DNA from: Tupaia tana
Taxonomy: Eukaryota > Chordata > Mammalia > Scandentia > Tupaiidae
Assembly: GCA_026018925.1 (NCBI GenBank)
Contig: JAKSZU010000005.1
Span: 22,182,779 to 22,246,778 of the forward strand
DNA: 64,000 nucleotides
Direction of reading: 5' to 3'
Part shown: positions 1 to 64,000 of the stretch, piece by piece
Numbering within the stretch: position 1 is the stretch's first letter
Layout: every line of letters begins with the position of its first letter
The notes under the pieces: model-generated
Databases searched by the model: none
Seen by the model: the letters and a program-made list of their open reading frames with translations, nothing else
Told to the model about the DNA's origin: nothing
Made by a program: the position numbers and the translations under genes

Positions 1-54
1 ATAATATTTTTAAAAAAATAATGAAATAAATTTAAAAAAAAAAAAAAAAGACAA
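1..54. repeat. A-rich low-complexity stretch
   Basis: A/T-rich sequence ending in a run of about 16 A. It may be the tail of a retroposon starting outside the window. Confidence 0.6.
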
Positions 55-150
55 GCCAGTCCGTGGCATGGTGGTCAAGGCAGCTGGCTCGCATACAGCT
101 GCCTGAGCAGTTGGAGTCCCTGACACAGCAGCATGAAAAACACCCCAGGT
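55..150 (+). mobile_element. Type-1 SINE, 5' half (split)
   Basis: A degenerate tRNA-like head (GTGGCATGGTGGTCAAGG followed by a diverged B box). Its body continues at 405-535 after an intervening younger SINE. Confidence 0.65.
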
Positions 151-155
151 GGAGC

Positions 156-402
156 CAGCAGGTGGCATGGTGGTTAAGGTGCTGGACTCTCACATGGCTG
201 ACCGCTGTTCAAGTCCTGGATCTGGATGCTTAAAAATCATGCTGGGCACATGTGTGAGCACCCAAAAATCCCAAGAAAGAATGGAGAAGGAACTGCAGCA
301 TGGCCAGCCCCCCTAGGGGGTGATTTCTCACTTTTCCTCTTTGTCTCTCTCTAGCGAGCGCATGGACCTTAAAAAAAAAAATGAGGGAAAGAAAAAGAAA
401 AA
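156..402 (+). mobile_element. Type-1 SINE nested in another SINE
   Basis: Complete copy: head with GTGGCATGGTGG, body with AGGGGGTGATTTCTCAC, tail with GCGAGCGCATGGACC and A-run. GAAAAACAC occurs on both sides (near 134 and 398), suggesting the TSD. Confidence 0.8.
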
Positions 403-404
403 CA

Positions 405-535
405 CAGTAGGCCCATGTGCATATATATCCAAAATCCCAAGAGGAGAAGAGATTGTGGTGTGGCATCCCCCCTGGGGGGTACTTTCTCTCTCAGGCCAAT
501 GCATGCACCCTTAGCAAAAATTAAACCTCTCCCAC
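405..535 (+). mobile_element. Type-1 SINE, 3' half (split)
   Basis: The body (CCCATGTGCATATATATCC, then CCCCCCTGGGGGGT) and tail complete the head at 55-150. Confidence 0.7.
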
Positions 536-844
536 AAACAACAAACAGAAAGGTTGTCAGACCATGGGCACATAGAGGACAGCTAGGGCAACCTGAGAAG
601 GCAGGACATGGTGTTGGGCAGGCAGCAGGTACTGAGGAGGCCAGCAGAGCTGAGGACGTGCCCCGAGTCAGCCTAGCCCCACCAAGACTAGCTGGGCCTG
701 AAGAAAGCTAAACGGAGGTGGCCTGGGAAAACACACAGATGGGAAACGCAGGCCTCATGCTGTCTGGTATGCTCTATTACCACATCCACTAAGATTATAC
801 ACCGTGAAAAATGGGATACAAAGTAGAGAAAGCAGGAAGGGCTT
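536..844. other. Unassigned sequence
   Basis: No repeat or exon recognised. Short reading frames here carry no motif. Confidence 0.5.
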
Positions 845-945
845 TTAGACGCTCCACTCCAGCCCCGTATTTTCCGATTAGAAAAACTGAGACCTACTGA
901 AGCAAAGTGATTTGCCCAGGGCCACACAGACAATTGGTGGCAACA
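845..945 (-). mobile_element. MIR fragment
   Basis: Matches the antisense MIR core: AAACTGAGACC, then GTGATTTGCCCAGGGCCACA, corresponding to the usual AAACTGAGGC...TGACTTGCCCAAGGTCACA. This is an ancient mammalian SINE. Confidence 0.8.
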
Positions 946-1230
946 CAGACACTAAAAGAGGGCTTTGTCATTTCTGTTCCATTCCCCCACAATGCCACTG
1001 TCATCTCTGCTCTAAAGAAAACCCCATGGGGTCCCAGTAATCTCTGCCCACCCTGCTGTCTATCAGTTTTACTGCCTGGACTCTATGACACTAACTTTAA
1101 TTTGAGTCACCAATGAAGGAGTCTGGAATGCATCACTGTGGACACAATCACTATCATGAAATAAAGGCATCTGAGAATAGGCGCTTTTTTTTTTCCCTGA
1201 ACTCTGTCATGTGTCTAAAAGCAGAGCCTC
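946..1230. other. Unassigned sequence
   Basis: Nothing recognised. The last 14 bases (1217-1230) are the 5' TSD of the next SINE. Confidence 0.5.
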
Positions 1231-1410
1231 CAGGGGCCGACAGGTGGCGTGGTGGTTGAGGGCGCTGGACTCCCACATGGCTAACCGTGGTTTGAGTCCT
1301 GGACCTGGCGGCTTGCCTTCTCACTCTGTCTCTCTCTGGTCAAATGAAAATAAAATAATAAATAAATAAAGTTAATTAAAATATTTCAAAAACAAAATAA
1401 GAGAATAAAT
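1231..1410 (+). mobile_element. Type-2 SINE with perfect TSD
   Basis: The head (GTGGCGTGGTGGTTGAGG) runs straight into a CT stretch and GGTCAAATG, then an A/T-rich tail, without the long body. The 14-bp duplication AAAAGCAGAGCCTC at 1217-1230 and 1411-1424 is perfect, showing target-primed insertion. Confidence 0.92.
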
Positions 1411-1661
1411 AAAAGCAGAGCCTCTCAAAGAAACACAACTATCATAAATCCCCTGGGAGTTTCTTGCAACCAAGGAAGAGGAGAATCTACACTTACACAG
1501 ATATTGTCACAAAATGATGACAGCTCTCATCGATTTTCCTAAGTGTCCAATTATATTTCCTCAAAGTCATTTATTGTCACTTAAGTTCTCTTCTTTTCCC
1601 CTCCCCCATTATGATTTGTATAAATCTCAAATTCTAACCACCTCCTGAGCTGCATTTTTCT

Positions 1662-1688
1662 ACACACACACACACACACACACACACA
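1662..1688. repeat. (CA)n microsatellite
   Basis: About 13 uninterrupted CA units. Confidence 0.95.
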
Positions 1689-2309
1689 TCTTTATTTTTC
1701 TCTTGCTAATCTGTTTCTGTTTGTTTAATTCACACATCCCCAAGAACTGAACCTAAGAAGGTAGAGGAAGCGTTTCTTCCCCAATAATACCACAGGAAAA
1801 TGAAAACATTTACATATGAAAAACAGATTCTATAGCTGGTTTAAATCAATCACCAAACCAAATGGCATGGACAACATAAGTACATAGTGAAAATAAGCCC
1901 ATTTATACTATCGTCCTATGATAAAAAGGTTTAGAAAGAAAAGCATGCTAAAATCACAGTAAGGCATAATTTAGCTGCTCACAAATAAAATGTGCAGGTT
2001 TTTTTGTTTTTAAGTTTTTTTTGGGTTTTGTTTTGTTTTTCTCTTATGCAACATGCAGCCTGCTTCTTCTCACCGATGTTAAAAATAAGGAAATACTCCA
2101 GAAAGTGGAGGCTGGGTAAAGGTGTGCTCTGAGCAGGCCATTATGCAGCGGGTGAAAGGAATTCCTTAACACATCATGTCTTGGTGTTAGCTACTGTTCC
2201 TGTGCAGGGAGGCGCAGGTAAAAACCAATTCTAACTCTATTTTCAGTATTTAACAGTTTCATGGAACATCTAAAATGAGGGAAGATCTACAATAAAAGAT
2301 ACCAATTGT
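1689..2309. other. Unassigned sequence
   Basis: A/T-rich with a T-rich patch near 2000-2040. No gene or repeat recognised. Confidence 0.5.
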
Positions 2310-2570
2310 GGGGACCAGCAGATGTAATGTTTATGTTGCTGGATTCCCACATAGTTGATGTGGTTCGAGTCCCAGACCCAGTGTTTTAAAACTCCCACAG
2401 GGCGCATGTGCATGCATGCCCAACATCCTGAGAGGAGAAGGGATTGCAGCGTGGTCATTCCCCTGGGGGGTGATTTCTCACTTTCTGTCTCTCTGGTGAG
2501 TGCAAGTGCCCTGTAGTAAATCTCACTTTCTCAAAACAAAAACAAACAAACAAACAAAAAGGAAAATAAA
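2310..2570 (+). mobile_element. Type-1 SINE
   Basis: Complete copy from GGGACCAGCAG to the CAAA-rich tail. The B box GGTTCGAGTCC is intact. The TSD AGATACCAA lies at 2297-2305 and 2572-2580. Confidence 0.92.
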
Positions 2571-3484
2571 CAGATACCAAATGTTTTAGAGACTGCAAAA
2601 ATTACCTAACAGAATATATAAAACTGAAATGTTCATTTTAGTACCCAAGTACAGAGGGACGGACACAAAGAAAAACGCCTCAGATTTAAGCTCACATTCA
2701 AACGTTGAATCTTGGACAGAGAGTTAAATTTCTTGTAAAACAAATTTGAACTTTCATGGAGACTGTAAAACCAAATCTATTTTTAGCCAAGTTCACATAT
2801 TCTGAAACACCACCCAGATTCCCTCCAAGGAATGTGGTTTGACGGTGATTATGTTTAGAACTACTAACATACACACGCCAACAGCCTTCTCCAAAAGCCC
2901 AGCACCTACCTCGGACTCTGCCCACTGGCAGCGGTGGCCCACAGACACACTGAAGGAACAGGCAGCTGACCACGTCCATGTCCCCGGAGCCTTTCTCGCC
3001 TTTCAAACACTATAATCAGGGATCTGCTGCCCAGCTCAGAGCTTTTCCTAGTCCACGCAGCAGTCTCAGCTCACCATCAATCCAAGGCTCTATCAGCTTG
3101 AGTGGCCAACTCACACCCAAGTCATAAACTTTTGTAAACAGACTTTGAATAGAGTCTCTGCCCTTTTAACTCTGGGTTCTCCGATGACTTCTGAAGTATG
3201 TTCCCTACTCAATAGCACCCTTACTTCTTCCCACACATTTCTTGGAGGGAAAGGAGAGGGACTCAGAGTCACCAGAGCCCTTGGCAATTTGGACAGATTG
3301 GTAGGACCCTTCTCAGAACCACATTTTAAAATGCATAAAATAAAATAGGATTATTAAGTAGGTCAGTTATTTTGTAATGTAATTATCAAAGATTAAAGAG
3401 TTAATACAGTAATACATATATCACATATGAATTAAGAGGGTTGGATTAAGGTCTAATAACTACCATATTGGTTTTTTCTTTTAG
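2571..3484. other. Unassigned sequence, about 0.9 kb
   Basis: Apparently single-copy. The longest antisense frame (102 codons, 2698-3006) has no recognised domain and no splice context I can support. Confidence 0.45.
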
Positions 3485-3633
3485 TTTTTTTTTTTTTGGC
3501 CATATAGTACATGCAATCACCAGAGAGAGAGGGAAAGTGAGAAATCATCCCTCAGGGGGATGGCCAGGCTGTAATCTCCTCTCCTACATTCTCCTCTTGG
3601 GATTTGGGGTTTTACACATATGTGCCCAGTATG
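3485..3633 (-). mobile_element. Type-1 SINE, 3' part (split)
   Basis: T-run, GAGAGAGAGGGAAAGTGAG and the body in reverse orientation. It is interrupted at 3633 and resumes at 3903. Confidence 0.88.
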
Positions 3634-3902
3634 GTTTTTTTTTTTTTTTTTGGAGAGGTTTTCGCTATAGGGTGCGCACGCTCGCCAGACAGACAGAGAG
3701 AGACAGAGAGACAGAACGTGAGAAATCACCCCCCAGGGGGGATGGTCACGCTGCAATCCCTTCTCCATTCTCCTCTCAGGATCTTGGGCATGCACGCACA
3801 CACGCCCGGCGTGAGTTTTAAGCCACTGGGTCCGGGACGCGAACCGCGGTTGACTATGTGAGAATCCAGCGACATAGCCATTACGCTAACTGCTGGTTCC
3901 CC
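3634..3902 (-). mobile_element. Type-1 SINE nested in a type-1 SINE
   Basis: A complete younger copy in the same orientation as its host. The host sequence CCCAGTATG is duplicated at 3625-3633 and 3903-3911, which proves the nesting. Confidence 0.93.
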
Positions 3903-4000
3903 CCCAGTATGTTTTTCAAGCCAGTAGGTTTGGGACTCAAACTATAGAGTTGGCCCTATGGGATCCAGCAGCTTAGCCACCATGCCACCTGCTGGCCCAA
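3903..4000 (-). mobile_element. Type-1 SINE, tRNA-like head (split)
   Basis: Continues the host SINE at 3485-3633 through its head and ends at GCCACCTGCTGGCCC. Confidence 0.88.
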
Positions 4001-4034
4001 CTGGCATATTCTGAAGTGTAGCCATTGTTTATTG

Positions 4035-4232
4035 CCAAAAGGCACATGTATTCACCAGATTTAGAGAGAGGTACAAAGACAGAGCTCCCCGATGGAGCAT
4101 GGTCATGCCACAATCTTTTTCCCTCCCTTTCTCTATCCCATCGGGAGTCTGGGCATGCAGATACATCTATCTGGCATGTTTCTAAGCTGCCAGAGTGAAG
4201 ATTTGAACCATGTTTGGCCATGTGGGATCTGG
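4035..4232 (-). mobile_element. Type-1 SINE, diverged
   Basis: Reverse-strand body (GGAGTCTGGGCATGCAG) and head (TTGGCCATGTGGGATC). It abuts an opposite-strand copy. Confidence 0.78.
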
Positions 4233-4434
4233 TTCAAAATCACACTAGGTGAATGTGCATGTATGCCCGAAATCCCTGGAAGAGAATGGAGGAGAAGGGA
4301 TTGAGGAATGGCCATCCTCCCTGGGGGATGATGTCTCACTTTCCCTCTCACTGTTTCTCTCTGTCTCTCTCCAGTGAGTGCACATGCACTATGGCAAAAC
4401 CTTAAAAAAGAAAAATTAAAAAAAAAAAAAAAAA
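4233..4434 (+). mobile_element. Type-1 SINE, 5' truncated
   Basis: Lacks the tRNA head. It starts in the body and runs to the poly(A). With the preceding copy it forms a tail-less inverted pair. Confidence 0.82.
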
Positions 4435-4662
4435 GATATCGGCAAAAACTACTCTATAATGTGAAAAAGATCTGTGACCAGACAATGGCACAGGTATTAT
4501 TACAATATGGCTCTGTTTTAATGCTTACTTTCAAAATGGAAGGAAATGCTACATATTAGTTAGAGGCTAGAGAAGACAGAAATAAAATCCCACTTCCTAA
4601 TTTCTGTCCAGGGAGCCCTCGGATGAGCCTGGGTTGGAACACCTGGGCTACATAATACCACT

Positions 4663-4905
4663 TAAGTATAGCCAATGGGCACAGCCCTGTGGCAGAGCTG
4701 CAGTGCAAGTGTCCTGCAAGGCTGGACGCCACATGGCCGACCACAGGTGCAGCTCCCCGGGTATGTTCAAAAACACATGTGCACCATGTGCACACACGGG
4801 CAGCAGGATCCTGAGGAGCTGGAGGGCTGGGGAAGGGATTCACAGCATGACAAGACTCCTCTCGCTCATGTACATGCTTCAATTACAGAAAAATGAAAAC
4901 TGAGG
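4663..4905 (+). mobile_element. Type-3 SINE, old
   Basis: A degenerate head, CACATGGCCGACCAC, then CAGGATCCTGAGGAGCTGG and a CTCTCGCTCATG stretch. The copy is strongly diverged. Confidence 0.65.
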
Positions 4906-5035
4906 CCACACGAAGTCTAAAGAGTAGCAGCTCACTATTTAGAATTATGTGTCATTACTTAATTTCCTTTAAAAGAAAATTAAATGTGTCATAATCAAAA
5001 ATACCCTGCATAGGCCCTCAATAAAAGAATTTTCT

Positions 5036-5299
5036 GGGACCAGCAGTTAGCGTAATGGCTATGTCACTGGACTGCAATGTAGTCGACCGCAGTTCACGTC
5101 CCGGACCCAGTGGCTTAAACTCACGCCGGGCGCATGTGCGTGCATGCCCAAGATCCCAAGAGGAGAATGGAGGAGAAGAGATTGCGGCATGGCCATCCCC
5201 CCTGGGGGGTGATTTCTCGCTTTCTATCTCTCTGTCTCTGTCTGGCGAGCGCACGCGCCCCTATAGCAAAAACCTCTAAAAAAAAAAAAAAAAAAAAAG
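5036..5299 (+). mobile_element. Type-1 SINE
   Basis: Complete copy with TTAGCGTAATGG A box, body palindrome and poly(A). The related strings AAAAGAATTT at 5025 and 5293 look like the TSD, placing the insertion in the tail of the next, inverted SINE. Confidence 0.92.
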
Positions 5300-5513
5300 A
5301 ATTTGCTATAGGGTGTGTGCACTCACCAGAGAGACAGAAAGAAAAGGAGGGAAAAGTGAAAAAGCACCACAATCGCTTCACCTCCATTCTTTCAAGATTT
5401 TGAGCATGCATGCACACCTAGTATACTTTTCAAGCAGCAGGTCTGGGACTTGAACTGCAGAGTTGGCACTGTGGGATCCAGTTACCTTAACAGTCATACC
5501 ACGAGCTGGTCCA
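5300..5513 (-). mobile_element. Type-1 SINE, inverted partner
   Basis: GCTATAGGGTGTGTGCACTC through to GAGCTGGTCC in reverse orientation, tail to tail with the preceding copy. Confidence 0.88.
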
Positions 5514-5517
5514 CAGC

Positions 5518-5738
5518 CCTTTTTTCTCTTTTTTTTTTTAAAGAGATTTTTGCTATAGGGTGCATGTGCTCCAGGGAGGATGGCCACGCTGAATCCCTTC
5601 TCCATTCTCCTCTTGGAATTTTTAGCATGCATGTACATGCACCTGGCGTAAGTTTTAAGCTGCTGGGTCCGGGACTCAAACTGCGGTCAAATACATGGGA
5701 GTCCAGGGATGTAATCATTATGCCATCTGCTGGTCCCC
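5518..5738 (-). mobile_element. Type-1 SINE with internal deletion
   Basis: T-run and GCTATAGGGTGCATGTGCTC join directly to GGGAGGATGGCC. The usual GAGA-rich segment is missing. Confidence 0.88.
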
Positions 5739-6015
5739 AGAAGCCCACGTTTTATGTTGTATATTAATGTCCCAGGATACTAAATGGGCAAAGGAACACA
5801 TATGAACCCACAGGTGAATTACCATATTTTGAGGAGGAGAGTGCAAGAACAAGGAAATACTTACATATTTAGAAAGAGAAATGCTCATTTTTTTCTTTTT
5901 TGGGGGTTGAGGTATGGGAGGATGGTATTTTTAATACCGAAGGGATAATGTCTTATATTTACTTAAAAATCTTACATTTCCAAATGGCTTTTATGTCTAC
6001 CTCAAATTACATTTT

Positions 6016-6187
6016 TGTTTTTTAAAAAAGAATTATTTAATTTTATTTATTCATTTATTTATTTTAATTTGACCACAGAGAGAGAAAGAGAGAAAGTGAG
6101 AAAGTAAGCCACCAAGTCTGGGATCTGAACCGTGGTAGGCCACATGGGAGTGTCCAGAGCCTTAACTACCATGCCACCTGCTGGCCC
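6016..6187 (-). mobile_element. Type-2 SINE with perfect TSD
   Basis: TTTGACCACAGAGAG then AAGCCACCAAGTCTGGGA. The 15-bp TSD CTCAAATTACATTTT is at 6001-6015 and 6188-6202. Confidence 0.93.
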
Positions 6188-6240
6188 CTCAAATTACATT
6201 TTCTGATGAATAAAGAAAACACTATTATACCCATCTGAAA

Positions 6241-6514
6241 GTTTTTTTTTTTTTTTTTTTTTTAGAGGCTTTTGCTATAGGGCGTGTACACTCGCCAGAC
6301 AGAGAGAGAGAGACAGAGAGACAAAAGGCGAGAAATCACCCCCTAAAGGGAAGGCCACGCCGCAATCCCTTCTCCTCCATTCTCCTCTCAGGATCTTGGG
6401 CACGCACGCACATGCACCCAGCGTGAGTTTTAAGCCATCGGGTCCGGGACTCGAACCACAGTCGTCTACATGGGAGTCCAGCGACATAGCCATTACGCAA
6501 ACTGCTGGTCCCCC
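6241..6514 (-). mobile_element. Type-1 SINE
   Basis: Full reverse copy from a 24-T run to CTGCTGGTCCC. The body is well preserved. Confidence 0.93.
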
Positions 6515-6554
6515 GATTTGGAAGTTTTTTTACAAGTTTAATAATGTTATTCAT

Positions 6555-6772
6555 GAAAGTGTGTGCAAGTATATAGAAAAGAAAAGATAGGGAGAAAGAG
6601 AAGGAAAAAAGCACCCACGACAGGTTCTCATCACAACAATGTCCCCTTTCTCCAAGTCTTCTAGCTGGTCAGGATTTGGGGTGCACGCCTGGCTTGTCTC
6701 AAGATGACTAGGAACCCAAACCCACAGTCGGCAATGTGGCTTCCAGCCCTGCAGTTCAGTATGCTACCTGTT
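6555..6772 (-). mobile_element. Old SINE, probable type 1
   Basis: GAGAAAGAGAAGG, CAGGATTTGGGGTGCACGC and GGCAATGTGGCTTCCAG keep the order of the reverse type-1 body and head, but the copy is strongly decayed. Confidence 0.55.
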
Positions 6773-6850
6773 TAGAGATGAGAAAAGACTCACAGAGAGG
6801 ACATCTGATTTACTAAAAGATAAGAGCACACAAGACAGCTCGGACACTTC
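6773..6850 (-). mobile_element. Possible MIR fragment
   Basis: GAGATGAGAAAAGACTCACA resembles the antisense MIR core. It is short and diverged. Confidence 0.35.
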
Positions 6851-7107
6851 ATTTAATAAACTTTTGTCCTCACAAAGCCAGTGCTAGACATGACCCCTCT
6901 CTCTCTGTACCAGGAGGTAACAAAAATGCAAAATGGTTTATGACTGAAAACCTCAGTAGCAAGTTCCAAAAATACCAGATGGTGTGATGCTGTTCCACAA
7001 AAGCCCCTGTGTGCTTATCACTTACACAGCTCTCTACTTCCGGAATTTGCTTCTCTTTGATATCCTCTCTGGGCTACTTGTTGGTTTTCGTTCACCATGT
7101 GTACATA

Positions 7108-7237
7108 CTATTTCAAACAGTTTTTGGAGAAATGAAATTAAAGTACAAGTTTATTTTGGTATAGAAAAACTGAAATCTATTCATAGCTCTGTTTCCTAAT
7201 ACACACATTCCACAAGCTTTCCAACGACTCCTTGTAT
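7108..7237. mobile_element. MITE-B copy
   Basis: A decayed copy of the palindrome-ended element (TTAAAGTACAAGTTTATTTTG, later ACACATTCCACAAGC) seen also at 35.9, 9.6, 18.5, 48.4 and 61.5 kb. A C-run follows at 7239-7250. Confidence 0.6.
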
Positions 7238-7444
7238 GCCCCCCCCCCCCTCTGACTCTTCCTCTACAGCTTCCCCCTGCAGCCCTGCCTCTTACTTCCT
7301 ATCCTTCTCTGCTGTGTTCCTATCTCTCCCCTCAGTTCCTGAACCCCTTCCCTGAACATATATGGAACTGAAACAGCCAAACTTTATTTCCTCTATTTCC
7401 TAAATCACATTTAGTTTCTCATCCTTCATTTTAATTAAGAAAAT

Positions 7445-7655
7445 TTTTTTAATTGTCAGAGGGCACATGCACTCACGAGAGAGAGCGAGCGAGCGAGCAC
7501 CCCCTCTTCCAAGTGGGGCAGGATCACGCCACAATCCTATTCCTTCCATTTCTCCATTTTGTCAGGATTTGGGGCACACATGCATATGTGCCCAGAGTGT
7601 TTTTGAAGTTGTCAGGGTGGAGATTCAAACCATCGGCCACATGAGATCCAGCTTT
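7445..7655 (-). mobile_element. Type-1 SINE, diverged
   Basis: GAGAGAGCGAGCGAGCGAGC, then CAGGATTTGGGGCACACATG and the head. It ends near GAGATCCAGC. Confidence 0.8.
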
Positions 7656-8482
7656 CTTTTTTTTCCTTTTCTCCTTCACACTACCTTTCTTCTTTCCCAT
7701 TGTTCTCCTGGGCCCTGGGTGCAGTTCTGGCTCACTTCCTGCAGCCTGCATTGCAGCAGCAGTGGGGCTTAAAGATTTAGGTTGGACAAAGCTAAATCTC
7801 TCAAACAATATATAGAACCTTCTTACCCAAAGAGATTACAAAACAAAAGAGCTTAAGGTTTTCTAAGTAGACCTTGGAGAACTGACTCCACCCAATGGTC
7901 ACCAAGAGCCAGAGAAAAGTTTCTTACCATGGTTGCTTACCACGGTAAGAATGGTAAGATCTGCCACTTCCCTGCTGCAGAGGAGATGGGAGAGATGAGG
8001 AGGAGAGGCTGCTGCTTCTTACAATGAGACTCTTAGGCCCCCCATGTAAGAGAACCTCAGGGATCCAGCTTTCTACAGAACCAGTCCCTACCTTTAATTT
8101 TAAAAACAAGAAGGTGGGATAATCATTCAGTGTCCGGGGTTATTTTGCTCATATAGCCCTAATGGTGTGTGTCTTGGGGTGGCATGAAGCGGGCCATGGT
8201 GGGGAATCTACCAGCTTCTGGGGAGATGGCTCAGAAATGGACCTGCCCATCCATCACCGAGGAGCCCTGATTCTCCATCCCCCCTCTTTCCCCTGATTCG
8301 CATATCTCCTGCTTCATTGCTTGGCTAGTTAAGGAACACACAATGTGAGGGGAGGCTGCTCAAGAAAAAAATTGCCCAAGAAAGGAAGGGGAGGAGAAGG
8401 GTTTTGACTCAGTTCTGAATGAAGTAAATAGCAAAGTACTCCCATTTACCTGAGTAATGCCCACTTTGAAAAAGGTGTGTGT
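7656..8482. other. Unassigned sequence, about 0.8 kb
   Basis: No exon or repeat recognised. A short inverted motif, CCATGGTTGC/CTTACCACGG, lies near 7928. Confidence 0.45.
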
Positions 8483-8672
8483 TGGCCCAGCACATGGCGT
8501 GAAGGTTAAGGTGCTGGACCCCACATGGCTGAGTGTGAGGTTCGAGTCCTGGACCAATGATCATGCTGGGCATGTGAGCATTTGTGCCTAAAATCTCAAG
8601 AGTGATCGCCTCAGCCCTACTCCTCCGAGAGTACACACGTCCTACAGCAAAACTAAAACACACAAACAAAAA
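8483..8672 (+). mobile_element. Type-1 SINE, internally deleted
   Basis: Head with GGTTCGAGTCC, then a shortened body missing the C/G palindrome, then CCTACAGCAAAAC. Confidence 0.82.
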
Positions 8673-8907
8673 GGGGTGTTTGCGCAGGCTGGCTCGGCTC
8701 CACCCTTCACATTTCTTTTTCTTTAAGGGTCATTTTAGGAAGGGACAGATACTGTGATTAAACTGAGCAAGAAACAGACCAGGCACATTACTGGAAAGCA
8801 AAAACACTACTTACTTGGTTATTCTTTCCATGGTTATAGGCAAAAATAAATACTAATGCCTGGTTATAGTTGTATAAATATACTACCTCTCCAATTTAAA
8901 ATGAAAA

Positions 8908-9176
8908 AAAAATTTTTCTGAGAGAGAAATTTTTGCTATAGGGCATGTGTAGTGCTGGAGAGACAGAGACAGAGAGACACAAAGCAAGAGATCTCCCCCC
9001 CTCCCCCCATGAGGATGGCCATGCCACAACCCCTTCTCCTCCATTCTCCTCTTGGGATTTTGGCCACTCAAGCACACATGCCTGGCGTGAGTTTAAGCTG
9101 CCGGGTCCAGGACTCGAACCATGGTCAACTATGTGAGAGTCCAGTAATGTAACCATTATACCATCTGCTGGTCCCT
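8908..9176 (-). mobile_element. Type-1 SINE
   Basis: TTTTGCTATAGGGCATG through GGACTCGAACC to CATCTGCTGGTCCC. Confidence 0.92.
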
Positions 9177-9597
9177 AAAATGAAATGTTTAAAGCTATAA
9201 GAATCTTTAGTGGCTGGTGAAATTCTGACAGCAAATGAAGTATAAATGACCAACCAAAAGCTATTTTAAATACTATGAAATGGAATTACATGTACATCAG
9301 TAATTTCAATGTTAAAGATTCCCAGAAAAAAAACAAAACAAAAACAAAAACTGGAACTACAGACTATTACTAATCTAAAACTCTGAATTCCAAAATGTTC
9401 CCAAATCCCTATTGCTTGAGTGCCAACATGAAACCGCAAGTGGAAAATTCCACACTTGACCTCATGTGACAAATTATAGTCAAAATGCTACGATACAAAA
9501 ATACTGTTAGTTACCTTCAGGTTGAGTGTAAAAGGTATGTATGAAATGTGAACAAATTTCATGTTTAGATTAGGTGCTATCTCCAATATATTTCACT
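9177..9597. other. Unassigned sequence
   Basis: A/T-rich, nothing recognised. Confidence 0.5.
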
Positions 9598-9722
9598 GTG
9601 GATTTCATGGAAAATGAATATTATGAAAAACCTGTGCATGAATTTCAAAATGTTTCTGTACCAAAATTAACTCGTATTTGAATTCCACTTTTCTATAACC
9701 TTTTTGAAGTCCCCTTCTATAC
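9598..9722. mobile_element. MITE-B copy
   Basis: TTCATGGAAAATGAATATTA at one end and CCTTTTTGAAGTCCCCTTC at the other, with TTTCTGTACCAAAAT between. The ends are diverged inverted repeats. Confidence 0.7.
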
Positions 9723-9854
9723 ACAAATATTTCAAAATCTGAAATCCAAAGCACTTCTTGCCCCAAGCATTTTTGGTAAGGGATATTCAATCTACAATGT
9801 AATCTGGAAAGCTGTCCTTTGAGTTCAGCAAAGTTTGGTCATTTGTTTAAAATT

Positions 9855-9950
9855 TCTGAACAGTCAGTATTTCTAATCTTCTTGGAAGTACAGAAGATGA
9901 TATCAGATACTAGACAGGAGTGATATTAGATACTGCGACAGTTACTCACA
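9855..9950 (+). repeat. Arm 1 of a dispersed inverted repeat
   Basis: GATATTAGATACTGCGACAG is nearly the reverse complement of a block at 10690-10800. The family is not recognised. Confidence 0.55.
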
Positions 9951-10223
9951 TGTAAAACGGATGATAAGACAGGCTTAAAACAGTTGGTGAGCCTATGGCT
10001 TTGTAGAACTTGATTTATAAGCTGATTAGGTAATTTATGAAAAATGTATTTACTGAGGCACATGGAGAATACTTAATTTAATACTGTTAGCCCAGCTCCA
10101 TGAGAATAAAAAACATTTTAGGGGTACCTAAGGACATTTTAATCACTACCAAAGACTTAGAATATTAGAGGAATCAGTGGAGCTAAGCTCATCTCTACTT
10201 CATTTAAAGTGAAGTAATGAGGG

Positions 10224-10560
10224 ATCGGCCCCATGGCCTAGCGGTTAAGTGATTAATACACGGTCAACCATGTATTGGGTTGTCAGGAAAGTCATGATAT
10301 ACTTTTCTATGCAAAATATATCATGCCTTTCCCAACAGCCCAACTATTTGCATTCAGGCCCTGCCAGTTTGAAAACAGGCTGGGTGCACGTGTGTGTACA
10401 TGCTCAAAATCCCAACAGGATGGAGAAATGGAGAAGGGATTGTGGCATGACTATGCCACATTGGAGGGTACTTTCTCCTCCTCCCACCCTTACCCCCTGC
10501 GCAACTCCCAGAAGGTGTGGGCACCTTCTGGCAAATAAAAATAAAATAAAATACAGCAAT
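10224..10560 (+). mobile_element. Type-1-related SINE interrupted by a MITE
   Basis: Head GGCCTAGCGGTTAAG, then a MITE-A at 10273-10346, then the rest of the head and the body (CAAAATCCCAACAGGATGG) and an AAATAAAATAAA tail. Confidence 0.8.
10273..10346. mobile_element. MITE-A inserted in a SINE
   Basis: TA, TTGGGTTGTCAGGAAAGTCA, a central palindrome, CATGCCTTTCCCAACAGCCC, TA. TA duplication and imperfect terminal inverted repeats (TIRs) fit a mariner-type miniature element. Confidence 0.82.
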
Positions 10561-10689
10561 GAACTCACATGATGGTGATCAATGCCATTCTGACCCTCAT
10601 GTCCAATGCTCCTCCCTTGACCCACCTCCCTCCATCACAGACAGGCTGTCACTGCTGACACTGACCCCAGGAGAGTGAAAACCCTTGGC

Positions 10690-10800
10690 TGATGAGTTTT
10701 GCTTCCTGTGGTAGGATGTTATAACTGTTGCAGTATCTAATATTACTCTTATCTACTACTCTTCTGTATCTAATATCAACTCCTTTTACTTCAAGGAAAA
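10690..10800 (-). repeat. Arm 2 of a dispersed inverted repeat
   Basis: TGTTGCAGTATCTAATATTA, read on the minus strand, aligns with 9855-9950 over roughly 90 bases. Confidence 0.55.
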
Positions 10801-10819
10801 TTAGAAACACACACACACA

Positions 10820-10898
10820 TATTAGATTATTGGGAAAGTAATGACACGTTATTTTACGTTTTTCTCTACAAAAATGCATCATGACTTTCCTGACCATA
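10820..10898. mobile_element. MITE-A copy, diverged
   Basis: TATTGGGAAAGTAATGACAC, TACAAAAATGCA, ATGACTTTCCTGACCATATA. Same layout and about the same length as the copies at 10.3, 29.0 and 47.3 kb. Confidence 0.72.
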
Positions 10899-10907
10899 TA
10901 TTGTATG

Positions 10908-10985
10908 TATATATACACATACACACACATATATTTTTTACATATAAAAAATATATTTATGTTTACATATTATATTATATATGTT
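10908..10985. repeat. TA/CA-rich low complexity
   Basis: Alternating purine-pyrimidine runs (ATATACACATACACACAC), then A/T-rich sequence. Confidence 0.75.
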
Positions 10986-11703
10986 TTGGTCCACAGTGCC
11001 TGGCTCATAAGTATTTGGCCTTTTGTCCTCAGTTAGGAGGGAATGCACAGAGAGGCCAAGAATCTGAACAGACAGGCCCTTCTGGGTTTCCCCACCCAGC
11101 CTATTAGCATTCATGCCTGTGCACTGAAGCCTCCAGAAAACTAAAAGGACAGGGTTTAGGGAACTGCCAGATAGCTCAGCTTGAGGTTCCTAGAGGGTAC
11201 TGTGCTCTTTCCTAATGCCTTGCCTTATGCATCTCTTCATCTGTATCCTTTAAAGCACCCTTTATGATAAACCAGTAACCATAAATAAGCATTTCCCTGA
11301 GTTCTGTGAGCTGCTCAAGCAATTTATTCAAAATTTGGGTGGGGTCATGGGGAACCTCAATTTTTATCTGATTGGTCAGAAGTTCTGAAGGCCTGGACTT
11401 GTGAGTGTATATGTCTAAAGTTGTGGGTAGAACGGTCATGTGGGACAGAACCCTCGACCCATGAGATCTGATGCTATGTCTAGACAGAGAGAGTCAGAAC
11501 TGAATTGGATGAAAAGATGCCCAGCTGGTGTCCCCTCTAGAATTGCTTGCTAGCTTGCTGACGGGGAAACATCTCCACGCATTTTAGGATCACAGAACTG
11601 ACCTGAGCGATGAGACAGAAGTAGAAAACAGACTGCTTTTCCCACTCACTCCCCCCTAGCCTTTGTAATGTTCATTTGTGGGAATTCTGTTTTCTGGGCT
11701 TAA

Positions 11704-11704
<1 letters not shown>
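10986..11704. other. Unassigned sequence, about 0.7 kb
   Basis: No gene or known repeat recognised. Confidence 0.45.

Positions 11705-11733
<29 letters not shown>
11705..11733. repeat. Poly(A) run
   Basis: About 28 consecutive A. No retroposon body is clear on its 5' side. Confidence 0.85.
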
Positions 11734-11737
<4 letters not shown>

Positions 11738-11743
11738 AGACCA

Positions 11744-11985
11744 GGCCAGCCCCATGGTAGTGGTTGGTTAAGGGAGCCAAATCCCACATGGCCAACTTCA
11801 TAGTTAGAATCCTGGTTCCTTGAAAATCACGACGGGCACATGTGCGTGTGTGCCCCAAATCCTGATGGGATGCGGAGATGGAAGAGAAGGAACTCAGGTA
11901 TGACAATGCCCATTGAAGGATACTTTCTTCCTTTTCCTTTCTGTCTGTCTAGTGAGTACATATGCTAAAGTGAGACCATTCTTCT
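11744..11985 (+). mobile_element. Type-1-related SINE, old
   Basis: Head (CACATGGCCAACTTCATAG), body (CGTGTGTGCCCCAAATCC) and a CTGTCTGTCTAGTGAG end. Confidence 0.82.
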
Positions 11986-12089
11986 GTCTCGAAATCAGCA
12001 GCAATGCAATGCTGAGACTGACAGCCAGGTTTAGAAAACAAGACTTGTAGGCTGCAATTCTATTCCTGGGCTCATTAAGGTTAAGAAAC

Positions 12090-12262
12090 CAGAGGCCAAC
12101 AGGTGGTGTGGTGGTTAAGACACTATACTCCCACATGGCCAACCACAGTTTGAGTCCTAGGCCTGGTAGCTTGCTTTCTTATTTTTCTGCTCTCTGGTGA
12201 GCACACATGCTATATAACAAATTAAAAAAAAGAAAGAATAAATAAAATTAAATAATACTTTT
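12090..12262 (+). mobile_element. Type-2 SINE, hybrid end
   Basis: The short form, but after the CT stretch it has GGTGAGCACACATGCTATAT like type 1 rather than GGTCAAAT. It is useful for relating the two types. Confidence 0.85.
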
Positions 12263-12584
12263 AAAAAATATTAAGAGATCATTAAAAACCATCATATTAT
12301 GCACATCATGACTACATGTTAAAATATATTAACTCTGAAACACATGCTGCGGATTATAGAAGTCTACTCAAACTTTTTTCAGTTAGTAAAAAGCATGATT
12401 TTATTTCTTGTTGTTATAAAAACAATCTACTTTTCTATTTAAAATTAAATTTATTGAGGACAACAGACTATTTCTAAATCGAAAATTATATTTCAGCTAT
12501 GAAAACATAAGAAACTGTCTTTCTTTGCATTTTCATACTCTCCTGTCCTTGGGTTCCCTAGCCTACTCCAAACTCTATGTAGTG

Positions 12585-12680
12585 GATACTTATAATTCTC
12601 CTGTACAGATAAGAGAGATTGAGTGGTTCTATCAGAGATCAGCAAACCGGTAAATAGTTAGAATGGAAATCTGTGTGCAT
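12585..12680 (-). mobile_element. MIR fragment
   Basis: CTCCTGTACAGATAAGAGAG and the following stretch resemble antisense MIR. Confidence 0.5.
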
Positions 12681-12754
12681 GCCAAATCCCTCTACAGATG
12701 CTGGTTCTAGGTCTCCTCCCCTGTTCTGAGACCCCTATCAGCCCGGTGCTGCCA

Positions 12755-12870
12755 TTTGCCAGCTGTAGGACAGCTCTTTAGTCCTTCCAACTTCACGTTA
12801 CTCATTTGTTAAAGAAAATATGGAAGTAACCTATTTCATAGGCTCTGAGCATCAAAGTAAACAGTGTTGT
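12755..12870 (+). mobile_element. MIR fragment
   Basis: CCAACTTCACGTTACTCATT, TGTTAAAGAAAATATGG and TCATAGGCTCTGAGCATC follow the order of sense MIR. Confidence 0.5.
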
Positions 12871-12951
12871 GTGGATGAATTATTCACTTTATTAACTGAA
12901 AAAGCACCCTACCAATGTGATCTGTTATTACTGACATTTTAATTTTTAAAA

Positions 12952-13209
12952 AAATTTTTGAGAGGTTTTTGCTACAGGGCACTTGTGCTTGCCAGAAAGA
13001 CAGAGAGAAACAGAGAGACAGAAAGTGAGAAATCACCCTCTAGGGGAGATGGCCACACCGCAATCCCTTCTCCTCCATTCTCCTCTTGGGATCTTGGGTA
13101 CACACGCGCACGCGCCTGGCGTGAGTTTAAGCCACTGCATCCGGGACTTGAACTGTGGTCGACTACATGGGAGTCCAGCGACAGAGCCATTAAGCCAACT
13201 GCTGGTCCG
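12952..13209 (-). mobile_element. Type-1 SINE
   Basis: GAGAGGTTTTTGCTACAGGG through to CAACTGCTGGTCC, well preserved. Confidence 0.93.
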
Positions 13210-13239
13210 ATTCTTTTAATTTTTAAAATTAAAAAAATT

Positions 13240-13470
13240 ATTCTTGATTTGCACATGAAAACACATAAGAATAAGAGAGTGAAAGAAGTGAGAAAGCATC
13301 CCTGACAAGAATGACCACACTGCAATCTTCTCCCTTCCATTTTCCTCTTGGGATGTAGGGCACACACACCCACACAACTGACAGTTCGTCAAGCAACTGG
13401 GACAAGAACTCTAACCATGCAGTTGGCCATGTGAGGCCCAGTAGCCTTAACCGAGCCACTGCTGGCTCCA
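13240..13470 (-). mobile_element. Type-1 SINE, old
   Basis: Follows the previous copy in the same orientation: GTGAGAAAGCATCCCTGAC, TTCCTCTTGGGATG, then a diverged head. Confidence 0.8.
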
Positions 13471-13784
13471 GGATACTCCTTACCTCAGCCTCAGGATACT
13501 GAGGAACCTCAGCCTGGAGAGCAGGTGTGGCAAAAATACTTTTCTTGGGTTCTCCACTAATTGTCCAGATTGCTAGGCCTAAACACCAGTGACTGAGCTC
13601 TGGGTGGGGCTCAGAGCTTTTGTTTGAGCCCTAAGTGGTCTTCATTCTAAACTTGGATATCATAAGGCTAGAACTTCAAAAGTAATTTGTAAAGTTTAAC
13701 TGAGCTGTACTGAAGTGTCTGGTCAATGGAAGCAATTTAAAAGATAACAATTACAATTATGATAAAAGATAACATTTATTGAAT
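13471..13784. other. Unassigned sequence
   Basis: Nothing recognised. Confidence 0.5.
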
Positions 13785-13950
13785 TTATTATATTCTAGAT
13801 ACTGTGATTAAGTATTTTATATGCATCTTTCATTTAATCCTGGGAGGTTCTACTATTTCCATTTTTAAAGAATTTGAGGCTTACGTAGGTCAAATGTCTT
13901 TCTAAAGGACATAGAGCTGATTAGTAGTAAAACTAAGCTTGAACTCCAGC
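13785..13950 (-). mobile_element. MIR element
   Basis: TAACATTTATTGAATTTATT, CATTTAATCCTGGGAGG, ATTTGAGGCTTACGTAGG and the ATAGAGCTGATTAGTAG block give nearly the whole antisense MIR in order. Confidence 0.8.
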
Positions 13951-14524
13951 AACCCCATTACAAAGCCCACTCCAGCAACCCCATTAGAAAGCCCAACTAT
14001 TTTACACTATTCTGGCTATCCTGTTACTCAGAGATGTTGGCATGGAGGGCTGCAACCATGTTAGTCTGGGTTTTCCAGGACTTCAGTGTAAAGCAAAACC
14101 CTGAGTACTGGCCTCTTCCAGGCCCTCCCTCTATCTCGGCACCACCTGCCTCCCTGAAGTCCTCCTTAGGGTGACTGGTCATTCTAAATGAACTGAGCTT
14201 CCAAACGATTGTTTTGTCCCCAGTCTGTCAGAAGGAGGCGAAACAAAGACGATGCTCATTTCATGTAACAACTCATGGCTGTTTGTACTCATGCCTACGA
14301 AACCTGCGATATCCTTTCCTTATCACAGCAAGCATTGAATATGTGTCAGCAAACGAGCGTGGAAGTAATTTCCCTCTCTAGAGGCTCTTTGATCTTAATT
14401 ATTACAGAGAAGTTTAAGATGAGAAAAATGAAAGAGGAGAAAAATATATAAACTTGAATTGATATCTTGGTCATTCACTACAATTTCCTTCAGAGAAAAC
14501 AAAAATATACCTTAATTCAGTGCT
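13951..14524. other. Unassigned sequence with a small duplication
   Basis: CCAGCAACCCCATTA occurs twice at 13948 and 13972, a local 24-bp duplication. Otherwise nothing recognised. Confidence 0.5.
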
Positions 14525-14710
14525 CAGTGGCTGGGGAGGGAAAGTGAAAGCACTCCTTGGGGCATGGTTATATCGCAATTTCTCCCATTTTTCCATCTCA
14601 TCAGGATTTTGAGCACGTACATGGTTTTCAGGCCACTTGGGCCAGGATTTGAAACCCAGTCAGTCTATGTGGGATCTGGTTCCCGAGCACAACACTTAAT
14701 CACTGTACTA
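14525..14710 (-). mobile_element. SINE, old
   Basis: GGGAAAGTGAAAGCACTCC, CATCAGGATTTTGAGCACG, TATGTGGGATCTGGTTCC: a decayed reverse copy with a shortened body. Confidence 0.7.
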
Positions 14711-14757
14711 TTTTTTTTTTAAGCTTTATGCTATAGGGAGTGTGGGAGAGAGACAGT
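14711..14757 (-). mobile_element. SINE tail fragment
   Basis: T-run, GCTATAGGGAGTG and GAGAGAGACAG only: a 3'-end stub. Confidence 0.6.
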
Positions 14758-14837
14758 TTAATGGGAAAATTCTATTTAATGATAGTTCAATAGAGATGAA
14801 CTATTCTAGAAATGAACCACTGGAGAAAATTTTGAAT

Positions 14838-15110
14838 TGACTTCCCCCCCCCCCAATAGGGAGCATGTGCTAGCTGGAGAGAGAGATAAAGTGATAATCA
14901 CCACCACCCCCTCACCACCCCCCCCACTCCCGCCCAAAGGAGATGCGCACGCTGCAATCACTTCTCCTCCATTCTCCTCTCGATTTTCCTCTTGGGATTT
15001 TGGGCATGCACGCACAAGTGCCCAGCATGTTTTTCAAGCCACCAGGTCCAGGATTCAAACTGCACAGTTGGCCATGCAGGACCACAGCACCATCTACTGT
15101 CCTGACATGT
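14838..15110 (-). mobile_element. Type-1 SINE
   Basis: AATAGGGAGCATGTGCTAGC, a C/A-rich expansion, TTGGGATTTTGGGCATGC and the head. A C-run at the start may be expanded. Confidence 0.85.
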
Positions 15111-15164
15111 ATGTTAATTTTCTTTAGATTGCATATTTTCAGAAATAATCTTAGACGCTTTTAA

Positions 15165-15244
15165 AATATTTATTAATTTTATTTATTAATTTTTTCCTTA
15201 AATTTGCTTTAGGGCATGCTTGCTCACCAGAGAGAGAAGAGAGG

Positions 15245-15279
<35 letters not shown>

Positions 15280-15352
15280 TAAGTAAGCCACCAAGTCCAG
15301 GACTCAGCCATGAGGAAGTCCAGCACCAACCACTATACCACCTGCTGGCCGG
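15165..15352 (-). mobile_element. Type-2 SINE with GA expansion
   Basis: Combines a type-1 end (TTTAGGGCATGCTTGCTCACC) with the type-2 AAGTAAGCCACCAAGTCCAG junction. The GA run is expanded to about 40 bases. Confidence 0.82.
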
Positions 15353-15483
15353 AGAGTGGGTTTTTAAGTTTGTAAAGTATCATAGTTTTTCAAATGTTGA
15401 GCACCCATTCAGAAATACCTGAAACTTTCCACTGGAAAAAGAGTATCTTTCTATGAAATAATGAGCATCAAAGTGAAAATGTC

Positions 15484-15745
15484 AGGGCCAGCAGGTGGTA
15501 TTAGTGGTAGTGGCACTGGACACCCATGGCCGACCATAGTTTGAGTTCCAGACTGGATGCTTAAAGCTCATCCCAGGCATATGTGTGTGCATTCATGAAA
15601 TCAGAGAAGAGAATGGAGAAGGGATTGTGGCATGGCCTTGTGCCCAGAAGATGATTTCTCACTTTCTCTCTTTCTGTATTTCTGGCAAGTGCATGAGCAC
15701 TATAGCAAAAATCTCTCAAAAAAAAAAAAAAAAAAAAAAAAAAAG
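15484..15745 (+). mobile_element. Type-1 SINE
   Basis: Head to ACTATAGCAAAAATCTCTC and a 27-base A-run. The C/G palindrome is lost. Confidence 0.87.
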
Positions 15746-15823
15746 CAAAGAAAAAAGAATGGAAATGCTTTTTTAAAAAGACTGAGTTAAACTACAAAGC
15801 TACTTTTCTCACAAATTCATGAC

Positions 15824-16088
15824 TGGAACCAGCAGTTGGCATAATGGCTATGTTGTTGGACTCTCATGTAGCCAACCGTGGTTCGAGTGCCGGACACAGT
15901 GGCTTAAAATCACGCATGTGTGTGTGCGTGCCCAAGATCCTGAAAAGAGAATGGAGGAGAAGGGATTGCGGCGTGGCCATCCTCCCTGGGAGGTGATTTC
16001 TCGCTTTCTGTCTCTCTGTCTCTCTCTCTGTCTTTCTGGCAAGCGCATGCACCCTATAGCAAAAACCTCTCAAAAAAAAAAAAAAATT
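15824..16088 (+). mobile_element. Type-1 SINE
   Basis: GGAACCAGCAGTTGGCATAATGG to CCCTATAGCAAAAACCTCTC plus A-run. Confidence 0.92.
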
Positions 16089-16175
16089 AATGATCTGGAT
16101 TTCTGTGATTTAGTATTTCTGCAAGAGATCCTTTTTCTCTTTAGGATTTTTTCTCCTGTAAAGAAACAAAAAACA

Positions 16176-16460
16176 GGGACCAGCAGTTAGCGTAATGGCT
16201 ATGTCGCTGGACTCCCACGTAGTCGACTGCGGTTCGAGTCCCGGACCCGGCGGCTTAAACTCACGCCGGGCGCGTGTGCGTGCGTGCCCAAGATCCCGAG
16301 AGGAGAATGGAGGAGAAGGGATTGCGGCGTGGCCATCCCCCCTGGGGGGTGATTTCCTGCTTTCTATCTCTCTGTCTCTCTCTGTCTGTCTGGCGAGCGC
16401 ACGCGCCCTATAGCAAAAACCTCTCCAAAAAAAAAAAAAGAAAAAAAAAAAAAGGAAAAA
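16176..16460 (+). mobile_element. Type-1 SINE, near-consensus (reference copy)
   Basis: The best-preserved copy. The pol III A box TAGCGTAATGG lies at 16188-16198 and the B box GGTTCGAGTCC at 16231-16241. After the tRNA-like head (to about 16258) come a CpG-rich body (GCCGGGCGCGTGTGCGTGCG), the CCCCCCTGGGGGG palindrome, a CT-rich segment, CCCTATAGCAAAAACCTCTC and an A-rich tail. High CpG retention suggests recent insertion. Similarity of A/B boxes to tRNA genes is established; the parent tRNA species is not assigned. Confidence 0.95.
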
Positions 16461-16687
16461 AAAAACAAAAACAACAAAACAAACAAAAAAACATAAACAA
16501 GAAAAAGTAAACATAAGCAACACAAAGACAACTAATATAAAGCACATCAATTCTCTTCACCCCCCAATAAAAAGCACCTCAAATGGGAAATATATCTGTT
16601 TAATATCCATGCCAAGACAAAACAATGACAGTCATAGCAGGTGTTTCTGTAACAAAATACTAAATAAATTCATCAGGAAAAAGTGTA

Positions 16688-16698
16688 CACACACACGT

Positions 16699-16729
<31 letters not shown>

Positions 16730-16731
16730 TA
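16688..16731. repeat. (CA)n microsatellite
   Basis: CA units with one CGTG interruption. Confidence 0.93.
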
Positions 16732-16737
16732 TATACA

Positions 16738-16973
16738 TTTGTTGTTGTTACAAGGTGTGTGCACTCACTGGAGAGACACAGAAAGCGAGAAAGCACTCCC
16801 CAGGAGGAATGACCACATCACAAATCTCTTTTCCTGCATGCTTCTCTGGGGATTTGGGGCATGTGCACACATACGTGCCTGCTACGTTTCTCAAGCTACT
16901 GGGTCCTGGAGTTGAACCATAAAGTTAGCCATGTGGAATCCAGTGCGCTAACCACCATGCAACTGGCCATCCC
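16738..16973 (-). mobile_element. Type-1 SINE, diverged
   Basis: AAGGTGTGTGCACTCACTGG to GCAACTGGCC. The (CA)n tract lies at its tail end. Confidence 0.82.
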
Positions 16974-16982
16974 AGGAAAATT

Positions 16983-17217
16983 ATTTTTTCAGTTTTTGCT
17001 ATAGGGTACCTGTGCTCACCAGTGACAGACAGACAGAGACAGAAGTAAAGTGAGAAATCAACCCCCACCCCCCACCCAGCCGCACCGCAATCCCTTTTGG
17101 GCATGCATGCACATACACCTGGCATGATTCTCAGGCTGTCAGCTCTAGGACTTGAACTGCAAAACTGGCCATTGGGATTCAATGCCTTAACCTCCATGCC
17201 ACCTTCTTGTACCCAGG
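16983..17217 (-). mobile_element. Type-1 SINE, body shortened
   Basis: TTTTGCTATAGGGTACC, GACAGACAGACAGAGACAG, then the head. About 35 bases around the usual CTCCTCCATTCTCCTC block are absent. Confidence 0.85.
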
Positions 17218-17219
17218 AA

Positions 17220-17402
17220 AAAAAATTTAAATTATTTATTTTTTAATTGTATTTATTATTACTATTATTTTTTTTTTTAATTTGACCAGAGAGACAGAAA
17301 GAGAAAGGGAAGAAGAGAAAGAAAGTTGCCAGGTCCAGGACTCGAACTGTGGTCAGCCATGTGGGAGTCCAGGGTCTTAACCACCACGCCACCAGTGGAC
17401 CC
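17220..17402 (-). mobile_element. Type-2 SINE
   Basis: TTTGACCAGAGAGACAG, then AGGTCCAGGACTCGAACTG and GCCACCAGTGGACCC. Confidence 0.88.
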
Positions 17403-17559
17403 AGAAAATATTTTTAAAGCACAAATAATATTATATTTAAAAAATTATCTTTTCAACTGAATTGAAATTTTTATGATTCAAATTTTACAGCATTTTGTTA
17501 GAGGGAATGAATGAGAACCCAGTGGAGTATGGGATTCACATTCTCTGAGGTAGCAAAAC

Positions 17560-17849
17560 CATTGACCAATTCAATAAATAAAGGTAGGATAGCTGGATGT
17601 TCATAAATAAAAATTAGCCTTAATAATACATTTTGAACAACTATAAGTAGAGCATATTCCTAAATAGAAGAGCTAAGACTAAAAAACTTCCAGAATATAA
17701 CATAAGAGAAATTTTTTTAATGCTGGGAAGCACAAAAACTCAATAACTGGGTTTTCATCAAGACTAGAAACATCTGCTCTTTGAAAGAGAATTAAAAAGT
17801 AAAAGGACAAGCCAGATTGTGAGAAAATAGCCTACAACTCATATATGAC
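17560..17849 (+). mobile_element. Old L1 fragment (ORF2 3' region)
   Basis: ACATCTGCTCTTTGAAAGAG and AAAGGACAAGCCAGATTGTG resemble the L1 ORF2 C-terminal region (ACTTCTGCTCTT...AAAAGACAAGCCACAGACTG). It is interrupted and resumes at 18365. Confidence 0.6.
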
Positions 17850-18325
17850 TGGGCCAAGGAATCCTCGGGCAGCTGGCAAAGCTTTTCTGGGTATGTCTGT
17901 GAAGGTGTTTCCAGACCAGATTAGCAGTGGAATCCAGCAGGTGTAAAGATCTGCCCTCACCAATGTGGGAGGGCCTTGTTGAATCCACTGAGAGCGCAAA
18001 CGGAACAAAGAGGCCAGAGAAGGGGAATTCTCTCTTCCTGAGCAGGGACATCCGTTTTCTGCAGCTCTCTGACATCGGAGCTCCTGGGTCTTGAGCCTTC
18101 AGACTCCAGGACTTATACTGGCATCGCTCCCACCCCACCACCACCACCCCAACCCCCATTCTCAGCCATCAGGATCAGATTGAATTGTACCACTGCCTTC
18201 CCTGATTCTCCAGCTTGCAGATGGCCTATCTTGGGATGTGGCCTCCAGAAAAGCATAAACCAGCTCCCATCAATCTCATCTATCTATCTTCTGTTGGTCC
18301 TGTTTTTCTGGAGAATCCTAGTAGA
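17850..18325 (+). mobile_element. Old mammalian repeat, LTR-like, inserted in L1
   Basis: TCTGTGAAGGTGTTTCCAG, ACCAATGTGGGAGGGCC, CTCCTGGGTCTTGAGCC and CTGGAGAATCCTAGTA occur in the order of a familiar mammalian dispersed repeat. I cannot name its family with certainty. Confidence 0.6.
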
Positions 18326-18364
18326 TCATAAATCTAATGATTTGTTTCCAGAATTGTTTTAGAA

Positions 18365-18530
18365 ATCTTAACTGCTCAATAAGAAGACAACATACAATAA
18401 AGTTATGGCCAAAAGATTTGAATAGACACTTCAACACATAAGACAGGATTATGACAAGTACACTTAAAGAGTTCAGTATCATCAGTCATTAGGGAAATGC
18501 TAATGAAAGCCTAAATAAAATACTACTATA
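18365..18530 (+). mobile_element. Old L1 fragment (continuation)
   Basis: CCAAAAGATTTGAATAGACA and AGTCATTAGGGAAATGCTAA match the conserved L1 ORF2 3' region. Confidence 0.8.
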
Positions 18531-18897
18531 TGAGAGGTCCTCTAAAAGTTCATGGAGAGCTGCCCTATACCACAATAGTTAAATGCTATGTGGAGGCTGG
18601 ATCCCGCATGGTGGACAAGTCTGGGCCTGGAAGTTTGAAAATCACACCAGGCATGCCACATCCTGGTGGGGCAGAGGGATGGAGGAAAGGGAATTGTGGT
18701 CTGACCAGGTCCCACTCAGGTGCTTTCTCTCCTTCTTACTTTTTGTCTCTCTCTGGTGAGTGTACATCCTCTGGCAATAAAAAAATTAAAGTCTTTCCCA
18801 AAAAAGTTCATAGAGTATGCGTATTATGAAAAAATTATGTACAGGTGTCAAAAATTTTTCTGTACCAAAATAAACTATACTAACTTGTTATACATGT
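18527..18897. mobile_element. MITE-B copy, split by a SINE
   Basis: GGTCCTCTAAAAGTTCATGG starts the element. After the SINE it restarts as AAAAGTTCATAGAGTATGCG and continues to TTTCTGTACCAAAATAAAC. Confidence 0.75.
18555..18799 (+). mobile_element. SINE inserted in MITE-B
   Basis: Head GCCCTATACCACAATAGTTA, a short body, GGTGAGTGTACATCCTCTGG and A-run. The host string AAAAGTTCAT(G/A)GAG is duplicated on both sides. Confidence 0.85.
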
Positions 18898-19045
18898 CTG
18901 AACAGGATCTAGTCTGAGGCACTAAGAAAGGTAAGACATCAATTTATAAATAGAATTGTACTAAAACTGAAAGAAAAACAATATCAAATTTATGGTGAAG
19001 TTTGAAAAGAATAATTGTGAAATCATTAAAGCATCATGAAGTTTA

Positions 19046-19222
19046 TGGGGTTGGGGCTGGCAGGTGGCATGGTTATTGGAGGCACTGGACTTCTACATGG
19101 CTGACTTCAGTTTGAGTCCTGGACCTGGTGGCTTGCTTTCTCATTTTCCCTGTCTCTCTCTCTCTGGTCAAATTTAAAAATATATAATAATAATGATAAT
19201 AACAAATAAAATTAAATAAATA
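19046..19222 (+). mobile_element. Type-2 SINE
   Basis: GGGGCTGGCAGGTGGCATGG, GCTTGCTTTCTC, CTCTGGTCAAATTTAAA. Its 12-bp TSD AAGTTTATGGGG (near 19037 and 19434) encloses both this copy and the next. Confidence 0.92.
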
Positions 19223-19231
19223 ATCCATTTT

Positions 19232-19412
19232 TTAAAAAAATAATTATTTTTATTTAACTTTATTTATTTATTTTAATTTGACTAGAGAAGGACAGAGCAA
19301 GGGGAGGAGAGAGAGAAAGTGACAAAGCAAGTCACCAGGTCCAGGATTTGAACTACTTTCAGTCTTGTGGGAGTCCAGTGCCCTTAATCACCAAGCCACC
19401 TGCTGGCCCATT
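19232..19412 (-). mobile_element. Type-2 SINE inserted in the tail of a type-2 SINE
   Basis: TTTGACTAGAGAAGGACAG to CACCTGCTGGCCC. AATAATCCATTTTTT and ATTAATAATTTTTA flank it as a degenerate TSD, so it landed in the A/T-rich tail of the preceding copy. Confidence 0.9.
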
Positions 19413-19504
19413 AATAATTTTTAAAAAGAAAAAAGTTTATGGGGACAGTGCTCCAAAGAAATCAGTGGTTTTCATATGAATAATTTGTTTCAAGAGGGGC
19501 AAGA

Positions 19505-19765
19505 GACCCCCCCCCACACACATGCACACACATACAGCATAGCAGTTAAGCACACTGTACAGAGGAAGTTGAATCCCACATGGCCAACCAGGGTTTGAGT
19601 CTTGGCTTTGGTGACCTGAAAAACATGTAGAGCATGTATGCATGTGCCCAGGATCCTGATAGGATGGAGGAATGGAGGAAAAAGGATAATGGTGTTGGGG
19701 GTTCTCTCTCTCTCCTACACATGCATATATACCCTCTGGCATTAAAATGGAGAGTAAAGGAGAAG
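19505..19765 (+). mobile_element. Type-1-related SINE, old
   Basis: AGCATAGCAGTTAAGCAC head, CACATGGCCAACCAGGGTT, CAGGATCCTGATAGGATGG, and ACCCTCTGGCATTAAAA end. Confidence 0.82.
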
Positions 19766-19910
19766 ACGTTGACAATGACACCCACAGCAGCAGGCTATGC
19801 ACAGGAAGGAAAAAAAAATCTTGTTTATGCCTTTATTGAAGAGGACTGATGATTAACAGCAGAAACAACATCCAATACCTCAGACATCTCAATTGGTTCA
19901 GCTTACACAA

Positions 19911-20173
19911 TTTTTTTTTTCTTTTTTTTTTGTAGAGGTTTTTGCTATAGGGCGTGTGTGCTCGCCAGACAGACAGAGAGATAGAAAGCGAGAAATCACC
20001 CTGCAGGGAGAATGGCCATGCCACAATTGCTTCTCTTCCATTCTCCTCTCGGGATCTTGGGCACACACGCACATGCCCCCGGCGTGAGTTTAAGCCACCG
20101 GGTCCAGGACTCGAACCGCGGTCAACTATATGGGAGTCCAGCGACATAGCCATTACGCTAACTGCTGGTCCAC
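19911..20173 (-). mobile_element. Type-1 SINE, well preserved
   Basis: Reverse copy with GGACTCGAACCGCGGTC and CATTACGCTAACTGCTGG. It sits just upstream of the mariner fossil. Confidence 0.94.
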
Positions 20174-20995
20174 CCAGCTTACACAATTTTGAGTAAAAAA
20201 TTGAAGTTGAGAAAACGTTCTGCTTTGTAAGTGCAAAAACTGTTGCACCCAGATCAAATGCAGACGAGAACAGAGCTTTCAAAGGAGGTTTTCAACAAGC
20301 GAGATCAAGACCCTGAAGCATTTCTTTCATGAATCCTAATAGGAGAAGAGACAAGGCTTTACCAGTGTGATCCTAAAGACACAATGGTGATCAGGCAAAA
20401 GCTGATGGGTCAAGACCAAAAATCACCGCAACTATTCTTGCAATGATGGTCAAGACATTTTGCTTGCTGACTTTCGGGAAGGCCAAAGAATGTTAACATT
20501 TGCTTATTATGACAGCGTTCTAAAAAGGTTAGCGTAAGCTTTAGCAGAAAAACACCTAGAAAATCTTTCCCAGAGAGTCCGTCTCTTCTAGTACAATGTT
20601 CCTGCTCATCCTTCTCATCAAACAAGGGCAGTTTGCCAATAGTTCCAATGGACACTTACTAGGTAGCCACTGGATGGTCCTGATTTGTCTCCTGACTTCT
20701 TTTTTTTTTTAACCAAAGAGTATAGTTACTTACTAGAGAGAGGAGAGAGACAGACAGAGAGAGCTAAAGTGAAAAATCACTCCCCAAGAGGAATAGCCAC
20801 ACACTGCATTCCCTTCTCTTCCATATTCCTCCTGGGATTTTGGATACACACACGATGTGATTTCAAGCCACCAGGTCTGGGACTTGAACCGCAGTTGGCC
20901 ATGTGAGAATCCATCGGCCTTACCCACGACCTCATACCACCTGCTAGGCTGGTTTCCTAACCTTAAAAAAACCTTTAAAGGACATCCTTTTTACA
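20174..20995 (+). pseudogene. Mariner-family transposase fossil
   Basis: Mariner transposases are DD34D cut-and-paste enzymes. Translated fragments in several frames keep family landmarks: DFREGQRMLTFAYYDSVLKR and ALAEKH around 20460-20560, VPAHPSHQTRAV around 20600, SPDF near 20690 and, after a SINE, WFPNLKKTFKGHPF at 20951-20995. The order matches mariner catalytic domains. Many stops and frameshifts break it, and the acidic residue of the usual HHDNAPAH motif is replaced, so it is dead. The N-terminal helix-turn-helix part is weak or absent, and no intact terminal repeats were identified. Confidence 0.8.
20697..20950 (-). mobile_element. Type-1 SINE splitting the mariner fossil
   Basis: T-run, GAGAGAGACAGACAGAGAG, TGGGATTTTGGATACACAC, head. 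It falls between the SPDF and FPNLKK blocks of the transposase. Confidence 0.88.
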
Positions 20996-20996
20996 C

Positions 20997-21265
20997 GCCA
21001 GCTAGCTGCATGGTAGTTAAGATGGCTGATTCCCACATGGCTAATGGCACAATTTGAATCCTGGACCCGGCAGCTTGAAAAAACACAGTGGGAATGTGTG
21101 TATGTGTGCCTGAAATCCCAAGAGAATGGAGAAGGGATTGCAGAGTAGCTGTTCCCCCCAGGGGGTGATTTCTCACTTTCCTTCTGTGTGTGTGTGTGTC
21201 TTTCTGTCTCTCTCCAATGAGTGCATGTGCCCTACAAGAAAACTAAAAGCAAAAACCAGAAACAA
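20997..21265 (+). mobile_element. Type-1 SINE
   Basis: Head (TGCATGGTAGTTAAGATGG), body with CCCCCCAGGGGGTGATTTC, a GT expansion, and CCCTACAAGAAAAC. It ends the recognisable mariner segment. Confidence 0.88.
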
Positions 21266-21345
21266 CACACCTCTTCTACAGTTAATAATGTAAGAAATAA
21301 AAGACTGCATTGACATGGTTAAACTCCCAGGACTCCTAGTTCCTC

Positions 21346-21521
21346 TTCTTCTTTTTCTTTAATTATTGGTTTGTTTGTTTGTTTGTTTATTTTAATTTGA
21401 CCAGAGAGGGACAGAGTGAGAGAGAAAGAGTGAGAGAGTAAGTCACCGATTCCAGGACTCAAACCGCATTCGGCCACAAGGGAGTCCAGCACCTTTAACC
21501 ACCACGTCACCTGCCAGCCTC
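21346..21521 (-). mobile_element. Type-2 SINE with TSD
   Basis: GTTT repeats, TTTGACCAGAGAGGGACAG, GTCACCTGCCAGCC. TSD AGGACTCCTAGTTC lies on both sides (near 21329 and 21525). Confidence 0.93.
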
Positions 21522-21639
21522 AAAGGACTCCTAGTTCTTTAGGGGTGAACTAAGCGACTGCTATTACCATTTACAAAAGTGTCTTGAACTCGATGGAGCT
21601 TACGTTGAGAAAGGAAGTTTATGTACATATTTTTCTCTC

Positions 21640-21873
21640 TTGTTTTTTAAAATTTGCGCACTCACCAGAGAGGAGGAAAGTGAGAAAGCACTCTTCTCCC
21701 CATGGAGTATTGTCAGAGCACAGTGCCTTCTCCACTGATCCCTCCTGCTGGGATTCTGGGCATGCACATACCTGCACCTGGCATGTTTTTAAAGCCGCTG
21801 GATATAAGACTGTAACTGCATAGTTGGCCATGTGGGATCCAGCTGCCCTAACCATCAGGCCATTTGGATGGCC
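21640..21873 (-). mobile_element. Type-1-related SINE, old
   Basis: TTTGCGCACTCACCAGAGAGG, TGGGATTCTGGGCATGCAC, TTGGCCATGTGGGATCCAG. Confidence 0.85.
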
Positions 21874-22169
21874 CTGTTTTTCTCTTTCAATTTTGTTTTT
21901 CCTCATACTTTTTCTAGTTTCCTCATATACCCACCAGAAGGACTAGAATCCAGAATGCTGCCAATACCAAGTGTGAGCGAGAATATGGAGACACTGGAAC
22001 TCTTACACATTGCTGGTGAAAATCGAAAATGGTACAATTATTTCAGAAAACACTTTGTAGTTCCTCAAATGGTTACACAGTGAGTTATCCTATAACCACA
22101 AATCCACTCCTCCCTATCTGCCCAAGAGAAAAGCAACATTTTTCCACTCATGTATGTAAATGTGTATAG

Positions 22170-22170
<1 letters not shown>

Positions 22171-22205
<35 letters not shown>
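22171..22205. repeat. (ATT)n microsatellite
   Basis: About 11 ATT units at the tail of the inverted SINE that follows. They probably grew from its A/T tail or from the L1 target CATTATTC. Confidence 0.93.
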
Positions 22206-22206
<1 letters not shown>

Positions 22207-22456
22207 TGGAGAGGTTTTTGCTATACGGTGCGTGTGCTTGCCAGAGAAACAAAGAGAAACAGACAGAAAGACAGAAAACGAGAAATCACCCCCCCAGGTG
22301 GGATGGCCACGCTGCAGTCCCTTCTCCTCCATTCTCCTCTCAGGATCTTGGGCATGCACGCACACGTGCCTGGCGTGAGTTTAAGCCACCAGGCCGGGAC
22401 TTGAACCACGGTTGGCTACATGGGAGTTCAGCGACATAGCTAACTGTTGGTCCCTA
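22206..22456 (-). mobile_element. Type-1 SINE
   Basis: GGAGAGGTTTTTGCTATACG to AACTGTTGGTCC. TATAGCATTATTATT recurs at both ends as the TSD. Confidence 0.93.
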
Positions 22457-22479
22457 TAGCATTATTATTATTATTTTAG

Positions 22480-22712
22480 GGAGCTTTTTGCTATAGGGTG
22501 AGTGCACTTGCCAGAGAAACAGAAAACAAGAAATCACCCCCAGGGGAGATGGTCACTCCGCAATCCCTTCTCCTCGATTCTCCTCTCAGGATTTTGGGCA
22601 TGCATGCACACAAAACCAGTGTGAGTTTTAAGCTGTCGGGTCTGGGATTGGAACCAAAGTTGAACACATGGGAGTTCAGCAACACAACCATTATGCCATC
22701 TGCTGGTCCCTA
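22480..22712 (-). mobile_element. Type-1 SINE, GAGA segment shortened
   Basis: TTTTTGCTATAGGGTGAGTG, a single AGAGAAACAGAAAAC instead of the longer run, body, and CATCTGCTGGTCCC. Confidence 0.9.
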
Positions 22713-22872
22713 TAACAGCATTATTCATAATATCCAAAAGGAGTAAGCAAACCAGGTGTCCAATAAATGATGAATGAATAAGCAAAAAGCTGTCATTGGG
22801 AAAGTCATGACTGCAAAAGGGCATGAAGTTTCTCTCTGGGACGGTGAAAATGTTCTAAAATCAGTCTTCACT

Positions 22873-23118
22873 GGGACCAGCAGATGGTGTAGTGGTTACA
22901 TCACTGGACTCCCACATGGCCAACTGTGGTTTGAGTCCTGGACCTGATGGCTTCAAATTCATGCTGGGCGTGTGTGCGTGTGTGCCCAAAATCCTGAAAT
23001 GAGAATGGAGGAGAAGGGATTGCAGCATGGCCATCCCCCCCAGGGGGTGATTTCCCACTTTCTCTCTCTCTCTCTGTCTCTCCAGAGAGCGCATGCACCC
23101 TATAGCAAAAAATCTCTC
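22873..23118 (+). mobile_element. Type-1 SINE
   Basis: GGGACCAGCAGATGGTGTAG to CCTATAGCAAAAAATCTC, with almost no poly(A) left. Confidence 0.92.
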
Positions 23119-23535
23119 TTCAGGATTAATGGCTGGCTGCACATTTCCACCGGTCCACAAAAATCTTTGACTTGTTTGCTTAACAAAGAGTAGAGACACA
23201 CAGCAGATCAGCAGTTGTCTGGTCTTGGGGAGCAGAGCCTGGGGGACTTTTTAGGGTGATGTAAACTGGACTGTGGTAGTGTCAGCATAACTCCGCAAAT
23301 TTCCTAAAAATGATCAAACCATCAACTTACAACAGGTGAATTTGATGTCATGTAAATTGTATCTCAATAAAGCTGCTAATAAAATCCTGGGCTGACTTTC
23401 TAAGGTCATTGATTTCTATAAATGAAAAGTCATCTTTCTGCTTCTAGGAATGGCTCTGTGAGATGGCTGTGGATAGATAACTTCTAAACCTCGAAACTAC
23501 GTAAAGCTTCCAACAAGTGATTTGAGCAACCTACA

Positions 23536-23587
23536 AAGCAATGTCTTCTGCAAAGAGTCAAAAGCAATGTCTTCTGCAAAGAGTCAA
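23536..23587. repeat. 26-bp tandem duplication
   Basis: AAGCAATGTCTTCTGC plus AAAGAGTCAA is repeated exactly twice in tandem. Confidence 0.92.
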
Positions 23588-24149
23588 ATTGTGTAAAGAT
23601 CTCTGGCTAAATCACACAAAAACGGGACCTTGGGGTTACTGTTACATATGAAGTATCCAGCGCTATCATAAAGTCCCACAATTGTTCATTCAAATTGAAA
23701 ATAGGCCTGAATCTAGCCATCTAGCCTCTACTCGCCTGCTGGATTTATTCCAACACTACAAGCAAGAGGGAGGTTTTTTTTTTTAATTTTTTTTTATAGT
23801 GACATTATAGCATGAAGTGCCACACAAATCCCACCCTTTCTAGTCTACTGTGCTTATGGCTTGTTTAGTGGGACCCCCAACACAGCACACCTCCCAGTCA
23901 CCAGTCTTCCAGGACTTCTCTTTCCCCATAACTGTTCAAACACTAATTAAAATCTGCTATGTAATTTCTGGAATCCTTCTCTCTTCTCCATTTCCTTAGC
24001 CTTTGTACAGACCGTGTGACCTCGGGACTAGCGGACTGAGGAACATGGTCTCTCCCTGTAACCGTGCCATCTTAACCCTCCTCTCTACAGAGGTGGTCTA
24101 GTCAACCTTAGCTACAAAAGCATTGCCCCTCGGACTCTGCTCCAACATC
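23588..24149. other. Mostly unassigned sequence
   Basis: Single-copy-looking sequence with a T-rich patch near 23774-23800. No gene recognised. Confidence 0.45.
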
Positions 24150-24339
24150 CTCACAGGCTGTGCACTGCCTGTGGGGTGAAGTCCGAATACACAGGCCCAA
24201 GCAAAGCTCTTACTAATGGTGTCCGGGCCTACCTGACCTACCTCATCTCCTGCTTCTCCACCCACCCACCCTGTACAAAAGTTACGGCGAGCAATTTATG
24301 GTTTCTTGAACACAAGAGATTAGTCGCTTTGCTGGATGC
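24150..24339 (+). mobile_element. L2 fragment
   Basis: GTGGGGTGAAGTCCGAATAC, GCCTACCTGACCTACCTCAT and CTCCTGCTTCTCCACCC follow the L2 3' region (AAGTCCAAACTCC...CTCATCTCCTGCCACTC). Confidence 0.75.
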
Positions 24340-24480
24340 TGATATACAAAGCTCAGTATTGCTTCATTTAACCTTCACAACACTATGAGTAGGGACTGCT
24401 ATGACCCACAGATTACAAGTAAGCAAAACGAGATTCAGAAAAGGTAGAGAACTAGTTAAGTAGCAGGGCTGAGATCAGCT
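24340..24480 (-). mobile_element. MIR fragment
   Basis: CATTTAACCTTCACAACACT and AAAACGAGATTCAGAAAAGG match antisense MIR. Confidence 0.72.
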
Positions 24481-24664
24481 TCAGTACCTGCCTCCTCCCC
24501 CACACCCTTGCAGGCAGCCTGGAAGGCCAGGCCACTTTTCATCAACTGTGGCCCTCAAGTGTGTCCCCCACCCTGCCCGTCCTGCAAGACCCTGTTTGGT
24601 AGTCCCTCTCCAGTTCTGCCACTTTTCATGAGAGTTCTTGTTGTTTGTTTTCTAATTACCATGA

Positions 24665-24730
24665 ATGTTTGCACCCTATAGCAAAAACTACAAACAAACA
24701 AACAAACAAATAAAAACAAGAAAAAAAAAA
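24665..24730 (+). mobile_element. Type-1 SINE tail fragment
   Basis: TTGCACCCTATAGCAAAAAC followed by CAAA repeats: a severely 5'-truncated insertion, tail to tail with the next copy. Confidence 0.75.
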
Positions 24731-24737
24731 TTTTTTT

Positions 24738-24992
24738 TTTTTTGAGAGGTTTTTCGCTATAGGGCGCATGCGCTCGCCAGACAGAGAGAGACAGAGAGAA
24801 AGAAAGCGAGAAATCACCCCCCAGAGGGGATGGTCACACCGCAATCCCTTCTCTTCCATTCTCTTCTAGGGATCTTGGGCACGCATGCACATGCGCCCGG
24901 CGTGAGTTTTAAGCCACCGGGTCCGGGACGCGAACCGTGGTCGACTACGTGGGAGTCCAGCGACATGGCCATTACGCTAACTGCTGGTCCCG
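24738..24992 (-). mobile_element. Type-1 SINE, well preserved
   Basis: GAGAGGTTTTTCGCTATAGG to CGCTAACTGCTGGTCCC, CpG-rich and probably young. Confidence 0.94.
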
Positions 24993-25044
24993 AAAAAAAT
25001 TTTTTTAAGTAACCTTAAGTTACTTCTGTCTTAAGAAGTCAGGT

Positions 25045-25245
25045 CAATCTAGGAGGTCCTGGCTGTTGACGCTGCAGTCTGCAAGGCTGACCCATGTGAG
25101 AAGGTTCTGGGTTTGCATCCAGAGACCTCCCTGAACATGCGGGGCATGTGTATGCCCACGATCCAGGGCTGACTGGGCTAGGGATGAACTGAAGCATGGG
25201 AATCCATCCTTGAAAGAAAGAAATAAACTTTAAAAAACAAAAACA
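25045..25245 (+). mobile_element. Type-3 SINE
   Basis: AGGTTCTGGGTTTGCATCC (diverged B box), CCTCCCTGAACATGCGGGG, CACGATCCAGGGCTGACTGG, AGAAATAAAC. Confidence 0.72.
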
Positions 25246-25317
25246 AAAAACACACCGACAGTGATAACTACCGTGACAACCTGTGCTAAAATGCTGGGCT
25301 GACTGTTTAGCAGGTTT

Positions 25318-25460
25318 AGAACTTAGAAATTTTCTGAGGCAGATAAAGTGTTTCCAAATTCTTAAATAGAAGGCTGAGAAGACCGAGGCCAGGAAAAATT
25401 CAACAATTTGCCCAAGTTAGGTGTCTTCTGCATGGCAGAGTCAGGGTTCCAGACAAACTA
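25318..25460 (-). mobile_element. MIR fragment
   Basis: AGGCTGAGAAGACCGAGGCC, ACAATTTGCCCAAGTTAGG and GGCAGAGTCAGGGTTCC match antisense MIR. Confidence 0.7.
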
Positions 25461-25919
25461 GAAACTTTTACTCAAAGACTTGGAAAGGGGTACGATTGGT
25501 TCTTGTCATCTAAGTGAGCTACTGACTCGTTACTGCATGAGTGTAAGGGCAGGTCCTTTTCCTGTGTGAATCAGCAGACAACACTCCAAACCCCCACGCA
25601 CTGACCTTTCTAAGGAAATAGGCCATGCTGTCAACAACCGAATGCCAAACTGCGTTTTTAAACCTGTTACAACTTTAAGGACTTAAGCAGACTGATGGTC
25701 TTACAACAAAGTTTACCACTAGGTGGCAGAAGTATAACATGTTTATAAATCAAAGAGGCATGTTTTCCCAGCATTTTTTCAGGATAATACACAATCTTGT
25801 TAAACTGCTCAAAGTTTTTCAAAGATTACTGTATCATTTTAATTATTAGTTAATAATTATAAATATAAACTACTCTTCCTATTATTAAAAGTACATTATA
25901 GTATCTTACTTTTTATTTT
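25461..25919. other. Unassigned A/T-rich sequence
   Basis: Nothing recognised. Confidence 0.5.
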
Positions 25920-26048
25920 AAGAGTGTGTTTTGCTATAGGGCACATGCACTCGTCAGAGAGACAGAAAGCAAAAAATCACCCCCACCCCAAGGGGGATGG
26001 CCATACCGCAATCGCTTCTCCTCCATCCTCCTCTCAAAATTTTGAGCG

Positions 26049-26088
<40 letters not shown>

Positions 26089-26180
26089 GCGTGTTTCAAG
26101 TCACTGGGTTTGGGACTCGAACCATGGTTGGCCATATGGGAGTCCAGCAACATAACCACTACACCATCTGCTGGTCCCAT
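25920..26180 (-). mobile_element. Type-1 SINE with internal (CA)n
   Basis: TTTGCTATAGGGCACATGCAC to CATCTGCTGGTCCC. The ACGCACACA stretch of the body has expanded to about 15 CA units at 26053-26083. Confidence 0.92.
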
Positions 26181-26545
26181 AGCATTTACTTTTAAGTAAC
26201 ATTATAATATACATCATTTTCAACTTTTTCCACATTCAACAATAAATACAGCTTAAATTTGTTTTAAACATTTAAGTAGAACCACACTGTCAATGACCTA
26301 AATAAAAAATCGCACTCTGTATATTAAACTATGAAGATTGAAATTTTAATTTCGTATAAATGCTATAAAATACATGAAAACTGCTTTAACTTTTAACCCA
26401 CGAAAGTAGGAATTCTGACATTTTGCAAAGTTGTTTTTGTTTTGTTTGCATTCTGTTTTTCAATGTCAAAATAAAAGAGCAGGCTTCAAGGTGTATTTCT
26501 TAAGTACTTCTCTGCAAATGACATTGACAATTCCCTTATACGAAT
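26181..26545. other. Unassigned A/T-rich sequence
   Basis: Nothing recognised. Confidence 0.5.
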
Positions 26546-26782
26546 TGTAAAGTGGGAGCCAGCCACAGTGGGAGAGCGTTAACAGCATGCTCCATGATGC
26601 TGAGATACATGGGAAGGTCCCAAGTTTGCACCAATGTCTTCTTCCTGTGTATACCAGGCAGGCACACATGTGCCCATGACCCTGACAGTTGAAAATGGGG
26701 GCTGGACTGTGGCATGAATATCCTGTTGGAGGTGACTCTGTCTCTCTCTCCCAAGAAATAAATTAAAAAAAAAAAAAAAAAA
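26546..26782 (+). mobile_element. Type-3 SINE
   Basis: AGTGGGAGAGCGTTAACAGC, GGTCCCAAGTTTGCACC, GGGGGCTGGACTGTGGC, AAGAAATAAATTAAAAAA. Confidence 0.75.
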
Positions 26783-27061
26783 ACACAAAACCAAAAAACT
26801 TTGAAATGCAAATTAGACAAAACTGTCACATTTTCTCTCGTTGACATTTATGTTAAAAGTACAGTTTTGAGAAAGTGAATGCAACCTGAAAATGTGATGA
26901 CTGTCTTGAGGCAAATTTGTGGAATTACCAACATATGTGCACCTTTAATAAATTGAATTTCATTATCAGTGCTTCTAATGTTGTCTGTCTTTGGTGATCT
27001 CTTATGGGTAGAAATTACATTATATGTAACTAAGAATTATACACACACACACACCATAGAA

Positions 27062-27331
27062 GGGGGACCAGAAGGTGGCATAGTGGTTAAGGTGCTGGAT
27101 TCCCACATGGTCAGCCATGGTTTGTGTTTCAGACCTAGAGGCTTGAAACACACCAGGCACATAGGCGTATGTGCCCAAAATACCAAGAGGAAAATGGAGG
27201 GGAAGGGATGTTGGCATGGCCATACCCGATGGGAGGTGATTTCTCACATTCTCTCCCTGTCTCTCACCAGCGAGTGCACACGCCCTATGGTAAAAGAAAA
27301 AAGGAAAAAAAAAAACTTTAAAAAAAAAAAG
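27062..27331 (+). mobile_element. Type-1 SINE with TSD
   Basis: Complete copy. The TSD ACCATAGAA is at 27053-27061 and 27332-27340. Confidence 0.93.
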
Positions 27332-27439
27332 ACCATAGAATGGTCAAAATGACCATGGCAAATAGCTGAGTTAGATCTGAGTTAGATAATAACCTTTGTA
27401 AAATATTCACTTAATATGCACTCCGAAATAAAAGCTTAA

Positions 27440-27672
27440 TAAATTTTTTTCAAATTTGCCAGAGTGTGTGTACTTTTCTAGAAAGAGAAAAAAAGAGAGA
27501 GAGAAAGCAAGAAAGCAACCCCCATAGGGACACGTTCTCCTCCATTTCTTCCTTCTTTTGGGGTTTTCGGCACACACACACTCAGTCGTTTTTCAAGCTA
27601 CCAGGTCTGGGACTCATACCACGCAGTCGGCCATGCAGGATCCAGCCACTTTAACCACCACCTAAGGGCTGA
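27440..27672 (-). mobile_element. Type-1-related SINE, old
   Basis: TTTGCCAGAGTGTGTGTAC, GAGAGAGAAAGCAAGAAAGC, GGGGTTTTCGGCACACAC, AGTCGGCCATGCAGGATCC. Confidence 0.83.
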
Positions 27673-28709
27673 CCTCTAATAATTTTTTTAAACTAACTTT
27701 TTCAATCAGAATATAAAATCCCACCTTAAACATAAAGAACCCTCTAGAATTACACAATTCTTTTTCAGGGAAGAAGAGTTCCAAACCATTAGTGGGGCAG
27801 GCTGGGGTATATAGTGGAAAGAATGTTATACTTTATTTCACCCAGGAATGAGTGAAGGTTTTGGAAAACTGTACAAACCAGGGCCCGCAAAATCGGACCT
27901 CCATCCCAAAGCTAGCTGCTAGTCCCATGTCCTCACAAGTGTTTCATAGGCTTTCTTCAAAATAAGCAAGTAAGTGAATGACTTCTGACCTATAAGACAT
28001 CTGCAAGACAGACCGACCCTGAGGTCTTCATATGAACCAAAATTCACAAAAGAGCGACATAGCCTCATTTCTCTGGCTGCCCAGGGTTCCTTGAGGATGT
28101 TTGGCTCTCCTGAAACTACTCTGCAACTATTCTACTCTTTAGGTCTTTCTAGACAGGTTCTACTTTATAGATTCTCTGTACAGCAAAGGTTAAAGGCTGT
28201 CCACAGGCTGTCCCAGCTTCTGAGTTTTCAGGGTCTGCTATGTCATCATTCACCTGCGGGCATTAAGACAAAAGTGAAATCTTCTCCAAGAATCGGTGAG
28301 CAAGAACACTTGCTAGGGAGTCATTTTCTATGGCAAGCACTGATGTACGTCTACAAAATAGTCCAGGATGTATGTGAAAAATAATCTGCAATATATACAC
28401 ATGGGTGCATTTCCCTGTCCTTCAAATATGTAAGGTAATATTACTAAACGCATTTATAAAGTGAAAATTATACAGTGAAGTACATTTGTCTGGCTGCTTG
28501 ACAGGATATGAAGAGAACATTGTTCTTGCTGCCTTGACAGTTATTAGCTGATTCAATTCATGAGATGCTCATGTTCTACTCTAAAAATAAGTATAATAAC
28601 CATCATAAAACTCTCTTTGAGCAAGCACCATTCATAGGTTGACAGGTACCAAATTGCAGTTCCTAATTCATTCCAAGGAAATAAAAGATTTGGAACGTGT
28701 TATGGTCTT
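27673..28709. other. Unassigned sequence, about 1 kb
   Basis: Appears single-copy. No exon with splice sites and no repeat is recognisable by eye. It lies 1-2 kb downstream of the SPATA13 exon, inside the presumed intron. Confidence 0.45.
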
Positions 28710-28963
28710 TTTTTCTTCTGAAATTTGTTGTAGGGTATATATGCTCACTGGAGAGAGAGAGAAAGCAGGGGAAAGTGAGAAATCACCCCCATCCCATGGA
28801 GATGGGGAGATGGCCACACGGCAATCCCTTCTCCTCTCAGAATTTGGAGCACACACCTACACATACCCATCATGTTTTTCAAACTGCCAGATCTGGAACT
28901 TGAACCATGCAGTCAGCCACATGGGATCCAGCTGCCTTAACCATCACGCCACTGGCTGGCCCA
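28710..28963 (-). mobile_element. Type-1-related SINE
   Basis: TTGTAGGGTATATATGCTCA, CCCCCATCCCATGGAGATGG, head, CCACTGGCTGGCCC. Confidence 0.87.
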
Positions 28964-29025
28964 CGTCACAATCTCTTATCACAAAGAATTTCATTTATAT
29001 GTACTCTGTTGGATAGGCACAGAAA

Positions 29026-29099
29026 TACTGGGTTGTCGGAAAAGTCATGACGTATTTTTCTATGCAAAAATGTGTCATGGCTTTTCAGATGATCCAATA
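29026..29099. mobile_element. MITE-A, best copy
   Basis: TA, CTGGGTTGTCGGAAAAGTCA, a central TATTTTTC/GCAAAAA pairing, GTCATGGCTTTTCAGATGAT, CCAA, TA. The TA flanks and the near-palindromic 70-bp body are directly visible. Confidence 0.85.
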
Positions 29100-29568
29100 G
29101 TTTTAAATATAAAGAAGAAAGAGCTGGGTAATAAAAATTGTTTCAAAAGTGAAAGACTTGAGAGCACCTAACAGCTCCATGGGGCAGCAGAGGGCTCTTT
29201 CAATATTTTCCCCCTGAGAATCTCGTACCTACTAGGTGCTCGATAAACATCTTTTGAATAAATAGCGTTAAATAAATAAAGGCATTTCATACTTTAGCAA
29301 TGTATTTCAGAAGAGATGGAGATTACTCCTGAACTTGGTCATTAGCAGGTCGACAATTCCCGTTCCCACTAATAACAGTGATGGCAAGAAAGTCAGCAGG
29401 AGGCTGCGGGCAAGGGTGAGACCAAGAGGACACCTGTGCTGTGGCGCCATCTCTGGTAAGGGGCAGAACACCACTGTGCAAGCACCCCGCAGCAGGGTCA
29501 TTTGCTGGAGGAACCCTCCACCTTCCTCCCCCCGCCGTCACACACACACACACACACTGGGCCCTTAC
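29100..29568. other. SPATA13 intron, proximal 3' side of exon
   Basis: Intronic on the minus strand. A weak L2/MIR-like tail (AGGTGCTCGATAAACATC, near 29236) is the only repeat seen besides the CA tract next to the donor. Confidence 0.55.
29539..29557. repeat. (CA)n/(TG)n at the 5' splice site
   Basis: On the transcribed minus strand this is a UG repeat covering intron positions +12 to +30 after the donor. Confidence 0.92.
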
Positions 29569-29571
29569 CTC
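29563..29571 (-). other. 5' splice site (donor) of the SPATA13 exon
   Basis: On the minus strand GAG|GTAAGGG; the intron begins at 29568. The match to GTAAGG is strong, and the exon ends on a codon boundary (phase 0). Confidence 0.88.
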
Positions 29572-31281
29572 CTCCTTCTTGTCTTCGGGACTCGATGCTG
29601 GGACAAGGCTCAGCTGAGGGTAGCTGCCACTGTCCTCATCACCGCATGTGGTGTGCACTGAAACCTGGGAGGACACAGGCCCTGGCTCCCCCGGTGCAGA
29701 GTCCTCTGCCCTTTCTTCACTTTCCACTGAACTCAGGGACAACGCACTCTGATTGTTGGGGCACTTGGCGCTTCCTGCCCCCGGGCTCTGGGGGCTCTGA
29801 GGGATCTGGGGCTTGGGCGTGGTGGGCCTTAGAGGGGTGGGCAGTTGTTCAGGGTCAAAGGTAAACTGGCTGCCAGTGTTTGGTTCACTGGAGTCTTTGT
29901 TCAAGGCATCTGGAGCAACTGGACTGGGTGAGGAGCTGCTGGCACTAGGACCCACACTTTCTGATGCCTGGGAGCTTTTGGCTTCAAGAGGGAAGACGGC
30001 TGTGTCGGCGTCCATGCCCTGAGAAGGGACTGAGCTGAGGCTGGAGGCCGCGCCTCGCCTTCTGTCCTGCTCGGAGCTGCTGGACACCCGGCGCGAGTAG
30101 TCATCGTGCAGCCTGCTGTGCAGTCGGAGCCTCAGGTGGGCCTCACCAGGGGCCTGGGCCCCATTCTTGGGACTCTCCCTCTTCCAGGCAGCGTCTGTCA
30201 CATTGCTGACAAGTTTCAAGACTCTGTCGAAGTCCTTGGCCCTGATGGGGCTCTTCCAGCGCTTTGACCTTCTTTCTACCCCACCTGGCTTCTCAAAGTC
30301 TGCAGAGGAGCTGCTTAGGGTCCTCTGGGGCGCTTGCTTGTCCGTGGCCCCTCTGAGGTCCGCGAGATTGGAGGTGGACTTCCGTTTGAAGGAGCTCTTC
30401 TTGAGGAAGTTTAAGTTGTCCGTGCTCTTGCTCCTCCGGTAGAGGACGCTGTTGTTTTCAGAGTCCTTCACCAGAATTTCACACATGGTTGGCTCCTGTA
30501 CCACCGAGGACAGGGGCCTGGGGGGGTTCTGGAGACCATGACGTCTGTCTGGGTCCAGGATGCTGATGCGGCCCAGGCCGTAGGCCCTGCGGATGCTGCG
30601 GGAGCGGTGGGTGCTGCGCTGGAAGGCGTCGTCAGCCTCCTCCGGGTCGGAGCAGTCGGACGCACCGTCCCCGGCCTGTCCTAGCATGGAGAGCCTGCTC
30701 GCCTGCGCTCCGGTGACACCGTTGAGGATGGGTTTCCCTACGTCCTGTTCCGAAGCCTCCTCCTTCCAGGCACCTGACCCCTCCCGGTTCTGAATTCCCT
30801 GCAGAACCGTAGACTTCAACTTTTTAAAAGATCCCATTTTCCGGAAGGAGGCAAGGGCGTTCCAAGTGGAGGAATGTCCCACCAGGACCACAGAGCGGGG
30901 CCTCTCTGAGTTGGCAGTCATCCTCTTCCGACTCACAGAGAACAGACGCACGAGCTTGGAAGGGCTTGGTCTGGTTTCCTGGGTTTCCGTGTCGCCATTA
31001 GGGCTGCTGGATCCTCCGTTCTGACACACTGGGGAAGTCACCATCTTGGGGTCCCTCGGATCAGAGATAGAAGAGGTGGCTGCAGCTCCTGACCCAAGGC
31101 CATTCTGGGCTGTTGTCATGTTCCTGGGGCCGGGTACCTGTGGCCACCGGGCAGCCTGGTTCACAGCCACATACACCTCTGTGGCCCCCGGCCCCACCTC
31201 CAGACTTTCATCTCCACGGTCACTGCCAGCCTGGCTTGCACACTTGCTGTGCTCATGGGGCTCCTCGGTGGTGGCCACTAC
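29569..31281 (-). CDS. SPATA13: SPATA13 (ASEF2) large N-terminal exon, partial CDS
   Basis: SPATA13 is a Dbl-family exchange factor for Rac1 and Cdc42 that binds APC and acts in cell migration and filopodium formation. This 1713-bp exon encodes 571 codons of the low-complexity N-terminal extension of the long isoform. Recognisable blocks include SVVLVGHSSTWNALASFRKM, GSFKKLKSTVL, SIRRAYGLGRISILD, RRSKSTDNLNFLKKSSFKRK, KRWKSPIRAKDFDRVLKLVS and TFDPEQLPTPLRPTTPKPQI. Assignment rests on my knowledge of this protein. The extension is Ser/Pro/Arg-rich with basic RRSKS-type sites and no folded domain. APC-binding/SH3, DH and PH domains must lie in exons beyond the window at lower coordinates. The reading frame is open through the acceptor. 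The first internal ATG is at 31119 with A at -3, but an upstream exon could supply the start. There are no frameshifts or stops, and base composition is clearly more GC-rich than the flanks. Confidence 0.9.
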
Positions 31282-31302
31282 CTGCAGCACAAAACAAAGC
31301 AG
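31282..31302 (-). other. 3' splice site (acceptor) of the SPATA13 exon
   Basis: On the minus strand a T/G-rich tract GCTTTGTTTTGTGCTGCAG precedes the exon's GTAGTGGCC. The polypyrimidine tract is mediocre but the AG and the frame fit. Confidence 0.75.
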
Positions 31303-31692
31303 GTATTTAGCCACTGAACCCAGGAGGAGCCTATAAACAGGGGCGACCTTCTTGTTAACAATTACAATAGGAAAAAAAAAGGCATGCCCCATCAGGAATG
31401 ATCAAATATGAACTATTTTAAAGTTGTTTTTTCCTTAATTCATTTCAGAATAAGTCTAAGAGAAGAAGGCAAAATACACATGCCCCTTATCTAAAACAAA
31501 AAGACAGTAATGAGTCATGCAATCTGGTAAAGTTCTGAAGTCACAGAAACCTGTGAAGAAAAACTGCTGAAGTGGAAATGTCAAGGCATTCTTTAATACT
31601 GTTCTCCCTTATTTAAATGGAAAGAACTTGCTATTATCAAATATTATCAAATACCAAAAATACCTCCCAACTATTTCAATATGTTTCACACT
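31303..31692. other. SPATA13 upstream intron, unassigned
   Basis: A/T-rich, no repeat recognised. It separates the exon from a young SINE about 400 bp upstream. Confidence 0.5.
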
Positions 31693-31707
31693 GAAATACC
31701 AGCCTGT

Positions 31708-31979
31708 GGGACCAGCAGTTGGCGTAATGGCTGTGTCGCTGGACTCCCATGTAGTCGACTGCGGTTCGAGTCCTGGACCCAGTGGCTTAAACTCATGCCA
31801 GGCTTGCGTGCGTGCGTGCCCAAGATCCTTAGAAGAGAATGGAGGAGAAGGGATTGAGGCATGCCCATCTCCCCGGAGGGTGTTTCTCGCATTCTGTCTC
31901 TCTGTCTCTCTCTGTCTTTCTGGAGAACGCACAAGCCCTATAGCAAAAACCTCTCCAAAAAAAAAAAAAGAAAAGAAAA
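31708..31979 (+). mobile_element. Type-1 SINE with 17-bp TSD
   Basis: Complete copy. GAAATACCAGCCTGTGG is perfectly duplicated at 31693-31709 and 31980-31996, indicating recent insertion. It is antisense to SPATA13. Confidence 0.96.
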
Positions 31980-31996
31980 GAAATACCAGCCTGTGG

Positions 31997-32524
31997 TAAC
32001 GTCAACACACCTAATATGCAAACTAAGCGCTTAGTATAGGCAGGAAGTTGTGATGGAGACCAGCATGTGCTCAGCTGCTTCCTGTCGAAGAATAGATGGC
32101 TGTAAAATGCCCCCAGCTCTAATGAGTGTGCCCTACAGAGCTCAGAGATACTTGAGCGGGAGGGACTAGCTGGAGAGCACAAGGCCCAGCTTTGCAAAGG
32201 AAGTGGCCTTCATCAGTGGCCACTGTCAATCGATTCTAACTGACCAGGCAAAGCAGAATAGGGATAATACTGAAGAATTAAATATTCAGACACGAGAATT
32301 CAAATTAAACAGATACTGCATTTTCTTTCTTCCTGCCCTTTGCCCTGATGACCCACACTGGCAATGCGTGCCCTTCCCCACACATACTTGTGTCTGTGCC
32401 CCCCACAAACTGCAGCCCATGTTCTTCCCCGTCAGGTGGCAATGATGCTCTCCCAATATTTTCCATGAGCCCAAGAACAGCCCAGCCTTGAGTGCTAGTT
32501 TAAATGTCACAACGTCCTGTTCTC
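31997..32524. other. Unassigned sequence
   Basis: Nothing recognised. Confidence 0.5.
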
Positions 32525-32625
32525 AGTAAAGGGACTACTGAATAAATGAATGAATAATACGTTCTAATAGCTATAAAACGCTATCACTAATAAGTGCTTA
32601 CTATGTGTCAGGCCCTTGAACTAAC
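32525..32625 (-). mobile_element. Possible L2/MIR 3' end
   Basis: AATAAATGAATGAATAATAC and GTGCTTACTATGTGTCAGGC resemble the antisense L2/MIR terminus. Confidence 0.5.
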
Positions 32626-32632
32626 ATCATGC

Positions 32633-32832
32633 CAGGGCCAGCAGGTGGCATAGGGGTCAAGGTGACAGTCTCCCACACGGCTGACCACAGTTTGAGTCCT
32701 GGATCTGGAGCTTGAAAATCACACTGGGCATGTGTGCACACACGCCCAAAATCCTGAGAGAATGGAGAAGGGGCTATGGTGTGGCTGTGGCCATCCCCCC
32801 TGGGGCTGATTTCTCACTTCTCCTCTCTCTTG

Positions 32833-32893
<61 letters not shown>

Positions 32894-32920
32894 ACGCCTT
32901 ACGGCAAAAGTCTAAAAAAG
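32633..32920 (+). mobile_element. Type-1 SINE with CT/CA expansion
   Basis: Standard head and body. The CT-rich segment has expanded into a CT run and then a CA run at 32835-32889, replacing the usual GCGAGCGCACGC. Confidence 0.9.
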
Positions 32921-32981
32921 GAAAACAAAACATGGCACTGAGTTTTCATACAAACCTAGGAGTCAACAGAATAGATTATCG

Positions 32982-33237
32982 GGGAACCAGTAGTTAGCGT
33001 AATGGCTATGTTGCTGGACTCCCTTGTAGTCGACCGTGGTTCGCGTCCCGGACCCGGTGGCTTAAACTCACGCCGGGCGCGTGTGCGTGTGTGCCCAAGA
33101 TCCCGAGAGGAGAAGGGATTGTGGCGTGACCATCCCCTCTCGGGGGTGATTTCTCACTTTCTGTCTCTATGTCTCTCTCTGTCTGTCTGGCGAGCGCACG
33201 AGCCCTGTAGCGAAAACCTCTCAAAAAAAAAAAAAAA
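32982..33237 (+). mobile_element. Type-1 SINE, young, perfect TSD
   Basis: CpG-rich, near-consensus. AGAATAGATTATCG is duplicated at 32968-32981 and 33238-33251. Confidence 0.96.
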
Positions 33238-33251
33238 AGAATAGATTATCG

Positions 33252-33960
33252 AATGGGTGCTTGGGAAGTTGGGTCACTTGCCCAGGGGTCCTGCAGCTGT
33301 ACCCTCCAAAGCTATAATCTTCTTCACCACAATAACCTAACAGAGAGAGGGCCACAGCTGGTCTGTGTGGCCCCAGCATCTGCCTCCGAACCCAGTGCCT
33401 CATGTCCCTGAGTAAAGTCAAATCTCAGCAGTCTGTAGATGCCAGTCAAGGCTGTCCCCTCCAGGGAGTGGAAAAGTAGGAGGCAATTATATAGACCTCG
33501 AGGTTGGGCAATTTAGCTTAACCCTCTCAGGTGCAGAATTTGACCTCATGCAGGGAGAAGTATGTCTCATCTGCTCCTACTCCCCACTTCTTGATTGGTT
33601 CATTGGCCCCACATCCCAGGGAGACCCACAGTTCAAGGGTTAACTCGATCTGGGAGGTTACACTAACTTAAATCATAAGCTAATTTCATTAATCAGGAGA
33701 CTGATGGATTACTGCTTGCCCTCTGCAGTTGAAGGCTATAATGGAGAAACTGGAAGGCCTGAAGAACTGTGGGTTGCAATGAATGAGCCCCATAAGCAGA
33801 ATCTTGATCATCTCCTCACTGGGACTGGGTATGAAATCTATAACCAGTTCCAAAATGAGTCCAACATTTGGTATCACCTGTCCACCCTCCCTGGCTCTGG
33901 GAGGGATAGGGGACTATATTTGTTTCAGCATCTGGGAATCCTGAAAGGAACCAGACAGTT
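33252..33960. other. Unassigned sequence with an open frame
   Basis: An open frame starting at 33704 (MDYCLPSAVEGYNGETGRPE...) runs about 85 codons, then into the following SINE. No domain recognised; treated as chance or an unidentified old repeat. Confidence 0.4.
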
Positions 33961-33961
33961 T

Positions 33962-34213
33962 GTTTGTTTAAATCACCACAGGGCACGTGTGCTCACCAGA
34001 GAGAGAGAGAGAGAGAAGAGAGGGACAGGGAGAGAACACCACCCAACGGGGCATGGTCATACTGCAACCCTTTCTCCTCCATTTCTCCACTCTGTTGGGA
34101 TTTCAGGCAGCCATGCATATATGCCCAGTGTGTTTAAGCCACCAGGATGGGGACTCAAACCACTATCAGTGGGATTCTTCTTCCCTTAACTACTAGGCTA
34201 TGGGGTCAGACCA
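33962..34213 (-). mobile_element. Type-1-related SINE with TSD
   Basis: Body and head in reverse orientation, diverged. AACCAGACAGTTT is at 33949-33961 and 34214-34226. Confidence 0.92.
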
Positions 34214-34269
34214 AACCAGACAGTTTAATCAATCGGTTAAGTCCAGTTCTCAGGCACTGACTGACCAAA

Positions 34270-34510
34270 TATTAAGTAGTAGTAATGGCTTTATTATGCC
34301 GCACAACAAATACAGAAGAGAAGGCATGGTCCCTGCCTTATAATTTGGCCGGACGGGGACATCTTATTGAGATCACGAGTAGAGGGCGCTATGAGACCAA
34401 GGAGAACACTTCGATGGACCTTAAGGGCTCGAGAGGGGTAAGGAAGCATTTGATTTAATGTTGAGTAGTTGGAGAATGTTCTATGGAAGACATGGGGCTA
34501 GACCTAAATA
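34270..34510 (-). mobile_element. L2 fragment
   Basis: GCATGGTCCCTGCCTTATAA and TTCTATGGAAGACATGG follow antisense L2 3' sequence. Confidence 0.55.
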
Positions 34511-34604
34511 CTAAGTACTGTCACATGGCTCTCGATGAGATCATGTCATGGTCTGTGCCTCTGTGCTGTCTACAAAATGAGAGGTACCAACATTTATCTA
34601 AGTG

Positions 34605-34765
34605 TCAACCAACTAATTGGTTCCTGAGTCTCTACTGTGTGCAAGGACCAGTGCAGGCCCCATGATGGACTCAAAGCAGTGACAGGGTGCAGTGATTCTA
34701 GATGAGACACTGGCATAAACAAGTGACAGAAGGTACAAATGGGAGGCAGCACATTGGCATGACCA
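34605..34765 (-). mobile_element. L2 fragment
   Basis: CTGAGTCTCTACTGTGTGCA then AGGACCAGTGCAGGC: antisense L2 3' end. Confidence 0.65.
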
Positions 34766-34984
34766 ACTAGTCTGGGCCGACAAAGGGGTAATGAGTTTCT
34801 CAGCATGTGGCACTTACAAGGCTGAAGCCAGAAAAATTCTTAGCAAACCGGAAAACTGGTCACTCTAGAGAAAGCAGAACAACATGCAAGTTGGAAGGAT
34901 TGATCAGTGTAATAAAGTAGCAGAGATCAAGTGAAAATGTACTTGGAAAAGACATTAGATTAACACCTAATGACTCTCAGAGAC

Positions 34985-35215
34985 TGACTACAGACATCGC
35001 CTTCTCTGGGAATGCCTTCCTGAACCCCCCAGAATGACTGAGATTCCTTACTCTGCTTCCACAGGGCATTAGGCTTCTTACCAAGTTGTTTTAGTTCTTA
35101 CCAAACCATAATGAAAATTTTATATGGTCGCCTTCACAAAAAGACTGTATACTCTTTGAGGAGAAGAACTGTGTGCTCTGTACACTTAGATTATTTATCC
35201 TGATCCAAACTTGGA
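34985..35215 (+). mobile_element. L2 fragment
   Basis: GGGAATGCCTTCCTGAACCC, CTTCCACAGGGCATTAGGC and AGACTGTATACTCTTTGAGG keep the sense L2 3' order. Confidence 0.75.
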
Positions 35216-35869
35216 TCTGTTCTCCTGCCTTGTCTATAGCTCTACCAAAGAACAAGTCCTCATTATATACCACTACATTTTTCTAGAGTGAAGATGTTGA
35301 CAATTTAGAAACACTAAAAGTGCTAAGTATTTACTCCTAAATTGTTTTAGGATTCTGATGCTGTAAAATATATGCAGAATATCTGAGTTTCTATTTGGGG
35401 CAAACAAGCTTTCAAAAAGGCCAGCGCCTTACTATTTCCTTCAGGAGCTGAACAACGTGATTGTTGTGTACTGCTTAGAATGAAACTGAAAATCACGGAA
35501 AAAAGCTTTTCCTGGAATTTCTGAGTAACATACCAAGTTGCATTATTGAGAAATAATACTTTGACCCCTATTAACTAACAAGGGTTGCAATTCAAGTAGT
35601 GGTTGTGTAGCAAGTCTTACAAATCGTGAGAGCTCTGCCAGAGATATTTATGAAAAGAATTACCAGAAAGAATTTTAGATGGGAATATTGGGAAATCCAT
35701 TGTCTACAAGCTGCCATTTGGGGGTGGATGAACTTTAGAATAGAACATTCCTTCTCAGTCATAATGAGAATTTTCTAAAAGCAACTCTGACCAACAATTT
35801 AAAATACAAGCGTTTAAACTCAAAATTCAGGAATATACACCAGGTTAAATGTAGATGAAAGGAAATTTC
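35216..35869. other. Unassigned sequence
   Basis: Nothing recognised. Confidence 0.5.
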
Positions 35870-35954
35870 TGTAATACGCTCATGTAAATTACAAAGTTCA
35901 TGGAAAAACAGAATTAAAGTACAGCTTTGGTGCAAAAAAACTAAAATCTAATTT

Positions 35955-36423
35955 TTCTTTCTTTCTTTTTTTAAAATTATTTATTTACTTTTATTCGTTC
36001 ATTCATTTTATTTTGATTTGACCAGAGAGAGACACAGAGAGAAAGAGAAGGAAAGTGAGAAAGCAAGCGACCAGGGGACCGGCAGTTAGCGTAATGGCTA
36101 TGTCGCTGGACTCCCACATAGTCGACCGCGGTTTGAGTCCCGGACCCGGTGGCTTAAACTCACGCCGGGCGCGTGTGCGTGCGTGTCCAAGATCCTGAGA
36201 GGAGATTGGAGGAGAAGGGATTGCGGCGTGACCATCCCCCCTGGGGGGTGATTTCTCGCTTTCTATCTCTCTGTCTCTGTCTGTCTGGCGAGCGCACGCG
36301 CCCTATAGCAAAAACCTCTCCAAAAAAAAAAAAAAAGAAAGCAAGCGACCAGGTCCAGGACTCGAACCATGGTTAGCCATATGGGAGTGTCCAGTGTCTT
36401 AACCACTACGCCATCTGCTAGTC
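35955..36423 (-). mobile_element. Type-2 SINE, itself interrupted
   Basis: TTTGACCAGAGAGAGACACAG (left part) and GACCAGGTCCAGGACTCG to CATCTGCTAGTCCC (right part). A type-1 SINE splits it at 36076-36336. Confidence 0.9.
36076..36336 (+). mobile_element. Type-1 SINE, young, 17-bp TSD
   Basis: Near-consensus and CpG-rich. GAAAGCAAGCGACCAGG of the host SINE is duplicated at 36059-36075 and 36337-36353. Confidence 0.97.
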
Positions 36424-36539
36424 CCAAAATCTATTTTTTCAATACACATTTTCCATAAGCATTTTGAAGACCCTTCATATAGAAAATATGACACTAGAAG
36501 AAAATACTGAATTTGGAAATGCAAAGAAGTGAAAATACA

Positions 36540-36670
36540 GATCTGGGAATCAGTGCACTATAGAATATTGTCTTAGGAAACTGCTAGCCCCTCGTTATAA
36601 AGATTAGGACACTGAGACCCAGTGAGGCTGAGTGATTTCCTACTACTGTTAGAGAGTGAGCACAGGGGCT
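36540..36670 (-). mobile_element. MIR fragment
   Basis: GATTAGGACACTGAGACCCA and GTGATTTCCTACTACTG resemble antisense MIR. Confidence 0.65.
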
Positions 36671-36799
36671 GAAAATCAGAGGGGCCAGCCCCTCTACCCC
36701 CACCCACCCCTGCACTGCCACCTACTGGCCAGAACCCAAGGTTCCTTGCCCTGCGGTACTCACTGTACACCAAGCCCAAGAGATTCCACTGCATGTCTC

Positions 36800-36980
36800 A
36801 CCAATCTGCTCAGGCAGAGCTGCCATCCCTTATCTCCAGTCTGTAGACCTTTCCACCTGGATGACTGCCTTGGCCTCCTGACTGGTGCCTGCCTTCTGGT
36901 CTGGCTCACCTCCAACCCACTCCCCATTCTGCTGCCAGCATCCTTTCCAAACTTCAAAGGGTGTTGTGTCACTTAATCCA
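36800..36980 (+). mobile_element. L2 fragment
   Basis: GGATGACTGCCTTGGCCTCC, ACTGGTGCCTGCCTTCTGG and ATTCTGCTGCCAGCATCC follow sense L2. Confidence 0.72.
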
Positions 36981-37024
36981 GCGTCACTGGCTGCCTTGGG
37001 AACTCAAGATGATGTTAAATCTAG

Positions 37025-37262
37025 TGGGTAGGCCATAGCACAGTGGTTAAGTGCTGTTAAACCAGATTCTACGTGGTCAACCAAGGTTGGAGTCCCTGCC
37101 CTGGAGGCTTGAAAAACATACTGGGTTTGTTCAGGATCCTGACAGAGTGGAGAACTGGGAAAGGACTGTGGTATGACCAGGTCTCTGGGGGCTGTGGGTA
37201 AGGAGAAGAGATTTTTATCTCTCTGTTGCACACATCCTCTGGCATTAAAAAAAAAAAAAAAT
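37025..37262 (+). mobile_element. Type-1-related SINE, old
   Basis: CCATAGCACAGTGGTTAAG head, CAGGATCCTGACAGAGTGG, ACATCCTCTGGCATTAAAAA. Confidence 0.82.
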
Positions 37263-37719
37263 GTCAAGCCTAGCACAGGAGATTTTTCACTCAGCCAGGC
37301 TGTATTATTTGCAAGGATCCTTTTTCACACTACTGTGGCTTTGAGTATTTCCTTATTTGCTCCAAGGTTCTTCCTCCAGCCACGGATGCCTCTCTCTATT
37401 CCAGAGAACCTCCATTCCCAGGCTTCCCTGACAAATGGCTTCTGGCCAGGTGTGGTCAGTGGGAAGCAGTTTAAAGCAAGAGTGAGGGGAAGGAAGGTGG
37501 CAAGGCACTTCTCCCTGTGTAGGTGGCTGGGGACAGGGTTGGGAGTAGGGCAGCTGTTGTGTCTGCCCTTTGGCTCCAGGTAGCTCCACCTCACTAAGTC
37601 CTGACTCAGATAACACCATCTCCTTTTAGCACCCATCCTAAAAGTTGTAGCACCTTCCTGTTAAGTCTCTGACTTGCTTCACTGTCTTCTCTTTTGTTTC
37701 TCAGCTGCATGTATGTGTG
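37263..37719. other. Unassigned sequence
   Basis: GC-moderate single-copy-looking sequence. No exon or repeat recognised. Confidence 0.45.
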
Positions 37720-37723
37720 TGTA

Positions 37724-37743
37724 AAAAAAAAAAAAAAAAAAAA
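37724..37743. repeat. Poly(A) run
   Basis: About 20 A directly 5' of the next SINE. Confidence 0.85.
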
Positions 37744-37751
37744 CCCGAATC

Positions 37752-38036
37752 GGGACCAGCTGATGGCCTAATGGTTACATCACTGGACTCCCACATATTC
37801 AACCATAGTTCAAATCCTGAACCCCGTGGCTTAAGACTTAACTCCAGCTGCGTGTGCATGCATGCCCAAGATCCTGAGAGGAGAGTGGAGGAGGCATTAT
37901 TGCAGCATGGCCATTCCCACTGGGGGGGTGATTTCTTGCTTTCTGTCTCGGTTTCTCTCTGACTCTCCAGTGAGCACACACACCCTATAGCAAAAAACAA
38001 CAAACAAACAAAAAATCCCTCTCTCTTAAAAGAAAA
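37752..38036 (+). mobile_element. Type-1 SINE
   Basis: GGGACCAGCTGATGGCCTAATGG to CCCTATAGCAAAAAACAAC. Confidence 0.92.
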
Positions 38037-38199
38037 AAACAAAACTAAAAAAATCCTGTATTAATTGGATTCTGTCTAAAATACCCAGAGACACTTTTCT
38101 TTCCCTCACTGATAGATAAACGTGCTTTATGCTTATTAATGCAAATTAACTTTCCCCACAGGAATCCTTTCCTTCCATCCTATGGCCATTCCCTTTCTG

Positions 38200-38370
38200 T
38201 GGGCACCAGGCGCTCTCACAGCGCTGTCCCAGCACTCACCATACTGCTCTGCCATCCTGCTTTCCTTGTCTGGTGTCTCCGCTGATTTCTCTGCAGAGGC
38301 TGAAAGGCTCTTGGAAGGCAGAGGCCATGTCTGATTGCACCCTGTGTTCCCGGCATTCAGTCAGCTCAAT
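38200..38370 (+). mobile_element. L2 3' end fragment
   Basis: CTTGGAAGGCAGAGGCCATG and TCTGATTGCACCCTGTGTTC match the conserved L2 tail (GAGGGCAGGGACCATGTCTG). Confidence 0.68.
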
Positions 38371-38694
38371 GACTGCCTGCTTGGGTGGATGAGGACAATG
38401 CCCTGGGTCTCGATACCTCAGGTCTGTCAACCTAACATGTGGGGCCAGACCGCTCTTTATTGTGGGAGCTGTCCTGTGCTTTGCAGGATGTTCAGCAACA
38501 ACTGTGGCCACTGATGCGATTAGAAATAAGTATAATAAATGTAAGAATCCCGAAACTCATAAATACAGCATCAAGTAGTTTCAGAGGGCTTTCTTGGAAA
38601 CTACTCAAATTCATCATTTTTAATCATGAAACAGAACGTTATGTTTATTGTTTAATGGCACTGAAAGCCGATTTGAAAACATGTGTGACCGTGG
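38371..38694. other. Unassigned sequence
   Basis: Nothing recognised. Confidence 0.5.
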
Positions 38695-38935
38695 GGGTCA
38701 GATGGTGGCACATCAGTAAATCACAAAGCTCTGCCAGGCTGACCCACAAGGGAAGATTCTGGGTTTGTGTCTAAACACTCCCAAGTATGGCCGGCATGAC
38801 AAGGCCCATGATCCGGGGCTGGCTGAGGCTGTGGGTAGATGGTGATGTGAAGACCCTGTTGGAGGTGCTGATCTCTCTCACTCTCTCTCCTTCACTGGTG
38901 GAAAAAAATAAATGAATAAGCTTTAAAATATTATA
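38695..38935 (+). mobile_element. Type-3 SINE
   Basis: GGTCAGATGGTGGCACATC, TTCTGGGTTTGTGTCTAAAC, CATGATCCGGGGCTGGCTG, AAATAAATGAATAAGC. Confidence 0.78.
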
Positions 38936-39089
38936 ATATTGTTAGCAGTGATAGGTACTTAAAGTAGAAAGTTCAACTTAATGACTGTTTATGTTCTAGT
39001 ATTGAAATTGTATGATCAAATCTTATAAATCATGTTTTAGATATTCAGTTAAGAAGAAATGATAATATCACAGGAAAGCGAATACTGAT

Positions 39090-39312
39090 AGGTTTGTTTT
39101 TTGCTATGGTGCGTATGTGCTCCTGGAGACAGACAGAGAGAGGGGAATGTGAGAAATCACCACCCCAGGGGAATGGCCACACCATAATCCCTTCTTATCC
39201 ATTCTCCTCTCAGGATTTTGGGCACACATGCACATGCCACAGGATCCAGGACTCAACACTGTCGGCCATGTGGGATCCAGCTGTCTTAACCACCGTGCAA
39301 CTGGCCAGCCTT
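39090..39312 (-). mobile_element. Type-1-related SINE, body shortened
   Basis: TTTTTTGCTATGGTGCG, GAGACAGACAGAGAGAGG, GGATTTTGGGCACACATGC. The GTGAGTTTAAGCC link is lost. Confidence 0.87.
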
Positions 39313-39469
39313 TAACATGTTAATCATTATAATCAATTGGTCACTTTTTAACTACCAATACAGATGTTTCATCTTCATAGGTGATCATATTATCTACCAG
39401 CTTAGTAATTGAATATTTGGATTGCACGAAATGTGTATCTGAGTTAATATGACAATTAAACATTTTGTA

Positions 39470-39722
39470 TGGGACAGCAGATGGTATGGTGGATAAGAAG
39501 GCTAGATCCCACATGGTCAACTTCATGGTTCTAGTCCTAGACTTAGCTGCTAGAAAATCATACCAGGTGCATGCCAAAAATCCCAAGAGGAAAATGGAGA
39601 AGGGATTTCAGCATTGTCATGCCCCCCTGGAGGTGGGGGGACTTATCACTTTCCCTCCTTCTCTGTCTCTTTCCAGGAACACCCAAGCCCTATAGCAAAT
39701 GAAAAAAAAATTTTTTTAAACA
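39470..39722 (+). mobile_element. Type-1-related SINE
   Basis: GACAGCAGATGGTATGGTGG head to AAGCCCTATAGCAAATG and an A-run. Confidence 0.86.
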
Positions 39723-41657
39723 AATAAAATAAAAGTGATAAAAAAAAGATGTGTAAATAAATGTTTCATAGCACACAAAATACAGTTTTTAAAATGTTCA
39801 CAGATATTGGTAAGAATACATACTTTGATCTGTAAGTCTAAAAATTAATCTGCAAGATCTACATAAAAAATGTCCAAAAAAAAAATGTCCAGAGGATCCT
39901 AAAATACCTATAATTATTAAAAAAGTCCTCTCTAAAATTAGTTTTTTTCCTCTAAAATACAAAGTATTTCTTCTGTAAAATATTTCTTAGAAATACTTCT
40001 TAGTGCAAGTCATACTTTAACATTTTCCCATAATCTTAGCACAGAGAAACTATTTTTAAAAGTTTGTAAAACAAAAGGAAAGTGGCATGTAAATTATGCT
40101 TATGAAATAATTACTACTTTATGTGTCTTTGTCCAGGAAATTAAAGATAAGTACATTGATACTTTGGTTGAAAATAAGGTTCTCCACTTCACACCAAAAG
40201 CTGTCACCTTAACCTAACTTACATATACATTCTGGGTAATCTGAGTACTTGATTGCTAAGCTTCATAATCAATACGGCTGTGAAAGAAAATGAGATGTGT
40301 AGCTAAAATACGTTTAGAAAATACTAAAAATATTTGACAGCAGTAAATGTATGACTTTATCGCAGTGATAGTGAATTTCGTTTTTTGTAAATGATAGTTT
40401 GGAGGTTATGAGAAAGCAAGTTTTCATGGTGATAAGTTGATCTCCCGTGTGGACAAGGCTGGGTCACTCTCTCCTTTCTCTTCCTGATAGCTTCTTTCTT
40501 TCATTCCAGTATCTTTCCAGACCTTGCTAAAATTGACATCTGATTAGGAGCTGGGAATTCTTGTACCTCACATTTTATGAACAGGTTGTATTTTAAAGGA
40601 TTACTGAACATGCACAATCTACTTCCCTACAGAAACAGGCTACATATTATAGTTTGTTTGTTTCTTCCACAAGAGAAGAGAAGTGTGTGTGTGTGGAGGG
40701 GTGCATCCTATGAGGGTCCTCATTTCACAGTCCACCCCCAGTCTTAGCAGGCCTGGGTCACAGACACACGCAGGGAGGTTCCTACAAAAACCCAGGACTT
40801 TTCCCATGTGAGTTTGGCTGTGTTTCCACTTAGCCACCACCTGACCCCTAAATATAATCTTATATCAGTCCATCAAATGAACTTACAACATAGCTATATT
40901 CGAATTTAAACATAATTTACGATATGTCTATAGGAGAATGAATCTACATTTCTACCATGGATTCTAATTCCAGGGATCAAATCATTTTCCCTACTCTCCA
41001 GTCCTCATACTTTCATTCTTCTTAGTCCCAGTGCACACACCTCAGTAGAGGGAAAAAAGGCTCTTCTTGCACGGCTCTGCTATGCCCAGGATCTCTTCTG
41101 TGCGAGCATGGGGGTAGATGTAGGAAAGGAGCCAGCAGCTCTGCCTTCATTTAACTATTCAGTCACTTCAGGGTAATGTTTGTAATTTAAAGTACATGTA
41201 AAAACGTAACCGGGTAAGTGTGGATGAGATTGAAGAAATGCATCTTTCCTCATACAAGCATGTGATTGTCTTGGCGCCTTATCTGGGTTACTGGGCTAAA
41301 CCACATTCCTGTAGGTGAAGATGGTGTTTCTCAATGGGGATGGGCACTTGCCCTGTCAATCCTGTGGGGTGACACAAATGAGGATTTGCAAGAGTAAACT
41401 CTCTGTTCTGTTTCTGAGCTGGAGCTCTGGCAGGCACAGTGAGATGTAAGGGGAGGTAAGCCTGGGCCTGTACAACAAGCCAGTGGCTGATGCATTCACT
41501 ACCTGTCTTTCCCTTCATTATTCCCAACGCTCAAGAAAGCTACAGCCTCTGAGGGCCCACTTCCTCCCTTCTCATGGTAATCTAAGGGCTGAAGAGCTTA
41601 GGTAGCCTTCAGGAGAGCCACTGAATTGCAATGGCTCTAGAAAGCAAGGTTTTATGA
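39723..41657. other. Unassigned sequence, about 1.9 kb
   Basis: The longest SINE-free stretch in the window. It is A/T-rich up to about 40.4 kb, then more balanced. No exon, known repeat or long ORF recognised. Its repeat-poverty is itself notable. Confidence 0.45.
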
Positions 41658-41880
41658 GGGCCAGGTGGTGGTGCAGCAGTAATACATCTGGACTCACATT
41701 TGGAAGGTCCTGGGTCCACACCCTCGGACCTCCCTGAACATGATGGGGGGAGGTGCACACAGGCCATGATCTTGAACAGCTGAAACTAGGGGTGGATTGC
41801 AGCATGAGGACCTCGTCTGGTCCTTGTCTCTCTCTCTCTCCCCCACACTGAAGAAATAAATAAATAAAATTTTTTTTTAA
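41658..41880 (+). mobile_element. Type-3 SINE
   Basis: GGGCCAGGTGGTGGTGCAGC, GGTCCTGGGTCCACACCC, CCTCCCTGAACATGATGG, GAAGAAATAAATAAATAAAA. Confidence 0.82.
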
Positions 41881-42608
41881 AATGTGGCTTTATGTCTGGA
41901 CTTCCTGCAGTTCATCCCCTGCCCACTGCCTTCCTCCTGGTAAGACTTTAGCAGTAGCCACCAGAGTTTGCAGTTAGGACTACCTCATGCTTACGACCAA
42001 TGCCAAACGTGATGTCACCGTGGAGCCTGTGCCTCCCCCTGATTTACCATTCAGAGCCATGAATGCTTTCCAGATGGATGGCCCTAATCTTGAAGGCACT
42101 TTGAAGGTCACTGGAGCAAAAACAATGTCTCAGTTTCCTGGAGGCAGATTGGCTAGAATCTGGAGCCATGCGTGGCTGATTCACAGGCTGACACTCTGAT
42201 AATGCCATCAACACAGAAACCCCCTCCCCCAATAAGGAAAAGCAGAGCTTTTATATCCAGTGTTTAATTAGTCTTACTTAGTAGCTATTTATAAGAGCAT
42301 ATATTTGTGTTGTACAGTCTCTGCATTTATTTTCATGCTCATGTTTTTTTAGTTTTTGCTTCTTGCATAAAATGTGTTTCCAGGCAGAGCCCTCACTTAT
42401 AGCATTGCATTTAGAGGAAATGAGATCAACTTTCTACTTAGTTTCCATCCAGGAGCCAATTAGATCTTAATGTAGAGGATGTCACAGCAGCCGTTCTGCC
42501 ACCGCTAAGGACGAGAGTGCAGAAATGGCCCACCCCCTACTCTGTTCAATCAGGTATCTCGTATTCTCAAATTAGTTTTACCTGTCGGGGCTGTTGCTGC
42601 AATGCCTC
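41881..42608. other. Unassigned sequence
   Basis: Includes, on the minus strand, ATTAAACACTGGATATAAAA near 42250, a possible 3' end of the candidate pseudogene at 42609-42890. Otherwise nothing recognised. Confidence 0.4.
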
Positions 42609-42890
42609 TTACTGTCTAATTGGACTGACATTTGGATACTGTTTCCCTGGAAGTTCTTCATCCCTCTTGGCACAGACATCCTTATTCAGGAGATACACAG
42701 CAGCAAGTGGGATGATGCCGCCAATGAACAACACCAGCGCCACATGGCTCTGGTTCCTGAGCAGAGGTCCCCTCACTCACACCTCCACCAGTGGGACATG
42801 TGGCCCTGTCTGGCAGGGCGGATCTGTGGCCAGTTTGTTAGAGGTGAAGGCTCTTATCATCAGCCACCCTGGGGATACTGTGGTAGAACA
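42609..42890 (-). pseudogene. Candidate processed pseudogene of an unidentified small membrane protein
   Basis: On the minus strand one frame reads HVALVLFIGGIIPLAAVYLL (a membrane-span-like stretch), then NKDVCAKRDEELPGKQYPNV and SPIRQ before a stop at 42609-42611. Upstream, coding-like text (KLATDPPCQTGPHVPLVEV) is separated by an in-frame stop, and further upstream a frameshift is likely. I do not recognise the parent gene. It could also be chance. Confidence 0.3.
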
Positions 42891-43334
42891 TGACGAATCC
42901 CTGGCTTTCAGGAATACTGAGCATTGCATCACAGACAGCTGCTTGGACACAGAGCTTAATAATGCTTCAGATAGGTCGGACACTTGGCAAAGCCCGAAAT
43001 GAAAACAAATGCTATAATCTGTCTTTTGTGAGAAATTCAAAACCAGCTTAGTTTAGGTGCCAGAAAAAACTACAGAATAACAAAGACTTAAATGTGTTGA
43101 ACCTAAAAAGGGAAAGCAGAGCATGCAAGATGAGACAAGAGTTACCCTGTGCTAGGCAATGGCATATATCAAAGCAGAGAGTCTCCAGGCAATTAAGAAA
43201 AATAATGAATTTGCCCCAGAGAGAGCAGATGGAAAGAACCCAGTGAAGACCAGACCAGATCAGGGAGCGAATCCCTCAGTAAGCTCTAGCCACAGGTGAC
43301 GGTTGGGTAGGCAAAGGAGCAAGGTTCACTGAGG
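42891..43334. other. Unassigned sequence
   Basis: Nothing recognised. Confidence 0.45.
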
Positions 43335-43450
43335 CTCAGAATTCCAGGGTTTGGTTCTTTGCTCTGACTAGCTCAGTTATGTGATCTGGGCTAGTCACAT
43401 AACATCCTTGATCTCCGATTTCCCAATGAGATCCTAACATTTCTTGCAGA
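43335..43450 (+). mobile_element. MIR fragment
   Basis: GACTAGCTCAGTTATGTGAT, then CTGGGCTAGTCACATAACAT: the sense MIR core. Confidence 0.7.
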
Positions 43451-43630
43451 GTATTTACCAGGGTGGTTAGAAAACCCAACTGGATTGTAAAGGGACTTAC
43501 TCTCAGTGAAATTGTAGTCATTATCATGGCACAACATCTTTCTGGTAAAATGTCAAAGTCCATAGCTATAGATCATTGTTCATAGAAGATGGAACTCCAG
43601 GTGAAATTTTCTACATCAGAGAGGAGATAC

Positions 43631-43772
43631 TTGGGACCAGAAGGTGGTATGGTGGTTAAGGCGCTGGATTCCCACATGGCTAATTGTGGTTCGAGTTCTG
43701 GACCTCATGCCTTTCTCCCTCTCTCTCTCGCTCCCTCTCAGCATGTGTCCTGTAGCATGAGCCCAATACCAA
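43631..43772 (+). mobile_element. Type-2 SINE
   Basis: GGGACCAGAAGGTGGTATGG head with GGTTCGAGTTC, then a CT-rich stretch, GCATGTGTCCTGTAGCATG. No long body. Confidence 0.88.
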
Positions 43773-44185
43773 GTCAAATAATAAGAACCATAAGTAAAAT
43801 TAAATGAATCATTCTTTGAAAATATTTTTTAAATAAGAAGAGACTTGGTTGAAAAGCCAATGGATTTAAGCTTACTATATATGCATCTAAACTTAAGTAG
43901 AAGTAACATATCCCAGGCAGCCCTTGGGGTTCAGGAAAGGTACCCATATGAACAGCCCACTGCTTTGCGATGAATCTGCTTCATAATCCACACATAGAAG
44001 TCACTCTCATCTCTACTCCTATCCTGCCAGTTCAAAGGCCACAGCCCGATGGAGATGATGAGTAACCGGTACAGTGCGGGCCCAGCGAGGGACTATCTCA
44101 ATGTAGAGTGGGAGAATGCAACTGCTTTTTCCAAAGAATGTCTCTAAAACCAAATAGCCTAATGCTATTATTTCATTTCATTTAT
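43773..44185. other. Unassigned sequence
   Basis: Nothing recognised. Confidence 0.5.
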
Positions 44186-44440
44186 TTATTTATTTTTAAT
44201 TTGCTATAAGGCACATGTGCTCCCCAGAGAGAGACAGAGAAAGAACAAGAAAAGAAGCACTGTCCAGGGGGGATGACCATGCCAAAATCCCTTTTCCTCC
44301 ATTCTCCTCTCCAGATTTTGGACACACACGTACACACTCCCAGTGTGTTTTGCAAGCTGTCTGGTCTGGGCCTTAACCCACACAGCTGACCATGTGAGAT
44401 CCAGCCCCCACTAACCACCATACCACTTGGCTGGCCCAGC
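44186..44440 (-). mobile_element. Type-1 SINE, diverged
   Basis: TTTATTTATTTATTTTTAAT, GCTATAAGGCACATGTGCTC, body, CACTTGGCTGGCCC. Confidence 0.88.
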
Positions 44441-44686
44441 ATTATTTCATTTTAAATTGGCTCTATTTTTTTTCTCCATGAATATGGATAATAGATGCCT
44501 TTGGACTCTTTTCAACCCTAATTGTGAGATATAAATAACAGACATCTCAAAATTTACAAGTAGTTTTCTAAGTGTCAACTTATAAGTTACTTGTTTAGAC
44601 TTTAAAACACATTTTCCTGTAAGATTCTCATATTACTTCCCCAATACCACTTAGCTCATAATGTAAATAAACTATTAATAATATAG

Positions 44687-44861
44687 GGAGCCAGCAGGTG
44701 GCATGGTGGTTGAGGTGCTGGGTTCCCCTTGACCGACTGCACAGTTCACTACCTGGACCTGATGGATTGAAAAGCACACTGCATGTGTGTGCATGCATGC
44801 CCAGAATCCTGAGGGGAGAATGGAGGAGAAGGGATTGCAACATGGCCATCCCCCATGGGGA

Positions 44862-44901
<40 letters not shown>

Positions 44902-44935
44902 GGTGCATGAGTACAGTAGCAAAGAAAAAAAAATC
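44687..44935 (+). mobile_element. Type-1 SINE with CT expansion
   Basis: AGCCAGCAGGTGGCATGGTGG to ACAGTAGCAAAGAAAAAAAA. The B box is damaged (AGTTCACTACC), and a pure CT run fills 44867-44898. Confidence 0.88.
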
Positions 44936-45550
44936 AAAAAGAGTAATAGAATCATTAAATCAAAACCATCAATCAGTCATACACTAAGCCATAAGTCATA
45001 ATTCCATGGAAGATGAGCTTAATTTTTTTGGCTTAGAATGCTAGACAGCAGCAGAATGGGAAAATGGGAAAGAGTTTTGTCCTCTTCCCAATACGAGAAA
45101 ACAGCTCTTTGGCACCCTCTGACCTTCATCTCCAGGTATTGGTCCTCTCTGAACTGCTCTCACCCTCTTACCTCACAACACCATCCCTAACACAAGCAGC
45201 TACTTCCGCTTCTTTTCAGTGTACAAATCTGCCCTAAACGCAGTGGAGATGGGAGAACCAAGCAGGCCGCTGCAGTCAGGCCTGCCGTGCAATCAGCTCC
45301 TCTGAAGTGATCTCCCAGTCCGACTTCTCGAGTCTACAGAATCTCTCAAACACTCTGAGTTTGCCGGGTTTGTTTGATGGTTGCTTTTCCTTCCAATGAC
45401 AGCAACATCAGGGCTCAGGAACAATAAACTGTTAAGTCTCAGTCCGCCCATCCATTATGCAGGGCCTGAATTTCATTTTGTCAGCATCTGGCAAAGTGGA
45501 TGCTCAAGTGTATGTTCCAATGTGACCAATGTAACTATAATTGAGTTCCA
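44936..45550. other. Unassigned sequence, about 0.6 kb
   Basis: Nothing recognised. Confidence 0.45.
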
Positions 45551-45829
45551 GGACCGGCAGTTGGCATAATGGCTATGTCACTGGATTCCCACGTAGTCGA
45601 CAATGGTTCGAGTACCAGGCCCAGTGGCCTAAACTCACACTGAGAGCATGTACATGCATGCCCAGGATCCGAGAGGAGAATAGAGGAGAAGGGATTGCGG
45701 CGTGGCCATCCCCCTTAGGGGGTGATTTCTCGCTTTCTGTCTCTCTGTCTCTCTCTGTCTCTCTCTGTCTCTCTGGTGAGCGCACATGCTCTATAGCTCA
45801 AACCTCAAAAAAAAAAAAAAAAAAAAATT
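45551..45829 (+). mobile_element. Type-1 SINE with short TSD
   Basis: Complete copy. TTGAGTTCC on the left (near 45541) and right (near 45829). Confidence 0.94.
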
Positions 45830-45839
45830 TGAGTTCCCT

Positions 45840-46224
45840 TTAAAAGTTAATCCTGGTTTCACTGCTTTCTCATCGCCACTAACATAAAGTACCTGTCAAA
45901 AGTCTGTCTGTTCATTTCTTTTTCAGTTATAATTTTAGAACTACAATGATGTGGAAATCAACTCTGTAAGTCCCAACAGTCTCTCCTAGACTAAGCAAAA
46001 TGATGCAACAGAGTCTGATGGTTTGACAATTAGCACTGCCTCAGTTGTCCCCTGAGAGGTGACATAAGCTGTGCACAGCTGCATGCAGCTAAGAACACCT
46101 GCTAAGGCAAGAAAGACTGTCATCATTTGAGTGACTATAATTTAGAAAGAGACCTTGATGTACTCCATTTAAATGAGATTCCTGTGGTCTGTTTCCTTCA
46201 TCTTTTAAGAAGAGAGAACCCTCA
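45840..46224. other. Unassigned sequence
   Basis: Nothing recognised. Confidence 0.5.
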
Positions 46225-46373
46225 TGAGATATCTTTCATTCACTCATTCAACAAACATTTCCTCGGCTCCTCCTGGCTGAATGGAATTGGAGCAGACATA
46301 CTAGGAGGAGGATGGAGCACGGCACATACCCTCTCGGTCCTCAGAGAGTGCAGACAGCTAGGAAAAGACTTAG
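46225..46373 (-). mobile_element. L2 3' end fragment
   Basis: TTCATTCACTCATTCAACAA then ACATTTCCTCGGCTCCTCC: antisense L2 terminus. Confidence 0.72.
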
Positions 46374-46385
46374 AATTACATCAGT

Positions 46386-46634
46386 CCTGGGACCAGTAGA
46401 GGGTGGATTGGTTATGTCAGGGGACTCCCAGGTAGTTGACCACGGCTGAAGTCCTGAACCTAGTGGCTTAAAACTCACACCACTCGCATGTGTGTGCACA
46501 CCCAAAATCCTGAGAGAACAGAGGAAGACATTGCAGCATGGCTACCCTCCCACTGGGGGGGTTGATATTTTGCTTTCTGTCTCCCTGGCAAGCGCATGTG
46601 CCCTATAGCAAAAAATCTCTCAAAAAAAAAAAAA
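46386..46634 (+). mobile_element. Type-1 SINE with TSD
   Basis: Complete copy. AATTACATCAGT is at 46374-46385 and 46635-46646. Confidence 0.94.
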
Positions 46635-46646
46635 AATTACATCAGT

Positions 46647-47108
46647 TCTTACGGTGTTATGATACCTGAACTCACCTCCTTCGGAGAGTCAAATGTCAAA
46701 AAGATGATGGACACCAGAAAGTGTCAAGGGCCTGAGATCGATATTGGCTGGAGGATGGTAGGCAAGGAGACTGATATTGGCTGGAATCGTGGGCCTTTGT
46801 AGGCCATGCGAAGGATTTAAGGTTTACTGGAAGAGAATTCAGGAAAGGTTTTATCAGCAGGTGACCTAGACAGAGCAGGAGGAAGCAAGACTAGGAGAAT
46901 GGCCAGGAAGGCTTTTAGAACTGCCAGGTTAAGACGAAGCTGACATGGCCTTGTAGCAGTAGAATGGGGAGAGAAGGAGGAGGTGGGGTCAATATGACCT
47001 GGTGACCAATTGGAGGTGTGAGCTGAGAGGGAAGAGACAAGAGTAATTCCAGTTCTCAGGAGGGGATGCAGGCTGCTAAACTACAGAGGCCAATAACCCT
47101 GATGAACC
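46647..47108. other. Probable old repeat, family uncertain
   Basis: GAAGGATTTAAGGTTTACTGG and the G/A-rich text after it resemble the antisense interior of an L2-like element, but I cannot confirm this. Confidence 0.35.
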
Positions 47109-47123
47109 CAGATAGAGAGAGAT

Positions 47124-47166
<43 letters not shown>

Positions 47167-47177
47167 GATAGATAGGA
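47109..47177. repeat. (GATA)n microsatellite
   Basis: About 13 GATA units, lightly interrupted. Confidence 0.95.
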
Positions 47178-47260
47178 CACTCACATGTACACTGTGTATA
47201 AACAACTTCTGTCAATTTTACCTCAATAAAACTAGGATAAAAGAAAGTAACGAGCATATA

Positions 47261-47344
47261 TATTGGGTTGTTGGAAAAAGTCATGACATATTTTTGCATA
47301 GGAAAACAAAGAGAAAAAATACATCAGACTTTTCTGAGAACCCA

Positions 47345-47347
<3 letters not shown>
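47261..47347. mobile_element. MITE-A copy
   Basis: TATTGGGTTGTTGGAAAAAG to TCAGACTTTTCTGAGAACCC, AATA. A small insertion lies in the centre. Confidence 0.82.

Positions 47348-47375
<28 letters not shown>
47348..47375. repeat. (CA)n microsatellite
   Basis: About 14 CA units directly against the MITE-A end. Confidence 0.93.
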
Positions 47376-47378
<3 letters not shown>

Positions 47379-48183
47379 ACTGCAACACACAAGTGGAGAT
47401 GCCCAGGTGTGATGGCAACCAGAGCTCTGGACATGAGATGCAGATCTGATGCAACCCTGACACCTTGGAAGGTACAGAGAACCAGAGGGGGAAGGCCAGT
47501 GCACAGGCCAGAGAAACACCTCTGAGTGGAGAAGAGTGGCCAGGAAGAGTGAACCCACACAGACACAGTCACAGCCACCCAAGACACATCTAGTCAGTGT
47601 GCACAGGCTGGGGGTTCGTGCCTTTCCTATGTGTCCTTCAGGTGAGCCCCTCGAGCGCCAAGAACAGAGTGCTGGTGCTATCCCCTCCTGCCACCTGGCT
47701 ATACTTTATCAAATAACCTTTGGCAAAAACTGTCTTTTCATCTCTAATTTCCACAGCCCATAATTTAAAGGTGGCAATTTCGTTTCAACAAAAACACTGA
47801 TCTTTTCAAATTAAATGAAATTATTATCTTACATCTTTGTCTACCGGAGATACCTGGAAACCTAACAGGTTAAATAGGAAACAGAGATGGCATTTACTCG
47901 ATAGGATTGTGCTCTACTGGTTCCCAGGCCACATGCCTAAGTTGACTTGTTTCTAAGTACGGTTCTTGAGCACCTATGTGGAGGCCAGGGCCGCCTCTCA
48001 CCGACGTGCAGTCCTGAGGATCAAGTCCCAGGAAGGCACCACTGACAGCAGGCCAGTTCTCCAGATTATAATCTTGTCCAGAAAACAACAAAAACATAGT
48101 GATTCCTGCATTCCAGAACCTTTGTGTTTTCCACAAATTCAGTGACTTTAAAAAATTGGTGGAAAAATAAAATTTAAATAGTT
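47376..48183. other. Unassigned sequence, about 0.8 kb
   Basis: Nothing recognised. Confidence 0.45.
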
Positions 48184-48430
48184 TATGGCCAGCTGGTAGC
48201 ATGGGGGTTGGGACAGCTAGATCCCACATGGCCAACTGTGAGATTCAAGTTACAGACCCAGTGGCTTGAGAGGCACTCCAGGTACGTATTTTTGTGTGTA
48301 CAAAACCCCAAAAGAGAAATGGAGAAGGGATTGGGGCATGACCATCCTCCGTGTAAGGGTACTTTCTCACTTCCTTCTCTCTCTCTTCCTGTCTCTCTCT
48401 GGTGGCACACGGACCTCCTAGCAAATTTGT
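48184..48430 (+). mobile_element. Type-1-related SINE, old
   Basis: GGCCAGCTGGTAGCATGGGG head, ACAAAACCCCAAAAGAGAAA, CTGGTGGCACACGGACC. Confidence 0.83.
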
Positions 48431-48502
48431 TTTTTTTTTGAATACAAGTTTTTTTGGGTGCAAAAAACCCTTAAATTCATGCATAGTTTTATTGGTGTGT
48501 TC

Positions 48503-48533
<31 letters not shown>

Positions 48534-48835
48534 TTTCTTTACTCATGATAGAGCTGACACCTGCACATTACAGTGAGACAGGGCGAGGGAGGCACACCCT
48601 CCACAGGGTCTGGCCCTATGGAAGGCCCCCTCCAGTCCACTGGATCCTGGGCACTCACATATGTACCCAGCATGTTTCAGGCAGACCAAGCCAGGGACTG
48701 GAACCACTGCTGGCATGTGAGACCTGGCCTGCGGCCTCTCCGGACCAGTGCATTACTGCTATGCTACAGTGCTGTCCCCTCACCCAAGTTTTTTACAATA
48801 CACATTTTCTGAAAATTTTTTGGAGAGTCTTTGTA
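48431..48835. mobile_element. MITE-B copy split by a SINE
   Basis: AAATTCATGCATAGTTTTAT on the left and AATACACATTTTCTGAAAAT, TTTTTGGAGAGTC on the right, flanking an old inverted SINE. Confidence 0.6.
48504..48780 (-). mobile_element. Type-3 SINE
   Basis: T-run, GAGCTGACACCTGCACATTA, GATCCTGGGCACTCACATA, GGGACTGGAACCACTGC, TGCTACAGTGCTGTCCCC. Confidence 0.72.
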
Positions 48836-49074
48836 ATTTTGGTAAACCTCAGGATAAAAAAAGAAAATCACCAAAACCCACTTTTAACAATGGAATGAAA
48901 ATTTCCTTCTGGAAATTCTCACTTGATTTCAATTTAAACAAAGCATGGTGATTTCTGAAGTAGCTGAGCTTTTCCTAACTTTCTTTTTTCTACACTTAGA
49001 AATATCCTTCTCCAATTGGCTTATCAACACTACTTAATAAATGAAACTGTCAAGTATTTTTTTGGGGGGCCTAG
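48836..49074. other. Unassigned sequence
   Basis: Nothing recognised. Confidence 0.5.
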
Positions 49075-49188
49075 GAGCTCTGCAAAAGGCTGACTGAGGC
49101 CAGGCTTGGTGGTGTGGTCAACAGTGAACTGAACTGCAGTGCTGGAAGCCACCGACCAACCACAGATCAGCCTGAAAACACACTGGAT
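49075..49188 (+). mobile_element. Type-3 SINE, 5' half (host of the L1)
   Basis: CAGGCTTGGTGGTGTGGTCA head, then GATCAGCCTGAAAACACAC. It continues at 54980 with ACGGCCCAGGATCCTGAGG. Confidence 0.85.
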
Positions 49189-49189
49189 G

Positions 49190-49469
49190 AGACTTTCCCT
49201 GCCTGCCAGCAGGCAAGAGGCTCTCCTGCAAGCCTCTGGCCAGCAAGGGATACTGAGGGAGGGTCACCTCTGACCCCCACCCCACTTCCAGACCCCCAGG
49301 ACCCAGACTCCACCTTCTAGGTAGGTAGCCAGGATCTCCTTGAGGCGGTTTTTTTTTTTTTTTTTTTGGATCCCCCTGCATTCTCTTGTTAATACCTAGC
49401 TCTCCTTCTCCCTCCAGACTTTCCCTGCCTTCCAGCAGGCTAGAGGCTCTCCTGCAAGCCTCTGGCTAA
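49190..49469 (+). promoter_or_regulatory. L1 5' UTR with a repeated 53-bp block
   Basis: AGACTTTCCCTGCC...GCCTCTGGC occurs at 49190-49242 and again at 49416-49469, 226 bp apart with four mismatches or so. This resembles a promoter monomer followed by a truncated second copy. A T-run (49350-49367) and pyrimidine-rich sequence lie between. Confidence 0.75.
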
Positions 49470-49482
49470 CGCGCGGCGCGCG
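49470..49482. promoter_or_regulatory. CpG block in the L1 5' UTR
   Basis: CGCGCGGCGCGCG directly follows the truncated second monomer copy. It is the counterpart of the block at 56364-56391 in the other element. Confidence 0.65.
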
Positions 49483-49824
49483 ACTTTTTCTTTATTTTTC
49501 TGTGTTGTCTTTCCTTTCGTTGCATATTGTCCTCTCCTCCTCATTTTTTACCGTGCCAGACAGACTAGATAGGTCTAGAATCATAAATCTGAAATTTCCA
49601 AGAAGGTAAGTGTCTCTGGGATCCTCCCTAGTACTGATCCCCTCTGAAAAAGCAGATACTGCTTGTTAGACACTTCTGTAGAGTTCCCCTCCTGAAAACA
49701 CATTGGTAAAAACAACAGAAGAGAGACTTCAACAAACAGCTATTCCCATCAAAAAGGAAAGACTCTTACTTCTAGTGGGACATAAGTTCTCCCAAGAGGT
49801 CTTTAAAAGGGAAGTAATCTTCCA

Positions 49825-50784
49825 ATGGCTAAAAGTAGAAAAAGAGCCTCAGGTCTGAATAACCAAGGAAATATGTCTCCAACAAAGGAAAATGCCCCTC
49901 CATGTCTCGTAAATATGGAGGACGTTACCAAAATGACAGACACAGAATTCCGAACATTCATGGTGACCAAATTCTGTGAATTGGAAAAAAAAAGAGACAA
50001 CGAACTACAGGAAATTAGGAAGTCCTTCCAGGATATGAAAGAAGAAATGGATACTCTGAGAAAGAATCAGGTGGAACTATTAGAGATAAAGTCTATAATA
50101 CAAGAAATCAAAAACTCTCTGGAAAGTATTAAGAGCCCATTAGACCATGCTGAAGATCGAATCTCTGATGTAGAAGATAAAACCTCTGATCTAGAAAAAA
50201 ACTACAAAAAGATCGAGAAAATAACTAAAAAACATGAGGATAATATACGAGAAATACTAGACTCTATTAGACGCCCAAACATCAGAATAATCGGCATCCC
50301 AGAAGGTGAAGAAACTAATAGCGGAATGGAAAATCTATTCCATGACATCTTGGAAGAAAATTTCCCAAGCCTAGAGAGGCACAGAACCATCCGGACCCAA
50401 GAAATACAAAGGACCCCAAATAGAATCAACCCCAGAAGATCTTCCCCAAGGCACATCTTAGCCAGGCTGTCTAACGTCACAGAAAAAGACATGATACTAA
50501 AACTGGCAAGAGAGAAACAAGAAGTAACTTACAAAGGCCATCCCATAAGACTAACACCAGACCTCTCAGCAGAAACAATGCAAGCAAGAAAAGAATGGGA
50601 AGACATACTGAAAGTGTTAAGAGAGAAACAATTTCAGCCAAGACTATTATACCCTGCAAGATTATCCTTCATTTGGGAAAAAAAGATTAAAATCTTCTCA
50701 GACAAACAAAACCTGAAAGAATTTGCCAACACCAGACCAGCTCTTCAAGAAATCCTGAAGAAAGTACTGTTCCAGGAAAACTAA
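49825..50784 (+). CDS. L1 ORF1 protein (RNA chaperone), intact
   Basis: 319 aa, uninterrupted. L1 ORF1p trimerises and coats L1 RNA in the retrotransposition particle. Visible layout: a polar N-terminus (1-40), a heptad-rich coiled coil (about 40-148, e.g. DMKEEMDTLRKNQVELLEIK), an RRM (about 151-245) opening with RPNIRIIGIPEGEE, and the C-terminal domain (246-319) with LREKQFQPRLLYPARLSF. The length is close to that of other mammalian ORF1p. Compared with the second ORF1 at 56662 it lacks an 11-residue coiled-coil segment. The start is the first Met of the frame after a stop-containing leader. Confidence 0.95.
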   Translation: MAKSRKRASGLNNQGNMSPTKENAPPCLVNMEDVTKMTDTEFRTFMVTKFCELEKKRDNELQEIRKSFQDMKEEMDTLRKNQVELLEIKSIIQEIKNSLESIKSPLDHAEDRISDVEDKTSDLEKNYKKIEKITKKHEDNIREILDSIRRPNIRIIGIPEGEETNSGMENLFHDILEENFPSLERHRTIRTQEIQRTPNRINPRRSSPRHILARLSNVTEKDMILKLAREKQEVTYKGHPIRLTPDLSAETMQARKEWEDILKVLREKQFQPRLLYPARLSFIWEKKIKIFSDKQNLKEFANTRPALQEILKKVLFQEN

Positions 50785-50828
50785 AGACGCAACAGCCAGA
50801 AACAAAGAAATAACAGGCAACTAAGACA

Positions 50829-53800
50829 ATGGCTAACTTAAATGTCAGTACAGATCCTGTAACATCGATAATAACATTGAACGTTAATGGGTTAAATTCT
50901 CCAATCAAGAGACACAGACTGGCTGAATGGATAAAAAAAACAGAAACCCTCTATCTGTTGCCTACAAGAAACCCACCTCATGGAAAAAGACATACATAGA
51001 CTGAAAGTGAAGGGTTGGAAAAAGGTTTTCCATGCAGTTGGGAACCAAAAAAGAGCTGGAGTTGCGATACTAATTTCTGACAAAATAGGCTTTAAAACAA
51101 AAAATGTCCGAAGAGACAAAGAAGGGCACTATATCATAGTAAAAGGCTCTATAGATCGAGAAGATATAACGCTTATTAATATCTATGCTCCTAACACAGG
51201 AGCACCCAAATATGTGAAGGAAAGATTGTTAGATCTGAAAGGGGAGATAGACTGCAACACACTAATTGTTGGAGATCTCAACACCGCATTATCCCCTCTG
51301 GACAGATCATCTAGGCAAAAAATAGGTAGAGAGATCAAGGATCTAAATGATACCATAAATCAATTGGACTTAACAGACATCTATAGAACTTTCCACCCAA
51401 AAACCACAAGATATAGTTTTTTCTCACCCCGACATGGAACTTTCTCGAAGATTGACCACATCATAGGACACAAAGCAAGCCTCTGCAGATTCAGAGGCAT
51501 AGAAACTATTTCCAGCATCTTCTCTGACCATGATGGAATTAAACTCGAGTTTAATTTCAAGAGAAATCCTCAAAAATACCTAAAAACATGGAAACTAAAT
51601 AACCTATTCCTGAATGACTCCACTATTACCGAAGAAATAAAGTCCGAAATCAAAAGATTCATGGAAGCCAATGACAATGAAGATACAAGTTTCCATAATC
51701 TTTGGGACACTGCCAAAGCAGTCATAAGAGGGAAGTTCATAGCAATTAGTGCACATAAGAGGAAGACAGAGAAAAGGCTAATGGATCACCTAACATCAAG
51801 CCTTAGAGAATTGGAAAAGCAACAGCAAAAAAATCCAAAAAATTACAGGAGAAAGGAAATAATAAAGATCCGAGCAGAAATAAATGAAATAGAAAATAAA
51901 CGTACTATACAGAAAGTAAGTGAAAGCAAAAGCTGGTTCTTTGAAAGGATAAACAAAATTGATACTCCACTAGCGAGACTTATTAAGAAGAAGAGAGAAA
52001 GGAACCAGGTGAATCAAATCTGCAATGAGGCTGGTAACATAACAACAGACATAGTAGAAATTCAAAACATCATTAGAGGATACTTTGAACATCTATACGC
52101 TAAGAAACAAGATAATCTGGATGAGATGGACAAATTCCTGGACAAATATAATCTACCAAGAATGAGCCAGGAAGAAATAGAAAGTCTGAATAGGCCCATA
52201 ACAAGCCAGGAGATTGAATCAGTAATAAGTAACCTCCCAACAAAGAAAAGCCCTGGCCCCGATGGATTCACCTCTGAATTCTACAAAACTTTCAAAGAAG
52301 AGTTAACTCCCATTCTGCTCAAATTATTTCTAAAGATCCAAAAGGGTGAATCTCTCCCTAATTCATTCTATGAAGCCTCTGTCACCCTCATCCTCAAAAC
52401 AGATAAGGACAGGACAAGGAAGGAAAACTATAGACCAATATCTCTGATGAACATAGACTCAAAGATTCTCAACAAGATACTAGCAAATCGTATTCAACAA
52501 CTTATACAGAAGATCATACACCATGATCAGGTAGGCTTTATTCCAGGAATGCAAGGTTGGTTCAACATACGCAAAACCATAAATGTAATACACCATATTA
52601 ATAGGAAGAAAGACAAAAACCATATGGTCATATCGATTGACGCAGAAAAAGCATTTGATAAGATACAACATCCCTTCATGATCTAGACTCAGCAAAATTG
52701 GCATAGAAGGGCCATTTCTCAATACAATAAATGCCATCTAAGAAAAACCCATAGCGAACATCATCCTGAATGGAGAAAAGCTGAAAGCTTTCCCACTAAA
52801 CACAGGAACAAGACAAGGATGCCCACTTTCTCCTCTCCTTTTCAATATAGTACTGGAAGTCCTCGCCAACGCTATCAGAAAAGAGGAAAAAATAAAGGGC
52901 ATTCAAATAGGAAAAGAAGAGGTGAAACTCTCTCTATTTGCAGATGACATGATTGTATACATAGAAGACCCAATGGTCTCCATGGAAAAACTACTGGAAG
53001 TAATACATGAATTCAGTAAAGTTGCAGGATATAAAATCAATATACAGAAATTGATAGCTTTTCTATATATGAATAACAGGCAGACTGAGATAGAACTGAA
53101 AAAACTTATTCCGTTTACCATAGCCACTAAAAGTATAAGATATTTAAGAATAAATCTAACCAAAGAAGTTAAAGACCTCCACAAGGAAAACTATGAGAAG
53201 GTAAAAAAAGAAATTGAAAATGACACAAAAAAATGGAAGGACATCCCATGTTCATGGATTGGAAGAGTTAATATAATCAAAATGGCAATTCTACCCAAAT
53301 TAATCTACCTATTTAATGCAATACCAATCAAAGTACCAGACACATTCTTCACAGATCTAGAAAAGACAATCTTAAAATTTGTCTGGAATCATAAAAGACC
53401 CCGTATTGCCAAAGCAATTCTACACAAGAAGAATGGAGTGGGTGGCATCTCAATTCCCGATCCAAAAATATATTACAAAGCTGTGGTAATAAAGACAGCA
53501 TGGTATTGGCACAGAAACAGACATGTGGACCAATGGAACAGAATAGAGTCCCCAGAAATAAGTGCCCAAACATACAGTCAACTGATCTTTGACAAGGGGT
53601 ACCAGTCAATCCAGTGGGAAAATGAAAGCCTCTTCAGCAAGTGGTGCTGGAGAAACTGGACTTCCACTTGCAGAAAGATGAATCTGAACCCCTACCTCTC
53701 TCCTTTGACAAGAATCAAGTCAAGGTGGATCAAGGATCTAAATCTAAGACCTCAAACTATAAAGCTGCTCCTGGAGAATGCTGGGGAAACTCTGGGAGAC

Positions 53801-54685
53801 ATTGGTGTAGGGAAAGACTTCCTAAAGAAGACACTCAAAGCAGAGTCCATCGTCCACAAAATAGACAAGTGGGATTACATCAGACTAAGAAGTTTCTGCA
53901 TGGCCAAAGACACAGTAGTTAGTGTGAATCGACAGCCCTCAGAATGGGAAAATATTTTTGTAAATGTTGCATCAGATAAGGGACTGATAACCAGAATACA
54001 CAAGGAACTAAAAAAGGTGTTTGGAAAAAAGATGATCAACCCTATTAAAAGATGGGAGAAGGAGATGAAGAAAACACTCTCTAAAGATGACATACGAATG
54101 GCCAAAAGGCATATGAAAAAATGTTCAACCTCCCTCATTGTAAGGGAAATGCAGATAAAAACAACAATGAGGTACCACCTAACCCCAGTCAGATTGTCTA
54201 ATATTAAAAAAACAAAAAATGATAAGTGTTGGCGGGGGTGTGGTGAAAGGGGAACTCTTTTACACTGCTGGTAGGAATGTAGATTGGTCCAACCACTGTG
54301 GAGAATAATTTGGAGATTCCTCAAAAATCTACAGATAGATCTGCCATATGATCCAGAGATCCCACTCCTCGGTATCTACCCAAAGGACAGAAGAATTCTT
54401 CATTGGAAAAGTGCTTGCACATCGATGTTTATTGCGGCACTATTCACAATTGCTAAGTCATGGAACCAACCCAGATGCCCCCGTATGGAGGAATGGATTG
54501 AAAAACTGTGGCACATATACTCTATGGAATACTACTCAGCCATAAAAACCAACAGAGCCCTGGCATTTGACAGAAAGTGGAAGAATATGGAAGATGTACT
54601 GCTGAGTGAGGCAAGCCAGGCTATGAAGGAGAGACATTGTATGTCCCCACTTAACATATACCGTTTGTCTGCATTCTATGTCTGA
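50829..54685 (+). pseudogene. L1 ORF2 (endonuclease/reverse transcriptase), damaged
   Basis: ORF2p nicks DNA and reverse-transcribes L1 RNA. The start is ATG at 50829 (MANLNVSTDPVTSI). Landmarks: endonuclease LIVGDLNT and [38 protein letters not shown] and the catalytic FADD at 52937-52948; C-terminal [14 protein letters not shown]. Lesions seen: an 8-A run at 50933-50940 with one base too many for the frame; TAG at 52684-52686 with a nearby length change that shifts frame; TAA at 52739-52741; TAG at 54272-54274 within the Cys/His motif. The remainder stays open to 54685. Confidence 0.93.
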
Positions 54686-54968
54686 AACTGATTGACTAAC
54701 AGTTGAACAAACACAAGAGATGGGTGTGAATGTCAGATGAGGTGTACGTGGAGGAGTGGGGCCCAACGAAAGACATTTGGAGAAGGGATACAGAGGTAGA
54801 GCATTGATGGGATGGGGAGGTGTGGTGTTATCTGTTGAAGATATTTCGATCAACGGGTCTGGGGAGAAATGTTCACATATCGAAATGGTCTCATTGTAAG
54901 CCAAACAATATGATTGAAAGTATACACAGAAATAAATAAATTAATAAAAAAAAAAAAAAAAAAAAAAC

Positions 54969-55110
54969 ACACACTGGATAACGGCCCAGGATCCTGAGGA
55001 GCTGGGGATTGTAGTGTGACAAGAACCTACTGGAAATGCTTCTCTCTCTCATATGCACACAGATGCATTCTCTATCATGAATAAAATAAACTTAAAAAAA
55101 TAAATAAAAG
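54969..55110 (+). mobile_element. Type-3 SINE, 3' half
   Basis: Resumes the SINE at 49075-49188: CCCAGGATCCTGAGGAGCTG, TTCTCTCTCTCATATGC, GAATAAAATAAAC. Confidence 0.85.
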
Positions 55111-55369
55111 TTAAAAAAAAAATCAAGTTTTAACTAGGCACTAGGGCGCCATGAACTGAGGAAGTTTGAGGACTCCTTGACCAGAGGGTTAAACTTACTT
55201 GCAGCTAAAGATCAATCTGAAATCCCTATGTCCCACTAGTCCTCCCCATGACTAACTGGTCAGTTGGAATAAAACCAATATGAACTGTTATCTGAATGGG
55301 AATGGAAATGACCCTGGAAGAACTCAGACTCTGCACTTTCACTCCCGGGAACTCTAGTAGCACTATACT
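55111..55369. other. Unassigned sequence
   Basis: Nothing recognised. Confidence 0.45.
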
Positions 55370-55757
55370 CAATTTCTTTTTTCATTTTTTTCAGTTTTCC
55401 TTGTAGAGGCCTTTCACCTCTTTGGTTAGATTTATTCCTGGGTTATCTTATTTGTTTTGTACCTATTGTAAATGAGATTGCTTTCTTCAGTTCTGTCTCA
55501 ATCTGTTCACTGTTGGTGTATAAAAATGCTATAGATTTTTGTGTACTGACTTTGTATCTTACAACTTTACTGAATTTATTTATCACTACTAGGAGTTTTT
55601 TCATGAATTTCTTTAGATTTTCTATGTATATAACCATATCATCTCCAAAGAGAGACAGTTTAGCTTCTTCTTTTCCTACCTGAATGCCTTGTCTTTTGAT
55701 CTCTTGTCTGACTGCACCGGCTAGGACTTCCAGCACTATGTTAAAAAGGAGTGGAGA
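55370..55757 (-). mobile_element. Old L1 ORF2 fragment, 3' part
   Basis: On the minus strand it encodes [34 protein letters not shown] (the RT motif as FGDD) and KEVKGLYKEN. It is cut at 55757 by the HAL1-like element and continues at 58958. Confidence 0.92.
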
Positions 55758-56117
55758 TTCTCTGAGAAGAATCCACATGGATACTGGGAACTAGATATTT
55801 CAGGCACAGGAGAAATGAAGATTTTCTACTCATAATTCAGCCTCCAGCAAGCAAAGCTAGTGTGGCAGGAGAGTTGAGCCATTCTCTGAGAAGAATCCAC
55901 ATGGATACTGGGAACTAGATATTTCAGGCACAGGAGAAATGAAGATTTTCTACTCATAATTCAGCCTCCAGCAAGCAAAGCTAGTGTGGCAGGAGAGTTG
56001 AGCCATTCTCTGAGAAGAATCCACATGGATACTGGGAACTAGATATTTCAGGCACAGGAGAAATGAAGATTTTCTACTCATAATTCAGCCTCCAGCAAGC
56101 AAAGCTAGTGTGGTAGG
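55758..56117 (+). promoter_or_regulatory. Tandem 124-bp 5' monomers
   Basis: Units begin with ATTCTCTGAGAAGAATCC at 55757, 55881 and 56005. The first two are full and look identical; the third ends near 56117. A fourth partial copy (GGCAGGAGAGTTGAGCC...) lies at 56303-56363. In mouse L1, tandem 5' monomers act as promoters; the same role here is inference. Confidence 0.88.
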
Positions 56118-56363
56118 GAGCCCCTCTGGCCTTCTATCCCTGTCCCTGTGTCTCTGAGGTCTCTCTGTCTCTCTGCTCCTGTCTCCTCATTTTTTTTTTT
56201 GGTAATTTTTCCTTTTTACGATTTTTTTAAAGGTAGAATTTCTCTCTGGCTCTCAGCTCCATCTTTTATTTTGTTAATAAGCCCTTCTGCTCCTTTCTCC
56301 CAGGCAGGAGAGTTGAGCCATTCTCTGAGAAGAATCCACATGGATACTGGGAACTAGATATTT

Positions 56364-56391
56364 CACGCGGCGCGCTTTGCGCGCTGCGCGG
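56364..56391. promoter_or_regulatory. CpG block after the last partial monomer
   Basis: CACGCGGCGCGCTTTGCGCG then CTGCGCGG: about ten CpGs in 28 bases in an A/T-rich context, partly self-complementary. Confidence 0.7.
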
Positions 56392-56661
56392 TTTTCTATT
56401 TTGTGATTTTTTTCTTTAAAAAAAAAAAAAGAAAAGCAATTATAATTTTTTATTTTTTTGTCTTTTTTCTCTCTTTTTGTTGTTGTTTCTCTCTCTCTTT
56501 TTCATTTTCCTTTTTCTTGTCTCTCCACCCAATATCTACTGAATCTGCTGCACCAGCTATCACTACAGAACGGCAATCCGATTCTAGAACACCTCTGTCT
56601 GCTTGCTCCTGAACATTGAGGCTTAACTTCAAGAATTTGAAAGAAACACGCCATTCATCAG

Positions 56662-57663
56662 ATGACAAGAAATCACCGTCGGATCACGAGAAATATGGGA
56701 AAACGAGAAAATACCTCTCCTCCAATGGAAAAGAGTAACTCTCCTTCATCCACAAGCAGTTCGGTGAAAGTCATGGAAATGTCTGATAAGGAATTTAGAG
56801 CATTCGTAATGTCGAAGCTAACAGAGATGGAAGAAAAGAGAGACAATGAACTGCTAAAGAGAAAGGAGAAAGAAGTTGCCGAGTTCCAGGAGATGAGGAA
56901 ATTCTTGCAAGATCTAAAAGAGGAATTACACACTTTACAAAAGACTCAAATGGAACTGCTAGAGATGAAGTCTATAATACAAGAAGTCAAAATCTCCCTT
57001 GAAAGTATTAAAAGCAGACTAGATCATTCAGAAAATAGAATCTCAGATGTAGAAGAGAAAATGGCTGGCTTAGAAAAGTCCACCACGAAGACTGAGAAAA
57101 TGGCTCAAAAACTTGAGAATGATATGCGAGAAGTACTGGATACCATCAAACGTCCAAATATCCGGATAATTGGCATTCCAGAAGGTGAAGAGACCCATAA
57201 GGGCATTGATAATCTATTCCATGAAATCCTGCAAGAAAACTTTCCAAACCTAGAGAGGCATTCGAAGATCCAGTCCCAGGAAATACAAAGGACCCCAAAT
57301 AGAATCAACCCAAGAAGATCTTCTCCAAGACACATTATAGCCAGGTTGACCAAAACCGCAGACAAAGACAAGATACTAAGATTGGCAAGAGAGAAACATC
57401 AAGTTACCTATAAAGGACATCCCATCAGGCTAACAGCAGATCTCTCATCGGAAACAATGCGAGCGAGGAGAGAATGGGAAAATATATTCAAAGTGTTACG
57501 AGAGAAGCAATTTCAGCCAAGAATACTGTACCCGGCAAGATTATCTTTCAGGTGGGAAGAAAAGACAAGAACATTCTCAGATAAACAAAACCTGAAAGAA
57601 TTTACCAGCACCAGACCAGATCTCCAAGAAGTTCTCAAGGGTGTGCTGTATCAAGAATATTAA
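56662..57663 (+). CDS. ORF1 protein of the HAL1-like element, intact
   Basis: 333 aa, no stop or frameshift. Layout as in L1 ORF1p: Ser-rich N-terminus (1-40), coiled coil (about 41-162), RRM (about 165-259) with RPNIRIIGIPEGEE, C-terminal domain (260-333) with LREKQFQPRILYPARLSF. The coiled coil has an 11-residue segment (around KRKEKEVAEFQ, 66-76) absent from the neighbouring L1 ORF1. The stop TAA at 57661 is followed directly by non-ORF2 sequence. A second Met at codon 12 (MGKRENTSPP) is an alternative start and resembles usual ORF1 starts. Retention of an intact frame suggests recent insertion or selection for ORF1p function. Confidence 0.95.
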   Translation: MTRNHRRITRNMGKRENTSPPMEKSNSPSSTSSSVKVMEMSDKEFRAFVMSKLTEMEEKRDNELLKRKEKEVAEFQEMRKFLQDLKEELHTLQKTQMELLEMKSIIQEVKISLESIKSRLDHSENRISDVEEKMAGLEKSTTKTEKMAQKLENDMREVLDTIKRPNIRIIGIPEGEETHKGIDNLFHEILQENFPNLERHSKIQSQEIQRTPNRINPRRSSPRHIIARLTKTADKDKILRLAREKHQVTYKGHPIRLTADLSSETMRARREWENIFKVLREKQFQPRILYPARLSFRWEEKTRTFSDKQNLKEFTSTRPDLQEVLKGVLYQEY

Positions 57664-58677
57664 ACACAGACACACGGAAATAAGAGTCCAAAAACTATGA
57701 AAGTGGCCAACTTAATCAGAGGGACAAGTCTGAATTTGAATATCATATCCCAGAATTTAATCAGGAAAATTGAACCAGAACAGAAGATAAAAGTACATGA
57801 GACTGATAGGTTCATGCACCTTCCATTTGAACAGAATCCTAACTTGTTTCCTGGCTTTAAGCAAAGTTCCTTGGCATTTCTTTGAGTTAAGTTATAACTG
57901 GTTTTCTTAGTAGTAATGAGTGAACTCACCATTGAAAGTAGTTAGATTATGTAGGAAATTGTGTGATCAATGCAACGTGGGTGGGAAGGGAATGAAGGAC
58001 AATTGTAGACACCGGAGGTGGTGTGAGAGGAGGGTGGGAAGGGACAGAGGGTCAGAAAGAGGGGTGGAAGTAATTCTAGGAACTAGTAATGGAAAATTTT
58101 TTTGTAATGTTCATGATTGTATCACTATGCAGTGTGTACTGGATGGGAGATTGCATTTTGTATGCTGTGATGAAGCTTAGGGAAGGAATGTAAATTGAGT
58201 TACAAAAAAAAAGTTTCAGAAAAAAAATATATATATATTCAATGACTGCAGTAGGATATGTAGCCACAGCTAGGTGCTACTTTACAGGATGCGTAAAGTA
58301 AGACTTGTGTTCATGGAAATGTGGGTATCACCTGTGTTTGCTATGAGGGTATTTGGATTGATTAGGGTCTTTGGCGTTACAATAAAATGTGAGGAGAAAA
58401 CAGTATAGAAAGCAAACATAGATACCAGAGACTGTGGGAGGAGAGTGAGAGATGGCAGAGGGTAAGAGATAGAGAATCTAGGATGGGGGGAAAAAAGCAA
58501 AACATACAGAAGACAAGAAATGGAAGATCATTTGCTGACAATAACATGCTTGTTGATGTGCTTGATTGAGACAATATATAGTGTAATTTGGACGGAAAAT
58601 CTCATTTTGTATGCTGTAATGATGTTCAGAGAATGAATGCAAATAAATAAAAAAATAAAAATTAAAAAAAAAAAAAA
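57664..58677 (+). other. Long 3' UTR with internal duplication
   Basis: No ORF2 homology seen. Two diverged units can be paired: GTGTGAGAGGAGGGTGGG (58021) with CTGTGGGAGGAGAGTGAG (58432), and CATTTTGTATGCTGTGATGA (58153) with the CATTTTGTATGCTGTAATGA block (58602). A G-rich purine tract at 58010-58070 is typical of L1 3' UTRs. Confidence 0.8.
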
Positions 58678-58693
58678 AAAAAGGAGTGGAGAG

Positions 58694-58957
58694 GGAACCA
58701 GCAGTTAGTGTAATGGCTATGTCGCTGGACTCCCACATAGTCGACCGCGGTTTGCATCCCAGACCCGGTGGCTTAAAACTCACACCAGGCGCGTGTGCGT
58801 GCGTGCCCAAGATCCCGAGAGGAGAATGGAGAAGAGACTGCGGCGTGACCATCCCCCCTGGGGGGTGATTTCTCGCTTTCTGTCTCTATGTCTCTCTCTC
58901 TGTCTGGCGAGTGCACATACCCTATAGCAAAAACCTCTCCCAAAAAAAAAAAAAAAA
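58694..58957 (+). mobile_element. Type-1 SINE, young, at the HAL1-like element's TSD
   Basis: Complete, CpG-rich. GGAGTGGAGAG is at 58683-58693, with GGGAGTGGAGAG at 58958-58969, so it used the same target site as the preceding element. Confidence 0.95.
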
Positions 58958-61196
58958 GGGAGTGGAGAGTGGAAAGCCTTGTGTTGCTTCAGTTTTTAAT
59001 GGAAAGGCTTTTAGCTTTTCCCCATTTAGTGTGATTTTTGCAGAGAGTCTATTATATGTGGATTTTATTATGTTGAGGAATGTCCTTTATAGCCTCCTTT
59101 TGCTGAGTCTCGATCATGAAAGGATGTTGTATTTTAGCAAATGCTTTTCTGCATCTACAGCTATAATCATATGATTTTGATCTTTCTTTCTGTTAATGTG
59201 GTGATTTACATTTATTGTTTTACATCTGCTGAACCATTCTTGCATGCCCAGGATGAAGCCTACCTGGCCATGGTGTATAATCTTCTTGATGTGTTGCTGG
59301 ATTCGGTGTGTTAGTGTCTTCCTGAAAATTTTTGTATCAATATTCATCAAGGATATTGGCTTGTAGTTTTTTGTTGCTGTTGTTATGTCCTTTTCTTATT
59401 TGGATATCAAGGTATAAAGGGTTTATAAAATGAGCTTGGAAGGATCCCTTCCTTTTGAATTTTGAGGAATAGCTTGAGGAGAATTAGAGTTAGCTGTTCA
59501 TTGAAAGTTTTGCAGAAAGTAAAGTCATCTGAACTTGGACTTTTCTTTCTTGGGAGATTATTTATCACTGCTTCCATTTCTTCGCTTGTTACTGGTCTAT
59601 TTAGGCTTGTCTATTTCATCCTGATTCAGTCTAGGTAGCTTGTACTTGTCAAGAAATTTATTTATCTCGTCTAGGTTTCCTAGTTTGTTGTCATATACTT
59701 GCTCATAATATTCTTTCACAATTTTATATATTTCCAATATATTGGTTGTAATATTGCCAGCTTCATCAGTAATTTTAGCTATCTAGTTCCTTTCTCTGTT
59801 TTTCTTCATTAGTCTAGATAATGGTTTACTAATTTTGTTCATTCTTTCAAAAAACTAGCTTTCATTTCATTGATTTTTTTTTTTGTATAGTTCTTTTATT
59901 CTCTTATTTATTCCAGCTCTAAGCTTTACTACTTCTTTTCTTCTTTTATTTTTGGGGCTTTTTTGTTGTTGATTTTCCAGTTCTGTAAGATATGATGTTA
60001 TTTATTTGCCATCTTTCTATTTCTTCTTGTGAGCACAATGGCTATAAACTTGTTTCTTATGACTGCTTTTGCTATGTCTTGAAGGTTATGGAGAGTGGTG
60101 TGTTCACTGTCACTAACTTTAATGACAATAGCTTTAATCTTTTAATTTCATTCTTAATTTCTTCAGTAGTTTTAAAGTCATTCAGGAATAGATAGTTTTG
60201 TTTCCATGTTTTTGTGTATTTTCGAGGACTCTTTCTGTGGTTGATTTGAAGTTTAATTACATTGTGATCAGAGAATATACTAGGTATAGTTTCTCTACTT
60301 ACAAATTTATATTAGGCTTGTTTTATGGCCTATTAATTGGTCAATCTTTGACGTTTTACATGGGGATGAGAAAAAAGTGTATTTTGTAGTTGCTGAATGG
60401 AATACTCTATATATGTCTGCCAGGTCCATTTAGTTTATGATATCAATTAATTCCTGTGTTTGTTTATTTATTTTTTGTCTTGATGATCTATCCAGTGATG
60501 AAAGTGGGGTGTTGAAATTTCCAACAATTATTATATTGCAGTCTATATCTCTCTTTAGACCTAGCAGTATTTCTTTTACATATTTGGGTGCCCTGGCATT
60601 AGGTGCATAAATATTTACGATTGTTACTTCTTCTGGATAAATTAAATCTTTTTAGAACTATGTAATATTCTTTGTCTCTTCTTATGCTTTTCTATCCTGA
60701 AGTCTGTTTTATCTGATATCACCATCACAATTCCTGCCTTTTTTTCATTTCTGTTTGCATGAATCGACTTTTGCTACCCCTTCACTTTCAGTCTATATAT
60801 ATCGGTGGATAGCTCAAGATGGCGGATAGCTCAAGATGGCTTCTGTATACATCTTGAGCTATCCACCATCTTATATCTTTGTCAATGAGGCGTGTTTCTT
60901 GTAAGCAACATATAGTGGGTTCCAGTTTTTTCATCCATAGAGCCAATCTGTATGGTTTAGTTGGAGAATTTAATCCATTAACATTCAAGATTACCATCAA
61001 TCCATGTGGACTTAGTCCTGTCATCTTTTTTTTTTTTTTTCTTTTCTTCCTACTTGTTTTGTGTTCTATTTATCTCCCTTTAATTTTCCAGGAGTAATGT
61101 TCCATTAAGTATTTCCTGAAAGGCAGGCTTACTTTTGGTGAATTCTTTCAGCTACTGTTTACCTAGGGACAATTTTATTTCTCCATATCTATTTAG
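58958..61196 (-). pseudogene. Old antisense L1, ORF2 5' and central part
   Basis: On the minus strand: LKAFPLKTEATQGFPLS near the left end, [20 protein letters not shown] and [20 protein letters not shown] (59114-59350), then endonuclease-start text NVNGLNSPTKPYRLALWMKK and CLQETRLIDKDI (60788-61024). Many stops and indels. With 55370-55757 it forms one old L1, truncated at both ends, its start abutting a SINE head at 61197. Confidence 0.9.
60804..60867. repeat. Perfect 18-bp inverted repeat plus direct repeat
   Basis: GGTGGATAGCTCAAGATG (60804-60821) is exactly complementary to 60850-60867. Between them GCGGATAGCTCAAGATGG repeats the left arm at 60822-60839. Confidence 0.93.
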
Positions 61197-61276
61197 TTTT
61201 TTAAGCTGCTGAGTCTGGGACTCAAACCACACAGTCAGCCATATGGATCCAGCCATCTTAATCACCCGCTGGCCCA
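61197..61276 (-). mobile_element. SINE head only
   Basis: TTAAGCTGCTGAGTCTGGGA to CACCCGCTGGCCC in reverse. The body is missing, and the old L1 begins at the break. Confidence 0.8.
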
Positions 61277-61309
61277 CTCTAGCCTCTTAACCATGTAATT
61301 TCAGTTACA

Positions 61310-61400
61310 AAATTGTTGAGCCAATTTTGACAAGAACAAGGTTTGTCACTTCCCTGTTCAAAACTTTTCAACAGATCCCCGGCAGGCAGGCAGTGCTGCT
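61310..61400 (+). mobile_element. L2 fragment
   Basis: GTCACTTCCCTGTTCAAAAC, TTTTCAACAGATCCCC match sense L2 (CACTTCCCTGCTTAAAACCC). Confidence 0.6.
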
Positions 61401-61446
61401 CAAACTTTTCCTCTAAAAGATGACTGATAATATCAATAGATTATAT

Positions 61447-61472
61447 ACACACACACACACACACACACACTC
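61447..61472. repeat. (CA)n microsatellite
   Basis: About 12 units. Confidence 0.93.
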
Positions 61473-61474
61473 AT

Positions 61475-61825
61475 CAAAAAGTTCATGGAAAATGCTGGGC
61501 CAACTGGTGGCTTAGAGATTAAGGCACTGAATCCAATATGGCCAACTGTGTGGACACAAAGGCCTGAAGAAACACACTGAGTACTTATGCATGCATGCCC
61601 AAAATCCCTTAAAGAGGGAGATAAAGTGACTACCTACCACGGTGGATGCTTTCTCACTTTCCCTCTCCATCTCTCTGTCTCTCTCTGGCAAGTACACATG
61701 TACCCTCTGACAATTATTTTTTTAAGAAAAAACTATGCATAGATTTTAAGATTTTTGTGCACCAAAACAACTCATACTTTAATTTCATTTCCCCATGAAT
61801 TATTGGCAGTCCCCTCATGAATGTC
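61475..61825. mobile_element. MITE-B copy split by a SINE
   Basis: ATCAAAAAGTTCATGGAAAA left end; after the SINE, AAAACTATGCATAGATTTTA, TTTTGTGCACCAAAAC and TTCATTTCCCCATGAATTAT. Confidence 0.8.
61492..61727 (+). mobile_element. Type-1-related SINE inserted in MITE-B
   Basis: GCTGGGCCAACTGGTGGCTT head to ATGTACCCTCTGACAATTAT. The C/G palindrome is lost. Confidence 0.83.
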
Positions 61826-61889
61826 TGTGTATATGTGTGTAGAGAAAAAGAGAGAGAACATACCAGTTATTCGCATCACTCACAACTAT

Positions 61890-61995
61890 CTTCTGTTATC
61901 ATGCCCATTAAACAAAATGCAGAAATCTAAAATCAGGTAGTCCTAAGGCCACACAGTAGAAAGTATGAGAACCAGCATTTGTACCAGGTAATGTG
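61890..61995 (-). mobile_element. MIR fragment
   Basis: TCATGCCCATTAAACAAAAT and AGTCCTAAGGCCACACAGTA match antisense MIR. Confidence 0.62.
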
Positions 61996-62184
61996 GTCAC
62001 AGCATCTGAGCTTAACACACTGCACTCTCCCTCTGCTGGGTCAGAATGGCCAGTTCACACCTTGGGCAACAGGCTCAGGGAGCAGAAAATCCCTGTAAAG
62101 TTCATGGTTTATCTTTGTAAGTCACAAACATTTTGGTTATTTTTTCATAAGATTTATCTTTATAAGAAAGGCAACTTTCCAATA

Positions 62185-62912
62185 TACAGTCATTTAGGAT
62201 GGCTGTCACTCAAAACATAGAGAATAACAAGTGTTACTCGAGATGTGGAGAAATTAGAACCCTTGTGCACTGTTAGTGAAAATAAAAACGGTATAGCTTC
62301 TGTGAAAAACAGTATGGCAGTTCCTCAAAAAATTAAACACAGATTATCACATGCTCTAAAAATTCTACATCTGGGTGTGTGTTTATCTATAAAAAGATTG
62401 AAAGCAAGGGCAGGAACAGGTATTTATTCACGACATTCATAACGCCGTTATTTGCCATAGCTCACAGGAGGAATGTTCATCAACGAATGCATTGTTAAGC
62501 AATGTGGTGTGTGCGTGAATGTGTGTGTGTAACAGGATTTAAAAAAAAAAAAGCCTTAAGAAGAAAATGAAATTCTGATACATAGCACAATATGGGTAAA
62601 CCTTCAGGACATTATGTCTAGTAAAATGAACCAGTCACAAAGGGACAAATAAGTGATGCTACTTACTTAAGGCACCTAGAGTAGTCAAATTGATAGTGAC
62701 AGAAGGTGGAAAGGTAGTTTCCAGGGAGGAGAGGAAGAGGAGAAGGGGGGGTTGTTATTGTTTAATGGGCACAGAGATTCAGTTTGGAAATATGAAAACA
62801 TTCCATAGGTGGTTGTGAACTTAATGCCCCTGAATTGTACATCTAAAAATGGTTACAATGGTAAATTTTATGTCACACATTTTATTACAATAAAAAAAAT
62901 TAAAATAAAAAG
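62185..62912 (+). mobile_element. Old L1 3' end (L1ME-like)
   Basis: CAAGTGTTACTCGAGATGTG, TATGGCAGTTCCTCAAAAAA, GAATTGTACATCTAAAAATGG and TTACAATAAAAAAAATTAAA run in the standard 3' L1 order. A GT-rich patch lies near 62506-62530. Confidence 0.85.
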
Positions 62913-62916
62913 ATCT

Positions 62917-63100
62917 TGGCCAGTCCTGTAGCTCAACAGTTAGGAATCCAGATCCCGCACAGCAGATCATGCTTTGAGAAACATGCTGTTTGTATCCCAA
63001 ACCCTAATAAGCTAGAGAAATGGAAGAAAAGGGATTGAAGCATGACCACACCCCAATAGGGGGTGCTTTCTCTCTCTGTCTTACTGGTAATTTAAAAAGA
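62917..63100 (+). mobile_element. SINE, old, type-1 related
   Basis: GGCCAGTCCTGTAGCTCAAC head, GGGATTGAAGCATGACC, AATAGGGGGTGCTTTCTC, then TGGTAATTTAAAAAG. Confidence 0.78.
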
Positions 63101-63106
63101 AGCTCT

Positions 63107-63320
63107 GGGCCCAGGTGCAGTGGCGAAGGCAGTGTGGGGCGCCACAGTGCGATGCTGGAGCAATATGGAAAGTCCCTAAGTTTGGATCTTGGGTCAACCG
63201 GAAACTTGCTGGATGCCCACACCTGGAAGGCCAGGAGGAGACTGCAGCCTGGTGGGACCCTGTCAAGGGTGCTTCTCTCTCTCTCTCATAAAACAAAGCT
63301 GTGGCTTTAAAAAATAAAAA
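63107..63320 (+). mobile_element. Type-3 SINE
   Basis: GGGCCCAGGTGCAGTGGCG head, CCTAAGTTTGGATCTTGGG, GAGACTGCAGCCTGGTGGGA, TTCTCTCTCTCTCTCATAAA. AAGCTCTGGG and AAGCTGTGGC flank it as a possible TSD. Confidence 0.75.
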
Positions 63321-63439
63321 GAGAAAATCAATGCTTTGAATAATTTATCAGTTAAATTACTTAAACGTTTTGAAAATGCATTTGATTCAGGAAGATTCGC
63401 TACTATCCTATTTTAAATACTACCACAATGTTTTCTTAA

Positions 63440-63560
63440 GATTTTCACCAGCAAAATGGGGATACCACTAGCACTCTTGGGGGACTGAGGTGAAGACTAA
63501 ATGCTATTCATGTGACAGTGCCTGACGTTCAACAGGCATTCTGGTTAGCTTTGCTGTTAC
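63440..63560 (+). mobile_element. MIR fragment
   Basis: AGCAAAATGGGGATACCACT, TGACAGTGCCTGACGTTCAA: sense MIR 3' half. Confidence 0.68.
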
Positions 63561-63569
63561 GACACACAT

Positions 63570-63880
63570 GGCCCTCTGTGATCTGTCTCCTGCCTTATCT
63601 CCCGCTTCAGTACAGGGACCAACTCTTTCAGGAAGTGCAATTCCCCTGATAGCTTCCTGCCACTGACAGCTCCTCCACTAAACCATGATACCAGGCAGCA
63701 ACTGGCCGCACACACCCTGCCTTACGTAAAGTCATGTTGGTGCGGGACTGACACATCCCACTAGACCACTAACTCCTTAAAGACCGGACCTGTGTTAGCC
63801 ACCCTTAGCCACAGCGTGTATGGAGAGCAGTATCTGGCACTGAACGGCAAGCAGCTCAATAAATATTTGATGAAACTTTC
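63570..63880 (+). mobile_element. L2 3' end
   Basis: GACCACTAACTCCTTAAAGAC, AGTATCTGGCACTGAACGG and AATAAATATTTGATGAAAC give the sense L2 terminus. Confidence 0.75.
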
Positions 63881-64000
63881 AGGGCCTCTTTGTAAACATC
63901 GGGTTTGGATGTCTACAAAGTAAACTTATCCTTGTGTGGAAGGATTATAAAAATAATCCTTACTTCATGAAATAATAAAAAAAGGTACAGATTCTTCTTC

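Follow-up and report, generated by a model that had tools for sequence, protein, structure and literature searches.

A likely half-L1 (HAL1-type) retroposon with an intact ORF1 in Tupaia tana

Introduction

A retroposon that encodes an intact L1-type ORF1 and carries almost nothing of ORF2 raises the question of whether it belongs to a half-L1 (HAL1) lineage, mobilised by the enzymes of other elements, or is a single L1 that happened to lose ORF2. Such an element was found in a 64,000-nucleotide stretch of the Tupaia tana genome (GCA_026018925.1, contig JAKSZU010000005.1, positions 22,182,779 to 22,246,778 of the forward strand), hereafter the window, in which all positions below are numbered.

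The HAL1 retrotransposons of mammals are said to go back to Smit 1999 and to Bao and Jurka 2010 (primary paper). In the available portions of the literature, HAL1 is presented as an ORF1-only derivative of L1 that arose several times in mammals (PMC5753468), with poly(A), target-site duplications (TSDs) and a need for enzymes made by full-length LINEs (PMC5322556); this need for L1 enzymes is termed 'likely' in PMC4161310. The available portion of PMC13174262 does not mention HAL1.

Results

The element is a complete retroposon inserted into an older L1

The ORF1-only element is a complete retroposon of 2.9 kb on the plus strand (55758-58677), composed of monomers, an intact ORF1, a 3' UTR of ~1 kb and an A tail, and bounded by TSDs (Table 1). 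The initial annotation had described tandem monomers, a complete ORF1, a long 3' UTR, poly(A) and a perfect 15-bp TSD, and all of these were confirmed in the sequence. The duplicated target is AAAAAGGAGTGGAGA, and the A-rich tail ends in 19 uninterrupted As, five of which are counted in the TSD. The poly(A) tail and TSD that accompany HAL1 elements are thus both present, and the pair is compatible with mobilisation in trans by L1 ORF2p. The target, TT/AAAAA on the top strand, is a typical L1 endonuclease site.

On both sides, the element is flanked by parts of an older L1 in antisense orientation. The TSD core (10 bp) occurs a third time at 58959, after a tRNA-like SINE; as a 15-mer, this copy has one different base. 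Another L1, referred to here as the window L1 (49825-54967), lies on the same strand ~0.8 kb upstream of the element; its 319-aa ORF1 is intact and its ORF2 is interrupted. When the left flank was joined to the sequence past the third TSD core, a single antisense alignment to the window L1 spanned the join (query 240-2461, 72% identity, join at 629). Because the joined flanks restore a continuous antisense L1 and a clean empty site, the element and the SINE are both insertions, and the presence of the middle TSD copy indicates that they are two separate insertions into one target site. Their arrival as a single event was rejected on account of that middle copy, and a chance origin of the TSD was rejected since the empty site is a continuous L1.

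The SINE has 50 matches in the window, including itself and many fragments, and a consensus of 254 bp was derived from 20 window copies. No family match for it was found in the available portions of the literature on colugo L1/SINE and tRNA-Gln SINEs. A tRNA scan of the window was empty, as was an Rfam search of 55700-59000.

Table 1. Features of the ORF1-only element and its insertion site, in window coordinates
Feature	Position	Strand	Evidence
5' TSD copy, 15 bp	55743..55757	.	sequence and empty-site alignment
Tandem monomers, 2.9 x 124 bp, first without its first 5 bp	about 55757-56117	+	repeat detection
Partial fourth monomer, 66 bp, 98.5% identity to the other monomers, 185 bp after the array	56303..56368	+	window self-comparison
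CpG-rich hairpin, 26 bp, 10-bp stem, at end of partial monomer	56366..56391	+	RNA folding
Intact ORF1, 333 aa	56662..57663	+	open frame, Pfam and human ORF1p alignment
Retained L1 inter-ORF spacer and ~4 codons of ORF2 start	57664..57715	+	alignment with window L1
167-bp stretch past ORF2 deletion point	57716..57882	+	scores in shuffle range against window L1
3' UTR module A, purine-rich	57883..58227	+	aligns to module B
3' UTR module B, A-rich tail at end	58290..58674	+	aligns to module A; end resembles window L1
3' TSD copy, 15 bp, identical to 5' copy	58678..58692	.	sequence and empty-site alignment
tRNA-like SINE with A tail, separate insertion, same target site	58693..58958	+	window comparison, TSD

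ORF1 is intact and belongs to a lineage with at least two copies

The protein encoded by the element is an L1-type ORF1, as in HAL1. It contains the Pfam domains Transposase_22 (8.7e-33) and Tnp_22_dsRBD (1.1e-22), with an RRM-like domain at aa 164-260 and a C-terminal domain at aa 264-326, and it aligns to the solved human LINE-1 ORF1p over residues 114-331 (E 5.6e-65). By analogy with the layout of L1 ORF1, a coiled coil would lie ahead of the RRM-like domain. Residues 65-75 (56854-56886), within this presumed coiled coil, form an 11-residue insert that is common to the database protein P0001 and absent from both the window L1 ORF1 and a further protein, P0063.

P0001 was recovered among the best 120 of the 1,334 matches of an ORF1 protein search and is identical to the element's ORF1 at 288 of 295 aligned residues. 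Its contig, 2,304 bp long, is listed under Streptomyces narbonensis (protein name GCM10010230_68260); the protein begins at the counterpart of ORF1 residue 38 and also differs in its last residue. Its presence in a Streptomyces assembly probably reflects contaminating DNA from the same mammal or a relative of it. Because P0001 is nearly identical to the window protein, at least two copies of the ORF1 lineage exist; the element of which P0001 is part belongs to this lineage and may carry ORF2.

A tree was built from 19 proteins, chosen from the best 120 of the 1,334 matches and from the window. The element's ORF1, the window L1 ORF1, P0063 and P0001 grouped together at 100/100, which places the element inside the L1 ORF1s and beside an L1 of its own host, as would be expected of a HAL1. 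The element and P0001 were grouped at 100/99, with P0063 joining them at just 85/76. The window copy has an own-branch length of 0.0028, against 0.026 for P0001, and so, judged by branch length, lies close to the common ancestor of the two.

Further copies were sought in collections that are not meant for mammalian genomes. No copy was found there of the ORF1 protein or of the exact 3'-end pattern (viral contigs and bacterial genome contigs) or of the exact monomer pattern (viral contigs), nor did a distant-mode search of plasmids and phages or a near-mode search of E. coli genomes yield one.

Homology to L1 ends about four codons into ORF2

The element and the window L1 share 78% DNA identity from about ORF1 residue 73 to 52 bp past the ORF1 stop, where the homology ends at 57715. 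Because L1 homology continues over these 52 bp, the junction lies at 57715/57716 and not at 57664, where the initial annotation had set it ~52 bp too early. In the window L1, ORF2 begins with MANLNVSTDPV; the element keeps the counterpart of ~4 codons of this start, with GTG replacing ATG. The earlier statement that the element has no ORF2 sequence thus needs qualifying by these retained codons, and it holds for everything that follows them. Whereas the window L1 has an ORF2, albeit an interrupted one, the unit defined here has none beyond this remnant, as in HAL1.

When 57664-58690 was compared with 120 ORF2-like proteins, the best E value for a match to ORF2 was 0.11. These proteins were the best 120 of 1,165 matches to the window L1 ORF2, at 59-69% identity, from horse, dog, rabbit, whale and others. 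The segment 57716-57890 scored 23 and 38 against the window L1 ORF2 and 3' end, within the maxima of 39 and 46 reached in 100 shuffles. A recognisable ORF2 hidden in the 3' UTR was rejected on the basis of both the protein test and the shuffle comparison. No clear splice signal was evident at the junction by inspection, with the window L1, which is not the true parent L1, serving as the reference.

Two open frames touch this region. One, of 62 codons (57697-57885), begins just ahead of the ORF2-start remnant and enters the 3' UTR. The other, of 90 codons, is antisense and spans the junction; a protein search with it returned no candidate.

The 3' UTR is a tandem pair and the 5' UTR is monomeric

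The 3' UTR consists of two diverged copies of the same sequence in tandem, an observation that, like the ORF1 insert, the 5' UTR hairpin and the SINE in the shared target site, is new relative to the initial annotation. Modules A and B align with a score of 150, and 200 simple shuffles reached at most 56. A purine-rich tract is present in each module, as is CATTTTGTATGCTGTRATGA, which at up to three mismatches occurs at two sites in the window, both of them in these modules. A purine tract is a feature of L1 3' UTRs. The last ~80 bp of module B are also similar to the window L1 at its 3' end (score 68; 73% over an alignment of 83 bp that is in large part A-rich), whereas module A scores only 35 against that end. 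The rest of the 3' UTR, aside from the end of module B, has no clear match in the window L1. Given their position, the purine tract and the weak match of module B, the two modules may represent L1-like 3' ends. The simplest reading would be that read-through past the lineage's own 3' end once took in a second end of this type, and that both were retained.

At the other end of the element, the 124-bp monomers match at 99% within the array, with a shared core that is identical between copies, and they form a presumed promoter array. The hairpin at the end of the partial fourth monomer is more stable than its shuffles: the fold of 56360-56400 reaches -20.9 kcal/mol (z -3.37), and 0 of 200 shuffles were as stable. 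Because the 5' UTR as a whole folds no better than shuffles (z +2.14; equalled or exceeded in stability by 20 of 20 shuffles), only this local hairpin stands out. By inspection, it takes the place of ~19 bp of the monomer copy, and it might be a fold-back insertion. Beyond low-complexity stretches, the 5' UTR and most of the 3' UTR of the window L1 are unmatched to those of the element.

The insertion is probably young

The CpG observed/expected ratio of the element is 0.48 in ORF1, 0.32 in the 5' UTR, 0.21 in the 3' UTR and 0.34 overall, compared with 0.14 and 0.17 in the old-L1 flanks and 0.29 in the whole window; in the window L1, it is 0.35 in ORF1 and 0.57 in the 3' UTR. These values are mixed evidence for youth, and more weight is given to the identity of the monomers and the shortness of the private branch. 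Considering the identical monomer core, the 19-A tail, the CpG content of ORF1 and the short branch, the element is probably a young insertion. The initial annotation had proposed a recent, possibly new ORF1-only lineage; that the element is a retroposed derivative of L1 with ORF1 alone, and probably a recent one, is well supported.

Between the element's ORF1 and that of the window L1, dN/dS is 0.21 over 319 codons, at a dS of 0.97 that is near saturation; the ratio is 0.22 in the N-terminal part and 0.17 in the C-terminal part. Because of this high dS, and because the path between the two genes includes ordinary L1 evolution, the low ratio is no proof of selection on the element itself.

Discussion

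Origin of the element

The reading favoured here, and a likely one, is that the element is a young non-autonomous retroposon of the half-L1 (HAL1) type. Its RNA would start in the monomer array, acting as a promoter, and would encode an intact ORF1p that binds its own RNA in cis. ORF2p would be supplied in trans by the ordinary L1s of the host and captured on the poly(A) tail; it would then nick TTTTT/AA, prime on the poly(A) and copy the RNA into the genome by target-primed reverse transcription. Only this last process has left direct marks, and the other steps are modelled on what is known of L1 and HAL1. The lineage itself may have arisen from an L1 in which everything of ORF2 from about codon 4 on was replaced by a new 3' end. 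This end either was a tandem pair of diverged L1-like ends from the outset or turned into one later, and the lineage would subsequently have multiplied as a family.

Unlikely, yet the strongest competitor, is a one-off event: splicing or template jumping would have removed ORF2 from one transcript of a young full-length L1, and this RNA would have been integrated a single time. The ORF1, the monomers and the dimeric 3' UTR would then belong to a family of full-length L1s that is still alive. In human, L1 RNAs retroposed after splicing (SpIREs) are known, according to the available portion of PMC5860796, and the end of module B resembles that of the window L1, in a match that is largely A-rich. 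The rest of the 3' UTR, without a clear match in the window L1, fits this explanation poorly, as does the segment past the junction, whose likeness to the window L1 ORF2 and 3' end stays within the shuffle range. In favour of a single event, the junction was not encountered in any other copy, in collections not meant for mammalian genomes, and P0001 demonstrates another copy of the ORF1 lineage, not the absence of ORF2 there.

It is very improbable that the element descends from a full-length L1 family with the same ORF1 and that the window copy lost ORF2 by genomic deletion after its insertion. The perfect TSD and the intact ORF1 would be explained equally well, but the deletion would need to have begun almost exactly at the start of ORF2 while sparing both element ends, and the copy looks young. 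A domesticated ORF1-derived gene (L1TD1-like) in place of a mobile element, as an intact ORF1 with low dN/dS against L1 might suggest, can be virtually dismissed, since the perfect TSD, the A tail, the monomers and the near-zero private branch indicate a recent insertion.

Significance and comparison with known elements

A more far-reaching proposal, which we put forward tentatively and consider doubtful at present, is that the element represents a currently amplifying, undescribed HAL1 lineage in a mammal without a known one. Its 3' end would have been replaced by a tandem L1-like pair, its ORF1p would have gained 11 residues before the RNA-binding domain, and a GC hairpin would have been added beside the promoter array. 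If this holds, the lineage would be an ORF1-only partner evolving apart from its ORF2 supplier. A young element with an intact ORF1 makes it testable whether a separately encoded ORF1p benefits its own RNA, and raises the further question of whether ORF1 and ORF2 can be two separately evolving components of L1. The dimeric 3' UTR suggests a route by which ORF1-only elements acquire new 3' ends. Because the HAL1 kind is already known, the gain in knowledge is moderate.

The neighbouring window L1 resembles the element across most of ORF1 and in the last ~80 bp of its 3' end; it differs in having an ORF2 and in lacking the 11-residue ORF1 insert. SpIRE deletions fall mainly in the 5' UTR and ORF1 part of L1, unlike the loss of ORF2 seen here. 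The likeness to the SpIREs of human L1 is that these are retroposed spliced L1 RNAs (PMC5860796, available portion).

Like the HAL1 elements described in the available portions of PMC5753468 and PMC5322556, the element is derived from L1, encodes ORF1 alone and has poly(A) and TSDs, and it would depend on L1 enzymes. Its monomeric 5' UTR, dimeric 3' UTR and 11-residue ORF1 insert set it apart from those descriptions, and maybe not from every HAL1. For the rat, the available portion of PMC8535693 says that the genome gained HAL1 activity alongside its ordinary L1s and that the internal promoter was retained; by this description, HAL1 and ordinary L1s coexist there in a similar way. Compared with HAL1s as they are known from description, the element is probably a new, young HAL1 rather than an element new in kind.
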